From: Opitutus sp. | GTDB lineage: Bacteria > Verrucomicrobiota > Verrucomicrobiia > Opitutales > Opitutaceae | Assembly (NCBI GenBank): GCA_025361365.1 | Contig: JANYAM010000243.1 | Span: forward strand, 1-55,898 | Reading direction: 5' to 3' | DNA: 55,898 nucleotides | Shown: positions 1 through 55,898 of the stretch, one piece after another | Layout of the letters: each line of letters begins with the position of its first letter | Numbering within the stretch: position 1 is the stretch's first letter | Notes under the pieces: model-generated | Databases searched by the model: none | The model's input: only the letters and a program-made list of their open reading frames with translations | Told to the model about the DNA's origin: nothing | Program-made: the position numbers and the translations under genes

Positions 1-70
1 CCCAGCTCCAGCTGGGCCGCGAATGTGATGCCATCCCCGCACGCCGGCCCAGCTGGAGCTGGGCCCTCCA
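1..70. repeat. Palindromic intergenic repeat, TGGAGGGCCC family (copy 1)
   Basis: The ends are complementary: CCCAGCTCCAGCTGGGCC at the window edge pairs with GGCCCAGCTGGAGCTGGG near position 47, followed by CCCTCCA. Related copies lie at 18295-18380 and 25330-25420. The left end may be cut by the window edge. No gene is visible in 71-192. Confidence 0.75.
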
Positions 71-192
71 CTCCGTTCAAATTTGTCGAGAACCGGTTTC
101 TCCAACGCGCCCTAATCCTTCTCAACCGTCCGGCTCATAGATTTTTGTTTGGATTGCGGTTGTTCGGGGAATGCTAGAGTCAATCCCTGCCC

Positions 193-849
193 ATGTCCCT
201 TCGCTCCCCTGCCAGCGCCGCCGTCCTGACCCTGCTCCTGCTGGGCGGTTGCCGCGACCACGAGATCACGGCTTACCGCGCGCCGAAGGACCCCGTGGCC
301 GCCGCGCCCGCGCCCGTCGCCAGCTCCGCCAATACCAACGACCTGCCCCGCGGCCATCCGCCCGTCGGGGGTGCCGCCCAGCCTGCGCCGGGCGGTGATA
401 CCATGGCCAACACCGCCGTGCCCACGGGTGGCGACAGCCTCGTCTGGACTGCCCCCGCCGCCTGGGCCGTCAAGCCGAGCGGCCCGATGCGCAAGGGCAG
501 CTACGCGGTGAAGGGCAACGGCGCCGAGGCCGACCTTTCCATCACCGCCTTCCCCGGCGACACCGGCGGACTGCTCGCCAACCTCAACCGCTGGCGCGGC
601 CAGGTTTCGCTGCCGCCGCTGGCCGAGGCCCAGCTGGGCGCCAGCGTCGAGCACCGTGACCTCGGCAGCCTCCACGCCGATATCGTGGACTTCGCCGGCA
701 CGGCTAACGGCGCGCCGACCCGCCTGCTCGGCGCCGTCGTCCCGGTCAACGGCGAGACGTGGTTCTTCAAGCTCATGGGGCCAGACGCGCTCGTCGCGCA
801 GGAAAAAGCCGCATTCCTCGAGTTCCTCCGCACGGTGCGCCCGCGCTGA
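193..849 (+). CDS. Predicted lipoprotein upstream of cytochrome c assembly genes
   Basis: A 218-aa protein with a short hydrophobic signal (residues 8-19) ending in LLGGC, a lipobox with Cys20 as the likely lipidated residue. Residues 25-75 are Pro/Ala-rich linker. The C-terminal 130 residues contain a compact domain with W-rich motifs (WTAPAAW, NLNRWRGQ, ETWFFKLMG). I do not recognise a named family. The stop codon is 2 nt before the resB ATG, so the two are almost certainly co-transcribed, suggesting a periplasm-facing role near the cytochrome c maturation complex; that role is inference from position only. Confidence 0.8.
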   Translation: MSLRSPASAAVLTLLLLGGCRDHEITAYRAPKDPVAAAPAPVASSANTNDLPRGHPPVGGAAQPAPGGDTMANTAVPTGGDSLVWTAPAAWAVKPSGPMRKGSYAVKGNGAEADLSITAFPGDTGGLLANLNRWRGQVSLPPLAEAQLGASVEHRDLGSLHADIVDFAGTANGAPTRLLGAVVPVNGETWFFKLMGPDALVAQEKAAFLEFLRTVRPR

Positions 850-851
850 GC

Positions 852-2030
852 ATGCATCCCATCGTCAAACAATTCCGCGACTTCTTCGTCGCGCTCAAGC
901 TGACCGTGGTGCTGCTTACGCTGTCGATCGTGCTGATCTTCTGGGCGACGCTCGCGCAGGTGCAACTCGGCATCTGGGGCGTGCAGGAGAAATTCTTCCA
1001 CGCCTTCTTCGTGCTGGAGAAGCTCCCCGGCACCAGCATCCCGGTGCCGGTCTTCCCCGGTGGTTATTTCCTCGGCGGCCTGCTGCTCATCAACCTCGTC
1101 GCCGCGCATATCTACCGCTTCCGGCTCGAGTGGAAAAAAGCCGGCATCCAGCTCACGCACCTCGGGCTCATCCTCCTGCTCCTCGGCGAACTGTTCACCA
1201 GTCTCCTGCAGGTGGAGAGCAACATGCGCCTCGATGAGGGCGAGACGAAACATTACACCGAAAGCTACCGGACCGCGGAGCTCGCCCTCCTCGACACGAC
1301 CAACCCGGACTTCAACGAGGTCGTCGCGATCCCCGAGGCCGTGCTCGCCGACGGCGGCAGCCTCCAGCACCCGAAGCTCCCGTTCCAAATCCGCCTCGGC
1401 GAATACTACCCGAACGCCGGCCTGCAAATGCTCCCGCCCGGCGCCAAGACGCCCGTCACGGCCGGCGTCGGCCAGACCGTGCAGCTGGTGCCGCTCCCGC
1501 TGACCTACAAGCAGGACGAGCGCAACCTGCCCGCGGCTTACGTCGAGCTGGTCGGCCCCGGGGGTTCCCTCGGCACCTGGCTCGTTTCCACTTTGATCAG
1601 CTCACCGCAGTCGCCGCCGTTCCTCCGCTCGACGCAGACGTTCACCTATCAGGGGCACACTTGGGAAATCGCCCTCCGCCTCAAGCGCTACTACCACCCG
1701 TTCGCCGTCACCCTGCTCAAGTTCACCCACGATATCTACGCCGGCACGGACATCCCGAAGAACTTCTCCAGCCGCATCCACCTCCGGACCGACGACGCCC
1801 GCCAGGACCGCGAGGTGCTCATCTACATGAACAACCCGCTGCGGCACGCGGGCCTGACCTTCTACCAGGCGGGCTTCGACAATGACGACAAGACCACGAT
1901 CCTCCAGGTCGTGCGCAACCCGAGCTGGGTGCTGCCCTACGTCTCCTGCATCATGATGGGCCTCGGCCTGCTCATCCAGTTCGGCTTCCACCTCATCGGC
2001 TTCATCCGCCGACGCTCAGGCACCAATTAA
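852..2030 (+). CDS. resB: Cytochrome c biogenesis protein ResB/CcsB
   Basis: A 392-aa membrane protein of the ResB (CcsB, Ccs1) family, which with CcsA forms the system II heme delivery and ligation complex for c-type cytochromes. Visible features are an N-terminal double membrane segment (FFVALKLTVVLLTLSIVLIF, then PVPVFPGGYFLGGLLLINLV), a third segment (LTHLGLILLLLGELF), a large periplasmic domain, and a last membrane segment near the C-terminus (SCIMMGLGLLIQFGFHLIGF). The RHAGLTFYQAGFD stretch before the last helix is typical of the family. I chose ATG 852, just after the lipoprotein stop, over an upstream in-frame start inside that gene. The partner ccsA follows, but a small nuclease-like cassette sits between them. 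Confidence 0.92.
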   Translation: MHPIVKQFRDFFVALKLTVVLLTLSIVLIFWATLAQVQLGIWGVQEKFFHAFFVLEKLPGTSIPVPVFPGGYFLGGLLLINLVAAHIYRFRLEWKKAGIQLTHLGLILLLLGELFTSLLQVESNMRLDEGETKHYTESYRTAELALLDTTNPDFNEVVAIPEAVLADGGSLQHPKLPFQIRLGEYYPNAGLQMLPPGAKTPVTAGVGQTVQLVPLPLTYKQDERNLPAAYVELVGPGGSLGTWLVSTLISSPQSPPFLRSTQTFTYQGHTWEIALRLKRYYHPFAVTLLKFTHDIYAGTDIPKNFSSRIHLRTDDARQDREVLIYMNNPLRHAGLTFYQAGFDNDDKTTILQVVRNPSWVLPYVSCIMMGLGLLIQFGFHLIGFIRRRSGTN

Positions 2031-2031
2031 C

Positions 2032-2056
2032 CACGAAGGACACGAAGCACACGAAG
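2032..2056 (+). repeat. Left arm: three CACGAAG cores, 2-nt spacers
   Basis: Cores lie at 2032-2038, 2041-2047 and 2050-2056, a period of exactly 9 nt. The reverse complement recurs at 2429-2453. Confidence 0.9.
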
Positions 2057-2428
2057 ATGGATTTTGACCCTCTATCCAACCGAGTGATTGGCGCCGCCTT
2101 GGAGGTTCATAGAAATCTCGGGCCCGGTCTTCTGGAGAGCGCCTACGAGCAAGCCCTGGCGTATGAGTTGCTCCAAGTGGGGATTAAGTTTCAAACCCAA
2201 GCATCGATGCCGCTCGCCTACAAGGGCATCAAACTCGACTGCGGGTTTCGCTTGGACTTTCTGATCGAAGAACAACTCATAGCCGAACTGAAAAGCGTGG
2301 AGGCGCTGGCTCCAATTCATGATGCCCAAGTCTTGACCTATCTCAAACTCAGTGGGCTGAAGACCGCCTTGTTAATCAACTTCAACGTGCCGCTCCTTAA
2401 GCACGGCATCAAACGACTGGTTCTCTAA
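2057..2428 (+). CDS. GxxExxY protein, PD-(D/E)XK-like nuclease family
   Basis: A 123-aa protein with the signature of the GxxExxY family (PDDEXK_3-like): G24-L-L-E27-S-A-Y30, then a nuclease-like core with Asp67 (in RLDFLI) and Glu77-Leu-Lys79 (in IAELKSV), and a following helix with HDAQVLTYLKL containing Gln91. These match the D...ExK...Q layout of PD-(D/E)XK enzymes, but no biochemical function is established for the family to my knowledge. The ORF fills the space between two inverted repeat arms exactly and splits resB from ccsA. Its codon use is less GC-biased than its neighbours (for example several AAA, TTG and CAA codons), consistent with acquisition. Confidence 0.88.
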   Translation: MDFDPLSNRVIGAALEVHRNLGPGLLESAYEQALAYELLQVGIKFQTQASMPLAYKGIKLDCGFRLDFLIEEQLIAELKSVEALAPIHDAQVLTYLKLSGLKTALLINFNVPLLKHGIKRLVL

Positions 2429-2453
2429 CTTCGTGCTCTTCGTGTCCTTCGTG
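2429..2453 (-). repeat. Right arm: three CTTCGTG cores, 2-nt spacers
   Basis: Cores at 2429-2435, 2438-2444 and 2447-2453 mirror the left arm. The arm starts on the base after the GxxExxY stop codon and ends 11 nt before the ccsA ATG, so it forms most of the ccsA leader. Confidence 0.9.
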
Positions 2454-2464
2454 GTTCAATCCTT

Positions 2465-4387
2465 ATGAAACGCTGGCTCCCAATTGCCGTCCTCGTCCTG
2501 ACCGCCGGCTGGGTGGCGTCCACGCTGCGCCCGCCGCAGAACGCCGGCGACTTCGACCTCGTCGCCTTCGGCCGCCTGCCAGTGCTTGTCAATGGCCGCC
2601 TCAAGCCGCTCGATACCGTCGCCCGCACCTCCCTGCTCGTGCTGCAAGGCCGCCAGCGTGTCAGCGACCCGACCAATCCCGTGCCGCTCGTCGCCACGCC
2701 GGACGAGTGGCTGGCCGACGTCCTGTTCAACCCGGCCAAGGCCGACGCCTACCCGACCTTCCGGCTCAGCGCCACCGACTCGCCCGAGTTGCTCACGCTC
2801 ATGGGGCTGACCGACGCGGAAACCAAAATCACCTACGACAGCGCGGTGATGCGCACGCTTGCCGTCGCCGATTTTGTCCCGGGCACCCGTACGCGCTTCT
2901 CGTTCAACCAGCTTCAACCGAAACTGCCCGAACTCGAGCGGCAGGCGCAGCTCGCCGAGCCGATCGACACTCAGGTCCGCACCGGCTTCCAAAAGGCCGT
3001 CATCCAGCTGCGCGACCGCGTCATCCTCTACCAGCGCCTCAAGCACAGCGTGCAGCTGCCCGACTCACCCGCGTTTCTCTCCGAGATCGTCCGGTTCCAA
3101 CAGAGCGTGCCCGCGGGCGTCACGGCGGTCCGCGCCCGCCAGAAAGGCGAGGCGCACGACGAGGCCGCTTTCAAGGCCATGCTCGCCGCCGCCCAGCGCT
3201 ATGACGACATGGGCAAGTTCGGCTACCTGCTGACCGTGCCGCCCGACGCGGGCGAGAAGGACCTCACCGCCTGGAAGACCGCCGGCAACACTTTGCTCGA
3301 GACTTTTGAGACCGGCACCGTCAACCCCAACGTCATGGCCTACGCCGCCCTCGGCGCCGCGTGGCGCAACCACGAAGCCGGACAGTTCAACGAGATCGTG
3401 CGCCTGTTCCGCGAACAGCTCGGCAAGCGCTTCGAGACGCAGCTGCTGAAGAGCGATGTCGAGGTGCGCTTCAACGCCGCCGAACCGTTCTACAAGGGCA
3501 TCATCCTGTATGCCCTCGCCTTCCTCTGCGCCATCACCTCGTGGCTCATCTGGCCCGAAGTGCTCGCCAAATCAGCCTTCTACCTGGTGGGCTTGGCGTG
3601 GCTCCTCGCCACCGCCGGCATCATCACGCGCATGTGGCTCGAAGGCCGCCCGCCGGTGACCAATCTCTACTCCTCGGCGCTCTTCGTCGGCTGGGGCTCG
3701 GTCGCGCTCTGCCTGATCCTGGAGAAAATCTACAAGAACGGCATCGGCTCCGCCGCCGCCGGCATGGTCGGCTTCATCACGCTCATCATCGCCCACATGC
3801 TGTCCCTCAGCGGCGACACCCTCGAGATGATGCGCGCCGTGCTTGACACCAACCTCTGGCTCGCGACGCACGTCGTCGTCGTCACCACGGGCTACGCCTC
3901 CACCTTCCTCGCCGGTTTCCTCGCGCTCATCTACGTTTTGCGCGGCCTGCTCACGAAGTCGCTCGACAAGGACACCGCCGACGCATTGACGCGCATGGTC
4001 TACGGTATCGTGTGCTTCGCGACGCTTTGTAGTCTCGTCGGCACCGTCCTCGGCGGCATCTGGGCCGACCAGTCGTGGGGCCGTTTCTGGGGCTGGGACC
4101 CGAAGGAGAACGGCGCGGTCATGATCGTCCTCTGGAACGCCATTGTCCTGCACGCCCGCTGGGGCGGCCTCGTGAAGCAACGGGGCCTGATGTGCCTCGC
4201 CATCGCCGGCAACATCATCACGAGCTGGAGCTGGTTCGGCACGAACATGCTCGGCGTCGGCCTGCACAGCTACGGTTTCATGGACGCCGCCTTCTGGTGG
4301 CTGATCATCTTTGTCGCCAGCCAGCTCGCGCTGATCGCCCTCGCCCAGCTCCCGCTGGAGAAATGGCGGAGCTTCAAGACAGCCTGA
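2465..4387 (+). CDS. ccsA: Cytochrome c biogenesis protein CcsA (heme handling)
   Basis: A 640-aa membrane protein. The C-terminal half (about residues 335-640) is a multi-helix CcsA/CcmF-type domain with the heme-handling WWD motif WGRFWGWDPKENG and a later SWSWFGTNMLGVGLHSYG segment. The N-terminal 330 residues follow one signal-anchor helix and form a long soluble region including LPVLVNGRLKPLDTVAR, a motif seen in the long CcsA proteins of Bacteroidota and Planctomycetes relatives. It pairs with ResB upstream to move heme outward and attach it to apocytochromes c. The 2428-2465 gap is filled by a repeat arm. It is followed by a palindromic repeat in the convergent gap with recN. Confidence 0.93.
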   Translation: MKRWLPIAVLVLTAGWVASTLRPPQNAGDFDLVAFGRLPVLVNGRLKPLDTVARTSLLVLQGRQRVSDPTNPVPLVATPDEWLADVLFNPAKADAYPTFRLSATDSPELLTLMGLTDAETKITYDSAVMRTLAVADFVPGTRTRFSFNQLQPKLPELERQAQLAEPIDTQVRTGFQKAVIQLRDRVILYQRLKHSVQLPDSPAFLSEIVRFQQSVPAGVTAVRARQKGEAHDEAAFKAMLAAAQRYDDMGKFGYLLTVPPDAGEKDLTAWKTAGNTLLETFETGTVNPNVMAYAALGAAWRNHEAGQFNEIVRLFREQLGKRFETQLLKSDVEVRFNAAEPFYKGIILYALAFLCAITSWLIWPEVLAKSAFYLVGLAWLLATAGIITRMWLEGRPPVTNLYSSALFVGWGSVALCLILEKIYKNGIGSAAAGMVGFITLIIAHMLSLSGDTLEMMRAVLDTNLWLATHVVVVTTGYASTFLAGFLALIYVLRGLLTKSLDKDTADALTRMVYGIVCFATLCSLVGTVLGGIWADQSWGRFWGWDPKENGAVMIVLWNAIVLHARWGGLVKQRGLMCLAIAGNIITSWSWFGTNMLGVGLHSYGFMDAAFWWLIIFVASQLALIALAQLPLEKWRSFKTA

Positions 4388-4388
4388 A

Positions 4389-4468
4389 TGTAGGGTCGGC
4401 GCTTGTCGCCGGACCGCGAATTGCCAAGTAGCGCGGAAGACGGTCCGCCGACGAGCGGCGACCCTACA
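4389..4468. repeat. TGTAGGGTCGCC palindromic element (copy 1)
   Basis: About 80 bp with inverted ends: TGTAGGGTCGGCGCTTG at the left, CGAGCGGCGACCCTACA at the right, and inner GGACCG/CGGTCC steps. It fills the convergent gap between ccsA and recN. Other copies are at 14609-14691, 28160-28192 (half), 31949-32029 and 33055-33127. It could fold as a long bidirectional hairpin. Confidence 0.9.
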
Positions 4469-4478
4469 GCAATCCGCC

Positions 4479-6140
4479 CTACCCCTTAAGCAATTCCTCC
4501 GCGTGGGCCACGGCGCTCTTGGCGTTGCGGTCGCCCAGCATGCGGGCGAGTTCGCCGATACGGCCCTTGCGGTTGCCGTGGATCGGCTCGATGCCGACCG
4601 ACGCGCGGTCGCCGCTCTGGTCCTTGGTGACGACAAAATGATTCGCCGCCTGCGCGGCCACCTGCGGCAGATGGGTGACGCACAGCACCTGGTGCCGCTC
4701 GGCGATGTCGGCCATTTTCTCGCCGACAATGCGTCCGATTTCGCCGCCGACGTTGGCATCCACCTCGTCGAACACCAGCAGCGGCACATCGTCGATCTCG
4801 GCTAGCACTGCCTTGAGCGCCAGCATCACGCGCGCGAGCTCGCCGCTCGACGCGATGCGGTTGAGCGGCAAAGGCGGTTCGCCGACGTTCGGCGAGAACA
4901 GGAATTCCACGCCGCAATCGCCGTAAGGCCCCAGCTCCGGCAGCGGCGTCAGCGATACGCGGAAGTCGGCCTTCTTGAAGCCCAGCTGGACGATCACCTT
5001 GGCCGCCGTCTTCGCCAGTTGCAGCGCCGCCTTCTCGCGCGTCGCGCGCAGCTCGGCTGCCGCTTTCTTCGCCGCCTTGAGGGCGTCGGCCACCTGCTTG
5101 TCGAGCTTGGCGAGCGAGCCCTCGACGTCGCCCTGCAACTCCAGCTTCCGGCGCATCTCGTCACGCGCCGCGAGCACGGCCTCGACCTTGGCGCCGTATT
5201 TGCGCTTCAGCTCGAGCCACGAGTTCATCTTGCCCTGCAGCGCCTCGGCCTGCTCGGGATCGAAATTCAGGGACGAGGCCAGCGAGGCGAACTCCGCGTC
5301 GAGGTCACCGAGTTCCACCGCCGCCGACTGCAGGCGGTCGGCCAGCGGTTTGCTGGCGGCGTCGAGCGACTCCAGCTGCCGCGCCTCGCGCAGGATGGCC
5401 GACAGTCGGCCGAGCAGGCCGTCCTCGCCGCTGAGCCCGTGGCTCAGGCCGGACGCGAGCGTGATGATCTCCTGGGCGCTGTTCTGCCGTTGGAAATCGC
5501 GTTCGAGTTCCGCGAGGGCCTCCTCGGTCAGGTCGAGGGCGTCGATCTTGCCGAGCTGGATCTTCAGGAAATCGATCTGGTCGGCGGACAGTTTCTCCGC
5601 GCCGAGCAGCCGCTCGCGCTCGTCGACCAGTTCACGCCAGTGGCGGTAGGTATTCTGGTATTGGTCGAGCGTGCCCTCATTTTTCGCGAAGAGATCGAGC
5701 AGCTCGCGCTGGCAGCCTTCCTTGAGGAGGCGGCGGGGTTCGCCCGGGCCATGGAAATCGATCCAGTATTCGCCGAGCTCCTGGAGGGCGGCCAAGGTCG
5801 CCATGCTGCCGTTGACGGAAATCTTCGGCGCCTTGTCGCGCGGCAGGCTGCGCTTGAGGATGAGCACACCGTCATCGCACGGCGGCAGGTCGAGCCGGGT
5901 GAGCGCCGCGTCGAGCTTGCGGCTGTCGGCGAAAAACAGCGCGGCCTCGACCTCGGTGGCGGGCGCGCCCTGCCGGATGATGGTTTTGTCGGCCCGGGCG
6001 CCGGCCAGCAGGGACAGCGCGCCGAGCAGGATGCTCTTGCCCGCGCCGGTCTCGCCCGTCACCGCCGTGAAACCGGTCTCGAAATCGAGTTCGATCTCGT
6101 CGAGGAGGGCCAGGTTGCGGATGCGGAGCGACTGCAGCAT
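4479..6140 (-). CDS. recN: DNA repair ATPase RecN
   Basis: A 553-aa SMC-like ATPase that acts in recombinational repair of double-strand breaks. The N-terminus has SLRIRNLALLDEIELDF and the Walker A motif GETGAGKS. The centre (about residues 150-380) is a Glu/Ala/Leu-rich coiled coil. The C-terminal lobe has ASSGELARVMLALK (ABC signature) and PLLVFDEVDANVGG (Walker B), followed by VTHLPQVAAQA. Length is normal for RecN. I chose the ATG at 6140 because the conserved family N-terminus begins there; a longer start 21 nt upstream adds MSIRAFE, which the family lacks. A CACGAAT iteron repeat lies directly upstream at 6149-6175. Confidence 0.95.
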   Translation of the reverse strand: MLQSLRIRNLALLDEIELDFETGFTAVTGETGAGKSILLGALSLLAGARADKTIIRQGAPATEVEAALFFADSRKLDAALTRLDLPPCDDGVLILKRSLPRDKAPKISVNGSMATLAALQELGEYWIDFHGPGEPRRLLKEGCQRELLDLFAKNEGTLDQYQNTYRHWRELVDERERLLGAEKLSADQIDFLKIQLGKIDALDLTEEALAELERDFQRQNSAQEIITLASGLSHGLSGEDGLLGRLSAILREARQLESLDAASKPLADRLQSAAVELGDLDAEFASLASSLNFDPEQAEALQGKMNSWLELKRKYGAKVEAVLAARDEMRRKLELQGDVEGSLAKLDKQVADALKAAKKAAAELRATREKAALQLAKTAAKVIVQLGFKKADFRVSLTPLPELGPYGDCGVEFLFSPNVGEPPLPLNRIASSGELARVMLALKAVLAEIDDVPLLVFDEVDANVGGEIGRIVGEKMADIAERHQVLCVTHLPQVAAQAANHFVVTKDQSGDRASVGIEPIHGNRKGRIGELARMLGDRNAKSAVAHAEELLKG

Positions 6141-6148
6141 TTCGAAAG

Positions 6149-6175
6149 CACGAATGGACACGAATTAGCACGAGT
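6149..6175 (+). repeat. Unpaired iteron arm: three CACGAAT-type cores, 3-nt spacers
   Basis: CACGAAT at 6149 and 6159 and CACGAGT at 6169 give a period of exactly 10 nt. No complementary arm is visible nearby. It lies in the recN leader (recN is on the minus strand, starting at 6140), so in the recN sense strand the cores read ATTCGTG. Confidence 0.75.
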
Positions 6176-6281
6176 TCAAGCGCCACTGCGCGCGCCGGGG
6201 ATGTCTCCTGACAGGTTTTTTTAATGTTCCCGAATTATCCTTGCACCGCCCCGCCCGAATCGTTCACTCCTCACTTCCCGC

Positions 6282-6358
6282 GGACCTTTAGCTCAGTTGG
6301 TTAGAGCGTTTCGTTGACATCGAAAAGGTCACTGGTTCGAGTCCAGTAAGGTCCACCA
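6282..6358 (+). tRNA. tRNA-Val (anticodon GAC)
   Basis: A 77-nt cloverleaf with acceptor stem GGACCTT pairing with AAGGTCC, the D-loop region AGCTCAGTTGGTTAGAGC, an anticodon stem TTTCG/CGAAA around loop TTGACAT (anticodon GAC), T-arm CTGGTTCGAGTCCAG, and an encoded 3' CCA. It reads the valine codon GUC. Confidence 0.95.
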
Positions 6359-6503
6359 TTTTCTTTCCAAAGGGGAAAGAAACTGCCCTCCGTAGCCGCG
6401 GTGAAGGAGGGCTTAAAACCGCGGGAAACCCAGAGGAGTCGCTCCTCAGAACAGGTTGCATAAAGCTTTGCGATGAAAGCCGCGGTCCGCCAGCTTGCCC
6501 GCC

Positions 6504-8336
6504 ATGACGTCCCGTGCGCCCACCGCTGCCGCCGCTGATAGCGTGCGCCGCGCGCAGGCCGAGGTCGTGCGGCTGGGTTACAGCGACCTGTCCGCCGGAT
6601 TGATGGCGACGTTCGTAGTGGCCACCGGCCTGGCGTGGATCATCGCCCGCAACCACGCGACCAACGGCGCCTGGGTCTGGCTGGGGGTAATGCTGGCGGT
6701 GAGCGCCTGGCGCCTCGGAACGGTGGTTTGGTATCGCCAGGCCAAGCGGGATCCGAGCCAGGTGGAAAAAGGCGAGCGCCGCTTCATTGTGGGCGCCGTG
6801 CTGAGCGGTCTCGGCTGGGGTTACGCCGGCTGGGTCTTCTATCCGCTCATGGTGGGCGAACATGAGCTTTCGCTGCTCGTCCTCGTGCTGGCCGGCATGA
6901 CGGCTGGCGCCACCCGCTCGCTCGGCCCGATTCCGGCGGCGTGCTGGTCGTTTCAGGTGCTGACCCTCGTGCCGTTGATCCTGCGGCTGCTGCTGGGCGG
7001 CGGCTTGGTGCAGATCGTAATGGGCGTCCTCGCCGTGCTCTACACCGCGTTTCTCGTGGCGATGGTCCGCAGCTATCACCGCAGCCTCAGCAATTCCCTC
7101 CGCCTGGGCTTTGAATACGCCGGGCTGGTCAGCGAGTTGAGCGAAGAGATCGCCACCCGCAAGACCGCCGAGGCCGACCTGCGCATCGCCATGACCCGAG
7201 CCGAGGAGGCCAGCCGCGCCAAGAGCGCCTTCCTCGCCACCATGAGCCACGAGATCCGCACGCCGATGAACGGCGTGCTGGGCATGCTCGACCTGCTCAA
7301 GACCGCCGCGCTCACCCCCGCCCAGCGCGAACAGGTGGAGACGGCCGCCACCTCCGCCGACTCGCTGCTGCGCATCCTCAATGACATCCTGGACTTCTCG
7401 AAGATCGAGACCGGCCGGCTGGACTTCGAACACATCGCCTTCCGCCCCGCCCGGGTGGCGGAGGAAACGGTCACCCTCATGCGCCCGGTGGCCGCCGCCA
7501 AGTCCCTGCAACTCGTGTTTAGCCCTGATGCGGCCGCGATGACCCGCGTCATGGGCGACCCGATGCGTTACCGCCAGGTGCTGCTCAACCTGATCGGCAA
7601 CGCCATCAAGTTCTCCGAGCGCGGCGACATCACGCTCCACCTCTCTGGCATCCTGCTCGAGACGCCACCCCGCCTGCAGCTGGCCGTGCAGGTCCGCGAC
7701 CGCGGCATCGGCATGAACACCGAGACGCAGGCGCGACTTTTCCAGCCGTTCATGCAGGCCGACAGCTCGATGAGCCGGCGCTACGGCGGCTCGGGCCTCG
7801 GCCTCGCCATCTCCCAAAAGCTGGTCCAGCGCATGGGCGGCTCCATCACCGTCGAGAGCCAGCCCGCCGAGGGTTCGCGCTTCGCCTTCACCGTGACCTT
7901 CCCGCTCGCCAAGGACCGCAACACCGCGGTGCCCTTCCCCACCGCGACCGCCACCCTGCAACTCACCGGCCGCGTCCTCGTGGTCGAGGACGACCTGGTC
8001 AACCAGCGCGTCATCACCCTGATGCTCCAGCGGCTCGGCTTGCAGCTCCACCTCGTCGCCGACGGCCAGAGCGCGCTGAGCATCATCGAGTCCAGCGAAT
8101 GGGATCTCGTGCTCATGGACCTCCAGCTGCCGGGCATCGACGGCATGGAGACGACCCGCCGCGCGCGCCTGCTGCTCGGCGACCGCTCGCTGCCGATCAT
8201 CGCCCTCACGGCCAACGCCCGTTCCGAGGACCGCGCCGCCTGCCTGATGGCCGGCATGGATGATTTTCTCGCGAAGCCCGTCCGCTCCGAGGCCTTGCGC
8301 GAATGCCTCGCCCGCTGGCTGCACGCCGCCAGTTGA
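6504..8336 (+). CDS. Membrane-bound hybrid histidine kinase with receiver domain
   Basis: A 610-aa sensor kinase. The first 200 residues hold about six hydrophobic segments with no extracytoplasmic sensor domain of note, so the input is probably sensed in or near the membrane. A short coiled coil ([19 protein letters not shown]) leads to the HisKA domain with phospho-acceptor His in [10 protein letters not shown], then the HATPase domain (N box [11 protein letters not shown] boxes DRGIGM and GSGLGLAIS). The C-terminal receiver domain has VLVVEDD, the phospho-acceptor Asp in [10 protein letters not shown], and a late Lys in FLAKPV. No separate output gene is adjacent. The start is ATG 6504; an in-frame TTG at 6495 is the alternative. 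Ligand unknown. Confidence 0.92.
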
Positions 8337-8388
8337 ACCACGTTGCCCGCGCACCTGTAGCGCGTCGTGAATCCGTTCGGTGGTCGTT

Positions 8389-8413
8389 TTTTGCGTTTTT
8401 CGCGCCTTTTGTG
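8389..8413 (-). repeat. Iteron arm: three TTTTGYG-type cores, 2-nt spacers
   Basis: TTTTGCG at 8389, TTTCGCG at 8398 and TTTTGTG at 8407, period 9 nt. A second short arm follows at about 8444-8459 (ATTTGCG-C-CTTTGCG, period 8). Both lie in the leader of pyrR, in the strand orientation seen before the other downstream genes. Confidence 0.7.
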
Positions 8414-8501
8414 GCTCTCTCCTCGGCCGGCTTCTCTTAATCACCTCATTTGCGCCTTTGCGCTGGACGGCCCCCGCACCCGTGCTCAAAACCTTGGGCT
8501 C

Positions 8502-9065
8502 GTGGCCACACCCCTGAAGCACGACGCCAAAGCGATCAGCCAAGCCATCGAGCGCGTTGCTTCCGCCATTGCCAGCCGCCACGCCCAGACCGACCGCCTC
8601 CTCCTGCTCGGCATCGCCAATGGTGGCATCGTCCTCGCCGCGCGCCTCGCCGACCGCCTGAAAAAGGCCGGCCTCCAGCCCGGCACCGGCACCATCGACA
8701 TTTCGTTTCACCGCGACGACATCGGCCGCAACCCGATCCCGAAGGAATTCTCGCCGACCATCATCCCCCACGACGTCAACGGCGCGACCGTGATCCTCGT
8801 GGACGATGTCCTCTACTCCGGCCGCACCTTGAAGGCCGCGCTCGACGAACTCTTCGACCACGGTCGCCCCACCCGCGTCGAGCTCGCCGTCCTCGTCGAC
8901 CGCGGCGGCCGCCGGCTGCCGGTTGCCGCCGAATACATCGGCCTGACCATCACCGCCACCGAGACCCAGAAGGTCGTGGTCACGCTCGACGCCAAGCTTC
9001 CCGCCGCCGACTCCGTCGCGGTCCTGCCCGCCAAATCCCAACCTTCCCGTGCCCTGGCATCGTAA
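8502..9065 (+). CDS. pyrR: PyrR: pyrimidine operon regulator / uracil phosphoribosyltransferase
   Basis: A 187-aa phosphoribosyltransferase-fold protein with the PRPP-binding loop [13 protein letters not shown], the upstream substrate segment [14 protein letters not shown], and a C-terminal [10 protein letters not shown] strand, all typical of PyrR. In other bacteria PyrR binds UMP and pyr mRNA to attenuate transcription, and many homologues also make UMP from uracil and PRPP. The reading frame stays open to 8367, but the upstream part encodes repeat-derived sequence; I chose GTG 8502, which gives the usual length. The 3' end overlaps pyrB by 17 nt, so they are translationally linked. I could not identify a PyrR-binding hairpin. 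Confidence 0.87.
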
Positions 9066-9996
9066 ACATTTTCTCACCATCGAGGAGCTCAGCTGCGCCG
9101 AAATCGAGCAGGTGCTCGCCACCGCCGGCGCGTTCCGCCGCATCCTCGACCGCAAGGTCAGGAAGGTCCCCGCTCTCCGCGGCAAGACCATCGTCAACCT
9201 CTTCCTCGAGCCGAGCACCCGCACCCGCATCTCCTTCGAGATGGCCGCCAAGCTTCTCAGCGCCGACGTCATCTCCTTCGACGCCGCCTCCTCGAGCACG
9301 ACCAAGGGCGAGACCCTCCGCGACACCGCGCAAAACATCCAGGCGCTCAACGCCGACATGATTGTCCTGCGCCACTCGGCCAGCGGCTCCCCGCTCTACC
9401 TCAGTCGGGTCCTCGGCATTCCGGTCGTCAACGCCGGTGACGGCGCCCACGAACACCCGACGCAGGCTCTCCTCGACGTCTTCACGATGCGCGAAAAGCT
9501 CGGCAACCTGAAGGGCCGCAAGGTAGTCATCCTCGGCGACATTCTCTTCAGCCGCGTCGCCCGCTCCAACATCCACGCCCTAACCAAGCTCGGCGCCGAT
9601 GTCACGATCGTCGGCCCGTCCACCCTCGTGCCGCACTGGTTCGAATCGCTCGGGGTGAAGGTCTCGCACAATCTCCGCTCCGCCCTCGCCGACGCCGACG
9701 TCGTCATGCTGCTCCGCATCCAGCACGAGCGCCAGGCCGCCGGCCATTTCCCGTCCGTCGGGGAATACACCAGCATGTTCGGCCTTAACAAGACCCGCGC
9801 CGAGTGGATCAAGCCCGACGCGATTATCATGCACCCCGGGCCGATCAACCGCGGCGTCGAGATCGACAGCGACCTCGCCGACTCGCCGCGCAGCGTCATC
9901 CTGCAGCAGGTGACCAACGGCATCGCCGTCCGCATGGCCGTCCTCTACCTCTGCGCCGGCGGCCAACCGGAGGCGGTCAACGTGCCGTTGACCTGA
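9049..9996 (+). CDS. pyrB: Aspartate carbamoyltransferase catalytic chain
   Basis: A 315-aa enzyme that joins carbamoyl phosphate to aspartate in the second step of UMP synthesis. The carbamoyl-phosphate motif [13 protein letters not shown] is at about residues 50-62, the loop SSSTTKGET contributes the Ser/Lys pair, and HPTQALLD lies in the substrate-contact region; [12 protein letters not shown] near the C-terminus is typical of ATCase rather than ornithine transcarbamylase. It starts at a GTG inside the pyrR 3' end. No regulatory pyrI is nearby. Pathway partners pyrR and pyrC flank it. Confidence 0.95.
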
Positions 9997-10120
9997 AAAC
10001 TCCAAACTTCCAGAGCGCCAAACGCCAAAGAAATTCCAAATCCAGAAAATGACTTCCCGTGCCCCACTTTTTGAACCTTCCCGGCTTTATTTGGCCTTTG
10101 GAGTTTGGCCTTTGGAGTTT
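9997..10120. repeat. Inverted repeat between pyrB and pyrC (AAACTCCAAA type)
   Basis: AAACTCCAAA at 9997-10006 pairs with TTTGGAGTTT at 10111-10120. The right side has two tandem copies of a 14-nt unit, TTTGGCCTTTGGAG. The element starts right after the pyrB stop and ends 5 nt before the pyrC ATG, with no ORF inside. Confidence 0.75.
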
Positions 10121-10125
10121 CCCAC

Positions 10126-11412
10126 ATGAGCGCCGTAGTCATCAAAGGCGGAAGAGTCATTGATCCCGCCACCAAGCGGGACAAGGTCGGCGACGTCTTC
10201 ATCGCCGATGGCAAGATCGCGGCCAGCCTTACCACCGCACAGAAAAAGTCTGCCAAGGTCATCGACGCCAAGGGCCTCATCGTGTGTCCCGGCCTCGTCG
10301 ACATCCACGTCCACTTCCGCGAGCCGGGCCAGACCCACAAAGAAACCATCCTCACCGGTTCGCAGGCGGCGGCCGCCGGCGGTTTCACGACTGTGGTCTG
10401 CATGCCGAACACCTCGCCGGTCGCCGACAACGCGGGCACCATCGAGCTGATCAACAACGCCGCGCGCAAAGCCGCCGTCCACGTTTACCCGACCGGCTGC
10501 ATCACCGTCGGCATGAAGGGCCAGCAGCTCGCGCCGCACGGCTCGCTCAAGAAGGCCGGCGTCGTGGCCATCACCGACGACGGCCTGTGCGTCGAGAGCA
10601 ACCAGCTCATGCGCAACGCCGTCGAATACGCGAAGATGTTCGACCTGCCCGTGCTCGACCACTGCCAGGACGAGTCACTGACCAAGGGCGCCGTCATGAA
10701 CGAGGGCACCGTCTCGACCCGCCTCGGCCTCAAGGGCTGGCCGCACGCCGCCGAGGACATCATCGTCGCGCGCAACATCATCCTCTCCGCCTACTCCGGC
10801 GCCCACATCCACATGCAGCACATTAGCTCGGCCATGTCGGTCGGGCTCATGCGCCAGGCGAAGAAGGACGGCATCAATGTCACCGCCGAGGCCACGCCGC
10901 ACCACATCGCGCTGACCGAGGAGTCGCTCGGCACCTACGACACCAACTTCAAGATGAACCCGCCGCTGCGCACCGAGCAGGACCGCAAGGCGATCATCGC
11001 CGGCCTGCGCGACGGCACGCTCGACTGCATCGGCACCGACCACGCCCCGCACGCGCCGGATGAGAAGGACAAGGAATTCGACTTCGCGCCCAACGGCATC
11101 ACCGGCCTCGAGACCGCCCTGTCCGTTTGTCTCGACGTCCTCGTCCGGAAAAACAAATTCAAGCTCCCCTTCGTCATCGACCTGATGACGCGCCGCGCCG
11201 CCAACCTGCTCAAGCTCCCCGCCGGCACCCTCGCGGAAGGCGCGCCGGCCGACGTCTGCCTCTTCGACCCGAACGAGACCTGGCTCTACGACGCCAAGCA
11301 AGGTTTCAGCAAGTCCCTGAACTCCCCCTGGTCCGGCCAGAAGCTGACCGGCCGGGTGAAAACGACGATCGTCTCGGGCCAAGTGGTCTTCGCCAATGGC
11401 AAGATGGTCTAG
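10126..11412 (+). CDS. pyrC: Dihydroorotase (class I)
   Basis: A 428-aa amidohydrolase that closes carbamoyl aspartate to dihydroorotate. The zinc motif DIHVHFREPG is at about residues 56-65, followed by TVVCMPNTSP; the later IHMQHISSA and EATPHHIAL segments carry further ligands, and GTDHAPH holds the catalytic Asp. The length and the FREPG motif place it in class I (Bacillus PyrC type). ATG 10126 gives the normal MSAVVIKGGRVIDP N-terminus. It belongs to the pyrR-pyrB-pyrC operon, although a 124-bp repeat element separates it from pyrB. Confidence 0.95.
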   Translation: MSAVVIKGGRVIDPATKRDKVGDVFIADGKIAASLTTAQKKSAKVIDAKGLIVCPGLVDIHVHFREPGQTHKETILTGSQAAAAGGFTTVVCMPNTSPVADNAGTIELINNAARKAAVHVYPTGCITVGMKGQQLAPHGSLKKAGVVAITDDGLCVESNQLMRNAVEYAKMFDLPVLDHCQDESLTKGAVMNEGTVSTRLGLKGWPHAAEDIIVARNIILSAYSGAHIHMQHISSAMSVGLMRQAKKDGINVTAEATPHHIALTEESLGTYDTNFKMNPPLRTEQDRKAIIAGLRDGTLDCIGTDHAPHAPDEKDKEFDFAPNGITGLETALSVCLDVLVRKNKFKLPFVIDLMTRRAANLLKLPAGTLAEGAPADVCLFDPNETWLYDAKQGFSKSLNSPWSGQKLTGRVKTTIVSGQVVFANGKMV

Positions 11413-11441
11413 CCAGCCCGCCCGCTAAATCGTTCGGCAAA

Positions 11442-11918
11442 GTGGAAGACCGTGTGTCAATCCGTCCTGTTGAGACTGCCGATCTCCCGACCTTCTTCGT
11501 TCATCAGCTCGATCCCGAGGCCACCAAGCTCGCCGCATTCCCATCGCGGGATCAAGATGCGTTTTTCACCCATTGGACCACCAATATCCTCGGTAATCCC
11601 GCAGCCATAAGCCGCACCATTCTCGCGGGCGACCACATTGCCGGAAACATTGGCGCCTGGACCGATGCCGCCTCCAACGACCGACTCATCTGCTATTGGA
11701 TCGGTCGGGAGTTTTGGGGCCGAGGTATCGCCTCTGCGGCGATGTCGCAGTTCCTTCGCTTCGAGTCGACGCGGCCACTTAGTGCCCGCGTCGCTAAGCA
11801 CAATCTCGGTTCCATTCGCGTGCTCGAGAAAGCAGGGTTCGCTCGCGCTGGCGAAGATGCGTTTTCCTTACCGAACGGTGCCCGCGTGGAAGAGTTGATC
11901 TATTTTCTCGTCACTTGA
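11442..11918 (+). CDS. GNAT-family N-acetyltransferase
   Basis: A 158-aa protein of the GNAT fold. It begins with the strand IRPVETADLP, has the acetyl-CoA loop region YWIGREFWGRGIAS (a variant of the Q/RxxGxG/A motif) near residue 90, and ends with ARVAKHNLGSIRVLEKAGF, the pattern typical of RimJ/YdaF-like acetyltransferases. The start is probably GTG 11442 (or GTG 11454); no ATG precedes the conserved N-terminus in frame. It lies 29 nt after pyrC and may be read through from it. Substrate unknown. Confidence 0.82.
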   Translation: MEDRVSIRPVETADLPTFFVHQLDPEATKLAAFPSRDQDAFFTHWTTNILGNPAAISRTILAGDHIAGNIGAWTDAASNDRLICYWIGREFWGRGIASAAMSQFLRFESTRPLSARVAKHNLGSIRVLEKAGFARAGEDAFSLPNGARVEELIYFLVT

Positions 11919-12213
11919 CCCCATCATGGACAAGGAACGCTGCGATTCCACCCGGTCAAAATATGGTTTCGCCCGCCCACCCCGACCGTCGTCGGGATTT
12001 TCCCCGATGATGATCGAGTCGCGGCGCGCCGCCGGCCGGCCGGCCGCTGCGAGACCTGGTTCCCACGTGTCTCGATCAGCCCGGCGCCAAAAGGGGGCAA
12101 GGCGCAAGATGCGTTATCCCCTAACGCGCCGCGCGGCGGATTAAGGATAATCCGCCCTACCCGCTTTCAGGTTGGTTTTTGCCGGGGAGCCGGCCAAGGA
12201 TGACGGTGCCTCC
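11919..12213. other. Intergenic region with a hairpin, no gene seen
   Basis: About 295 nt without a convincing gene. Short ORFs here have no family features. It contains GGCGGATT (12135-12142) and AATCCGCC (12149-12156) around a 6-nt loop, and the string AATCCGCCCTACCC, which also occurs just after the repeat at 4389-4468. Confidence 0.5.
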
Positions 12214-13080
12214 ATGCCCACCGAGCCCGCCCAGCTAGCCCTCGCCCTCTTTGAAGTCTGCTTGCTGCTGGCCGGCGCGGGGCTGGTGCTCTGGGTTGTT
12301 TTCAATCGCGCGGCCCGCACTCGCTGGCTCGGCACCAACGCACTGCCGTCCGACCCGTTCGCTCCGGAGGCTTTCATTCTCATGGGCGTCCTGATCTTCC
12401 TGACCGGCTTCGCATGCCAGGCAGTGGCGCAACTCTCCTTGGGCGCCGTGATCGCCCAAGCCCGCGATCGCCAGGGCCTCACCCTCGTCGCCTACAGCGT
12501 GGCCAACTACGCCGGTGCCTTCGTGGCGTGGCGCTTCATGTTTCCCTCGCTGCGCCGGAGCTGGCTGGCCGCGCCGATGGAAGCAAGTGCGCCGGTGCCC
12601 GCGTTGCCCTGGTCCAAGGCATTGCGCTACGGCGCCGCCACCCTGCTGATCGCCCTGCCCTTGCTCAGCGTGATCAGCCTGGCTTGGAAATTTGTCGTCG
12701 ACCAGTTGAACCTGCCGGACGTGCCCCAGGACGTCATCGCGATTTTCACCAGCACGCGTTCGCCTCTCGTCGTTATCGGGATGCTGCTGGTCGCCTGCGT
12801 CTTGGCGCCGATCTACGAGGAGATGATCTTCCGCGCCGGGATTTATCGCTTCTGCCGGCAGAAACTCGGCCGCGGCTGGGCGATGCTGATCAGCGGCGTC
12901 TGCTTCGGCGCGCTGCACGCCAACTGGGCGGGCTTCGTGCCGCTCGCCATGCTGGGCATGGGCCTGGCCCTGGTCTACGAAGCCACTGGCTCCATCCGCG
13001 GGCCGATCATCGCCCATGGCCTGTTCAACCTGAACACCGTGCTCATCCTGCTCTCCGGCCTGAAGGATATCGCATCATGA
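12214..13080 (+). CDS. CPBP-family intramembrane metalloprotease (Rce1/Abi-like)
   Basis: A 288-aa integral membrane protein with about eight hydrophobic segments. The CPBP signature is complete: EEMIFRAGIYR (EExxxR), FGALHANW (FxxxH) and IIAHGLFNLN (HxxxN/B), the residues thought to form the metal site of Rce1-type CAAX proteases. In bacteria these proteins act in peptide processing, bacteriocin immunity or unknown roles. Here the TGA overlaps the thiL ATG in an ATGA arrangement, so expression is coupled to thiL, a link I cannot explain. The start ATG 12214 is preferred over an upstream in-frame codon that would add a non-hydrophobic stretch. Confidence 0.87.
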   Translation: MPTEPAQLALALFEVCLLLAGAGLVLWVVFNRAARTRWLGTNALPSDPFAPEAFILMGVLIFLTGFACQAVAQLSLGAVIAQARDRQGLTLVAYSVANYAGAFVAWRFMFPSLRRSWLAAPMEASAPVPALPWSKALRYGAATLLIALPLLSVISLAWKFVVDQLNLPDVPQDVIAIFTSTRSPLVVIGMLLVACVLAPIYEEMIFRAGIYRFCRQKLGRGWAMLISGVCFGALHANWAGFVPLAMLGMGLALVYEATGSIRGPIIAHGLFNLNTVLILLSGLKDIAS

Positions 13081-14030
13081 CACCCTTCACCGCGCACCGC
13101 CAGCAATCCGTGGCCGCCCAAGGCGAGCGGCGCCTGATTGCCGGGATCCGCTCGTGGCTGGGCCGGGCATCGCCCGCCGCGCCGTTCGGCATCGGTGACG
13201 ACTGCGCGGTCATTCCGCCGACCAAGCATCATCAACTGGTCACCACCGACCCGGTCATTTGGGGCCAGCACTTCGACGCCACCGTGCCGGTGCGCGCGGC
13301 AGGCGCCAAACTCCTCAAGCGTAACCTGAGCGACATCGCCGCCATGGGTGGGCGGCCGGTCGCGGCCGTCGTATCGCTGGCCCTGGCGCCGGACACCAGC
13401 GTGGCCTGGCTGCGCGATTTCTACCGCGGGCTCGCCGCGTGCGCCCTGCAGTATCGCGTCAAGATTGTCGGCGGCGACATCACGCAGGGGCCGAAAGGTT
13501 TCTTCGGAGCATTTCTCACGCTGCATGGCGAATCAACCGGCCGGCGGATCGTCACGCGCCGCGGCGCGCGCGCCGGGGACGCCATCTATGTCACCGGTTC
13601 GCTCGGTGGCAGCCTACTCGGGCACCACTACCAGTTCAGCCCACGCCTCGCCGAGGGCGCGTGGCTGGCCGGCCGCGCGGAAGTCCGCGCCATGATGGAT
13701 GTGAGCGATGGCCTGGCCAAGGATCTCGATTCACTGACGCCCACCGGACTGGTGCCGGCGCTGGGAGCCAGTGCGATCCCCGTCAGTCCCGCCGCGCGGC
13801 GTCGCGCCCGCACCACGAGGAAAATCCCGCTGGCCCACGCGCTGGGTGATGGCGAGGACTACGAGCTGTTGATTGTCGTCCGGGCCGGAGCCGCGCAATT
13901 CGAGCGCGACTGGCGGAAGCGCTTCCCGAGTTTGAGGATTTCCCGCCTCGGCCGCTTCGTGCGGAAAAATCAACTCCCCGCCGGCGCGCTGCGTCTGGCG
14001 GACTATCACGGCTATGAGCACCTGCAGTGA
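13077..14030 (+). CDS. thiL: Thiamine-monophosphate kinase
   Basis: A 317-aa ATP-dependent kinase that turns thiamine phosphate into thiamine diphosphate, the active cofactor. Family features in order are FGIGDDCAVI (N-terminal metal-binding Asp pair), TTDPVIWGQHFD, NLSDIAAMGGRP, VGGDITQGP, and MMDVSDGLAKDL with LGDGEDYELL near the C-terminus. The ATG overlaps the stop of the upstream CPBP protease by 4 nt. I looked for a TPP riboswitch upstream and saw none, as expected for an internal operon gene. Confidence 0.93.
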   Translation: MTPFTAHRQQSVAAQGERRLIAGIRSWLGRASPAAPFGIGDDCAVIPPTKHHQLVTTDPVIWGQHFDATVPVRAAGAKLLKRNLSDIAAMGGRPVAAVVSLALAPDTSVAWLRDFYRGLAACALQYRVKIVGGDITQGPKGFFGAFLTLHGESTGRRIVTRRGARAGDAIYVTGSLGGSLLGHHYQFSPRLAEGAWLAGRAEVRAMMDVSDGLAKDLDSLTPTGLVPALGASAIPVSPAARRRARTTRKIPLAHALGDGEDYELLIVVRAGAAQFERDWRKRFPSLRISRLGRFVRKNQLPAGALRLADYHGYEHLQ

Positions 14031-14051
14031 TCGACCAAGACATTTTATGGC

Positions 14052-14148
14052 CACAAAGAGGCGCAAAAATGATTCTTACCTGGTGCCGGAAATATTCCGC
14101 GCGCCTTTAGCGTCATGTTTGCCCTCGTCTTCTTTGTGCCTTTTTGTG
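14052..14148. repeat. Empty iteron inverted repeat before tsaE
   Basis: The left arm has CACAAAG (14052) and CGCAAAA (14062), the right arm CTTTGTG (14132) and TTTTGTG (14142); both have 3-nt spacers (period 10). The extended ends TGGCCACAAAG and CTTTTTGTGGCCA mirror each other. The 60-nt centre holds no ORF. Confidence 0.75.
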
Positions 14149-14176
14149 GCCAAACCTCCTGCCTTGTCCGGGCTTC

Positions 14177-14611
14177 ATGACCATTGTTGAAAAACTCAAG
14201 GCTGGCATCACGACCGAATTGGCCGAGCAGACCCGGGCCCTCGCGGCTGAGCTGGCGGCAGCGCTGCCGGCTGACACCACGCTGGCGCTGCATGGTGACA
14301 TGGGCGTGGGCAAGACGACCTTTGTGCAGGGCCTGGCCTCGGGCCTCGGCGTGCACGAACACGTGACGAGCCCGACCTTCGCCATCTATTCGGTCTACCA
14401 AGGCACGACGAAAAAACTCCTCCACCTCGACGCCTACCGCCTGGAGAAGGAAGCGCAGATTGAGTCGCTGTTGCTCGATGAGTTTCTCGTCAGCCCCTAT
14501 GTGCTCGCCGTCGAGTGGCCGGAGAAGACCGGCGCGTGGCTACCGAAAGATGCATGGCACCTGACGCTGTCGATCGTCGACGGCGACCAGCATCGGATAA
14601 GGCTGCGGTAG
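14177..14611 (+). CDS. tsaE: tRNA threonylcarbamoyladenosine biosynthesis ATPase TsaE
   Basis: A 144-aa ATPase required, with TsaB and TsaD, for the t6A37 modification of ANN-decoding tRNAs. It has Walker A GDMGVGKTTFVQG, the TSPTFAIYSVYQG switch segment, HLDAYRLE (Walker B-like) and AVEWPEK. Length is normal. The TAG stop is also the first three bases of the TAGGGTCGCC repeat, so the present C-terminus (HRIRLR) may have been set by insertion of that element. tsaB and tsaD are not in this window. Confidence 0.93.
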   Translation: MTIVEKLKAGITTELAEQTRALAAELAAALPADTTLALHGDMGVGKTTFVQGLASGLGVHEHVTSPTFAIYSVYQGTTKKLLHLDAYRLEKEAQIESLLLDEFLVSPYVLAVEWPEKTGAWLPKDAWHLTLSIVDGDQHRIRLR

Positions 14612-14691
14612 GGTCGCCGCTTGCGGCGGACCACGAGCGGAAGCGAACCTCGAAAGCGCAACGCGGTCCGCCGACAAGCGGCGACCCTACA
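14609..14691. repeat. TGTAGGGTCGCC palindromic element (copy 2)
   Basis: TAGGGTCGCCGCTTGCGG at the left is mirrored by CCGACAAGCGGCGACCCTA at the right. It supplies the tsaE stop codon and fills the convergent gap up to the terminator of the next minus-strand gene. Confidence 0.9.
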
Positions 14692-14718
14692 AAAAAGCCC
14701 GCTCTTGCGAGCGGGCTT
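14691..14718 (-). terminator. Rho-independent terminator of the 640-aa gene
   Basis: On the minus strand AAGCCCGCTC-GCAA-GAGCGGGCTT is a 10-bp stem with a GCAA tetraloop, followed by a T run. It begins 7 nt after the stop codon of the gene at 14725-16647. Confidence 0.9.
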
Positions 14719-14724
14719 GGAAGA

Positions 14725-16647
14725 TCAGGCTTGGGCTTCGGGCTTGGGCTCCTCGGCCAGCACCGGGGCCGCAGCTTCCGGCACCGGCATGGCAGGGACC
14801 GTTTCAACCGCTTCCGGCGCAGGAGCCGGTTTCGCCTCGGCCGCGACGGCCGGAGGCGCATCGGGGAAGTCCACCGGGTCGTGCTCGTCCTCGCCGGCCT
14901 CGGCCTTCTTAGCCTGCTGCGGCGCCATCGGCGGCGGAGCGAAGAGCTTGCCGTCGGAGAACTCGGTCACGTAACCCTCCATGACGAGCCAGCGGAGATC
15001 GTTGCTCATCTTGCGAAGCTTCTCGGCCTGCTCGGGCGCCAGCGCGGCGAACGGGGCCTGCGAAGGCGTGGCACCCTCGACGGGCGCCGTGATCGGGGCA
15101 GCCACGGGAATCTCGATGCTGAGGAAGTTCTTCGGGAGATCCTTCACGTGCACCATCGGGTTCTTCTCGATGAAGTCGATGAGCGCCGAGATCGTCTCGG
15201 AGAACACCTGGCCCGGGACGCGGAAGCGACGCTTGACGGCGCACACATAGGAGACGCCGCGCGAGCCCTTCTTGAAGATCGTGAAACCCTCGCGGCGCAG
15301 GCGGCCGCGGAGCGCGTTGGCAGTGTCGAGCGGGAAGCGGCGCTGGCGTTCCACGTGGCCCTCGAGGGCGTGGCGGATTTCGCCCGGCGGCAGTTTCTCG
15401 ATGAGTTTGCCGTGGAAACGGACGCTGTCGACGGCGCGGACGACCCTGTCGCGGGCGTTGGCCAGCAGGTGCAGGCGGGCATCCTCGATGTTGTCGAAGC
15501 TGATGCCCGCCGGCGCGGTCGGAGCCGCCGCCGGGGTCTCGGCGGCCGGGACAGGAGCCGGGGCTTCCGTCGCGGGAGTCTCGGGAACCGGAGTCTCAGA
15601 GACGGATTCGGCGAGAGCCGGAGCCGCGGCGACATCCATCGGAGGCGTGGTAGCGCTCTTGGCCACCGGCGGCTTCCAAGTGTAGCGCGTGGCCTTCTTC
15701 ATCTTCTCCAGCCAGGCGGCGGCAACCTCGGGCTCGCGCACCGAGATGATGCTCTCGCGAAAGCGCTCAAACGGCATGCGGCCGAGCTTGGCGGCGTGGT
15801 GCTGTTGCAGGATCTGCTGGTAGCGATGATAATTCGGCGGCCCGAGCAGTTCGCCCGTGATGCCGCACTTGTTGATGATCGGGAAGTTCCCCTTCGGGGC
15901 CTCGATCTCGACGTCCTGCATCTCGAAGAAAGCACCGAGGTTGTTGCCCAGCACGTGCTGGATGGCGGCGTCCTCGGTGTCGAACGGCAGGTGGTCGGGC
16001 AGCGACATGAACACCGGCGCCGGCTTGGCGGGTGCGGCGCCCTCGGCCTGCGGCGGCCGGGCGCGCTGGACGACGATCACGAAGCGGTCGTTCTTCTCGA
16101 GGACGGCCTTGGTGATTTCGAAGAGCTGGTAAGTGCGGCAGGAGGCACGCACGGCCTTCACCATCGCGGCGAAGCCGGTGTCCTCGGGATAGCAGGTCGC
16201 CACGAAATACGGGCTGATATACGGGGCGCGGTCGAACTGCTGGCCGCCGCCTTCGAAGCGCTCGCCACCGCCACCGCCGCCGCCGCCGCCGCGGAAATCG
16301 CGGCGCGGGCCACCGGGGCCGCGGTCAAAACGTCCACCGCCACCGCCGGGTTGCTGCTGACCCTCGCGGGCAGGAGCGCCCGGGGCCGGGCCGGGACCGC
16401 CCGGACCACCGGGACCGGCCGGCTTGCGGAAGGCGCGACGGTCGCGCGCCGGTGCGCCATGCCCACCGCCGTCATCGCGACGGGGAGGCCGGTCGCCGCG
16501 GTCGAAATCGCGTTCGCGACGGCCGCCGGGGGATACCGGCTTCACCTCGGTCCATTGGGTGCCGAAGTTAAAGGTCTGCAACTGAGAGAGGTCGATTTTG
16601 TTCAACCCCTGCTCGTTGGGTTCGGAGGCAGGCTTGGAGTCGTCCAT
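14725..16647 (-). CDS. Conserved protein of unknown function with Arg/Gly-rich N-terminus
   Basis: A 640-aa protein I cannot assign to a named family. Residues 1-35 are ordinary; 40-135 are Arg/Gly/Pro/Asp-rich with repeated RRDD-, GGRFDRGPGG- and FRGGGGGGGG-like runs, resembling RNA-binding RGG segments. A folded part (about 135-350) starts YISPYFVATCYPEDTGFAAM and includes YQLFEITKAVLEKNDRFVIV and GLLGPPNYHRYQ-like text (ELLGPPNYHRYQ). A Pro/Ala linker (350-420) leads to a second folded part (420-560; LHLLANARDRVVRAVDSVRF, RRFRVPGQVFSETISALIDF), and an acidic Ala/Pro tail ends the protein. No signal peptide or membrane helix is seen. It is monocistronic, with its own terminator. RNA binding is inference. 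Confidence 0.85.
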   Translation of the reverse strand: MDDSKPASEPNEQGLNKIDLSQLQTFNFGTQWTEVKPVSPGGRRERDFDRGDRPPRRDDGGGHGAPARDRRAFRKPAGPGGPGGPGPAPGAPAREGQQQPGGGGGRFDRGPGGPRRDFRGGGGGGGGGERFEGGGQQFDRAPYISPYFVATCYPEDTGFAAMVKAVRASCRTYQLFEITKAVLEKNDRFVIVVQRARPPQAEGAAPAKPAPVFMSLPDHLPFDTEDAAIQHVLGNNLGAFFEMQDVEIEAPKGNFPIINKCGITGELLGPPNYHRYQQILQQHHAAKLGRMPFERFRESIISVREPEVAAAWLEKMKKATRYTWKPPVAKSATTPPMDVAAAPALAESVSETPVPETPATEAPAPVPAAETPAAAPTAPAGISFDNIEDARLHLLANARDRVVRAVDSVRFHGKLIEKLPPGEIRHALEGHVERQRRFPLDTANALRGRLRREGFTIFKKGSRGVSYVCAVKRRFRVPGQVFSETISALIDFIEKNPMVHVKDLPKNFLSIEIPVAAPITAPVEGATPSQAPFAALAPEQAEKLRKMSNDLRWLVMEGYVTEFSDGKLFAPPPMAPQQAKKAEAGEDEHDPVDFPDAPPAVAAEAKPAPAPEAVETVPAMPVPEAAAPVLAEEPKPEAQA

Positions 16648-16833
16648 GAAGGGCGGAAAAAACGGGCGTGGTTACCCGGTAAGTGTCGGAGGTGGGCTTG
16701 GTGTTCCGCGACGTCAGGTCGGGCGCGCGGTAAAGAGGCAGTTTGCCCTTAGAAGAAACCATGACGCAAGCGCATTTCGGGGCTTTACAAGCTTCGGGGG
16801 ATTTACCTAAGTCACCGCTCCTATCGTTGGAAC

Positions 16834-16918
16834 GCTCGGGTGGTGGAATTGGTAGACACACACGTTTGAGGTGCGTGTGCCGTAAGGCGTGCAGGTTCGA
16901 GTCCTGTCCCGAGCACCA
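16834..16918 (+). tRNA. tRNA-Leu (anticodon GAG)
   Basis: An 85-nt class II tRNA: acceptor GCTCGGG/CCCGAGC, discriminator A, encoded CCA, D-loop GAATTGGTAGAC, anticodon arm CACGT-TTGAGGT-GCGTG (anticodon GAG), a long variable arm, and T-arm CAGGTTCGAGTCCTG. A small GIY-YIG nuclease gene follows it. Confidence 0.95.
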
Positions 16919-16925
16919 ACCTTCG

Positions 16926-17025
16926 CTCTGCGGAGCTTCGGTTGGCGGGGCCAGCCCCCGACCGCAGAGTTACTTGCGCCCCGGAGCGGCGAAGGTTGCC
17001 GTCCGTAGGCTTGGCGAAGGACGGC
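16926..17025. repeat. Two palindromes between tRNA-Leu and the GIY-YIG gene
   Basis: CTCTGCGG (16926-16933) pairs with CCGCAGAG (16962-16969) around an inner GGGGCCAGCCCC-like hairpin. GCCGTCC (16998-17004) pairs with GGACGGC (17019-17025). The GIY-YIG start codon is 21 nt further on. I know similar palindromes near small GIY-YIG genes from memory only. Confidence 0.65.
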
Positions 17026-17046
17026 GTTTCATTTACGCAGTATCGT

Positions 17047-17310
17047 ATGACTTACGTCTACCTGATCGAGAGCGCACACTATCAGAGCCACCATTACGTG
17101 GGTATCACCGGCAACCTGAAAGCGCGGTTCGCCCAGCATAACGAAGGGAAATCCCTACATACCCGAAAATTCAAACCTTGGAACCTTGTGGCTTATTTCG
17201 CCTTCGCCGACATGCACACGGCAGCGGCCTTCGAAGAATACCTCAAGACCGGCTCAGGGAAGGCCTTTCTGAAGAAACGGTTCCTCCGCCAGCTTTCGGG
17301 AGCTCTATGA
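17047..17310 (+). CDS. Small single-domain GIY-YIG nuclease-family protein
   Basis: An 87-aa protein of the UvrC/intron-endonuclease GIY-YIG fold. The two signature strands are YVYLI (residues 3-7) and YVGIT (17-21); Arg27 in NLKARFAQHN fits the catalytic arginine, and Glu63/Glu64 in AAAFEEYLKTGSG fits the metal ligand; KAFLKKRF closes the domain. Function is unknown for this stand-alone class. The gene sits 128 nt after tRNA-Leu with palindromes between, a typical landing site for small mobile genes. I chose ATG 17047 because the upstream frame is only repeat sequence. Confidence 0.88.
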   Translation: MTYVYLIESAHYQSHHYVGITGNLKARFAQHNEGKSLHTRKFKPWNLVAYFAFADMHTAAAFEEYLKTGSGKAFLKKRFLRQLSGAL

Positions 17311-17378
17311 CTTGCAATCCCGCCCTCGGCGTTTGACCGGCGCGGGTTTCTGGCGATTCTTCCTTCGCCCCGCCCACC

Positions 17379-18293
17379 ATGACACCCGACGCCATCAAGC
17401 AGGCTCTGCTCGCTTCCTACGCCCGCGATGGCGGCATCAATCACCTCGACGGCGTCAACCTGCCTTCGCAGGACACCGTCGCCGAGCTCGCCCGCGATTT
17501 CATGCACGTGCTCTTCCCGGGCTATTTCGGCAGCAGCTTGGCCAAGGGCGAAGTGTCGGCCTGGCTCGATGGCCTCCTGGCCAAGATCAATCAGCGCCTT
17601 TCCACCGAGATCGAAAAAGCCCTGCGTTTCGCCAAGGATCCCGATCCCGCCGCCAACGCCCGGCGCATCACCTCCGAGTTGCTCACCCAGTTGCCGGACA
17701 TCCGCCGCGTGGTGCAGACCGATGTCACCGCCGCCTTCGAGGGCGATCCCGCCGCGAAGAACGTCGAGGAGATCATCCTCGCCTACCCCTGCGTGCTCGT
17801 CATCTCGCTGCAGCGCATCGCGCACATCCTCTATCACCAGCAGGTCCCGCTGCTGCCGCGCATGCTGACCGAATACGGCCATGAGCGCACCGGCGTGGAT
17901 CTCCACCCCGGTGCCCGCATCGGCACGCACTTCTTCATCGACCACTGCGTCGGCGTCGTCATCGGCGAGACGGCGACCATCGGCAACCACGTGAAGATCT
18001 ACCAGGGCGTCACGCTCGGGGCGAAATCCTTCGACGTCGACGGCGCGGGCAACCCGGTGAAGGGCGGCAAGCGCCACCCGGACATCGGCGACCACGTCAC
18101 CATCTACGCCCATGCCACCATCCTCGGCGGCGACACGCACATCGGCGCCGGCTCCGTCATCGGCGGCAACGTCTGGCTGCTGCAGTCCATGCCGCCGAAC
18201 AGCGTCGCCTATTACAAGGGCGACGACCTGATCATCCGCGAGCGCCAGAAGAAAGAGGCGCTGATCATGGAGCCCGGCGAGTTCACGATCTGA
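17379..18293 (+). CDS. cysE: Serine O-acetyltransferase (EpsC/CysE type)
   Basis: A 304-aa enzyme that makes O-acetylserine from serine and acetyl-CoA, the committed step to cysteine. A long helical N-terminal region (1-165) precedes a left-handed beta-helix of hexapeptide repeats with GVDLHPGARIGTHFFIDH, VIGETATIGNHVKIYQGVTLG, and HPDIGDHVTIYAHATILGG. The His and Asp of HFFIDH and the later KRHPDIGD fit the known active site. It is longer at the N-terminus than E. coli CysE, as in the variants called EpsC. cysS is 5.6 kb away. A TGGAGGGCCC repeat follows 1 nt after the stop. Confidence 0.92.
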   Translation: MTPDAIKQALLASYARDGGINHLDGVNLPSQDTVAELARDFMHVLFPGYFGSSLAKGEVSAWLDGLLAKINQRLSTEIEKALRFAKDPDPAANARRITSELLTQLPDIRRVVQTDVTAAFEGDPAAKNVEEIILAYPCVLVISLQRIAHILYHQQVPLLPRMLTEYGHERTGVDLHPGARIGTHFFIDHCVGVVIGETATIGNHVKIYQGVTLGAKSFDVDGAGNPVKGGKRHPDIGDHVTIYAHATILGGDTHIGAGSVIGGNVWLLQSMPPNSVAYYKGDDLIIRERQKKEALIMEPGEFTI

Positions 18294-18294
18294 G

Positions 18295-18380
18295 TGGAGG
18301 GCCCGCGTCCCTGCGGGCCGTGTATTTTGGAGAGCCCAGCTCCAGCTGGGCCGCCAACGGCCCGCAGAGACGCGGGCCCC
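18295..18380. repeat. TGGAGGGCCC palindromic repeat (copy 2, nested)
   Basis: An outer palindrome (GGGCCCGCGTCCCTGCGGGCC with GGCCCGCAGAGACGCGGGCCC) encloses a second start of the same unit, TGGAGAGCCCAGCTCCAGCTGGG. It fills the convergent gap of cysE and pyrD and may act as a bidirectional terminator. Confidence 0.85.
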
Positions 18381-18382
18381 AA

Positions 18383-19438
18383 TCAAACCCGCTGCCGCTG
18401 CCCCAGCGCGCGCGCGACCTCGGCGGCGAAGAACGGCCCGCGATAGATCAAGCCGGTATACAACTGCACGAGTGTGGCGCCGGCATCGAGCTTCTCGCCC
18501 GCCGCCGCCTCGTCCATGATGCCGCCCACGCCGATGATCGGCAGCCGGCCAACGGTGGCGCGGGCGAGGTAATTGATGATCTCGGTCGAACGTCGGCGCA
18601 CGGGCGCGCCGCTCAAGCCGCCGGTCTCATTCACTGTCGCCAGCGCGCCGGGACGCGCGAGCGTCGTGTTGGTGGCGATGATACCGTCGAGTTTCAGGTC
18701 GGTGATGACTTGTAGCGCCGCGTCGATCTGCGGGAAGGAAAGGTCCGGGGCAATCTTCAGCAGCAGCGGCCGGCGCGGTTTGCCCGCGACAACCCGCGCC
18801 GCGTTCTCGTCGACCAGCGCGGCCAGCAGCGGCTGGAGCCACGCGGCGTCCTGCATTTCGCGCAGGCCGGGCGTGTTGGGGCTGCTCACGTTGACGACGA
18901 CGTAGTCCGCGTGGTCGGCGAGCAGCCGGAAGCTGCCGAGGTAGTCCTCGGTCGCCTGGTCGAGCGACGTGACCTTGCTCTTGCCGAGGTTGATGCCGAG
19001 CGGGATGGAGCGCGGGCCGGTCCGCTTCGCCAGGCGGGCGGCGAGCGTGGCGGCCCCCTCGTTGTTGAAGCCCATGCGGTTGATCACCGCCTGCTCAGCA
19101 GGGTAGCGGAAGGCACGCGGCCGCGGATTGCCCGGCTGCGCGTGGAAAGTGACCGTGCCGATCTCGACGTGGCCGAAGCCCAGCGCGGCGGCGGCGGGCC
19201 AAGCGAGGCCGTTCTTGTCGAAACCCGCGGCGAGGCCGACGGCGTTGGGAAATTTCAGGCCGAAAGCCTCGACCGGCCGGTGCAGCGCGGGGTTCAGCTG
19301 GTGAATCCGCTCCATGACGGCGCAGAGCGGCCGCACCCGGCCCAGCAGGGCCAGCGCATCGACGCCGAGCTCGTGCGCGTGCTCCGGATCGAGGCGGAAA
19401 AGCGCCGGTTTGACCGCGTGTTGGTAGAGCCAGCCCAT
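18383..19438 (-). CDS. pyrD: Dihydroorotate dehydrogenase (quinone, class 2)
   Basis: A 351-aa FMN enzyme that oxidises dihydroorotate to orotate with quinone as acceptor, at the inner membrane. The N-terminal helix pair WLYQHAVKPALFRLDPEHAHELG is the membrane-contact element of class 2. Others in order: AVGLAAGFDKNG, VEIGTVTFHAQPGNPRPR, NRMGFNNEGA, YVVVNVSSPNTPGLR (with the catalytic Ser), and GVGGIMDEAAAGEKLDAGA at the phosphate site. It completes most of the pyrimidine route with pyrRBC, but is a separate unit on the other strand. The 220-nt upstream gap is shared with a divergent gene. Confidence 0.95.
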   Translation of the reverse strand: MGWLYQHAVKPALFRLDPEHAHELGVDALALLGRVRPLCAVMERIHQLNPALHRPVEAFGLKFPNAVGLAAGFDKNGLAWPAAAALGFGHVEIGTVTFHAQPGNPRPRAFRYPAEQAVINRMGFNNEGAATLAARLAKRTGPRSIPLGINLGKSKVTSLDQATEDYLGSFRLLADHADYVVVNVSSPNTPGLREMQDAAWLQPLLAALVDENAARVVAGKPRRPLLLKIAPDLSFPQIDAALQVITDLKLDGIIATNTTLARPGALATVNETGGLSGAPVRRRSTEIINYLARATVGRLPIIGVGGIMDEAAAGEKLDAGATLVQLYTGLIYRGPFFAAEVARALGQRQRV

Positions 19439-19658
19439 GTGCCGCGGACGATGGGTGGGGAAACCCGAACTTACAAGCGCCCGCCGGGGGGAAACCGGGT
19501 GAACTTTTTGGTCTTGTTATTTCAGCCTCCCGACCCACCCTGCCGGCGAAATTCACGGCCCGCGGCGGCGCGTGAAAGATTTTCCAACTTTCTGCGTTTC
19601 AAGATTTGACAAGCCCTCCACCGGGCCCATTTCGTGCAGCGAATTCAGCGACATCCTT

Positions 19659-20459
19659 ATGGCGAAAGGCTCCCCCCAACTTGAATGGTGCATAGTCCGG
19701 CTCGGCGAAGACCACAATTGGTGGGTCGACGAGGTGAGCGATCCTGTGCACTGGGATGTCGATGGCCTCAGCATCATCGACCCCCGCCAGGTCGACCACA
19801 TCATCGAGTTGATCGACCCGCTCCGCGAATACGGTTTCGACTCCGACCTGTTCGAGCGCGCCTTCATCCCCTTCCGCATCACCAAGGATCTCGGCAAGGG
19901 CAAGGTCCGCCTCGCCCGCACCAAGCAGCCGCTGCTCGAGTCCGAGGAGAAGCTCTTCGCCCTGCCCGACGTGATCGACGAGGAGAACGGGCCCTACGCC
20001 GACTTCCTCGACCACATCACCCGCCTGCGCGTGAAGCTCATCAACGAGCTGCTCGACCTCGAGGAGAAGCTGACCGTCGACGAGGTCGAGGACCAGCTCC
20101 GCGAGTCCCAGAACAGCGATTTCATCGAAGGCAAAGCCGTTCACCTGTTCAGCGAGATCACCGCCATCCTCGACTTCATGCCCGCCGGCCACGGCGAGGA
20201 TGACGAGGAGGGCGAAAAGGGCGCCGCCGAGGACGAGGACGACGACCTGCCCGAGGTCGAGGAAGAGGACGAGGAAAAGCTCAAGAACGACTCCTCCCTC
20301 AAATGGGACGAGGACGATGAGGACGGCGACAAGGAAGACGACGAAGCCAAGCCCGGCGCCAAAGGCAAGGGCGATGACGACGACGAGGACGACGACGAGA
20401 AGTCGAAGGACAAGGACGACGCGGAGGACGAAAAGCCGACCCGCAAGCGCGGCCGCTAA
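19659..20459 (+). CDS. Unknown protein with long Asp/Glu/Lys tail
   Basis: A 266-aa cytoplasmic protein. Residues 1-170 look folded, with LEWCIVRLGEDHNWWVDEV at the start and a helical part (ITRLRVKLINELLDLEEKLTVDEVEDQL). Residues 175-266 are almost only Asp, Glu and Lys with a few Gly/Ser, ending in the basic tip TRKRGR. I do not recognise the family. Such tails are usually disordered and can act as nucleic-acid mimics or chaperone-like segments; that is inference. I chose ATG 19659 because the conserved-looking text begins there; the frame stays open further upstream to 19572. Confidence 0.78.
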   Translation: MAKGSPQLEWCIVRLGEDHNWWVDEVSDPVHWDVDGLSIIDPRQVDHIIELIDPLREYGFDSDLFERAFIPFRITKDLGKGKVRLARTKQPLLESEEKLFALPDVIDEENGPYADFLDHITRLRVKLINELLDLEEKLTVDEVEDQLRESQNSDFIEGKAVHLFSEITAILDFMPAGHGEDDEEGEKGAAEDEDDDLPEVEEEDEEKLKNDSSLKWDEDDEDGDKEDDEAKPGAKGKGDDDDEDDDEKSKDKDDAEDEKPTRKRGR

Positions 20460-20508
20460 AAGCCTTGTTGCCATGCGCCGGGTCGGCTGAACAATGCGCC
20501 GATCCCCC

Positions 20509-21969
20509 ATGAGTTTCTTCCGCACCAAGTCCCTCGCCTCCCTCCAGGCCGAGGCGAGCACTGAACACGGCTACAAGCGTTCACTCGGACCAATCTCCCT
20601 CATCAGCCTGGGCATCGGTTCGGTTGTCGGCGCCGGCATCTTCGTGCAGGCCGGCCCCGCCGCCGCGCTTTATGGCGGCCCGGCCATCGCCCTCTCCTAC
20701 GTGGTCGCGGGCATCGCCTGCCTTTTCGCCGGGCTATGCTATGCCGAGCTGGCTGCGATGATCCCGGTGTCCGGCAGCGCCTACACCTACAGCTACGGCA
20801 GCCTTGGCGAGGGCCTCGCCTGGGTCGTCGGCTGGTGCCTCATCCTCGAATACCTCGTCTCCGGTGCCGCCGTCGCCGTGAGCTGGTCCGGTGCGATCAA
20901 CGAGGTGCTGCACGAATTCAACATCAGCATCCCGCACGCGCTGATGAGCGCGCCGCTGGATTTCGTCGACAGCCGCCTCGTGATGACCGGCTCGTTCATC
21001 AACTTCCCGGCCGTCTTCATTTCGCTCGTCCTGACCTACATCCTCTACCTCGGCATCAAGGAGTCGGCGAATTTCAACAACCTGATGGTGCTGGTGAAGG
21101 TCGGCGTGCTGCTGGCCCTGATCGGCTACGGCTCCTGGTATTTCTTCGGGCACTGGGCAGAGACGGTCGCCAACTGGACGCCCTTCATCCCGCCCAACAC
21201 CGGCTCCTTTGGTTCCTTCGGTTGGAGCGGCATCTTCCGCGGCGCCGGTGCGATCTTCTTCGCCTATGTGGGCTTCGACTGCGTCTCCTCCGCGGCCCAG
21301 GAAACCAAGAACCCGCAGCGCGACCTGCCCATCGGCCTGCTCGGCACGCTGCTCGCGGTCTCGTTCCTGTTCATCTCGGTCTCCCTCGTGCTCACCGGCA
21401 TCCTCCACTACTCCAAGCTGAACGTCGACGCCCCCTTCATCGCCGCGCTGCAGCACGCGGGGGCGCCGGCCTATTTCCGTTACCTGATGGAGGCCGCCAC
21501 CCTCGCCGGCCTCACCTCCGTCATCCTCGTGTCGCTCCTCGGCCAGCCGCGCATCTTCTTCTCGATGGCCAAGGACGGGCTGCTGCCCGACACCTTTGCG
21601 AAGATTCACCCGAAATACGGCACACCGCACGTCACCACCTGGATCACCGGCATCGCCTGTGCGATCATCGCCGGCCTGTTTCCCCTCAATGTCCTCGGCG
21701 AGCTCGTTTCCATCGGCACGCTCCTCGCTTTCGTGCTCGTCTGCGCCGGCGTCCTGGTGCTGCGGAAGACCGCGCCCGACGCCCCCCGCAGCTTCCGCAC
21801 TCCGTGGGTGCCGCTCGTACCGGTCCTGGGCATTGTCACGTGCATCGCCGCGATGTTTGCCCTGCCGGCGATCACCTGGATCAACCTGGCGGTCTGGATG
21901 GCCCTCGGCTTCGCGGTTTACTTCGGCTACAGCCGCAAGCATTCGAAATTGAATCAGCCGAAAGGCTAG
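20509..21969 (+). CDS. APC-superfamily amino acid permease
   Basis: A 486-aa transporter with about twelve to fourteen hydrophobic segments. The first helix carries SLGIGSVVGAGIFVQAGPAA, the unwound substrate site of the cationic amino-acid transporter branch (CAT/YfnA-like), and FRGAGAIFFAYVGFDCVSSAAQETKNPQRDLP is the matching helix 6 and loop. It probably imports an amino acid by proton symport; the substrate cannot be read from the sequence. ATG 20509 is preferred to an in-frame ATG 15 nt upstream. Confidence 0.9.
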   Translation: MSFFRTKSLASLQAEASTEHGYKRSLGPISLISLGIGSVVGAGIFVQAGPAAALYGGPAIALSYVVAGIACLFAGLCYAELAAMIPVSGSAYTYSYGSLGEGLAWVVGWCLILEYLVSGAAVAVSWSGAINEVLHEFNISIPHALMSAPLDFVDSRLVMTGSFINFPAVFISLVLTYILYLGIKESANFNNLMVLVKVGVLLALIGYGSWYFFGHWAETVANWTPFIPPNTGSFGSFGWSGIFRGAGAIFFAYVGFDCVSSAAQETKNPQRDLPIGLLGTLLAVSFLFISVSLVLTGILHYSKLNVDAPFIAALQHAGAPAYFRYLMEAATLAGLTSVILVSLLGQPRIFFSMAKDGLLPDTFAKIHPKYGTPHVTTWITGIACAIIAGLFPLNVLGELVSIGTLLAFVLVCAGVLVLRKTAPDAPRSFRTPWVPLVPVLGIVTCIAAMFALPAITWINLAVWMALGFAVYFGYSRKHSKLNQPKG

Positions 21970-22016
21970 GACCCAGCCGCTTGCGTCCGGCGCCCTCGTC
22001 CCGCTGATTTCCCGTC

Positions 22017-22700
22017 ATGGACTTCCAACCCGCCAGTGCCGGTTCGCTCGCCGCCTTCGCTGTCATCGTTCTGGCGGTCGTGGTGGCTTTCCTGTGGGCT
22101 GTCCATCGCTCCTATCGCACGGGCCGCGCCGTGGTGCTGGCTATGCTCGCATTCGCCGCCTGGCTCGGCGGGCTCAGCGCGCTCATCGTCAGCGGCCGGA
22201 TGCCCGGCCTCCCGCTTTCCGGCCTGCCGTTTTTCTTCGCGCCGATCCTGTTGATCGGCCTGGGCGCCGGCCTTTCGCCCTTCGGGGGGAAACTCGCGAC
22301 CGGCGTGCCGCTGGCCGCGCTCGTGGGTTTCCAGACGTTCCGCCTGCCGCTGGAACTGGTGCTGCACTCCTGGGTCGCGCAGGGCGTGATCCCCGGGACG
22401 ATGACTTGGACCGGCCAGAATTGGGATATCATCAGCGGCATTACGGCCCTCGTCTGCGCGCCGCTCGCCGCCCGCCACCCGATCGCAGCGCGGGGCGCCA
22501 ATATCGTGGGGTTCGCGCTGCTCGTTAACGTCATGCGCGTGGCGGTCCTGTCGTCGCCCGTGCCGTTTGGCTGGGGCCAGCAACCGCCGCTGCTGCTCGC
22601 GCTGCACCTGCCCTATGCGTTCATCGGCCCGGTGTGCGTCGGCGGCGCGCTGTTCGGACACGTGGTGTTGACGCGCGCGCTGTGGCGCAAAACGGCCTGA
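22017..22700 (+). CDS. Integral membrane protein of unknown function
   Basis: A 227-aa protein with about seven hydrophobic segments and few charged residues, starting MDFQPASAGSLAAFAVIVLAVVV after no signal peptide. Notable loop text is FQTFRLPLELVLHSW and WTGQNWDIISG. No family is recognised. It runs in the direction of the upstream permease with a 47-nt gap, so they may be co-transcribed. Its TGA ends on the base before the hemB stop codon on the other strand, so the two genes meet tail to tail with no spacer. Confidence 0.78.
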   Translation: MDFQPASAGSLAAFAVIVLAVVVAFLWAVHRSYRTGRAVVLAMLAFAAWLGGLSALIVSGRMPGLPLSGLPFFFAPILLIGLGAGLSPFGGKLATGVPLAALVGFQTFRLPLELVLHSWVAQGVIPGTMTWTGQNWDIISGITALVCAPLAARHPIAARGANIVGFALLVNVMRVAVLSSPVPFGWGQQPPLLLALHLPYAFIGPVCVGGALFGHVVLTRALWRKTA

Positions 22701-23711
22701 TCAGGCGAGCGACCGGGCCACGTCCTTGGCGAAGTAGGTCAGGATCATGTCGGCGCCAGCGCGCTTGATGGCCAGCAGCGACTCGTCGCGGCAGCGCGCG
22801 AGGTCGAGCCAGCCGAGCTTGGCGGCGGCGTGGATCTGGGCGTATTCGCCGGAAATCTGGTAGGCCGCCACGGGCGTGCGGGTCGAATTGCGCACCTCGC
22901 GGATGATGTCGAGGTAGAGGCCAGCCGGCTTGACCATGACGATGTCGGCGCCCTCGGCCACATCGAGCTGCACCTCGCGCACGGCTTCGCGGCGGTTGGC
23001 CGGATTCATCTGGTAAGTGGCCTTGCTCAGCAGGCGCGTGCCGGCGGCCTTGGCGCTGCCGACCGCCTCGCGGAACGGACCGTAATAGGCGGAATTGTAT
23101 TTTGCCGAGTAGGCCAGGATGCCGGTGTCCGTGAAGCCGGCGGCGTCGAGCGCCTTGCGGATCGCCCCCACCCGGCCGTCCATCATGTCGGACGGGGCAA
23201 CAAAATCCACGCCCGCCTCGGCCTGCCGCACGGCCATCTCGCAGAGGATCGCGACCGTGCGATCGTTGTCCACGTCGTCGAGCGCCGCGGTCAGCACGCC
23301 GTCGTGGCCGTGGCTAGTGTAAGGATCGAGCGCGACGTCGGTGATGACGGTCAACTCGGGCACCGCGGCCTTGACCGCGCGGACCGCACGGAGGACGAGG
23401 GTCTTCGGGTTCAGCGCCTCGGTGCCGTCGGCATCCTTGAGCTTGGCGTCGAGTTTGGGAAAGAGAGCCACGGCGGGCACACCGAGCTTGGCCAGTTCGC
23501 GACATTCCTTGACCAGGTCGGCGAGGTTCAGTCGGAACACCCCGGGCATCGAAGTGATTGCCTCGGGCCGGCCCTTGCCATCCACGACGAACAGCGGGGC
23601 GATGAGGTCAGCCGCGCGCAGGACGGTTTCCTCCACCAGGGCGCGGCGGCTGGGCTGCCGGCGCAGGCGGCGGGGACGGTGGGTCAGGTCGAGCTTGATG
23701 GTCTTGGCCAT
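22701..23711 (-). CDS. hemB: Porphobilinogen synthase (5-aminolevulinate dehydratase)
   Basis: A 336-aa enzyme that condenses two 5-aminolevulinate molecules into porphobilinogen in tetrapyrrole synthesis. The N-terminal arm RPRRLRRQPSRRALVEET is typical; the active-site segments are DVALDPYTSHGHDG, APSDMMDGRVGAIR, AYSAKYNSAYYGPFR (first Schiff-base Lys) and VMVKPAGLYLDII (second Lys). The Cys-rich zinc motif of other HemBs is replaced here by Asp-type ligands (DPYTSHGHDG), which suggests the magnesium or metal-independent branch. hemH is in the same window at 39359. Confidence 0.95.
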   Translation of the reverse strand: MAKTIKLDLTHRPRRLRRQPSRRALVEETVLRAADLIAPLFVVDGKGRPEAITSMPGVFRLNLADLVKECRELAKLGVPAVALFPKLDAKLKDADGTEALNPKTLVLRAVRAVKAAVPELTVITDVALDPYTSHGHDGVLTAALDDVDNDRTVAILCEMAVRQAEAGVDFVAPSDMMDGRVGAIRKALDAAGFTDTGILAYSAKYNSAYYGPFREAVGSAKAAGTRLLSKATYQMNPANRREAVREVQLDVAEGADIVMVKPAGLYLDIIREVRNSTRTPVAAYQISGEYAQIHAAAKLGWLDLARCRDESLLAIKRAGADMILTYFAKDVARSLA

Positions 23712-23821
23712 GGGAGGGGAAAGACCGTCAGTAAACCACTATTTGGCCCCAGTTCACGCTAATCTTTTATGCAGAATTTGCCGTTTCCTGTGCGCTTAAT
23801 GCTGTAATCCGTAGTTGAAAG

Positions 23822-23846
23822 TTCTGCGCTTTTTGCGCCTTTTGTG
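23822..23846 (-). repeat. Iteron arm: three TTYTGYG cores, 2-nt spacers, before cysS
   Basis: TTCTGCG (23822), TTTTGCG (23831), TTTTGTG (23840), period 9. It ends 15 nt before the cysS ATG. No opposing arm is seen in the hemB-cysS gap. Confidence 0.7.
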
Positions 23847-23861
23847 GCCATTCCTCTGCCC

Positions 23862-25325
<1,464 letters not shown>

Positions 25326-25329
25326 TCGG

Positions 25330-25420
25330 TGGAGGGCCCACCTCCCGGTGGGCCGCGGCCCCACGACAGACTCGGGGCCTTGAGCTTGTCGAAACGGCTC
25401 AGCTGGAGCTGAGCCCTCCA
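25330..25420. repeat. TGGAGGGCCC palindromic repeat (copy 3)
   Basis: TGGAGGGCCCACCTCC at the left is answered by GGCTCAGCTGGAGCTGAGCCCTCCA at the right. The centre contains CCTTGAGCTTGTCGAAAC, a sequence that itself resembles a widely seen bacterial repeat (CCTTCGACAAGCTC type; from memory). Confidence 0.85.
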
Positions 25421-25425
25421 TTGTT

Positions 25426-25508
25426 TGTCATCCTGAGCGCAGCGAAGAATCCAGCGTATGTCCGCCGGCGTTCGTCATGCTGGATCCTTCGCTGCGCTCA
25501 GGATGACA
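25426..25508. repeat. TGTCATCCTGAGCGCAGCGA palindromic repeat
   Basis: An 83-bp inverted repeat: TGTCATCCTGAGCGCAGCGA at the left, TCGCTGCGCTCAGGATGACA at the right, and a second inner pair GAATCCAGC/GCTGGATCC. I recall this sequence as a very widely distributed intergenic repeat in several phyla, but cannot check that here. Confidence 0.9.
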
Positions 25509-25523
25509 GGTAGCGGGTAATTT

Positions 25524-25551
25524 TTGTGCCCTTTCGCGCCTTTTCGTGGCC
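25524..25551 (-). repeat. Unpaired iteron arm: TTTTTGTG-type cores, period 10
   Basis: TTTTTGTG, CTTTCGCG and TTTTCGTG follow one another with CC between them, then GGCCACC. This is the same style as the arms before cysS and tsaE. Confidence 0.65.
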
Positions 25552-25654
25552 ACCCCGCCTTGTGCCTTAGCCCGGCATTGACAGCCGGCGAAACTCCCCG
25601 CCAATCTGCGCGTTCGGCCCTGCAATCGTAGGCAGGACCACAACCAATACCGTT

Positions 25655-27586
25655 ATGTCGATGACACCGTTAGATGAAATCCGCCACTCGGCTTCGCACG
25701 TGCTGGCGACCGCGCTCCTCCGTCTTTACCCGGACGCCAAACTCGACATCGGTCCGCCGACGGACACCGGCTTCTATTACGATGTCGACCTCGCCCACAA
25801 GCTGACCCTCGAGGACCTCGCGAAGATCGAGGCGGAGATGAAGAAGGTCATCGACGAGAACCAGCCCTTCACCCGCAAGGAGGTCTCCCGCGAGGAGGCC
25901 GTGGAAATTATCAAGTCCCGCGGCCAGGAGCGCTTCAAGCTCGGTCGCCTCTCCGACATTCCCGCGGGCGAGAAGATCTCATTCTATACTAACGGCGAGT
26001 TCTCCGACCTCTGCGCCGGCACCCACGTCCGCTACACGAAACAGATCAAGGCCTTCAAGCTCCTGTCCATCGCCGGCGCCTACCACCGGGGCGACGAGAC
26101 CAAGCAGCAGCTGCAGCGCATCTACGGCACCGCCTTCCCCTCGAAGGACGAACTCACCAACTACCTGACTCAGCTCGAACAGGCCAAGCTCCGCGACCAC
26201 CGCAAGCTGGGCCGCGATCTCAAGCTGTTCCACATCGACGAGGACGTCGGCCAGGGCCTGATCCTCTGGACGCCCAACGGCTCGATCGTCCGCCAGGAGC
26301 TGCAGAACTTCATCGCGGGCGAATTGCGCAAGCAGGGCTACTCGCAGGTCTTCACGCCGCACATCGGCCGCCTGTCGCTCTACAAGACTTCCGGCCACTT
26401 CCCCTACTACAAGGACTCGCAGTTCCCGCCGGTCGTCGAGCGCGACTACCTCGATCAGCTCGTCTCCTCCGGCTGCTCCTGCGCCGAGATGTCGAACCGT
26501 ATCGAGGCCGTCTCTGCGCATCTGGCGGAGAAGGTCAACAAGCTCACCGGCAAGGAAACGATCACGAAGGACCGCGTCCTGCCCGACGACCAACTCATCG
26601 ACGGCTTCCTGCTGAAGCCGATGAACTGCCCGCACCACATCAAGATCTTCGCCTCGCAGCCGCACTCCTACCGCGATTTGCCCGTGCGCCTCGCGGAGTT
26701 CGGCACCGTCTACCGCTGGGAACAGTCCGGCGAGCTCAACGGTATGACCCGCGTTCGCGGCTTCACGCAAGACGACGCCCACCTCTTCTGCACCCCGGAG
26801 CAGGTCGGCCCCGAGATCATCGGTTGCCTTTCGCTCGTGAAGACCATCCTGACAACGCTTGGCATGTCCGACTACCGCGTGCGCGTCGGCCTGCGCGATC
26901 CCGACAGTAAGAAATTCGCCGGCGACCCCGAGAAATGGGATATGGCCGAGGCCGCGTGCCGCGAGGCCGCGAAGACGCTGGGCGTGCCTTTCACCGAGGA
27001 ACCCGGCGAAGCCGCCTTCTACGGCCCAAAGATCGACTTCGTCATCAAGGACGTCATCGGCCGCGAGTGGCAGCTAGGCACCGTGCAGGTGGACTACGTC
27101 CTCCCCGTGCGCTTCGACCTGACCTACATCGGCGCCGACAACGCCGCGCACCGCCCGGTGATGATCCACCGCGCGCCTTTCGGTTCGATGGAGCGATTCT
27201 GCGGCGTGCTCATCGAGCACTTCGGCGGCGACTTCCCGCTCTGGCTCGCGCCGGAGCAGGTCCGCCTCCTGCCCATCTCCGACAAAGTGATGGATTACGC
27301 GAAGACGATCTTCGACCAGTTCCTCGCCGCCGACCTGCGCGTCACGCTCGACAGCCACTCCGACAAACTCGGCGCCAAGATTCGGCGCGCCGAGCTGGAG
27401 AAGGTGCCCTACGTGCTCGTGCTCGGCCAGAAGGAGGCCGAGGCCCTCAGCGCCTCGGTCCGCTCCCGCGCCAAGGGGGACGAGGGCGTCCACCCGGTCG
27501 CCGACCTGCTCGCCCGCTTCAAGACGGAGGTCGTCACCCGCGCCCTGCCGGAGAAGAAGGCGCCTGTCGCGACCCCGAAGGCCTGA
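25655..27586 (+). CDS. thrS: Threonyl-tRNA synthetase lacking the TGS domain
   Basis: A 643-aa class II synthetase. It begins at once with the editing domain (HSASHVLATALLRLYP, HxxxH at residues 11-15; DLCAGTHV), so the usual 60-residue N-terminal TGS domain is missing. The catalytic domain has the zinc Cys in KPMNCPHH, motif 2 FRWEQSGE-like text (YRWEQSGELNGMTRVRGF) and HRAPFGSMERF near motif 3. Between SGHFPYYKDSQFPP and GFLLKPMNCPHH there is an insertion of roughly 45-50 residues (ERDYLDQLVSSGCSCAEMSN and onward) that E. coli ThrRS lacks. The C-terminal anticodon domain is normal and has a short Lys/Pro/Ala tail. Confidence 0.95.
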   Translation: MSMTPLDEIRHSASHVLATALLRLYPDAKLDIGPPTDTGFYYDVDLAHKLTLEDLAKIEAEMKKVIDENQPFTRKEVSREEAVEIIKSRGQERFKLGRLSDIPAGEKISFYTNGEFSDLCAGTHVRYTKQIKAFKLLSIAGAYHRGDETKQQLQRIYGTAFPSKDELTNYLTQLEQAKLRDHRKLGRDLKLFHIDEDVGQGLILWTPNGSIVRQELQNFIAGELRKQGYSQVFTPHIGRLSLYKTSGHFPYYKDSQFPPVVERDYLDQLVSSGCSCAEMSNRIEAVSAHLAEKVNKLTGKETITKDRVLPDDQLIDGFLLKPMNCPHHIKIFASQPHSYRDLPVRLAEFGTVYRWEQSGELNGMTRVRGFTQDDAHLFCTPEQVGPEIIGCLSLVKTILTTLGMSDYRVRVGLRDPDSKKFAGDPEKWDMAEAACREAAKTLGVPFTEEPGEAAFYGPKIDFVIKDVIGREWQLGTVQVDYVLPVRFDLTYIGADNAAHRPVMIHRAPFGSMERFCGVLIEHFGGDFPLWLAPEQVRLLPISDKVMDYAKTIFDQFLAADLRVTLDSHSDKLGAKIRRAELEKVPYVLVLGQKEAEALSASVRSRAKGDEGVHPVADLLARFKTEVVTRALPEKKAPVATPKA

Positions 27587-27592
27587 AATTAA

Positions 27593-27652
27593 CGCAAAGA
27601 CGCCAAGGCGCGAAGAATCCCAACCCATTCTTTGTGCCTCTGCGCCTTTGCG
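27593..27652. repeat. Empty iteron inverted repeat between thrS and TPR gene
   Basis: The left arm is CGCAAAG-A-CGCCAAG-G-CGCGAAG (27593-27615); the right arm is CTTTGTG-C-CTCTGCG-C-CTTTGCG (27630-27652). Each has three 7-nt cores with 1-nt spacers (period 8), flanked by TTAA/TTAA. The centre is only 14 nt. The right arm ends 14 nt before the next ATG. Confidence 0.88.
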
Positions 27653-27666
27653 TTAAAACCTCCTCC

Positions 27667-28164
27667 ATGAGCGATTCCCTCGAACTCCCAGCCTGGAAAG
27701 AGGAACTCGATACCATCGTCGGCGCGCGGGCCCATGGCCAGGCCGAGGAGATCTTTCCCCGGCTGCAGAAACTCGACGCCCAGCAGCCGAACGTCGCCGA
27801 GATCAACTACCAGCTGGCGTGGACCTGCGACGTGCTCGACCGCGCGGCGGACGCCCTGCCCTATTACGAGAAGGCCGTCGCCCTCGGCCTGCCGCCCAAC
27901 GAACTCTCCGGCGCGCTGATCGGGCTCGGCTCGACGCTGCGGATGCTCGGCCAGCTTGAGCGCTCGGCCGAGGTGCTGCGTTCCGGCCAGGTGCAATTTC
28001 CTGACAACCCGGAGTTCGCCGTCTTTCTCGCGCTGACCCTGCACACGCAGGGCAAGGCCGCCGACGCCCTGCGGCTGGCGCTCCACACGCTTTGCGAGAC
28101 GACCGACGACCCCGGCCTCACCGGCTACCAGCGCGCCATCCGCCACGCGGCTGCGAAGCTGTAG
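27667..28164 (+). CDS. Tetratricopeptide-repeat protein
   Basis: A 165-aa soluble protein made of about three to four TPR-like helix pairs (for example VAEINYQLAWTCDVLDRAADALPYYEKAVALGLP and GALIGLGSTLRMLGQLERSAEVLRSGQVQFPDN). No signal peptide or enzymatic motif. It is a small scaffold-type protein with unknown partner, read in the same direction as thrS with a short repeat between. Its TAG stop is part of the TGTAGGGTCGCC half element, as for tsaE. Confidence 0.85.
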   Translation: MSDSLELPAWKEELDTIVGARAHGQAEEIFPRLQKLDAQQPNVAEINYQLAWTCDVLDRAADALPYYEKAVALGLPPNELSGALIGLGSTLRMLGQLERSAEVLRSGQVQFPDNPEFAVFLALTLHTQGKAADALRLALHTLCETTDDPGLTGYQRAIRHAAAKL

Positions 28165-28192
28165 GGTCGCCGCTCGCCGGCGGACCGGGCGA
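28160..28192 (+). repeat. TGTAGGGTCGCC element (copy 3, left half only)
   Basis: Only the left half is present (TGTAGGGTCGCCGCTCGCC and CGGACC). It supplies the stop codon of the TPR gene and ends at the hypS stop codon on the other strand. Confidence 0.8.
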
Positions 28193-28193
28193 A

Positions 28194-29789
28194 TCAGGCC
28201 ACCGGATCGCGCGTCACCTGCCCGTTGACCATCCGGGCCAGCCCGAGCGGATTCGTGTTCTGCAGCTCCGCCGGGAGCAGTTCATTCGCGAAACCCTGGT
28301 AGCAGATGAGCCGCGTCCAGCGGTTCAAGGCCCGCGTGCCGACCGACGTGCTGCGGCCGCCGTCACTCGTCGAGGGATATGGTCCGCCATGCACTTGGGC
28401 GTGGCTGACCTCGAGGCCGGTCGGGTAACCATTGAGGATCACGCGCCCGGCCTTCTCTGCGAGGATCTCGACCAGCGGGCCCTGGTCCTTCGCCTCGGCC
28501 GCGCCGGCGTGCACCGTGGCCGTCAGCGTGCCCTCCAGCTCGTGCGCCACCGTCAGCATCTCGGCCGCATCGCGGCACCAGATGACGAGTGAGCTCGGTC
28601 CGAAGATCTCCTCCGAAAGGGCGTGGTTGCCGAGAAATTCCTTGGCCCCGGTCTCGAACCACACCGGCGCGGCGCTGCACATCGAGGTGGCGTTGCCCTG
28701 CGCCAGCACCTTCACGCCCGGCTGGTGCGCGCGGGCCGTCGTATTGGCGACAAAGTTTTTCCGGATGCCCGGCGTGAGCATCACGCCCTCCAGCGTCGCG
28801 GTGAGCCGCGCCGCCATGTCCTTGGCGAATTGCTCCGCCGCCGGCGAACGCTGCAGCACGATGAGCCCGGGATTGGTACAGAACTGGCCGACGCCGACGG
28901 TGGACGAGGCATACAGGCCCTCGACCATTCCCGCCGCGCGCTCGGCGATGGCGCCGGGCAAAATGAACACGGGATTGACGCTGCCCATCTCGGCGTAGAC
29001 CGGGATCGGCTCGGGCCGCGCCGCCGCGAGGTCCGTGAGCGTCCGTCCGCCCTTGACCGAGCCGGTGAAACCGACGGCCTTGACCGCTGGGTGTTTCACC
29101 AACGCCTGGCCGACCTCGAAGCCGGCGTCGAACAGCAGGGAGAAAGTGCCCTCGGGCAAGCTGCACTCACGCACGGCGTGCAGGATCAGCCGGCCGACCA
29201 TCTCGCTCGTGCCGGGATGCGCCGGGTGCGCCTTGACGATCACCGGGCAGCCGGCCGCGAAGGCCGACGCCACGTCGCCACCCGCCACCGAATACGCGAA
29301 GGGAAAATTGCTCGAGCCGAACACGACGACCGGTCCGATCGCCCGCACCATCGAACGATGGTCGGGCTTGGGCAGCGGCTTGCGGTCCGGCAGCGCCGTC
29401 TCGATGCGCGCGTCCACCCAGTCGCCCCGCTGCGCCGTTTCCCCGTAGAGCCGGAGCTGGCCGGCGGTGCGGGTGACCTCGCCCTTCAGACGCGCCTCGG
29501 GCAAACCCGTCTCCTGCATGGCGCGGGCGACGAGCTCGGCCGACCGAATCTCGAGCTTTTCAGCAATGGTATTGAGAAACTTGTTGCGCGCGGCGCCGGA
29601 CAACTTGGCCCAGACGGGCGCCGCAGCGGTGGCCAATTGGACGGCACGGGCCACATCCTCGGCGCCGGCGGACAGGAAGGTCGGCTCAAGCTGGACGTTC
29701 TTCGCCGGATCGAAAGCCTTGAACGTCGCGCCGCCGAGGCCGCTGGAACCGAAACCGATAAGGGAGCCGCCGTCAGGTTTCATGCTCAC
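28194..29789 (-). CDS. hypS: 2-oxoglutarate semialdehyde (2,5-dioxopentanoate) dehydrogenase
   Basis: A 531-aa NAD(P)-dependent aldehyde dehydrogenase. The family features are VVVFGSSNFPFAYSVAGGD, VIVKAHPAHPGTSE, FTGSVKGGRTL, YAEMGSVNPVFILPGA (with the general-base Glu) and VGQFCTNPG with the catalytic Cys. This type converts 2-oxoglutarate semialdehyde to 2-oxoglutarate, the last step of hydroxyproline and some sugar-acid routes. It is the last gene of the hydroxyproline cluster. The GTG start at 29789 overlaps the hypD TGA (GTGA); ATG 29783 is a possible alternative. hypS is the Sinorhizobium-style name used for this role. Confidence 0.88.
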   Translation of the reverse strand: MSMKPDGGSLIGFGSSGLGGATFKAFDPAKNVQLEPTFLSAGAEDVARAVQLATAAAPVWAKLSGAARNKFLNTIAEKLEIRSAELVARAMQETGLPEARLKGEVTRTAGQLRLYGETAQRGDWVDARIETALPDRKPLPKPDHRSMVRAIGPVVVFGSSNFPFAYSVAGGDVASAFAAGCPVIVKAHPAHPGTSEMVGRLILHAVRECSLPEGTFSLLFDAGFEVGQALVKHPAVKAVGFTGSVKGGRTLTDLAAARPEPIPVYAEMGSVNPVFILPGAIAERAAGMVEGLYASSTVGVGQFCTNPGLIVLQRSPAAEQFAKDMAARLTATLEGVMLTPGIRKNFVANTTARAHQPGVKVLAQGNATSMCSAAPVWFETGAKEFLGNHALSEEIFGPSSLVIWCRDAAEMLTVAHELEGTLTATVHAGAAEAKDQGPLVEILAEKAGRVILNGYPTGLEVSHAQVHGGPYPSTSDGGRSTSVGTRALNRWTRLICYQGFANELLPAELQNTNPLGLARMVNGQVTRDPVA

Positions 29790-30679
29790 AACTTTGGATG
29801 ATTCTGCCGGGCCTTGGCGAGCACCGCCTGTGTCAATTCGAGGTCACTTCCGGCCAGCGGCAGCCGGGGCGCCCGGGTAAACGGCGTGCCCCGCCCCATC
29901 TCGGCCTGGACCCACTTGATGTGCTGGACGAACTTCGGGACCGTATCGAGCCGGAGCAGCGGCAGGAACCACTCATAAAGCGCCGCCGCCCGGGCCTTGT
30001 CGCCCCGGCTGGCCAGGTCGAAGAGCGCCACCGACTCCACCGGGAACGCATTAACCAGGCCCGCAATCCAGCCGGTGGCCCCCGCGTAGATGCCTTCGAC
30101 GATGGCATCGTCCATCCCCACCGTGATTTCCAGCCGTCGGCCGACGGCCGCGCGAATGGCGGTCACGCGGCGAACATCGCCGCTGGATTCCTTCACGGCA
30201 TTCAGATTGGCGTGCTCCTTGGCCAGCTCGGCGATCTGGTCCGGCAGAAAATCGGTTTTGTAGGCCGGCGGGTTGTTGTAGAGCATGCACGACAGCTTCG
30301 TCGCCGCGATGACCGCGCTCACATAAGCCTTCATCTCGCGCCAGTCGGAAGTATAGACATAGGGCGGCAGCACCATCAGGCCCTGCGCACCGGCCGTCTC
30401 GGCGGCCTGCGCCATCGCCACGGCCTCGACCGTGCTGAGCGACGCGATGCCCAGCACGACCGGCACGCGGTCGCCCACGGCCGCGACCGCGGTGCGGACG
30501 ACGGCGATCTTCTCGTCAAAGCTGAGCGTCTGCGCTTCCCCGAGCGAGCCGCAGCACACGATGCCAGTGCACCCGCTGTCGATCATCCAGCGGCAATGTC
30601 CCGCGAACGCGGGATGGTCGACGGAGAGGTCGGCCTTCAGGTTGGTCGTGACAGCGGGCAGGACGCCTTTCCAGTTCAT
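29786..30679 (-). CDS. hypD: DapA-family 1-pyrroline-4-hydroxy-2-carboxylate deaminase
   Basis: A 297-aa TIM-barrel protein of the dihydrodipicolinate synthase/N-acetylneuraminate lyase superfamily. It shows GIVCCGSLGEAQTLSFDEK (substrate-loop motif), MLYNNPPAYKTD (with the conserved Tyr) and NLNAVKESSGDVRR with the Schiff-base Lys. Such proteins carry out many reactions; the neighbours (proline-racemase-like enzyme, D-amino-acid oxidase-type enzyme, 2-oxoglutarate semialdehyde dehydrogenase) point to the deaminase that converts pyrroline-4-hydroxy-2-carboxylate to 2-oxoglutarate semialdehyde. Start and stop overlap both neighbours by 4 nt. Confidence 0.85.
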   Translation of the reverse strand: MNWKGVLPAVTTNLKADLSVDHPAFAGHCRWMIDSGCTGIVCCGSLGEAQTLSFDEKIAVVRTAVAAVGDRVPVVLGIASLSTVEAVAMAQAAETAGAQGLMVLPPYVYTSDWREMKAYVSAVIAATKLSCMLYNNPPAYKTDFLPDQIAELAKEHANLNAVKESSGDVRRVTAIRAAVGRRLEITVGMDDAIVEGIYAGATGWIAGLVNAFPVESVALFDLASRGDKARAAALYEWFLPLLRLDTVPKFVQHIKWVQAEMGRGTPFTRAPRLPLAGSDLELTQAVLAKARQNHPKL

Positions 30680-31938
30680 ACGAAGCGATTGGGGTTGAGG
30701 AGGGAGAGATTCACCGAGGGTTTGCGGCCCGCGAGGACCTCGGCCACGAGGAGGCCGGAAACGGGTCCCAGCGTGAGCCCGAGCATCGCGTGCCCGCTGG
30801 CCGTGGCAAGGTTGGCGTAGCGCCCCAGCCGCCCGATGTAGGGCATCCCGTCGGGCGAAACCGGCCGGTAGCCGAACCACGGCTTGACGCCGGCGAAGTC
30901 GGCCGCCGTGAGCTCGGGAAAGAACGCCAGCGCGCCGGCCTTGATCTGCTCGACGCGCTCCAACCGCACGGTGTCGCTGTGGCCGCTGATCTCCATCGTG
31001 CCGCCGAAGCGCAGCTTGTCGCCCATCGGCGTCACGGCCACGCGGCGCTCGGTGAGGAGGAGCGACTTGCTCAGCTGGAGCCGCGGCCGGTCAAGCGTGA
31101 GGCTGTAACCCTTGCCCGCCTGCATCGGCAGCCGGATGTCCAGGTCCCGCACCATCGCCGGCGACCAGGAGCCGCCGGTCAGCACGTATTCGTCGGCGAC
31201 CAGGTCGCCCGCCGTGGTCGACACTCCGGCGATGCGGCCGCCCTCGGCCCGCCAGCCGTAGACGCTGGTGTTCCAGGAAAACTTCACGCCCATGTCCTTC
31301 AGGAGCGCGGTCAGGGCGGGAATGAACAACCGCGGCGAGAGGTGCGCATCGATCGGGAAATAGATCGAGCCGGCCACCTTTAGCTTCGCGCCCGGTTCGA
31401 GCGCGGCGGTCTGCGCCGCATCCAGCACGCGCGCCTCGATCCCGAACTCGTTGCACAGCGCGGCAAGGCCCTGCGTGTATTTGTCGAGCGTCTCCGGCAG
31501 CTGGCAAAGGTTGAGCAGACCTTCCTGCTTCCACTCAAAGGCGTCGCCACTGATGTCCGACAACTCCACGAAAAGTTTCCGGCTCTCGAGGCATAGGTCG
31601 CGCAACACCGGGGCGGACCGGCGCCGGTGCGCCTCCGTGCAATGCCGCGCAAACAGCCAGCCCCAGCGGATCAGGTCGCTGTCGAGGCGCGGCTTGATGT
31701 AGAACGGACTGCGCGAGCTCAGCATCCACTTCAGCCCCTTCCACACCATGCCGGGCGCGGAGATCGGCTCGATGTGGCTGGGCGAGACGTAGCCCGCGCT
31801 GCCGTGCGCGCAGGAGTCCGCGCCCTCGGCGTTGCGCTCGACGAGCGTGACCCGCCAGCCCTCGCGGGCCAGATAGTAGGCGCAGCTCAGGCCGATGACC
31901 CCGCCGCCACAGATGATGACCGACTTAGATTGGCGCAT
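30676..31938 (-). CDS. hypO: FAD-dependent D-amino acid (D-hydroxyproline) dehydrogenase
   Basis: A 420-aa DadA/DAAO-like flavoprotein. The N-terminal FAD site is VIICGGGVIGLSCAYYLAREG, with GSAGYVSPSHI following; the C-terminal half has GVKPWFGYRPVSPDGMPYIG and ASGHAMLGLTLGP, typical of DadA and glycine-oxidase relatives. It probably oxidises cis-4-hydroxy-D-proline, made by the epimerase encoded upstream, to the pyrroline substrate of HypD. It overlaps hypD by an ATGA. The name is based on context; a D-alanine or glycine oxidase is the alternative reading. Confidence 0.83.
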   Translation of the reverse strand: MRQSKSVIICGGGVIGLSCAYYLAREGWRVTLVERNAEGADSCAHGSAGYVSPSHIEPISAPGMVWKGLKWMLSSRSPFYIKPRLDSDLIRWGWLFARHCTEAHRRRSAPVLRDLCLESRKLFVELSDISGDAFEWKQEGLLNLCQLPETLDKYTQGLAALCNEFGIEARVLDAAQTAALEPGAKLKVAGSIYFPIDAHLSPRLFIPALTALLKDMGVKFSWNTSVYGWRAEGGRIAGVSTTAGDLVADEYVLTGGSWSPAMVRDLDIRLPMQAGKGYSLTLDRPRLQLSKSLLLTERRVAVTPMGDKLRFGGTMEISGHSDTVRLERVEQIKAGALAFFPELTAADFAGVKPWFGYRPVSPDGMPYIGRLGRYANLATASGHAMLGLTLGPVSGLLVAEVLAGRKPSVNLSLLNPNRFV

Positions 31939-31948
31939 GCTTGGCTAA

Positions 31949-32029
31949 TGTAGGGTCGCCGCTTGCCGGCGGACCGCGAGCGCGGACGGATATGATATCC
32001 CCGGTCCGCCGACGAGCGGCGACCCTACA
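31949..32029. repeat. TGTAGGGTCGCC palindromic element (copy 4)
   Basis: A full copy between hypRE and hypO inside one operon; TGTAGGGTCGCCGCTTGCC is mirrored by CGAGCGGCGACCCTACA, with the inner steps GGACCG/CGGTCC. It could weaken or stabilise the flanking transcripts. Confidence 0.9.
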
Positions 32030-32042
32030 AGATTGAGATGAC

Positions 32043-32972
32043 TCATCGGATCCCCCAGACAAACGGATCGGTTGGGTCAAGCAGCAGGGTGCTCTCGGCC
32101 GTCACATGCGCCGTGCCGGCGATGGTCGGGACAATCTTGTCGCCTTGCCGGCGGTATTTCGCGCGGAAGGTGCTGCCGACGATGCTCTCCTGCACCCACT
32201 CGGCGCCCGGGGCCAGTTTGTTGTCCGCCGCGAGGCACGCGAGCTTGGCGCTCGTGCCCGTGCCGCAAGGCGAGCGATCGTAAGCCAGGCCCGGGCACAG
32301 GACGAAATTCTTGCTGCTCACGCCCGGCTTGGCCGACGGCCCGAACAGCTCGACGTGGTCCACCTCCGGAAAGCCCGAGTCGCTGACCGCCTGCCGGACG
32401 CGCGTGCAGTAGTCCGTCAGCTGCGCGACATTGACCAGCTCGAGCTTCTGCTCGTGCTGTTCGACCAGGCAAAACCAGTTGCCGCCCCAGGCGATGTCGC
32501 AAGGCACGTTGCCGATGCCCGGCAGGTAGAGTTCGAGGTCGTGGTGCTTGCGGTAACTCGGCACGTTGTCGAACGTGACCTCTCCGTTCGTCCCGAGCAC
32601 GGCGACGATATAGCCGGCCGGCGTGTCGACCCGCACGAGGCCCGGCTTCACCATGCCGGCATGGGCCAGCGCGACGATCGCCCCGATGAGGCCGTGACCG
32701 CACATGCCCAGGTAACCGACGTTGTTGAAGAAAATCAGCCCGAAGTGGCAGGTCTTGTCGTGCGGCTCGACCAGCAGGGCGCCGACAAACACGTCCGAAC
32801 CGCGCGGCTCGCCCACGATGGCGGAGCGGAACCGGTCGTGCTTCTCCTGGAAAAGCTTCACGCGCTCGGCCAGCGGCCCACGGCCGAGATCCGGGCCGCC
32901 CTCCAGGACGAGCCGGGTGGGCTCGCCGCCGGTGTGCGTGTCGAGGATCCTGATTTGCTGCAGCGCGGGCAT
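32043..32972 (-). CDS. hypRE: 4-hydroxyproline 2-epimerase (proline racemase family)
   Basis: A 309-aa enzyme of the proline racemase superfamily. Both catalytic cysteines are present: Cys91 in MCGHG and Cys236 in DRSPCGTGT, and the N-terminus has DTHTGGEPTRLV. Two Cys residues fit epimerase/racemase rather than the Cys/Thr dehydratase branch. It interconverts trans-4-hydroxy-L-proline and cis-4-hydroxy-D-proline, the first step of the hydroxyproline route encoded downstream. ATG 32972 gives the usual MPALQQIRILDTHTGGEP start. No transporter or regulator gene is adjacent. Confidence 0.92.
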   Translation of the reverse strand: MPALQQIRILDTHTGGEPTRLVLEGGPDLGRGPLAERVKLFQEKHDRFRSAIVGEPRGSDVFVGALLVEPHDKTCHFGLIFFNNVGYLGMCGHGLIGAIVALAHAGMVKPGLVRVDTPAGYIVAVLGTNGEVTFDNVPSYRKHHDLELYLPGIGNVPCDIAWGGNWFCLVEQHEQKLELVNVAQLTDYCTRVRQAVSDSGFPEVDHVELFGPSAKPGVSSKNFVLCPGLAYDRSPCGTGTSAKLACLAADNKLAPGAEWVQESIVGSTFRAKYRRQGDKIVPTIAGTAHVTAESTLLLDPTDPFVWGIR

Positions 32973-33054
32973 GACGGGAGAACCAGCAACATCACCCGCC
33001 CGGCGGCCGGTGAAAAGCAAAAAGGCCGGCCGGGAACACAGTCTGCCTCTCCAA

Positions 33055-33127
33055 TGTAGGGTCGCCGCTCGTCGGCGGACCTCGCCGTGACGTCCAATTC
33101 GGTCCGCCGACAAGTGGCGACCCTACA
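33055..33127. repeat. TGTAGGGTCGCC palindromic element (copy 5)
   Basis: A slightly short full copy (73 bp) between hypRE and the glnK terminator: TGTAGGGTCGCCGCTCG mirrored by CAAGTGGCGACCCTACA. Confidence 0.9.
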
Positions 33128-33142
33128 TCCGGAAAAACCAAC

Positions 33143-33173
33143 AAAAAGCCGGCCCCCTTGCGGGAACCAGCTT
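33143..33173 (-). terminator. Rho-independent terminator of the amtB-glnK unit
   Basis: On the minus strand a 12-bp stem (AAGCTGGTTCCC with GGGGGCCGGCTT, some G-T pairs) is capped by a GCAA loop and followed by TTTTTG. It lies 22 nt after the glnK stop. Confidence 0.85.
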
Positions 33174-33194
33174 GGAAAGAACGAGGGATGAGCC

Positions 33195-33554
<360 letters not shown>

Positions 33555-35069
33555 TCAGGACTTGACCTCGAGGATGTAGCCTTCCTCGCCGTGGTCGGTG
33601 AGGTCGAGGCCCTGCTGTTCCTCTTCGGCGGTCGGACGCAAGCCGAGGGTGAACTTGAGGATATAGGCGATGACCACGGTCGCGACGACCGCGAGCACCA
33701 GCGTCAGAGCGATGGCCTTGAGCTGCTCGATATAGAGCGACTTGCCCACGACGTCCTTGAGATTCGTGTTCAGGTTGGCGTTGACCGAGGCGGTGGCGAA
33801 GATGCCGGTGACGAAGGCCCCGAGCGTGCCGCCCACGGCGTGGACGCCGAAGGTGTCGAGCGCATCGTCATACTTGAAGAAAGCCTTCAGCTTGGTGCAG
33901 GCCAGGAACGGGACCGCGCCGGCGAGCACGCCGACCAAGATGGCGCCCGTGCTGTCGATGAAACCGCAGGCGGGGGTCACGACGACCAGGCCGGCGACGG
34001 CGCCGGAGCAGAAACCGAGGACCGAGGCGTGCTTGCGCGTGACGTATTCCAGACCGGCCCAGACCGTGGAGGCGACCGCGGTGGCGAGCGTGGTGGTCAT
34101 GAAGGCGTTGGAGGAAACCCCGTCCGCGGCGACCGCGGAACCGGCGTTGAAGCCATACCAGCCGACCCAAAGCATGCCGGTACCGACCATGCAGAGCACC
34201 ATGCTGTGCGGGGGCATCGGCGTCTTCCCGAAGCCGAGGCGGGGCCCGAGGATCAAGCAGAGGATCAGGGCGGACCAGCCCGAGGACATGTGCACCACGG
34301 TGCCGCCCGCGAAATCGATGGCCTTGATCGCGGCGCCGGCGTTCCAGACGCCGTTCATGTAGCCCGTGACGCCCCACACCATGTGGGCGAGCGGGAAGTA
34401 GACGACGAACATCCAGACGACGATGAACGCCATGATGGCGGTGAACTTCATGCGCTCGGCGATTGCGCCCACGATCAGGGCCGGCGTGATGATCGCGAAC
34501 ATCAGCTGATACATCGAGAAGACGTTCTGCGAAACCCAGTAGGCGTAATCCGTGTTCGGCGCGCTATCCACGCCCTTCAGGAAGAAATACTCCGAGCCGC
34601 CCAGGAACGGGCTGTTGAAGCTCTTGCCGAAAACCAAGCTGTAACCGAAGGCCCACCAGAGAATGGTGATGATACCCGCGCAACCCAAACATTGGGCCAT
34701 CACGGAGAGCACGTTTTTCTTCCGCACCAGGCCGCCGTAGAAGAGCGCCAGGCCCGGCAGCGTCATGAAAAGCACCAGCGCGGTGCTCGTCATCATCCAG
34801 CCATTGTGGCCGGGGCCGGAGGTGCCGACCGAGGGCGTCGTCAGGCCGTCGGGTGTCGCGCCCTTCGCATCCTTCAGTGCCGCCGTCGGATCACCGTTGG
34901 TGAGATAGGCTTCCAGGCCGGCCACCCGTTGTTCCAGCGTGGGTGCGGGCGGCGGGGGCGGTGTCGCAGCAGGCGCTGCGGCCGGTTGGGCAAAAGCGAA
35001 GCTGGCCGTAAGACACGCCAGACCCGCGAGGGCAGCGAAACGTAGCAAACGAGGTAACGTGGTATTCAT
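33555..35069 (-). CDS. amtB: Ammonium transporter AmtB
   Basis: A 504-aa ammonium channel. A cleavable signal peptide (LAGLACLTASFAFAQ) precedes a Pro/Ala-rich linker of about 60 residues, then eleven hydrophobic segments. Family marks are ALFYGGLVRKKNVLS, the twin His in GGTVVHMSSG and FGVHAVGG, and GTGMLWVGWYGFNAGSA. The cytoplasmic tail ends TAEEEQQGLDLTDHGEEGY, typical of PII-regulated transporters. It is flanked by two PII genes and preceded by a sigma-54 promoter match, so nitrogen-limited expression is likely. Confidence 0.95.
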   Translation of the reverse strand: MNTTLPRLLRFAALAGLACLTASFAFAQPAAAPAATPPPPPAPTLEQRVAGLEAYLTNGDPTAALKDAKGATPDGLTTPSVGTSGPGHNGWMMTSTALVLFMTLPGLALFYGGLVRKKNVLSVMAQCLGCAGIITILWWAFGYSLVFGKSFNSPFLGGSEYFFLKGVDSAPNTDYAYWVSQNVFSMYQLMFAIITPALIVGAIAERMKFTAIMAFIVVWMFVVYFPLAHMVWGVTGYMNGVWNAGAAIKAIDFAGGTVVHMSSGWSALILCLILGPRLGFGKTPMPPHSMVLCMVGTGMLWVGWYGFNAGSAVAADGVSSNAFMTTTLATAVASTVWAGLEYVTRKHASVLGFCSGAVAGLVVVTPACGFIDSTGAILVGVLAGAVPFLACTKLKAFFKYDDALDTFGVHAVGGTLGAFVTGIFATASVNANLNTNLKDVVGKSLYIEQLKAIALTLVLAVVATVVIAYILKFTLGLRPTAEEEQQGLDLTDHGEEGYILEVKS

Positions 35070-35093
35070 GGTTGGTGGTGCGGAACCCTGCTA

Positions 35094-35109
35094 AGCAACT
35101 ATGATGCCA
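35094..35109 (-). promoter_or_regulatory. Sigma-54 (-24/-12) promoter upstream of amtB
   Basis: On the minus strand the sequence is TGGCATCATAGTTGCT. The GG and GC pairs have the exact sigma-54 spacing (TGGCAYR-N4-TTGCW). It lies about 25 nt upstream of the amtB start, giving a short leader. Sigma-54 control of amtB/PII units is well known in other bacteria. No NtrC-type enhancer site was identified with confidence. Confidence 0.65.
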
Positions 35110-35239
35110 CGGATGAATTTTCCGCGGACCTGCGTGACATAAGTCTCCCCCACCCGCCCGTCATCGGGGGCGAAAAAACGGGGCCCGCGCCGCCTGTCGA
35201 ACCTTAACCTCGGCCCGCAATCGGCGGGCCAGGGCGGCT

Positions 35240-37505
<2,266 letters not shown>

Positions 37506-37601
37506 GGGAGCGGAACGCTCAACCAAACGGCCCGCCCCACCCCGGGGCAACCAGATTTTGTGTGCCTATGACACGGGGACCGGGCGGAGCCGATTTCCGA
37601 A

Positions 37602-37675
37602 GGGGAAAGCCGGGCTCCGGACGGGTTGCTTTGGCGAGCGTCGTGAAAACCCGCCCGGAGGGCAGGTTCCACCTC
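37602..37675. repeat. GAGGTG...CACCTC palindromic repeat (copy 2, inverted)
   Basis: The reverse complement begins GAGGTGGAACCTGCCCTCC and aligns over its length with the copy at 35641. It ends on the gpmI stop codon. Confidence 0.8.
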
Positions 37676-39264
37676 TATCCAATCACTAAGCTCTCGCCGG
37701 TCATCTCGGCCGGTTTGGGCAAGCCCATGAGGTGCAGCACGGTCGGGGCGATGTCGGCCAGCCGGCCGCCGGTGCGCATCCTGGTCTGCCCGGCGACGAG
37801 ACCGTCGCCGACGACGAACACCTCGACGAGATTCAGGGTGTGCGAGGTGTGCGGAGCGTTGTGCACCAAGTCCCACATCTGCTCGGCGTTGCCGTGGTCG
37901 GCGAGCACGACGGCCTTGCCGTTTTTCGCGGCGACCGCAGCCAGCAACTCCCCCAGCCCGACATCGGTCGCCTCGCAGGCCTTGATCGCCGCCGGCAGCG
38001 AGCCGGTATGACCGACCATGTCGGGATTGGCGTAGTTGACGACGATGAGGCCGTATTGGCCGGAGAGGATCGCGGCCTTGGCCTCGGCCGTCACCTGCGC
38101 GGCCGACATCTCGGGCTGCATGTCGTAGGTCGCGACCTTGGGGCTCGCCGGACAGGCGTTCACCTGGCCGGGAAACGGCTCGTTGCGGTAGTTGTTGAAG
38201 AAAAATGTCACGTGCGGGTTCTTCTCCGTCTCGGCGCAGCGGAATTGCCCGATGCCCGCGTTGCTCACGACCTCGCCCAGGATGTTCTTCAGCGGCGCCG
38301 GCTTCCCCGAGATCACATGCACCGGCAGCCCGGTTTCATACTCGGTCATCGTCGCGTAGTAGAGATCGAGCTTCGCGCCGCGGTCGAAGTCCTTGAACCC
38401 ATCGATCACGAACGCCTTCGTGATCTCGCGCGGCCGGTCGCCACGGTAGTTATAGAAGAACACCGCGTCGCCGTTGCCGATGGTCGCCACCGGTTTCCCG
38501 TCCGCGCCGACAATCCAGGTCGGCGCCACGAACTCGTCGCCTTTTTGCGTCTCGGTCAGCGGCTTCGCGTAGTAATTTGCGATTGCGGCCTCGGCGCTCG
38601 GCGCCGTCGCGACGGCCTTGCGGCCCGTGAGCAAATCGAAGGCCTTCTGCACGCGGTCCCAGCGGTTGTCGCGGTCCATCGCCCAGAAGCGGCCGCACAC
38701 GGTGGCGATTTGGCCAACGCCGATCGCGCGGCACTGCGCCTCCACCTGCTTGATGTATTCGAGCCCGCTCTGCGGCGGCGTGTCGCGGCCGTCGGTGAAG
38801 CCGTGGATGAACACGCGGCCCGCCAGCCCGGCCGCCTTGGCGTGGCGCAGGATGCCATACAGGTGCTCGAGCATGCCGTGCACGCCGCCGTCGGAAACGA
38901 TGCCCATCAGGTGGAGCTTCGCCGCGGGGTTGGCTTGGAGGCGCGCGACGATGGCCAGCCAGACCGGGTTCGTCGCCAGCTTCCGTTCCAGAAAGAGTTT
39001 GTTCAGGCGCACCAGCTCCTGGTCGACGATGCGGCCGGCGCCGATGTTCTCGTGGCCGACCTCGCTGTTGCCCATCTGGCCGTCCGGCAGGCCGACGTCG
39101 AGGCCGCTGGCCGCGACGAGCGTGACCGGGGACTTCGCATGCAGCGCGTCGTCCGCGGGCTTCTTCGCCAGAAAGACGGCATTGAATTTGTTCTGCTCGG
39201 GATGGGGATTCGCACCCCATCCATCGCGGATCACGAGCAGCACCGGAGCACGCATGGCAGTCAT
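37675..39264 (-). CDS. gpmI: 2,3-bisphosphoglycerate-independent phosphoglycerate mutase
   Basis: A 529-aa alkaline-phosphatase-fold enzyme that interconverts 3- and 2-phosphoglycerate in glycolysis, using two Mn ions. Signatures are VLLVIRDGWG (metal Asp; usually VLxILDGWG), GQMGNSEVGHENIGAGR (phosphoserine Ser), and VLADHGNAEQM near the C-terminus with metal-binding Asp and His. The start is ATG 39264 or 39255; both leave the conserved beginning intact. It is divergent from hemH, with a 94-nt gap. Confidence 0.93.
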   Translation of the reverse strand: MTAMRAPVLLVIRDGWGANPHPEQNKFNAVFLAKKPADDALHAKSPVTLVAASGLDVGLPDGQMGNSEVGHENIGAGRIVDQELVRLNKLFLERKLATNPVWLAIVARLQANPAAKLHLMGIVSDGGVHGMLEHLYGILRHAKAAGLAGRVFIHGFTDGRDTPPQSGLEYIKQVEAQCRAIGVGQIATVCGRFWAMDRDNRWDRVQKAFDLLTGRKAVATAPSAEAAIANYYAKPLTETQKGDEFVAPTWIVGADGKPVATIGNGDAVFFYNYRGDRPREITKAFVIDGFKDFDRGAKLDLYYATMTEYETGLPVHVISGKPAPLKNILGEVVSNAGIGQFRCAETEKNPHVTFFFNNYRNEPFPGQVNACPASPKVATYDMQPEMSAAQVTAEAKAAILSGQYGLIVVNYANPDMVGHTGSLPAAIKACEATDVGLGELLAAVAAKNGKAVVLADHGNAEQMWDLVHNAPHTSHTLNLVEVFVVGDGLVAGQTRMRTGGRLADIAPTVLHLMGLPKPAEMTGESLVIG

Positions 39265-39358
39265 GCCGTTGTTGTCCGGCTTCCGTCCCGGCCCGGCAAC
39301 CAAAAACCTCGCACCCCCGGTTGACTTTCCCACCCAAAACCACACGTCTACTGGCTTC

Positions 39359-40396
39359 ATGTCCAAGTCCGCCGTCCTGTTGCTCAACCTCGGCTCCCCC
39401 GCCTCCACTTCCGTCCCGGATGTGAAGCGCTACCTGCGCGAATTCCTGGGCGACGAGCGCGTCATCGACCGGCCGGCGAACGGCTTCCTCCGCTCGCTGC
39501 TGGTCAACGGCCTCATCATCCCCTTCCGGGCGAAAAATTCCGCGCACGCCTACTCCACCGTCTGGACCGCCGAGGGCTCGCCCCTGATTGTTACGAGCAA
39601 GCACACCCAGACCAAGTTGCAGGCGAAAGTCGACCTGCCCGTCGAGCTCGCGATGAACTACGGCAACCCGTCCATCCCCGATGTGCTCCACCGGCTGGCC
39701 AAGGGTGGACTCGAGCGCCTCCTGCTTTTTCCCCAATACCCACATTACGCCATGTCGAGCTGGGAAACCGTGGTGGCGAAGGTCTACCGCGAGGCCGCGA
39801 AGATCGCGCCCGACCTGAAGATCGAGAGCGTGCAGCCCTACTACGGCGACGCGGATTACGTCGACGCCCTCGTCGCCAGCGCCCGGCCCTACCTCGACCA
39901 GCCTTACGACCACTTGCTTTTCAGCTACCACGGCATTCCCGTCCGCCACCTGACGAAGGCCGACAGTTCGCGCGCCCACTGCCAGATGGTGGCCGACTGC
40001 TGCACCACCTGCTCGCCCGCTCACGCGACCTGCTACAAGGCCCAGGTCACGCGCACCACGCAGCTGTTCGCGGAGAAGGCCGGGCTCAATCCCGCGAAGT
40101 GGTCCCTGTCCTTCCAGTCGCGCCTCGTCGGCGAACCCTGGCTCTCGCCCTACACCGACTACGAATACAAGCGGCTTGCCGAAGCCGGCAAGAAACGCCT
40201 GCTGGTCATCACGCCGGCTTTTGTCACCGACTGCCTCGAGACACTCGAGGAGATCCGCGTGCGCGGCGCCGAGGACTTCAAGGCCGCGGGCGGCGAGTGG
40301 TTCGGCCACATTCCCTGCCTGAACGACCAACCGGTGTGGATCGATTTCCTCGAGCGCCGGGTGCGCGCGTGGCAGGCGAACGGCGCCGTGGCCTGA
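39359..40396 (+). CDS. hemH: Ferrochelatase
   Basis: A 345-aa enzyme that inserts Fe(II) into protoporphyrin IX, the last step of heme synthesis. The N-terminus LLLNLGSPAS and FRSKNSAHAY-like segment fit the family; the catalytic His is in FSYHGIPVRH, and the Glu cluster is DCLETLEEIRV. An unusual feature is a cysteine-rich insertion (HCQMVADCCTTCSPAHATC) before the core helix, with five Cys close together. Other bacteria have iron-sulfur ferrochelatases, so a cluster or metal role is possible. hemB and the ccsA/resB genes are in the same window. Confidence 0.93.
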   Translation: MSKSAVLLLNLGSPASTSVPDVKRYLREFLGDERVIDRPANGFLRSLLVNGLIIPFRAKNSAHAYSTVWTAEGSPLIVTSKHTQTKLQAKVDLPVELAMNYGNPSIPDVLHRLAKGGLERLLLFPQYPHYAMSSWETVVAKVYREAAKIAPDLKIESVQPYYGDADYVDALVASARPYLDQPYDHLLFSYHGIPVRHLTKADSSRAHCQMVADCCTTCSPAHATCYKAQVTRTTQLFAEKAGLNPAKWSLSFQSRLVGEPWLSPYTDYEYKRLAEAGKKRLLVITPAFVTDCLETLEEIRVRGAEDFKAAGGEWFGHIPCLNDQPVWIDFLERRVRAWQANGAVA

Positions 40397-40525
40397 ATTT
40401 CCGGGCCGCCAGGTGGGTGATTCGCCCCACTTCCTGGTAAAAGCCCTATAAACAGAGCAACCCTTGAAAAGCATTTCCGGTCTGGTCTCGCGACGGTCCT
40501 TGATAATTACAAACTGCCTACCCGC

Positions 40526-43189
40526 TTGAGCTCACACTCCGCCCAGCACTCCGCCGCCCGACTTCTGGCCACCGGCAGCAGCACGGTCCTCGTGTTGGAC
40601 ACGGACGGACGCGTCCAGGTGGCGAGCGCCACGGCCTGCGCCCTGTGGCAGGCCAGCTACGCGGAACTCGTGGGTGACCTGTTCCCGAATCTGTTCACGT
40701 TCGACGTCGTCTCCCACGAAACCGGCTGGGTCCAGTCGCAATGGGAGGTCCTGCTGGTGGCCGCGCAAAGCCATCCCATCGCGCTGCGCCTGCAGCCCAA
40801 GGAGGCCGCCGCGTTCGACGTCAACGTCCGCCTGGAGAAGGCCGGCGACGCGCCGGGCCGCTACTTCGCCTTCATCACGCTGCCGCCCGCCGCGCCGTTG
40901 GCGACCGCCACCCCAGCCGATAATTTCCTGACCCAGCTCCACGAGCGCAGTGCCCTGGGTTTCTTCGACCTGAACTTCCAGAAGAACGAGGTCTATTACT
41001 CGCCCGTCTGGAAACGCATGCTCGGCTACACCGAGGCGGCCCTGGCCAACACCTACGAGACGTGGCTGGAGCTCATCCACCCCGATGACTCCTCCGCCGC
41101 GCCCGACCGCCAGGCCCGGGCCGGGGCGACCGGCACGCGCCAGTTCTCCCTCGAGTTCCGCCTGCGCCACGCCCAGGGCCACTACGTGTGGGTGCAGAGC
41201 GTCGGCCTGCAGATCTTCGGGCCCAACGGCGCCTTGCAACGCGTCATCGGCGCGCACCTCGACATCGCCGACCGCAAGGAATTTGAGGAAGCCACCCTGC
41301 GCGCCGAGGAGCGGATGCAGCAGCTGGGCGACCGCGGGCGCGTCGGCCTCTTCGACCTCGATTTCTCCACCGGCCTCTACTGGCTCTCGCCGGGCTTCAA
41401 GTCCCTGCTCGGTTACTCCGACGCGGAACTGCCGGACACGATCGAGTCCGTCCTGCGCGCCCTGCCCATGGACGAGACCAGCGGCGGCCTGCCCGCCTAC
41501 TTCCTCGCCCAGCACCCGGACCAGGTTTCCTACTTTGACACGCTCCGGCTGCGCCATCGCGAGGACCGCGAGGTGCTCGTCCACGCCGGCATCGTGCGCC
41601 ACATCTCCCGGCGCAAGGAGCTGCAGCGCGTCCTCGGCTTCGCCGTGCCGCTGGCCGAGGCCAGTGCGATGGAGGCCGGCCCGGGCCTGCCGGTCGCGCA
41701 CCTCGCCGTCCTGCTCGCCGAGCTGGCCGAGGCCGTGTTGCTCGCCGACGCCGGCGGCCAGATCGTCCACCTCAACGCCAAGGCTGAGCAGTTGCTGGGC
41801 CGCACGAGCGAGGAAAGCATCGGCCGGCCGGCGTGGGATCTCTTCCGCCTCATCCACCGCGAGAGCGGCCAACCGGGCGAGAGCCCCGTCGCCAAGGCCA
41901 TTGGCTCGGGCGAGGCCACGTCCCTCAACACCGAGTTCGCGCTCGATAACGGCACGGGCACGCCGCAACCCATCGCCTTCAGCGCCCGGGCGGTGATCGA
42001 CGCGACCGGCCGGCCGGCGGGGGCCGTGCTGGTGTTCCGCCACCCGGGCGAAATGAGCCTGACCCCGGAAGAACTGGTCCGCGCCAACCGCTTCGAGTCG
42101 CTCGGCCAGCTCGCCGGCGGCATCGCGCACGATTTCAACAATCTCCTCACGACCATCCTCGGCGGCGTGTCGCTGGCCAAGGACAACCACGACTTCACCG
42201 GCCTCGAGAACAGCGAGCGCGCCTGCCTCGCGGCCAAGGCCCTCAGCAAGCAGCTGCTCACCTTCTCCAAGGGCGGCAGCGCCGTCCGCCAGGTCGTCAA
42301 GCCTACCGACATCCTCGCCGAAGCCCACCGGCTCGCCGCCGCCGGCTCAACCGTGAAGGTCGAGCTCGCCGTCGCACCCGACACCGGCACCGTCTGCGTG
42401 GACCGCGCCCAGATGCTGCAGGTTTTCCAGAATCTCATCATCAACGCCATCCAGGCGATGACGACCGGCACCGGGCAGATCTGGATCAACGCCACCAACG
42501 TCGCCCTCACCGAGGGCCAGGTCGCCCCGCTCGCCGCCGGCACCTATGTGCAAATCCAGGTGCAGGACAACGGCAGCGGCATCAAGCCCGAGCACTTCGA
42601 GAAGATTTTCGATCCGTTCTTCACCACCAAGAAGTCCGGCACGGGGCTCGGCCTCGCCACCGTCCTCTCCATCGTCAAGCGCCACGGCGGCCAGATGGGC
42701 GTCGACTCCGAGGTTGGCCGAGGCACCGCGTTCACCGTCTTCCTGCCGCTGGCGGACAAGCCCGAGGACATCGAGGCCCGCCGCGCCCCCACCCTGCGCT
42801 TCGCCACCAAGACCGGCCGCATCCTCTTCATGGATGACGACGAGCAGATCCGCTCGCTCACCAAGGGCATGATCGAGAGCCTCGAATACAAGTGCGACGT
42901 CGCCAAGGATGGCGAGGAAGCCGTGCAGCTCTACAAGCGCTACCTCAACATCGGCCGGCCCTACGACATCGTGATCATGGACCTGACCATCATCGGCGGC
43001 ATGGGCGGCGAGCAGACCTTCAAGGTGCTGCGCGAGCTCGATCCCGAGGTCTGCGCCATCATCGCCAGCGGCTACGACAACGAGGACATGGCCCGCCAAT
43101 TCCTCGAGCTGGGTTTCTACGGCTACCTGACCAAGCCCTACCGCGTCGGCGACCTCGGCAAGATCATCCGCAAGGTCCTGGGCAAGTAG
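40526..43189 (+). CDS. Soluble multi-PAS hybrid histidine kinase
   Basis: An 887-aa kinase without obvious membrane segments. An N-terminal PAS-like domain (about 15-125) is followed by PAS folds around KRMLGYTEAALANTYETWLE, GFKSLLGYSDAELPDTIES, and VLLADAGGQIVHLNAKAEQLLGR. The HisKA domain has the acceptor His in AGGIAHDFNNLLT; the ATPase domain has NLIINAIQAM, DNGSGI and GTGLGLATV. The C-terminal receiver has LFMDDDEQIR, the Asp in IVIMDLTI and the Lys in LTKPYR. The start appears to be TTG 40526, since no ATG lies before the first domain. The H-box resembles that of cytosolic PAS/NtrB-like kinases. Signal unknown. Confidence 0.88.
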   Translation: MSSHSAQHSAARLLATGSSTVLVLDTDGRVQVASATACALWQASYAELVGDLFPNLFTFDVVSHETGWVQSQWEVLLVAAQSHPIALRLQPKEAAAFDVNVRLEKAGDAPGRYFAFITLPPAAPLATATPADNFLTQLHERSALGFFDLNFQKNEVYYSPVWKRMLGYTEAALANTYETWLELIHPDDSSAAPDRQARAGATGTRQFSLEFRLRHAQGHYVWVQSVGLQIFGPNGALQRVIGAHLDIADRKEFEEATLRAEERMQQLGDRGRVGLFDLDFSTGLYWLSPGFKSLLGYSDAELPDTIESVLRALPMDETSGGLPAYFLAQHPDQVSYFDTLRLRHREDREVLVHAGIVRHISRRKELQRVLGFAVPLAEASAMEAGPGLPVAHLAVLLAELAEAVLLADAGGQIVHLNAKAEQLLGRTSEESIGRPAWDLFRLIHRESGQPGESPVAKAIGSGEATSLNTEFALDNGTGTPQPIAFSARAVIDATGRPAGAVLVFRHPGEMSLTPEELVRANRFESLGQLAGGIAHDFNNLLTTILGGVSLAKDNHDFTGLENSERACLAAKALSKQLLTFSKGGSAVRQVVKPTDILAEAHRLAAAGSTVKVELAVAPDTGTVCVDRAQMLQVFQNLIINAIQAMTTGTGQIWINATNVALTEGQVAPLAAGTYVQIQVQDNGSGIKPEHFEKIFDPFFTTKKSGTGLGLATVLSIVKRHGGQMGVDSEVGRGTAFTVFLPLADKPEDIEARRAPTLRFATKTGRILFMDDDEQIRSLTKGMIESLEYKCDVAKDGEEAVQLYKRYLNIGRPYDIVIMDLTIIGGMGGEQTFKVLRELDPEVCAIIASGYDNEDMARQFLELGFYGYLTKPYRVGDLGKIIRKVLGK

Positions 43190-43219
43190 CGCTCTACCGG
43201 GCGCCCTCCGGCCAATCCT

Positions 43220-45166
43220 TCACCGCTTCACCGGGCGCGTCCGCACATCGTCCCAGCCGAGGCCGACGGTGAAATCCTTCGTCATGAAATCGAGGAAGTC
43301 GCGCCCGCTGATCACGAGGCAGCTCGCGACCTTGCTGCGCGCCACCACCGAGGCGGTGGCGACGCCGTCGCCGAGCAGGCTCATCTCGCCGAAGCTGTCG
43401 CCCGGGTGCAACCGCCGCAGTTCCGTCTTGCCCTGGGCCACCGCAAACTCGCCGCGGTGCACGAGGAAGAACCAGTGGTTGTTGGCGCCCTCCTGCACGG
43501 CGGGCGCACCCTCGGCATATTCCATCAGCTTCGTCCGCCGGGCAAAGGCCGCGAACGTGGCCTGGCTCCAGTTACGCGTGAGTTCCAGGTGCTGCAGGAA
43601 GCCGACCTTCTGCACCGCGTCCTCCACCGCGGCGCGGGAGAGCTTCGACAGCACGAGCCGCTCGAAGTCCGCCTTGTCCAGTCCGAGCAAAATGCTTTTC
43701 TCCAGCGCCCGCACGGACCGCGTCCGCACGCCGCCGTGCAGCAGGGCGATCTCGCCGAAGGCGTCGCCCTCGCCCATCTCGGCGACCGGCTCCGACTTGC
43801 CGGGCGCGTAATCGCGCCGCACCTCGAGCCGGCCCGACAACACCAGGTAGAGCCGCTCGCCGGGCTCGCCCTCGCGCACGACGTAGCTGCCGCGCTTGTG
43901 TTCCTCCGGTTTCACTGCGGCAGCGAGCGCCGCCAGGTCCGCCGCCACCAGCTCGCGGAACAGCATCGTCCGGCCGAGCCATTGCGCGACGGTCTCGGGC
44001 GACACGAGCACGGCCGCCGGCCGCAGCTTCCGCTCCGCCCGCTCCCGCGCCCAAGCCCGCACATGCCGGAAGATAATCCACGCGGCTGCGCCCACCGCCA
44101 CCGCCACGACCAGCCCGGCGCCGACCAGCAGCCCCAGCGCCGTGTAGCGCCAGCCGCCGGCGGCGTTGAACCGGTGCAGCAATTCCGTGGCGTTGGTCTG
44201 CAGCAGCACGCACCCGCCGAAAAAGACCACCAGCAGCCACGCCACCGTCGCCCCGGCGCAGGCCAGCAGGTATTTCCCGTCGGCCAGCTGCCGCGCCCGC
44301 CCGAGCAGCGCAAAGAGCCGGTCCTGGGCGAAAACAAAGTCGTAGGACGTCGCCAGCTGCGGATCGCGGTAGAACACGGCGAGCAGCTCCTGCAGCGGCG
44401 AGGACCACAGCGGCGACAACTGCACCAGGACACCGGCGAGCGCCGGCACCAGCAGCTCGGGCAGGCGCCAGGCCGCCAGCGCGGTGAGCAGGAACAGCGG
44501 GGCCAGCCGCGCCAGCGCCGCATTGATCCGGGCCGCACGCCCGCACATCAGCCCGTCGCCGAGGTCCACCACGAAGCGCGGGGCAAAAGTTTTCCAAACC
44601 AAGCGCGGATGATAGACCTCCCCGCCAGCCGCGCGCAACACGCCGGCCGCCAGCGCCCAGCCCGCACTCACTGCCGCACAGACCGCCAGCCAGCCGAGGA
44701 CCAGCCACGCGGGATGCCGCGGCAGATAGACCGGGCGCCGCAGCAGGCAGACGACCGCGCCGAGGCCGAACAGCAGCGTCGTCCACCGCAGCAGCGGGCC
44801 GTTGAGCCGCAGCGGCCATTTCGCCGGCGCGACGGCCGCCGGCAGCGGCAGCACGTCGGCCTGCAGGATCCCGGCGCGCGCGGCCTTCACCACGAGCTCA
44901 TAAAATTCGCGGAGCGACGGACACCGCTGCGCCGCGATAACCGCGCACAGCACCTGCGTCACCGTCCGGCCGGGACTGAACTCCTGCAGCAGGGCCCACT
45001 GCCCGGGCGTCAGCACGAGGTAACGGCGGCCCGGCCCGTTTTTGACGGCGAGCCGATCGGAAGCCAGTTCCGCCGTCCGCAGGTCCGGGCTGAGCCGCAG
45101 CACGGCCTGGTTCAGGAGCGGCGCGAGATCGCCCGCCGGCGGCGGAGATTCTGGGGACAAAGGCAT
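43220..45166 (-). CDS. PqqD-like / degenerate M50-like / tandem cNMP-binding membrane protein
   Basis: A 648-aa protein. Residues 20-105 resemble a PqqD-like domain (RRYLVLTPGQWALLQEFSPG). Residues 120-370 hold several hydrophobic segments in the layout of the YydH-type M50 proteases, but where HExxHA is expected the sequence is VSAGWALAA (166-174), and where NxNPxxRFDG is expected it is QLSPLWSSPL (249-258), so both zinc motifs seem to be lost. Residues 400-505 and 520-640 are two cyclic-nucleotide-binding domains; the first has FGEIALLHGGVRTRSV with a basic residue at the phosphate site, the second FGEMSLLGDGVATASV without it. It is convergent with the PAS kinase. Function unknown. Confidence 0.75.
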   Translation of the reverse strand: MPLSPESPPPAGDLAPLLNQAVLRLSPDLRTAELASDRLAVKNGPGRRYLVLTPGQWALLQEFSPGRTVTQVLCAVIAAQRCPSLREFYELVVKAARAGILQADVLPLPAAVAPAKWPLRLNGPLLRWTTLLFGLGAVVCLLRRPVYLPRHPAWLVLGWLAVCAAVSAGWALAAGVLRAAGGEVYHPRLVWKTFAPRFVVDLGDGLMCGRAARINAALARLAPLFLLTALAAWRLPELLVPALAGVLVQLSPLWSSPLQELLAVFYRDPQLATSYDFVFAQDRLFALLGRARQLADGKYLLACAGATVAWLLVVFFGGCVLLQTNATELLHRFNAAGGWRYTALGLLVGAGLVVAVAVGAAAWIIFRHVRAWARERAERKLRPAAVLVSPETVAQWLGRTMLFRELVAADLAALAAAVKPEEHKRGSYVVREGEPGERLYLVLSGRLEVRRDYAPGKSEPVAEMGEGDAFGEIALLHGGVRTRSVRALEKSILLGLDKADFERLVLSKLSRAAVEDAVQKVGFLQHLELTRNWSQATFAAFARRTKLMEYAEGAPAVQEGANNHWFFLVHRGEFAVAQGKTELRRLHPGDSFGEMSLLGDGVATASVVARSKVASCLVISGRDFLDFMTKDFTVGLGWDDVRTRPVKR

Positions 45167-45230
45167 CAGTCGGAAAATCCGCGCTAATAGACGTATTTTC
45201 AGCGCCGGAACTCAAGCGCGCACTTGCGCC

Positions 45231-46922
45231 TCACTTCGGCAGCAGCACGCGCGCCCGGGCCACCGCCGCCGCCAAGTCGGGGGCGATATTTTCCCGGCCC
45301 AGCACGTCAAAGAAGCCGGCCTTCTCCATCATGAAATAGGGCTGGGTGTGCGGGCCGCTCAGGATGAGGTGCTTGCCGTGACGGTGCAGCTTCTCGTGCA
45401 GATTTTCCACGCGGTTGAGCGCGGTGGCATCCATGGCGGTCACGGCCGCCAGATGGAGGATCACCACGTCGGTCTCGCCGCCGGAACGGCGGATGATGCT
45501 CTCGAGTTTCTCCGCCGAGCCGAACAGCAGCGCGCCGAATACGCGGTAGATCATCACGCGGGGCGGGACGTCCGCCACCTGCTCGTGCCCTTGCGCGCCC
45601 AGCGCCGCCTCCTCGCCGGTCATGGCGTGGATCCTGGTCGTGTCCGTCACCCGCTTGATGAAGGAGAAAGCCGCCAGCACCATGCCGACCTCGACCGCGA
45701 CCGTCAGGTCGAACACCACCGTCAGGCCGAAGGTGGTCAGGAATACCGCGGCGTCGCCCCGGGGTTTCCGGTGCAGCAGGGTGAACTCCTCCCACTCGCC
45801 CATGCGGACGGCCACGACCGCCAGCACGGCCGCGAGCGAGGCCAGCGGCACGTCGTTGAAGAGCGGCGCGGCCACCAGCAGTACCCCGAGCAGGACGACG
45901 GCATGGATCATCCCGGCCACCGGCGTGAGGGCGCCGCTGCGGATGTTCGTCGCCGTGCGCGCGAGGACCCCCGTCGCCGGCAGGCCGCCGAAGAGCGGCG
46001 CCACGAAATTCGCTGCGCCCTGCGCCATGAGCTCCTGGTTGGAATCATGCCGGCCGTCGATCAGGCCGTCCGCCACCACCGCCGACAGGAGGGATTCGAT
46101 GGCCCCGAGCAAGGCGATGGTGAACGCGGGCCGGACCAGCGCGCCCAGGTGTGCCGGGTTAAGACCGGGCAAATGAAACGCCGGGAGGCCCGACGGAATG
46201 CCGCCGAACTTGCTGCCGATGGTGTCGGTGGCCCAGCCGAACCGGTGGAAGAGCGGCACGAGGAGCAGGCCCGCCGCCACCGCGACGATCGAGCCGGGCA
46301 CCCGGTTCCATTTGCCAGGCCAGAACAAAATGAGGACCAGCGACACGAGCGTCAGCCCCACCGTTGGCCAGGAGATGGTCGGCAGCGCCGCCGCCAAGGC
46401 CCCGAGCTTGGGCAGGAACTCCGCCGGCTCCGCCGCCAGCCGCAAGCCGAGCATCGCGCGGATCTGCGTGCAGAAGATCGTGACCGCGATGCCGCAGGTG
46501 AAACCGACCGTGACGGGATGGGGCACGAACTTGATGAGGCTCCCCAGCTTCAGCGCCCCCATCGCCATCAGAATCACCCCGGCCATCATCGTGCAGAGCA
46601 GCACATCCGCCAGGCCGTATTGCGCCACCATCAGGGCGATCAGCCCGACAAACGCCCCGGCGGGCCCGCCGATCTGCACCGACGATCCACCCAGGGCGGA
46701 AATGAGAAACCCACCGATGATGCCCGTGTAGAGGCCCGCCGCGGGGGTCGCCCCCGAGGCAATGCCAAGTCCGATGCACAGCGACAGCGCCACCACGCCC
46801 ACCGTGAGGCCCGCACCGAGGTCGGCGAAAAATTTGGCCCGCGTGTAGCCGCGCAGCGCGTCCACCAGTTTCGGTCGGAAGTAGAACTTCCTCCCGGCCC
46901 ACGGTGGCTTCGTCTCGATCAT
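45231..46922 (-). CDS. SulP-family anion transporter with STAS domain
   Basis: A 563-aa SLC26/SulP transporter. About twelve hydrophobic segments run from residue 25 to 410, starting DLGAGLTVGVVALSLCIGLG, with the SulP-type GIIGGFLISALGGSSVQIGGPAGAF. A cytoplasmic STAS domain follows (about 450-560), with LAAVTAMDATALNRVENLHE. Bacterial members carry sulfate, bicarbonate or dicarboxylates; the sequence does not decide which. ATG 46922 gives the usual N-terminus. It is followed by the cNMP-binding membrane protein on the same strand, 64 nt downstream. Confidence 0.9.
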   Translation of the reverse strand: MIETKPPWAGRKFYFRPKLVDALRGYTRAKFFADLGAGLTVGVVALSLCIGLGIASGATPAAGLYTGIIGGFLISALGGSSVQIGGPAGAFVGLIALMVAQYGLADVLLCTMMAGVILMAMGALKLGSLIKFVPHPVTVGFTCGIAVTIFCTQIRAMLGLRLAAEPAEFLPKLGALAAALPTISWPTVGLTLVSLVLILFWPGKWNRVPGSIVAVAAGLLLVPLFHRFGWATDTIGSKFGGIPSGLPAFHLPGLNPAHLGALVRPAFTIALLGAIESLLSAVVADGLIDGRHDSNQELMAQGAANFVAPLFGGLPATGVLARTATNIRSGALTPVAGMIHAVVLLGVLLVAAPLFNDVPLASLAAVLAVVAVRMGEWEEFTLLHRKPRGDAAVFLTTFGLTVVFDLTVAVEVGMVLAAFSFIKRVTDTTRIHAMTGEEAALGAQGHEQVADVPPRVMIYRVFGALLFGSAEKLESIIRRSGGETDVVILHLAAVTAMDATALNRVENLHEKLHRHGKHLILSGPHTQPYFMMEKAGFFDVLGRENIAPDLAAAVARARVLLPK

Positions 46923-46978
46923 GGCACCGCAACCTAATGGGGAATTCCCCGCAAGGCAACGAACGCTTCGCTGAATCT

Positions 46979-47056
46979 TGGAGGCGGGGTGCCCCCACCC
47001 CGCGGGCTTTAGCCTTCGCCGGTCATGCCGAGCGGGGTGAGGGCACCCCGCCTCCA
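46979..47056. repeat. TGGAGGCGGGGTGCCCCCAC palindromic repeat
   Basis: The left end TGGAGGCGGGGTGCCC is mirrored by GGGCACCCCGCCTCCA. It lies between ruvC and the SulP gene, ending 3 nt from the ruvC stop. This is the only copy seen in the window. Confidence 0.85.
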
Positions 47057-47059
47057 GCA

Positions 47060-47641
47060 TTACTGTTCCCGCCAGGTGAAGGCGTGGCACAGCGCCACGC
47101 CGGCCGCGTCGGCCTCGTCGAAGGCCAGGGCCCGGCCGTGGCCGAGCAGTGCCATGACGGTGCGCGCCATCTGGTCCTTGCTGGCCCGTCCCTGCCCCAC
47201 CACCGCCTGCTTCACGCGCAGCGGCGCGTATTCGAAGATCTCCTTCTGCTTAAGGGCCGCTGCCGCAATGGCGGCCCCGCGCGCGGCGCCGAGGATCTGC
47301 GCCGTCTGGAAATTCTGCACGTAGATCGTTTGCTCCATGGCCACGTGCCGCGGGTCGAAGTCCGCCACGAACACCGCCACCGCCCGGTGGATCTCACCGA
47401 GGCAGACCGCCATTGAGGCGCGCGGCGCAACCTTGACCGTCAGGCAGCGCAACAACACCGGGGTCCGGCCCGGCGCGAACTCGATGAGCGCCAGGCCCGT
47501 GCCGCGCAGGCTCGGGTCGACGCCGAGCACCCGGCCGGTGAACGGCGGTCGCGTCAGCGTCGGGGCGTCCGGCCAGGACTTGGCCGCGAGTTTGCCCTCA
47601 AGCTTCGCCTTCCACATCTGCCTGACGGAGGTTCGCGCCAT
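47060..47641 (-). CDS. ruvC: Holliday junction resolvase RuvC
   Basis: A 193-aa RNase H-fold nuclease that cuts Holliday junctions together with RuvAB. Catalytic residues are visible in VLGVDPSLRGTGLA (first Asp), HVAMEQTIYVQN (Glu) and FDEADAAGVALCHA (last two Asp). VKQAVVGQGRASKDQM matches the DNA-contact stretch. There is a 30-residue N-terminal extension relative to E. coli RuvC. ruvA and ruvB are not in the window. It is divergent from the TPR gene at 47754. Confidence 0.93.
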   Translation of the reverse strand: MARTSVRQMWKAKLEGKLAAKSWPDAPTLTRPPFTGRVLGVDPSLRGTGLALIEFAPGRTPVLLRCLTVKVAPRASMAVCLGEIHRAVAVFVADFDPRHVAMEQTIYVQNFQTAQILGAARGAAIAAAALKQKEIFEYAPLRVKQAVVGQGRASKDQMARTVMALLGHGRALAFDEADAAGVALCHAFTWREQ

Positions 47642-47753
47642 AAGATATTCCCGGGATACACGGAACGCCGCGAAAGAAGAAGCGGAATGTTTCGCCGGAC
47701 CGAGCTTCCGGCTTGTTACCCCGCGGTCCTCTGGCCCACACTGCGGCCGCCAT

Positions 47754-49553
47754 ATGGAACCGATCCGCCGCGCCCCGAGCACCCAGCGAACCACCGCTCC
47801 CTTTGCCCGCCGCCCCCGATCGGGCGGACTCCTGAACGTCCGCGATTGGTGGTGGTGGCTGCTCGACCTGTTCGAATCGAGCCGGCCCGCGCGGATCGCG
47901 CTGTATCTCGCCGCGACCACGATCGTGGCGGGCGGCGCCTTGTGGTTCTGGGCCTATCCCGCCTGGAACAAGCACAATGCCGTCAAGATCGCCCGGAAAT
48001 GGCTGGCCGCCGGCCAGGTGCGCTATGCCGCCGAGGCCGCGCAACAGGCGGCGGAACTTGATCCGGAAAATCCCGAGCCGTGGCGGATCGCCGCCGAACT
48101 CGCGCGACTGGGCGGACAGTATGACCAGGCGCTGGGCTATTCCCGGCACGCCGCGCAACTCGCGCCGGCCGATGCCGCGGTCGTCATCGGCTGGGCCGCC
48201 GACGCCGTGCGCGCCAACCAGCCTGCCGAGGCGGACCGCGCGCTCGACCAGCTGCCGATCGAGGTGCAGGCCGGCTCCGCCGATGTCCAGCGGCTGCGCG
48301 GCGAACTCGCCCGCCGCGCCGTGCGGCTCACCTCCGCTCAAGGCTATTTCGAGGCCGCACTCCGGCTCGAGGGACCGCTCGCCGTCAACGAGGTGCCGCT
48401 GGGCCTCGTCCTGCTCAATTCACGCGATCCGGCCCTCCGACAACGCGGCCTCGCCCTGCTGGGCAAGTGGACCGGCGACCGCGACTGGGGCACAAGCGCC
48501 CTGCGCACCCTGCTCAATGATGCACTCAACCGGGGTGACCGGCCGGGCATGCGCCAGTGGGCCGAAGGCCTGCTCGCCCACCCCCGGCACAACCGGGATG
48601 ACATGCGCCTCGGCCTGCAGGGACTCTCGCTGTCCGACGAAGTCCGTTTTACCGCGGTGCTCGCCGGCTTGGAAAAGGATCACGCGGTCAGCCCGACCGC
48701 CGCCACCGAGCTGCTCAGCTGGCTGAACCAGATCGGCCGCAGTGCCGAGGCCGTGCGCTGGATGCAGACCCTGCCCGCGGAGGCGATGCACCGCCCGCCC
48801 CTCGCCGTCGCCGCAGCGGAAGCCCTCCGTCTCACCGGCGACTGGCCGGCCCTGCGGGATTGGACCGCGTCGGGCAACTGGGGTCCCGAGGCGGAATTTC
48901 TCCGCTGGGCCTACGGCCTGCAGGCGGCCCGCATGCTCGCCGAGGAAGTCCCCGCCGACGACCTGGAGCGCACGCTCTACAGCCATGCCCAGCTGAACAG
49001 CGTGCATGGCCTCTTTGCCGCTTCCAGCCTCTACAGCTGGGGCCGCACCCGCGAGGCTGAGGCCCTGTGGTGGCGCGTAGCCGAGCAGGAAAGCCGCCTG
49101 GCCATCGAGGCGCTCGGTTCCCTGGCCCGGCATTATCAGGGGCAGCGCGACGCCGAAGGCCTTTACCGGGCCTTCCGCCGGCTGAACCTGCTGCAACCGC
49201 AGGACCCGGACATTGGGAATAATTTCGCCTTCTACGCCGCGCTGACCGGTCGCGACCAACGCCAGGCCGAGCGCATCGCCCGGGCCAATCTGGCGGCCGC
49301 GCCGCGAAACGCAATCTACCTCGCCACCTGCGCCTTTACGCTCATCCAGCAAAGCCGGACCGAGGAGGCGCTGGGCCTGCTCGCTCCGCGCAGCAAGGAG
49401 GCCCGGCAATCGCCGGCCCTGGCCTTTGCCTACGGACTCGCCCTCGCCGGGAGCGGACGGAAAGCCGAGGCGCGGCCGCTGCTGACTGGACTGCCGCCGG
49501 AAACGCTGACGCTCGCCGAGGTCGCGCTGATCAAGGCCGCGCTGGGGAATTAG
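47754..49553 (+). CDS. Membrane-anchored TPR protein of unknown function
   Basis: A 599-aa protein with one N-terminal membrane helix (about residues 43-65, IALYLAATTIVAGGALWFW) after a basic cytoplasmic stretch. The rest is a chain of alpha-helical TPR-like repeats, for example KIARKWLAAGQVRYAAEAAQQAAELDPENP near the start and NNFAFYAALTGRDQRQAERIARANLAAAPRN near the end. It probably faces the periplasm as a scaffold. ATG 47754 is the first start compatible with the basic N-terminus. Partners unknown. Confidence 0.82.
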   Translation: MEPIRRAPSTQRTTAPFARRPRSGGLLNVRDWWWWLLDLFESSRPARIALYLAATTIVAGGALWFWAYPAWNKHNAVKIARKWLAAGQVRYAAEAAQQAAELDPENPEPWRIAAELARLGGQYDQALGYSRHAAQLAPADAAVVIGWAADAVRANQPAEADRALDQLPIEVQAGSADVQRLRGELARRAVRLTSAQGYFEAALRLEGPLAVNEVPLGLVLLNSRDPALRQRGLALLGKWTGDRDWGTSALRTLLNDALNRGDRPGMRQWAEGLLAHPRHNRDDMRLGLQGLSLSDEVRFTAVLAGLEKDHAVSPTAATELLSWLNQIGRSAEAVRWMQTLPAEAMHRPPLAVAAAEALRLTGDWPALRDWTASGNWGPEAEFLRWAYGLQAARMLAEEVPADDLERTLYSHAQLNSVHGLFAASSLYSWGRTREAEALWWRVAEQESRLAIEALGSLARHYQGQRDAEGLYRAFRRLNLLQPQDPDIGNNFAFYAALTGRDQRQAERIARANLAAAPRNAIYLATCAFTLIQQSRTEEALGLLAPRSKEARQSPALAFAYGLALAGSGRKAEARPLLTGLPPETLTLAEVALIKAALGN

Positions 49554-49574
49554 GCTCGGCTCTGATTTCCGAAA

Positions 49575-49636
49575 TGTAGGTCGGGCTTTAGGCCCGACAT
49601 GTGGCTTCCGATGTCGGACCTAAAGCCCGACCTACA
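49575..49636. repeat. TGTAGGTCGGGCTTTAGG palindromic repeat
   Basis: A near-perfect palindrome: TGTAGGTCGGGCTTTAGGCC at the left and GGACCTAAAGCCCGACCTAC at the right, around an ATGTGGC-like centre. It lies between two convergent genes and can form a strong hairpin on either strand. Confidence 0.9.
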
Positions 49637-49677
49637 ATACGGTATACGAAGGGACCACCACTCCTGGCGGCGGCCCA

Positions 49678-50565
49678 TTAAACTGCCGGCACCGGCAGGG
49701 ACGAACGGCGCCGCAAACGGCGCCAGCCAAACAGGCCCAAGGCGCCGACCAAGGGCAGGATCGTCCCCACTTCCGGCACCACCTTGCCGTCGATTGTCAT
49801 GGCCCCGGCGAGTTGATACACCAGCAGGCCGCTCGGGTTGAGCGCCGAGGAACCGTTGCTACCGGTCTGGCTGTTGGTGTTGGCGACGACGATATAGAGG
49901 TAGTTCGTGCCAACGACGAAGTCGGCATTTTTGCCCGCGCCGGTGTTCGCCAAGGTAAGCGAACTGGTGTTGTTCCAGGCGGAGGTGGCGCTGCCCGAGA
50001 CCGCCGTGCCGCCGGCGCTGATCGTGCCGGCATTGTTGACGGTCGGGGCCGCGGCGGGATTCACGTAGACGGAGTATTGGTCGTCGGCCGCGATGGTCAG
50101 CGCGATGGACACGTTGTTGGTCACGGTGCCGCTGCCGGTGCCGCCGACCCAGAAGGACAGCCGGTAGACAAAGTAAGCGCTGTTGGCGCCGCTCGTGCCG
50201 TTGCCGGGCAGGTAGTCGCCGCCCGCATTGGTGCTGCCGCCGGTGCCCGCCGTGCTCGCGCCCGGCGCGGTGACCCAACGGTAGCTCGAGCTGTTCTGCA
50301 CCCAGGCGCTGTCAATGTAGCTGCTGCTGACCACATAGGAAGCACCGGTGTAGGCGCTCGAGGTGGAACCCGAACCGTTCACCCGGGCGTAGGAAACATC
50401 CCAATGCGAATCCGTGGTGCCGTTGGCCAGGGCGTTGCCGCTGTTGTCCACACCCGTGTAGAAAAGTCCCAAAATGCTGGACGCCGTGCCGCCAAATGCA
50501 GCGGAGCTCACGCACAGGCCAGCTGCGGCGAGGAGCAAAATCCGAAATGAGGCACGGCCGATCAT
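49678..50565 (-). CDS. PEP-CTERM-like exported surface protein
   Basis: A 295-aa secreted protein. The signal peptide is MIGRASFRILLLAAAGLCVSSAAFG. The mature part is rich in Ser, Thr, Gly and Asn, low in charge, with WVTAPGASTAGTGGSTNAGG. Near the C-terminus VPEVGTILPLVGALGLFGWR is a sorting-type signal (VPExGT motif, membrane helix, then basic RRLRRRS) of the exosortase class, followed by an unusual SLPVPAV tail. It is probably anchored at or released from the outer surface. Adhesion or matrix roles are guesses. No exosortase gene is in the window. Confidence 0.83.
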   Translation of the reverse strand: MIGRASFRILLLAAAGLCVSSAAFGGTASSILGLFYTGVDNSGNALANGTTDSHWDVSYARVNGSGSTSSAYTGASYVVSSSYIDSAWVQNSSSYRWVTAPGASTAGTGGSTNAGGDYLPGNGTSGANSAYFVYRLSFWVGGTGSGTVTNNVSIALTIAADDQYSVYVNPAAAPTVNNAGTISAGGTAVSGSATSAWNNTSSLTLANTGAGKNADFVVGTNYLYIVVANTNSQTGSNGSSALNPSGLLVYQLAGAMTIDGKVVPEVGTILPLVGALGLFGWRRLRRRSSLPVPAV

Positions 50566-50593
50566 GACTTTGTTATAGGGTATATTACCCAAT
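50566..50593 (-). promoter_or_regulatory. Possible sigma-70-type promoter of the PEP-CTERM gene
   Basis: On the minus strand TTGATG and TATAAC are separated by 16 nt. The -10 box ends 6 nt before the ATG, so transcription from it would give a leaderless or nearly leaderless mRNA. The surrounding 95 nt are much more AT-rich than the window average. Confidence 0.35.
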
Positions 50594-50660
50594 CATCAAT
50601 AGGTATATTGCGCTTTCGTATATCAATCTTATCACGTGCTATTTATGCCTATCTTTCTGC

Positions 50661-51407
50661 TCAAAACAACAATAATTTGAGCACAGCCAGAGCGGTAAGG
50701 ACTAAGGCCGCGCTCTCGAAGGCCTTTTGATTTATCCGGGGCAGGATGCCTCGCCCGACCAGTGCTCCCGCGATCACGGCCGGTGCCAGCCAGAGGTTCA
50801 GCAGCAGGGTCTCGCGGTTGATCATGCCGAGCTGGACCATGAACGGCACCTTGAACCAGTTGATCAGCATGAAAAACACCGCGCCGGTGCCGAGGAACTC
50901 CAGCTTCGGCAGCCGCATCGACAGCAGGTAGAGCGACATCACCGGACCGGCCGCATTGGCCACCTGCGTGGCGAACCCGGCCAGCAAACCTGTCAGCGTC
51001 GAAAACCATCGCGGCGCATGGCCGACCGCCTCTGCCTCCGCGCCAGCGCGCGCCTTTCGCCAGAGATGCACCGCCAGCATGATCAGCATGATGAGACCAA
51101 CGAGCCGCGCGGTCCCCCGGTCATCGAGGCTCCGCAGCACAAACCAGCCCAGCACGACGCCGGCCACGGTGGCGGGCAGCAGCCGCCAGAGATGTCCCCA
51201 CTGCGCGTGACGCCGGTAAAGCGCGACCGCGAACAGATCGCCGAGGACGAGCATCGGCAACACCACGCCCGTCGCCTGGCGCACGGGCAGGACGTTGACG
51301 AAGATGCCGACGAACAGGATGCCCATGCCCGGGATGCCGGTCTTGGAAAAGCCCGCGAGCAGCGCGCCCAGGACCATCAACGCCCACTGCCACGGCTCGA
51401 ACGTCAT
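50661..51407 (-). CDS. TauE/SafE-family membrane transporter (sulfite exporter-like)
   Basis: A 248-aa membrane protein with about eight hydrophobic segments. The two family repeats are visible: GALLAGFSKTGIPGMGILFV near the start and TGLLAGFATQVANAAGPVMSLYLL in the middle. Such proteins move sulfite, sulfoacetate or other anions; the substrate is not readable. ATG 51407 overlaps the recF TGA by 4 nt, so it is translated from the recF transcript. The link with recF is probably positional only. Confidence 0.88.
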   Translation of the reverse strand: MTFEPWQWALMVLGALLAGFSKTGIPGMGILFVGIFVNVLPVRQATGVVLPMLVLGDLFAVALYRRHAQWGHLWRLLPATVAGVVLGWFVLRSLDDRGTARLVGLIMLIMLAVHLWRKARAGAEAEAVGHAPRWFSTLTGLLAGFATQVANAAGPVMSLYLLSMRLPKLEFLGTGAVFFMLINWFKVPFMVQLGMINRETLLLNLWLAPAVIAGALVGRGILPRINQKAFESAALVLTALAVLKLLLF

Positions 51408-52510
51408 GATGCCATGCTCCCATTGATCACTTGCAGAACCTGCCAGTCCCCGTCGCTCGCCGGCCGGCTCGTGCCGGTTGCGATCACCTGCGGCTCGCCC
51501 TCGAGCGAAGCCCAGAATTTCTCGCGCCGCCCCGGATCGAGTTCGCCGAGCACATCGTCGCACAGCAGCACCGGCGTGACGCCGCCCTTGGCCCGGAAAT
51601 ACGACGCCTGCGCCAGCCGCAGCGCGATGACGAGGCAGCGTTGCTGGCCCTCCGACGCAAACTGTTTGGCCGGCCGGCCGTTGAGCACCAGTTCCAGATC
51701 GTCGCGATGCGGACCGCGCTCGGTGGATTTCACCAGCGTGTCGCGCGGCCGGCATTGCACGAGCAGCGCTGCGAATTCCACCGTGGAGGCTACCACCGAA
51801 TCCGGCGCGTAGACCAGCCCGGCCTGCTCGCCCTCCGGCACGAGCCGCGCGTGGGCCGCGCGGAAAAATTCCCCAAGCTCGACGACGCCGGCGGTGCGCT
51901 TGGCGACGAGTGTCACGGCATGCGCGGCCAGTTCGTGCTCGAAGGCCTCCAGCGCCCCGGCATCGCGCCCGCCCTGCTTGAGCAGCATGTTCCGCTCGGC
52001 CACGGCGCGGGTGTAGCGTTGCAAGGCCGCGAGGTAGGACGCGTCCATCGCGGCGAGGGTAAGGTCGAGCCAGCGACGGCGCAGCGACGGCGACCCGCGC
52101 AGGAACTGGTTGTCCTGCGACGAAAACACCACGGTCGGAAACTTCCCGATGAAGTCCGCCAGTCGCGTGACCTTGCCGTGCTCCCACTCCACCACCCGGT
52201 CCTGCGGGGTCAGCGTGATCGTGAGCCGGCTTTCGCCGAAGGTCTCGTGCTCGACCGTGAAAGCCAGGCCGGCCTGCGGCTGGCCGAGCCCCAGGAGTGC
52301 GCGCGACTCCGCCCCGCGGAACGAGCGCAGCGCCATCACGTAGCCCAGCGCCTCGAGGAAATTCGTCTTACCCTGCGCATTGGCCCCACAGAGGAACGTG
52401 CGCCGCCCCGCCAGCGTCACGTCAACGAGCGGCAAGTTGCGGAAACCCTGGAGAGTGACTTTGGCGAAGCGCACCCCGCCAGTCAGCCGGACCGCCGGGC
52501 GCCTGTCCAT
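51404..52510 (-). CDS. recF: DNA replication and repair protein RecF
   Basis: A 368-aa ABC-type ATPase that, with RecO and RecR, loads RecA at gaps. Walker A is FLCGANAQGKTNFLEAL; the family segment FSSQDNQFLRGSPSLRRRWLD follows; near the C-terminus are FASEGQQRCLVIALRLAQ (signature) and PVLLCDDVLGELDPGRR (Walker B). The normal dnaA-dnaN-recF order is not present, so recF is relocated here, as in many non-proteobacterial genomes. The ATG 52510 is divergent from the ppi gene by 45 nt. Confidence 0.94.
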   Translation of the reverse strand: MDRRPAVRLTGGVRFAKVTLQGFRNLPLVDVTLAGRRTFLCGANAQGKTNFLEALGYVMALRSFRGAESRALLGLGQPQAGLAFTVEHETFGESRLTITLTPQDRVVEWEHGKVTRLADFIGKFPTVVFSSQDNQFLRGSPSLRRRWLDLTLAAMDASYLAALQRYTRAVAERNMLLKQGGRDAGALEAFEHELAAHAVTLVAKRTAGVVELGEFFRAAHARLVPEGEQAGLVYAPDSVVASTVEFAALLVQCRPRDTLVKSTERGPHRDDLELVLNGRPAKQFASEGQQRCLVIALRLAQASYFRAKGGVTPVLLCDDVLGELDPGRREKFWASLEGEPQVIATGTSRPASDGDWQVLQVINGSMAS

Positions 52511-52555
52511 TTGGTTCTTGCGGAATGCCCGCCGCGAATGCTTGTGTGAGCCTTT

Positions 52556-53077
52556 ATGAGCAATGCCTCCACCCATGAAGTCGCCGTGCTGAAGACCAGC
52601 TATGGCGAGATTACCATCGCCTTCTGGCCCGACGTGGCCCCGAAGACCGTCGAGAATTTCAAGAAGCTCGCCCGCGAGGGCTTCTATGACGGCACGGCCT
52701 TCCACCGCATCATCAAGGGCTTCATGGTCCAGGGCGGCTGCCCCAACACCAAGGAAGGCGAGAGCGGCATGCCCGGCACCGGCGGCCCCGGCTACAAGCT
52801 CAAGGCCGAGTTCAACGCCAAGTCCCACGTCCGCGGCGTCATCTCGATGGCCCGCTCGGCGCACCCCGACTCCGCCGGCTCGCAGTTCTTCCTCTGCCAT
52901 GGCGACGCCAAGTTCCTCGACCGCCAATACACCGCGTTCGGTGAGGTCATCAAGGGCGACGAGGTGCTGGAGCAGCTCGCCAACGTCCCGACCAAGTCGG
53001 GCGGCGGCGGCGAGAAGAGCACGCCTATCGAGCGCGTCACGCTCGAGAAGGTGCGCATCGTGGTGCCGACGGCCTGA
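52556..53077 (+). CDS. Cyclophilin-type peptidyl-prolyl isomerase
   Basis: A 173-aa cytoplasmic cyclophilin that speeds cis-trans isomerisation of prolyl bonds. Family motifs are TVENFKKLAREGFYDGTAFHRIIKGFMVQGGCP (with the catalytic Arg in FHRII), VISMARSAHPDSAGSQFFLC and FGEVIKGDEVLEQL. No signal peptide is present, so it resembles PpiB of E. coli. The gene has its own terminator at 53097. Confidence 0.93.
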   Translation: MSNASTHEVAVLKTSYGEITIAFWPDVAPKTVENFKKLAREGFYDGTAFHRIIKGFMVQGGCPNTKEGESGMPGTGGPGYKLKAEFNAKSHVRGVISMARSAHPDSAGSQFFLCHGDAKFLDRQYTAFGEVIKGDEVLEQLANVPTKSGGGGEKSTPIERVTLEKVRIVVPTA

Positions 53078-53096
53078 GACCTCCCCTCCCTCTTTC

Positions 53097-53124
53097 AGCC
53101 CGCGCTTCCCGTGCGGGCTTTTTT
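53097..53124 (+). terminator. Rho-independent terminator of the cyclophilin gene
   Basis: AGCCCGCGC-TTCCC-GTGCGGGCT forms a 9-bp stem with one G-T pair and is followed by TTTTT. It starts 19 nt after the stop. Confidence 0.88.
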
Positions 53125-53137
53125 GTGTCCCGCGAGC

Positions 53138-54766
53138 TCAGCGATTGCCGTCCTGCGGGGGCTGGCTGATCTTGGGCGGACCAAGCCGGACGCGGCCTGC
53201 TTCTGTCGTATTGGCCGGCCGCAGGTTCTCGCGCTTGATCGGCCGTTTCTCGATAAACGCCCGGGTGGCTTCTATACCGTAGGTCTCCCACGGATCAGGA
53301 TCCATCGTCTCCAGTGCAGCCAGCATCTCCAGGGCCTCGGCGCTCTGGTTAAATCTTACCCGGACGAAGGCCAGGGCCAAGGCGGTCCGCTGCTTGCGGG
53401 TCAGATCAGGATATCTTTTTTGGATCAGGGCCACGTTCTTGATCACCGGCTCCCCGGCAAAGGCCTCCACCCAAGCCAGCATCTCATAGGCATCCGTCTG
53501 CTCGGGATTGTATTCGATGGCTTTTATCAAGTATCGCCGCAACCGCTCCGCGGTTTCCTGCGGCACACGATAATAGGGATCAAACCGGGAAAACAGTGCC
53601 CGGCCTTCCATTAGACCAAGCTCCCGATATATGGCGGGATTGAGTGTTCCGGCTTCAATCGCCTTCGCCCACCGTTCGCCGGCAACCAATTGGTCATCGT
53701 CCCGCAGCGCGTCCGCGCCCAATACCTCAAGAGATCGCGTATCACTGGGATTCTGTTGGGCGTCCGTGAGCAGAACCAGTTTGGCCAGCGGCATTCGATT
53801 GACCCGCAAAGCCAGCTCGGCCAGGCGCAACCGGATTTCAGATTGGGCCACGGCGCGCAGCGCATAACTGGCGGCGGCGGGGATATTCGGCAGGGGTTTC
53901 TTAACCGAAAAATATTTACCACTGGTCAGGTATTTTTCCAAGCGGCGCTGCATTTCAGCGTAATCCACTCCAAACGTGGCTTGAAACGCGTGTCGCATCT
54001 CATCCGCATTCGCAAAGCGATTGGCCAGCACCAGGCTGAGAAAGGCAATTTTCCTCTCGGCCGGGATTTTGGAGTCGCCGAAATAGAGATAATGCAGGAG
54101 GGCCCACGACTCGGCATAAAATAATCCCGTGTGGTCGCCTTGCTGGAAGATCGGCGAGGTCTGCTCCACCGCAAAAAGCTTTTCCACTGGCATCAAGTCT
54201 TCGAAGTTCAATTGCCAGAGTCGGCCCCGGCTTGGCTGGCCGAACTCAAGCTTGCTGCTCGTGACAGCCACGGTGGAAAACAATTCGGCCATGCCCTCGT
54301 TGAGCCACGGCGGGGGATTCTGCTCCGCCACCCTGAGCAAATGATGAATGTATTCGTGAAAGATCAGCTGCCTGGTGATGCTAGCGTCTTCCCCTGGAAA
54401 CAGGTAAATGACCGCGCGATCCACGCCCGCCTGATAGAATCCCACAAAGGCGTGCTTGGAGCCATACGCTTCGCTCACATAATAGCGAAAGTCCTTCTCC
54501 GACTTGAAAAAATATACCGTCACCTCCAAGCGGCGCCGCTCCGCGAGTTTATACGTTTCCAGGAATGAGGCGCGCAGTAATTCCAGGTTGTGAAGCAGTT
54601 CGCGGGAATCCGCCTCCCGGTTGCGCGAGTAGAGCTCGAAGTTCGCCGACTTGATGTGCAGCCACTTGTCGTCCGTCCCGGGAAACTCCGCCTGCGCCCG
54701 CCCCTGCAATAAAAGGCAGGCCGCCGCTGTCAGAAGAAAGAGACCGCGTATGGATGGAGTTCTCAT
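53138..54766 (-). CDS. Exported MA-family (gluzincin) metallopeptidase-like protein
   Basis: A 542-aa protein with a signal peptide (residues 1-26, ending GRAQAE). The zinc motif HEYIH is at residues 137-141, and PWLNEGMAE (Glu157 or Glu161) gives the third ligand of the gluzincin type. The C-terminal 220 residues form a helical, TPR-like region with KAIEYNPEQTDAYEMLAWVEAF. Substrate unknown. The gene uses visibly more A/T-ending codons than its neighbours, so it may be a more recent arrival. ATG 54766 starts a clear signal sequence. Confidence 0.85.
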   Translation of the reverse strand: MRTPSIRGLFLLTAAACLLLQGRAQAEFPGTDDKWLHIKSANFELYSRNREADSRELLHNLELLRASFLETYKLAERRRLEVTVYFFKSEKDFRYYVSEAYGSKHAFVGFYQAGVDRAVIYLFPGEDASITRQLIFHEYIHHLLRVAEQNPPPWLNEGMAELFSTVAVTSSKLEFGQPSRGRLWQLNFEDLMPVEKLFAVEQTSPIFQQGDHTGLFYAESWALLHYLYFGDSKIPAERKIAFLSLVLANRFANADEMRHAFQATFGVDYAEMQRRLEKYLTSGKYFSVKKPLPNIPAAASYALRAVAQSEIRLRLAELALRVNRMPLAKLVLLTDAQQNPSDTRSLEVLGADALRDDDQLVAGERWAKAIEAGTLNPAIYRELGLMEGRALFSRFDPYYRVPQETAERLRRYLIKAIEYNPEQTDAYEMLAWVEAFAGEPVIKNVALIQKRYPDLTRKQRTALALAFVRVRFNQSAEALEMLAALETMDPDPWETYGIEATRAFIEKRPIKRENLRPANTTEAGRVRLGPPKISQPPQDGNR

Positions 54767-54789
54767 TTCTCGGCTTCCTTCTGAGCAGC

Positions 54790-54822
54790 AAAAAGCCCGG
54801 CCGCAAGTCTACGCACCGGGCT
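54790..54822 (-). terminator. Rho-independent terminator of alanine dehydrogenase gene
   Basis: On the minus strand AGCCCGG pairs with CCGGGCT around a 15-nt loop that contains a second short stem, followed by TTTTTGC. It lies 20 nt beyond the stop. Confidence 0.8.
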
Positions 54823-54842
54823 GGAGAGGGACGAACCGCGAC

Positions 54843-55898
54843 TCAGGAGTCAAAGCCGACCGCCTTGGCGACGGCGTCGTAGGTGATGCGGCCGTTGCGG
54901 GTGTTCACGCCCTTCGCGAGGCCCTTGTGCTCGCTGAGCGCGCGCTCGACGCCCTTCTGCACCATCATGGCGACAAAGGGCTCGGTGGCCTGCGTCAGGC
55001 CCATCGTCGAGGTGCGGCCGACCAGCGCCGGCATGTTGGGCACCGCGTAATGGATGACGCCGTGCTCCTTGTAGGTCGGCTTGGTGTGGGAAGTGGCCTT
55101 GATGGTTTCGATGCAGCCGCCCTGGTCGATGGCGATGTCGCAGATCACGCTGCCGGGCCGCATCTGCGCGACCATCTTGTCAGAGACGACGATCGGAGCC
55201 TTGGCGGCCGGGATGAGCACCGCGCCGATGAGCAGGTCGGCGTCGGCGACGGCATGCTCGATGTTGGCGGGGTTGGACATGAGGGTGACGATCCGGCCGC
55301 GATACTCGGTGTCGAGGGCCTCGAGCTTGCGGGTGTCGAGGTCGAGCACGGTCACGCGGGCGCCCATGCCCGCGGCCATCTGCACGGCGTGCGCACCGGA
55401 GTTGCCCGCACCGACCACGACCACGTGGCCGGGCATGGTGCCGGGGATGCCGCCCAGAAGCACACCCGAGCCGCCGAGTTGCGACTGCAGGAAATACGCG
55501 CCGATCTGGATCGAGAGCCGGCCGGCGATCTGCGACATCGGCTTGAGCAACGGGAACTGGCCGTCACTGCCTTCGACCGTCTCGTAGGCGATGCCGAGAA
55601 TGCTTTTCCGGCACAGCTCCTTCGCCAGCGCGGGACCGGCGGCGAGGTGCAGGTAGGTGAAGATGGTCTGGCCCTGCTGCATGAGGTCGTATTCGGCCTC
55701 GAGCGGCTCCTTGACCTTCAGGATCATGTCGGCGCTTTTCCAGACCTTCGCGGCATTCGGGGCGAAGGTGGCGCCGGCAGATTTGTATTCGTCGTCGGTG
55801 AAGCCGGCGGTGATGCCCGCCCCCTTTTCGATCAGCACCTTGCCGCCCAGCGCGGTCACGCGCCGGCAGAGGCTGGGGGTCATGGAGACGCGGGTTTC
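54843..55898 (-). CDS. ald: Alanine dehydrogenase (5' end outside the window)
   Basis: 352 codons of an NAD-dependent alanine dehydrogenase, which deaminates L-alanine to pyruvate and ammonia. The visible N-terminus ETRVSMTPSLCRR corresponds to the region after the family's first 12-15 residues, so only the start is missing. Motifs are VKEPLEAEYD (pyruvate site), FTYLHLAAG, the Rossmann loop VVVVGAGNSGAHAVQMAAGMG (GxGxxG-like), and CDIAIDQGGCIET. The last part, HYAVPNMPALVGRTST, is typical. The terminator follows at 54790. Confidence 0.93.
   Translation of the reverse strand, partial: ETRVSMTPSLCRRVTALGGKVLIEKGAGITAGFTDDEYKSAGATFAPNAAKVWKSADMILKVKEPLEAEYDLMQQGQTIFTYLHLAAGPALAKELCRKSILGIAYETVEGSDGQFPLLKPMSQIAGRLSIQIGAYFLQSQLGGSGVLLGGIPGTMPGHVVVVGAGNSGAHAVQMAAGMGARVTVLDLDTRKLEALDTEYRGRIVTLMSNPANIEHAVADADLLIGAVLIPAAKAPIVVSDKMVAQMRPGSVICDIAIDQGGCIETIKATSHTKPTYKEHGVIHYAVPNMPALVGRTSTMGLTQATEPFVAMMVQKGVERALSEHKGLAKGVNTRNGRITYDAVAKAVGFDS

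Follow-up and report, generated by a model that had tools for sequence, protein, structure and literature searches.

The thrS-TPR spacer of an Opitutus genome contains a 68-base hairpin at positions 27589 to 27656. The hairpin probably belongs, as a copy that lacks an ORF, to a family of small mobile elements with a stem-loop build, the full members of which carry a GxxExxY gene. Positions refer to the window, which is the whole stretch of 55,898 nucleotides that was analyzed. Elements of this family have a common build, their arms match within an element, they are dispersed in the genome, they are present in some relatives and absent from others at a gapless gene junction, and their arms co-vary with the subtype of the encoded protein.

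An ORF-less pair of arms after thrS

The hairpin occupies nearly the whole spacer between the stop codon of thrS (25655-27586) and the ATG of the TPR gene at 27667, and the spacer has no room for an ORF. It consists of a 30-nucleotide inverted repeat (27589-27618 and 27627-27656) whose arms are identical at 25 of 30 positions. Each arm comprises three cores of the CGCAAAG type separated by 1-nucleotide spacers, which gives tandem units of about 8 nucleotides. The left arm reads TTAACGCAAAG-A-CGCCAAG-G-CGCGAAG-AAT, and the opposing arm reads TTAACGCAAAG-G-CGCAGAG-G-CACAAAG-AAT. The complete arms are 8 nucleotides apart and the innermost cores 14, and no strand is assigned to the element. Its inverted-repeat score of 17.5 is equalled by none of 1000 dinucleotide shuffles of the spacer, among which the maximum is 9.5. 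An earlier note on this DNA had described 27593-27652 as three inverted, gene-flanking cores per arm with 14 nucleotides between them, a description that holds.

Across the window, the plain 8-mer GCGCAAAG occurs no more often than expected (4 matches versus 5.0). An Rfam scan of the window found two tRNAs and nothing else, and the hairpin corresponds to no known RNA family in that scan. It is also distinct from the intervening sequences (IVSs) that carry S23 genes, as it lies between thrS and the TPR gene rather than within 23S rRNA and contains no S23 ORF. Its inverted arms of tandem units have the build of the GxxExxY stem-loops, in which two or three units of 8 to 10 nucleotides form each arm. 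Moreover, its class of core and spacer is the same as that of GxxExxY cassettes in its own genome (C202, locus L017) and in three related genomes (G001, L342; G003, L341; G008, L354). We read the hairpin as an ORF-less member of this element family.

Most GxxExxY genes lie between matched arms

The window itself contains a GxxExxY cassette at 2030-2455 on the forward strand. Its arms, at about 2030-2056 and 2427-2455, each have three CACGAAG units with a period of 9, and they enclose a gene at 2057-2428 on the same strand, which is assigned to the PD-(D/E)XK nuclease superfamily (PF13366; Pfam E-value 5.3e-41). A weaker, possible pair of period 7, with CCAAACG units and no assigned strand, is located at 10018-10101. 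Its score is attained by 5 of 1000 shuffles, and it is also called by our tandem-arm detector, which has a false-positive rate of about one per shuffled window.

For each gene, the highest-scoring inverted repeat that pairs its left with its right flank was taken as the measure of its arms, with a threshold of 13. There are 12 PF13366 genes in the genome, and 11 of them have a flanking inverted repeat above this threshold. The units differ among these copies and include CGCTAAT, ACAGAAT, CACGAAT and CGCAAAG, among others, in addition to the CACGAAG of the window cassette. When 80 named loci from at least 14 phyla are added to the 12, matched tandem-unit arms are found at 67 of 92 loci and at none of 92 shuffled flank pairs; the other 25 loci have no repeat above the threshold. 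A cross-locus control that pairs the left flank of one locus with the right flank of another is exceeded at its 95th percentile by 61 of the 92 loci and at its maximum by 25, and this control is inflated because unrelated loci have CACAGAG-like cores in common. Within the genus, 78 of the 84 genes examined, from 115 PF13366 matches in 21 genomes, pass the threshold, as opposed to 0 of 84 after shuffling (a first pass covered 63 genes, after the removal of repeats and of 22 that lacked a motif). One gene, at locus L078 2852-3431 (C17:22848-23431), has a whole hairpin pair on each side instead of a single arm on each side.

The period of the units in the 67 armed loci is 9 in 29, 8 in 23, 10 in 6 and ambiguous in 9. 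On a tree of the proteins, which is built from few columns and leaves many forks open, arm period and core both switch less often than under shuffling (4 and 8 of 500 shuffles, respectively, were as low; for the named loci alone, 14 and 3 of 500). One locus with an in-frame stop inside the match, L186, was kept when flanks were counted, with stops coded as X for the tree.

Perhaps the GxxExxY gene is only a passenger, and the arms spread by replication slippage or by recombination between short repeats. Tandem arrays of arms in contigs C275 and C202 are of a kind that slippage or unequal exchange could make. However, matched arms flank the gene across many phyla, and gene subtype and arms change together, and we therefore regard this explanation as rather unlikely.

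Partner genes and gene-less copies

The earlier note had predicted a separate GxxExxY paralogue flanked by CGCAAAG cores with 1-nucleotide spacers, and such a gene exists both in the same genome and in three congeners. In the former it lies at C202:1351-1704; the left arm closest to it is degenerate, and more CGCAAAG arms occur further upstream. G001, G003 and G008 each have a GxxExxY gene with arms of this class. In G003, which has a single GxxExxY gene, the string TCACGC ends both that cassette and the ORF-less pair in the thrS spacer.

The pattern CGCAAAGNCGCNAAG, with at most one mismatch, has 131 matches in the genome compared with 11 for the reversed pattern, and many of them are closely spaced inverted pairs. 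The tandem-arm detector yields dozens of partly redundant rows, in which the units measure 7, 8, 9 or 10 nucleotides, on genomic stretches that are a non-random sample selected by pattern matches. The excess of CGCAAAG arrays over the reversed control is 120 in this genome and 29, 51 and 19 in G001, G003 and G008; among the other 17 genomes it is at most 16, except in G012, where it is 30. The four genomes with a partner gene thus rank within the five richest of 21 (Mann-Whitney p = 0.0024, a value that ignores relatedness and includes the cassette arms among the array matches). For G004, G007, G009, G015, G019 and G020, the assignment to the group lacking a partner is based on part of their GxxExxY genes. 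G012 has CGCAAAG-type arms at none of its 11 examined GxxExxY genes despite its 30 excess matches. Similarly, G006 has a period-8 pair and 11 excess matches, yet its assembly, which is 86% complete, has no GxxExxY match. A stretch at L061 2379-4152 (C275:16878-18651) contains a large number of CGCAAAG arms that alternate in orientation, with spacers that are themselves repeated, and recalls mosaic REP arrays.

Miniature inverted-repeat transposable elements (MITEs) are short, non-autonomous and dispersed; their inverted ends are also those of a transposon, and target duplications usually accompany them. The ORF-less pairs are likewise short, non-autonomous and dispersed, with inverted ends; they differ in that neither ends shared with a transposon nor target duplications are established for them. 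The earlier note likened the pairs to the miniature derivatives of autonomous elements, and in the sense of internal deletions this is not supported. We compared ten centers (nine from pairs of the period-8 type and one from the 14052 pair described below) with the 12 GxxExxY loci of the genome, and the sole match was that of one center to its own locus. The 8-nucleotide center of 27589-27656 is too short for this comparison.

The CCACAAA class

A second ORF-less pair, of the CCACAAA class, is located at 14048-14152, between tsaE and an AIRS-domain gene that we take to be ThiL-like. Its arms (14048-14067 and 14133-14152) each have two units with a 3-nucleotide spacer, no strand is assigned, and the center of about 60 nucleotides is a decayed form of the palindrome GCGCCTATAGGCGC. 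The score of 15 is not equalled in 1000 shuffles (maximum 12). The earlier note had described 14052-14148 as a similar element with a center of about 60 nucleotides and no ORF. Elements of this kind, about 100 nucleotides long and centered on GCGCCTATAGGCGC, form a dispersed family in the genome. In congener G012, an intact palindromic center is present at the equivalent junction. Elsewhere in the window, a stretch of about 28 to 30 nucleotides at 14661-14696 has dozens of matches in G010, G011, G012 and G017 and is probably a REP family.

It is possible that the CCACAAA class is a separate miniature family that has its own enzyme and has converged on the arms of GxxExxY elements. The palindrome occurs in 15 copies in this genome, in 10 of 20 congeners, in 2 of 16 other members of the family and in none of 20 other members of the order, against a reversed control of 0 matches save for 2, 1 and 1 in three genomes. 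Arms of the form CCACRAAR are present on both sides of all 10 copies inspected in this genome. Furthermore, such arms are absent from all 12 of its GxxExxY genes and from all 11 examined in G012, which has 14 copies of the palindrome. Against this, G010, G011 and G017 have GxxExxY genes flanked by CCACAAAA-type arms and also have the palindrome, in 5, 16 and 8 copies, and we consider a separate family quite unlikely. The partner that had been proposed for CACAAAG cores with 3-nucleotide spacers is missing among the 12 genes of this genome, and the arms in these three genomes are near matches to the CCACAAA class with other spacing. The class may represent a GxxExxY satellite that has lost its driver, or it may have a different driver; membership of the 14052 type in the GxxExxY family is less settled than that of the pair after thrS.

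Insertion at a gapless gene junction

The window cassette lies at the junction of a ResB-like gene and a cytochrome c assembly (CcsA-like) gene. The same junction is empty in G001, G003, G006 and G011, where the two genes overlap at ATGA. Where it is occupied by a GxxExxY gene, three subtypes are found, which are at most 55% identical to one another. The first, in G000 and G008, has proteins that are 66% identical and CACGAAG arms; the second, in G018 and G009, has 88% identity and CGCGGAG arms; and the third, in G012 and G019, has 89% identity and CACCAAG/CGCAAAG arms. A copy in G004 is 79% to 80% identical to the second subtype and adjoins the same upstream gene; its repeat is slightly below the threshold and its downstream flank is unaligned. 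ORF-less period-7 pairs occupy the junction in G014, G010 and G017, and G016 has other repeats. The empty and occupied states and the subtype-specific arms indicate that elements enter the junction, and that the arms track the type of gene and not the site.

Stop codons also lie within elements at this junction. In G000 and G008 the TAA stop codon of the upstream gene falls inside the end of the element, and the arm contains a TAG in all three genomes with a period-7 pair. Inspection of these junctions by eye revealed no target duplication, and the spacers there are too diverged to align.

Turnover of the spacer after thrS

Stretches around thrS were taken from 18 congeners and two other members of the family, picked by the thrS gene and not by arms. 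In the resulting 20 stretches (352 kb), the detector finds 16 pairs, 6 of them in the thrS spacer, versus 1 after shuffling. The repeats in this spacer include period-8, period-9 and period-7 kinds, and those of G014 and G015 look like REPs on inspection by eye. G012, the nearest relative by ThrRS (97%), carries a period-7 type there, with flanks that are 94% and 88% identical.

An inverted repeat follows thrS at P ≤ 0.04 in 13 of 19 genomes, this one included. By a cruder extraction, the thrS spacer has such a repeat in 5 of 13 cases, which is comparable to some other spacers (5/8, 0/13, 1/8, 6/15, 4/13, 0/4 and 0/6). The counts thus depend on the extraction, and we make no claim of a hot spot after thrS. 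The spacer ahead of thrS (25326-25654) also has an inverted repeat, which contains TGTCATCCTGAGCGCAGCGAAGAATCC, and a similar string occurs at the ResB junction of G016. G018 and G017 (L098 and L100) have a post-thrS element in common, in which a single position has undergone a paired change, with G in the two arms of one copy and A in the two arms of the other.

Alternatively, the paired arms could be host hairpins, such as terminators or mRNA stabilizers, that are maintained by selection and whose loops were entered later by GxxExxY genes. The location of pairs directly after stop codons, the frequency of repeats after thrS and the paired change in G017 and G018 would fit such a role. In contrast, the same site in close relatives has unrelated repeats or none, and arms follow the gene subtype. 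By eye, the stem also has no trailing run of T residues, and GxxExxY genes of other phyla are bordered by identical core heptamers. We judge host hairpins to be an unlikely explanation.

S23 genes and other intergenic repeats

Genes encoding S23/IVP four-helix proteins (PF05635) are found in a parallel arrangement, between inverted arms of 7-nucleotide tandem units. All six such loci in the genome (L088-L093) pass the arm threshold, as do 19 of 30 loci of the phylum (L224-L253, scored out of a longer list), compared with 0 of 6 and 1 of 30 for shuffled flanks. The period is 7 in 22 of the 25 passing loci, and the pooled autocorrelation for the phylum reaches 0.61 for a lag of 7 and 0.54 for a lag of 14, versus 0.23 to 0.31 for other lags. 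In Coxiella, an IVS with three tandem heptamers ahead of its S23 ORF has been termed a selfish element (PMC4990558). The IVSs described in that text share with the present elements an inverted-repeat stem, a small ORF in the loop and heptamers before the ORF; they differ in lying within rRNA, from which they are excised by RNase III, whereas the elements here lie between protein genes and those with a period of 8 to 10 carry GxxExxY rather than S23.

Heptamer repeats of the sequence GGGAATC in Xanthomonas (PMC4692102) also occur in arrays, which frequently form inverted pairs and lie in spacers close to the neighboring ORF. They are treated there as quadruplex-forming repeats, and the main text of that report has no mention of S23; we infer that they are related to the period-7 elements.

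Another close comparison is with REPINs, which are mobilized by RAYTs, a class of Y1 tyrosine transposase, and it could be asked whether the pairs are simply REPINs. The genome has seven Y1_Tnp matches and true REP-like hairpins, and the overall logic, with an inverted pair and copies without an ORF, is alike. However, the inverted repeats that flank six of the seven Y1 loci look by eye like ordinary REP hairpins, and the autocorrelation of the Y1 flanks is flat (0.24 to 0.29 at lags 7 to 11). A strict detector finds tandem-unit arms at none of the seven Y1 genes, apart from one GC-rich match distant from the gene (L082). Membership in a RAYT/REPIN system was rejected, with no arms in common with any of the seven loci, and the pairs are most improbably REPINs. 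As described by Bertels and Rainey (2011; PMC3116915), REPINs resemble the present elements in having inverted pairs in spacers without an ORF, an association of each dialect with a gene family, and occasional tandem clusters. REPs are nevertheless single palindromic units served by an HUH tyrosine transposase, whereas the elements here have tandem-array arms and a PD-(D/E)XK-type nuclease. The GTAG and CGTC REPs and TIRtrons (PMC3733652) are likewise families of intergenic palindromes, some with genes between long terminal inverted repeats; they are based on tyrosine transposases, and the portions of that text considered here do not describe three-unit arms.

The GxxExxY protein and a proposed mechanism

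An AlphaFold2 model of the GxxExxY protein from the window (pLDDT 95) fits a PD-(D/E)XK fold. In an alignment, D67 and K79 are invariant and E77 is nearly so, which is consistent with that fold. The best structural matches are to SSO0001, which is presumably Cas4-like, and to the LHK and lambda exonucleases, with a weaker match to the homing endonuclease I-Bth0305I; none is below an E-value of 0.001. A search of PDB sequences with a 12-row GxxExxY profile found no matches up to an E-value of 0.1. In open-licence PMC texts, we found no role for GxxExxY (PF13366), whose mentions there are incidental by title, no mention of PDDEXK_3, and no arm strings apart from those in a rat study. A wider search of the same texts found nothing on such elements among the matches listed.

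A full element comprises two inverted arms, each of two or three tandem units of 8 to 10 nucleotides, with one GxxExxY gene in the loop. A common unit is CRCNRAG followed by 1 to 3 nucleotides. We propose that the nuclease may read the arm units, which might then be in cruciform or single-stranded form, and could start copying of the stem-loop into gene junctions. Under this model, a gene would mobilize its own cassette in cis and ORF-less pairs with the same units in trans; the pair after thrS would be mobilized by a gene of the C202 type. Junctions of adjacent genes would be a tolerated or preferred target.

Implications

The GxxExxY and S23 elements might together constitute a minimal mobile-element superfamily present in many phyla, a proposal that we consider evenly balanced. 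Its members would have inverted ends of tandem units and a sole gene, which would encode GxxExxY where the units are 8 to 10 nucleotides long and an S23 four-helix protein where they are 7. The protein would set the period and the dialect, and each dialect would have a swarm of ORF-less copies. Insertion at overlaps of stop and start codons would rewire operon junctions, with the element providing a new stop codon.

If a stem-loop mobile element has GxxExxY as its sole gene, in the way that IVSs have S23, then this protein family gains a role, and many unexplained intergenic hairpins would be linked to named proteins. Arms vary between elements yet match within one; their units may serve the protein as a recognition code. 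In genome annotation, pairs of this kind account for fast-changing spacers and shifted stop codons within operons.
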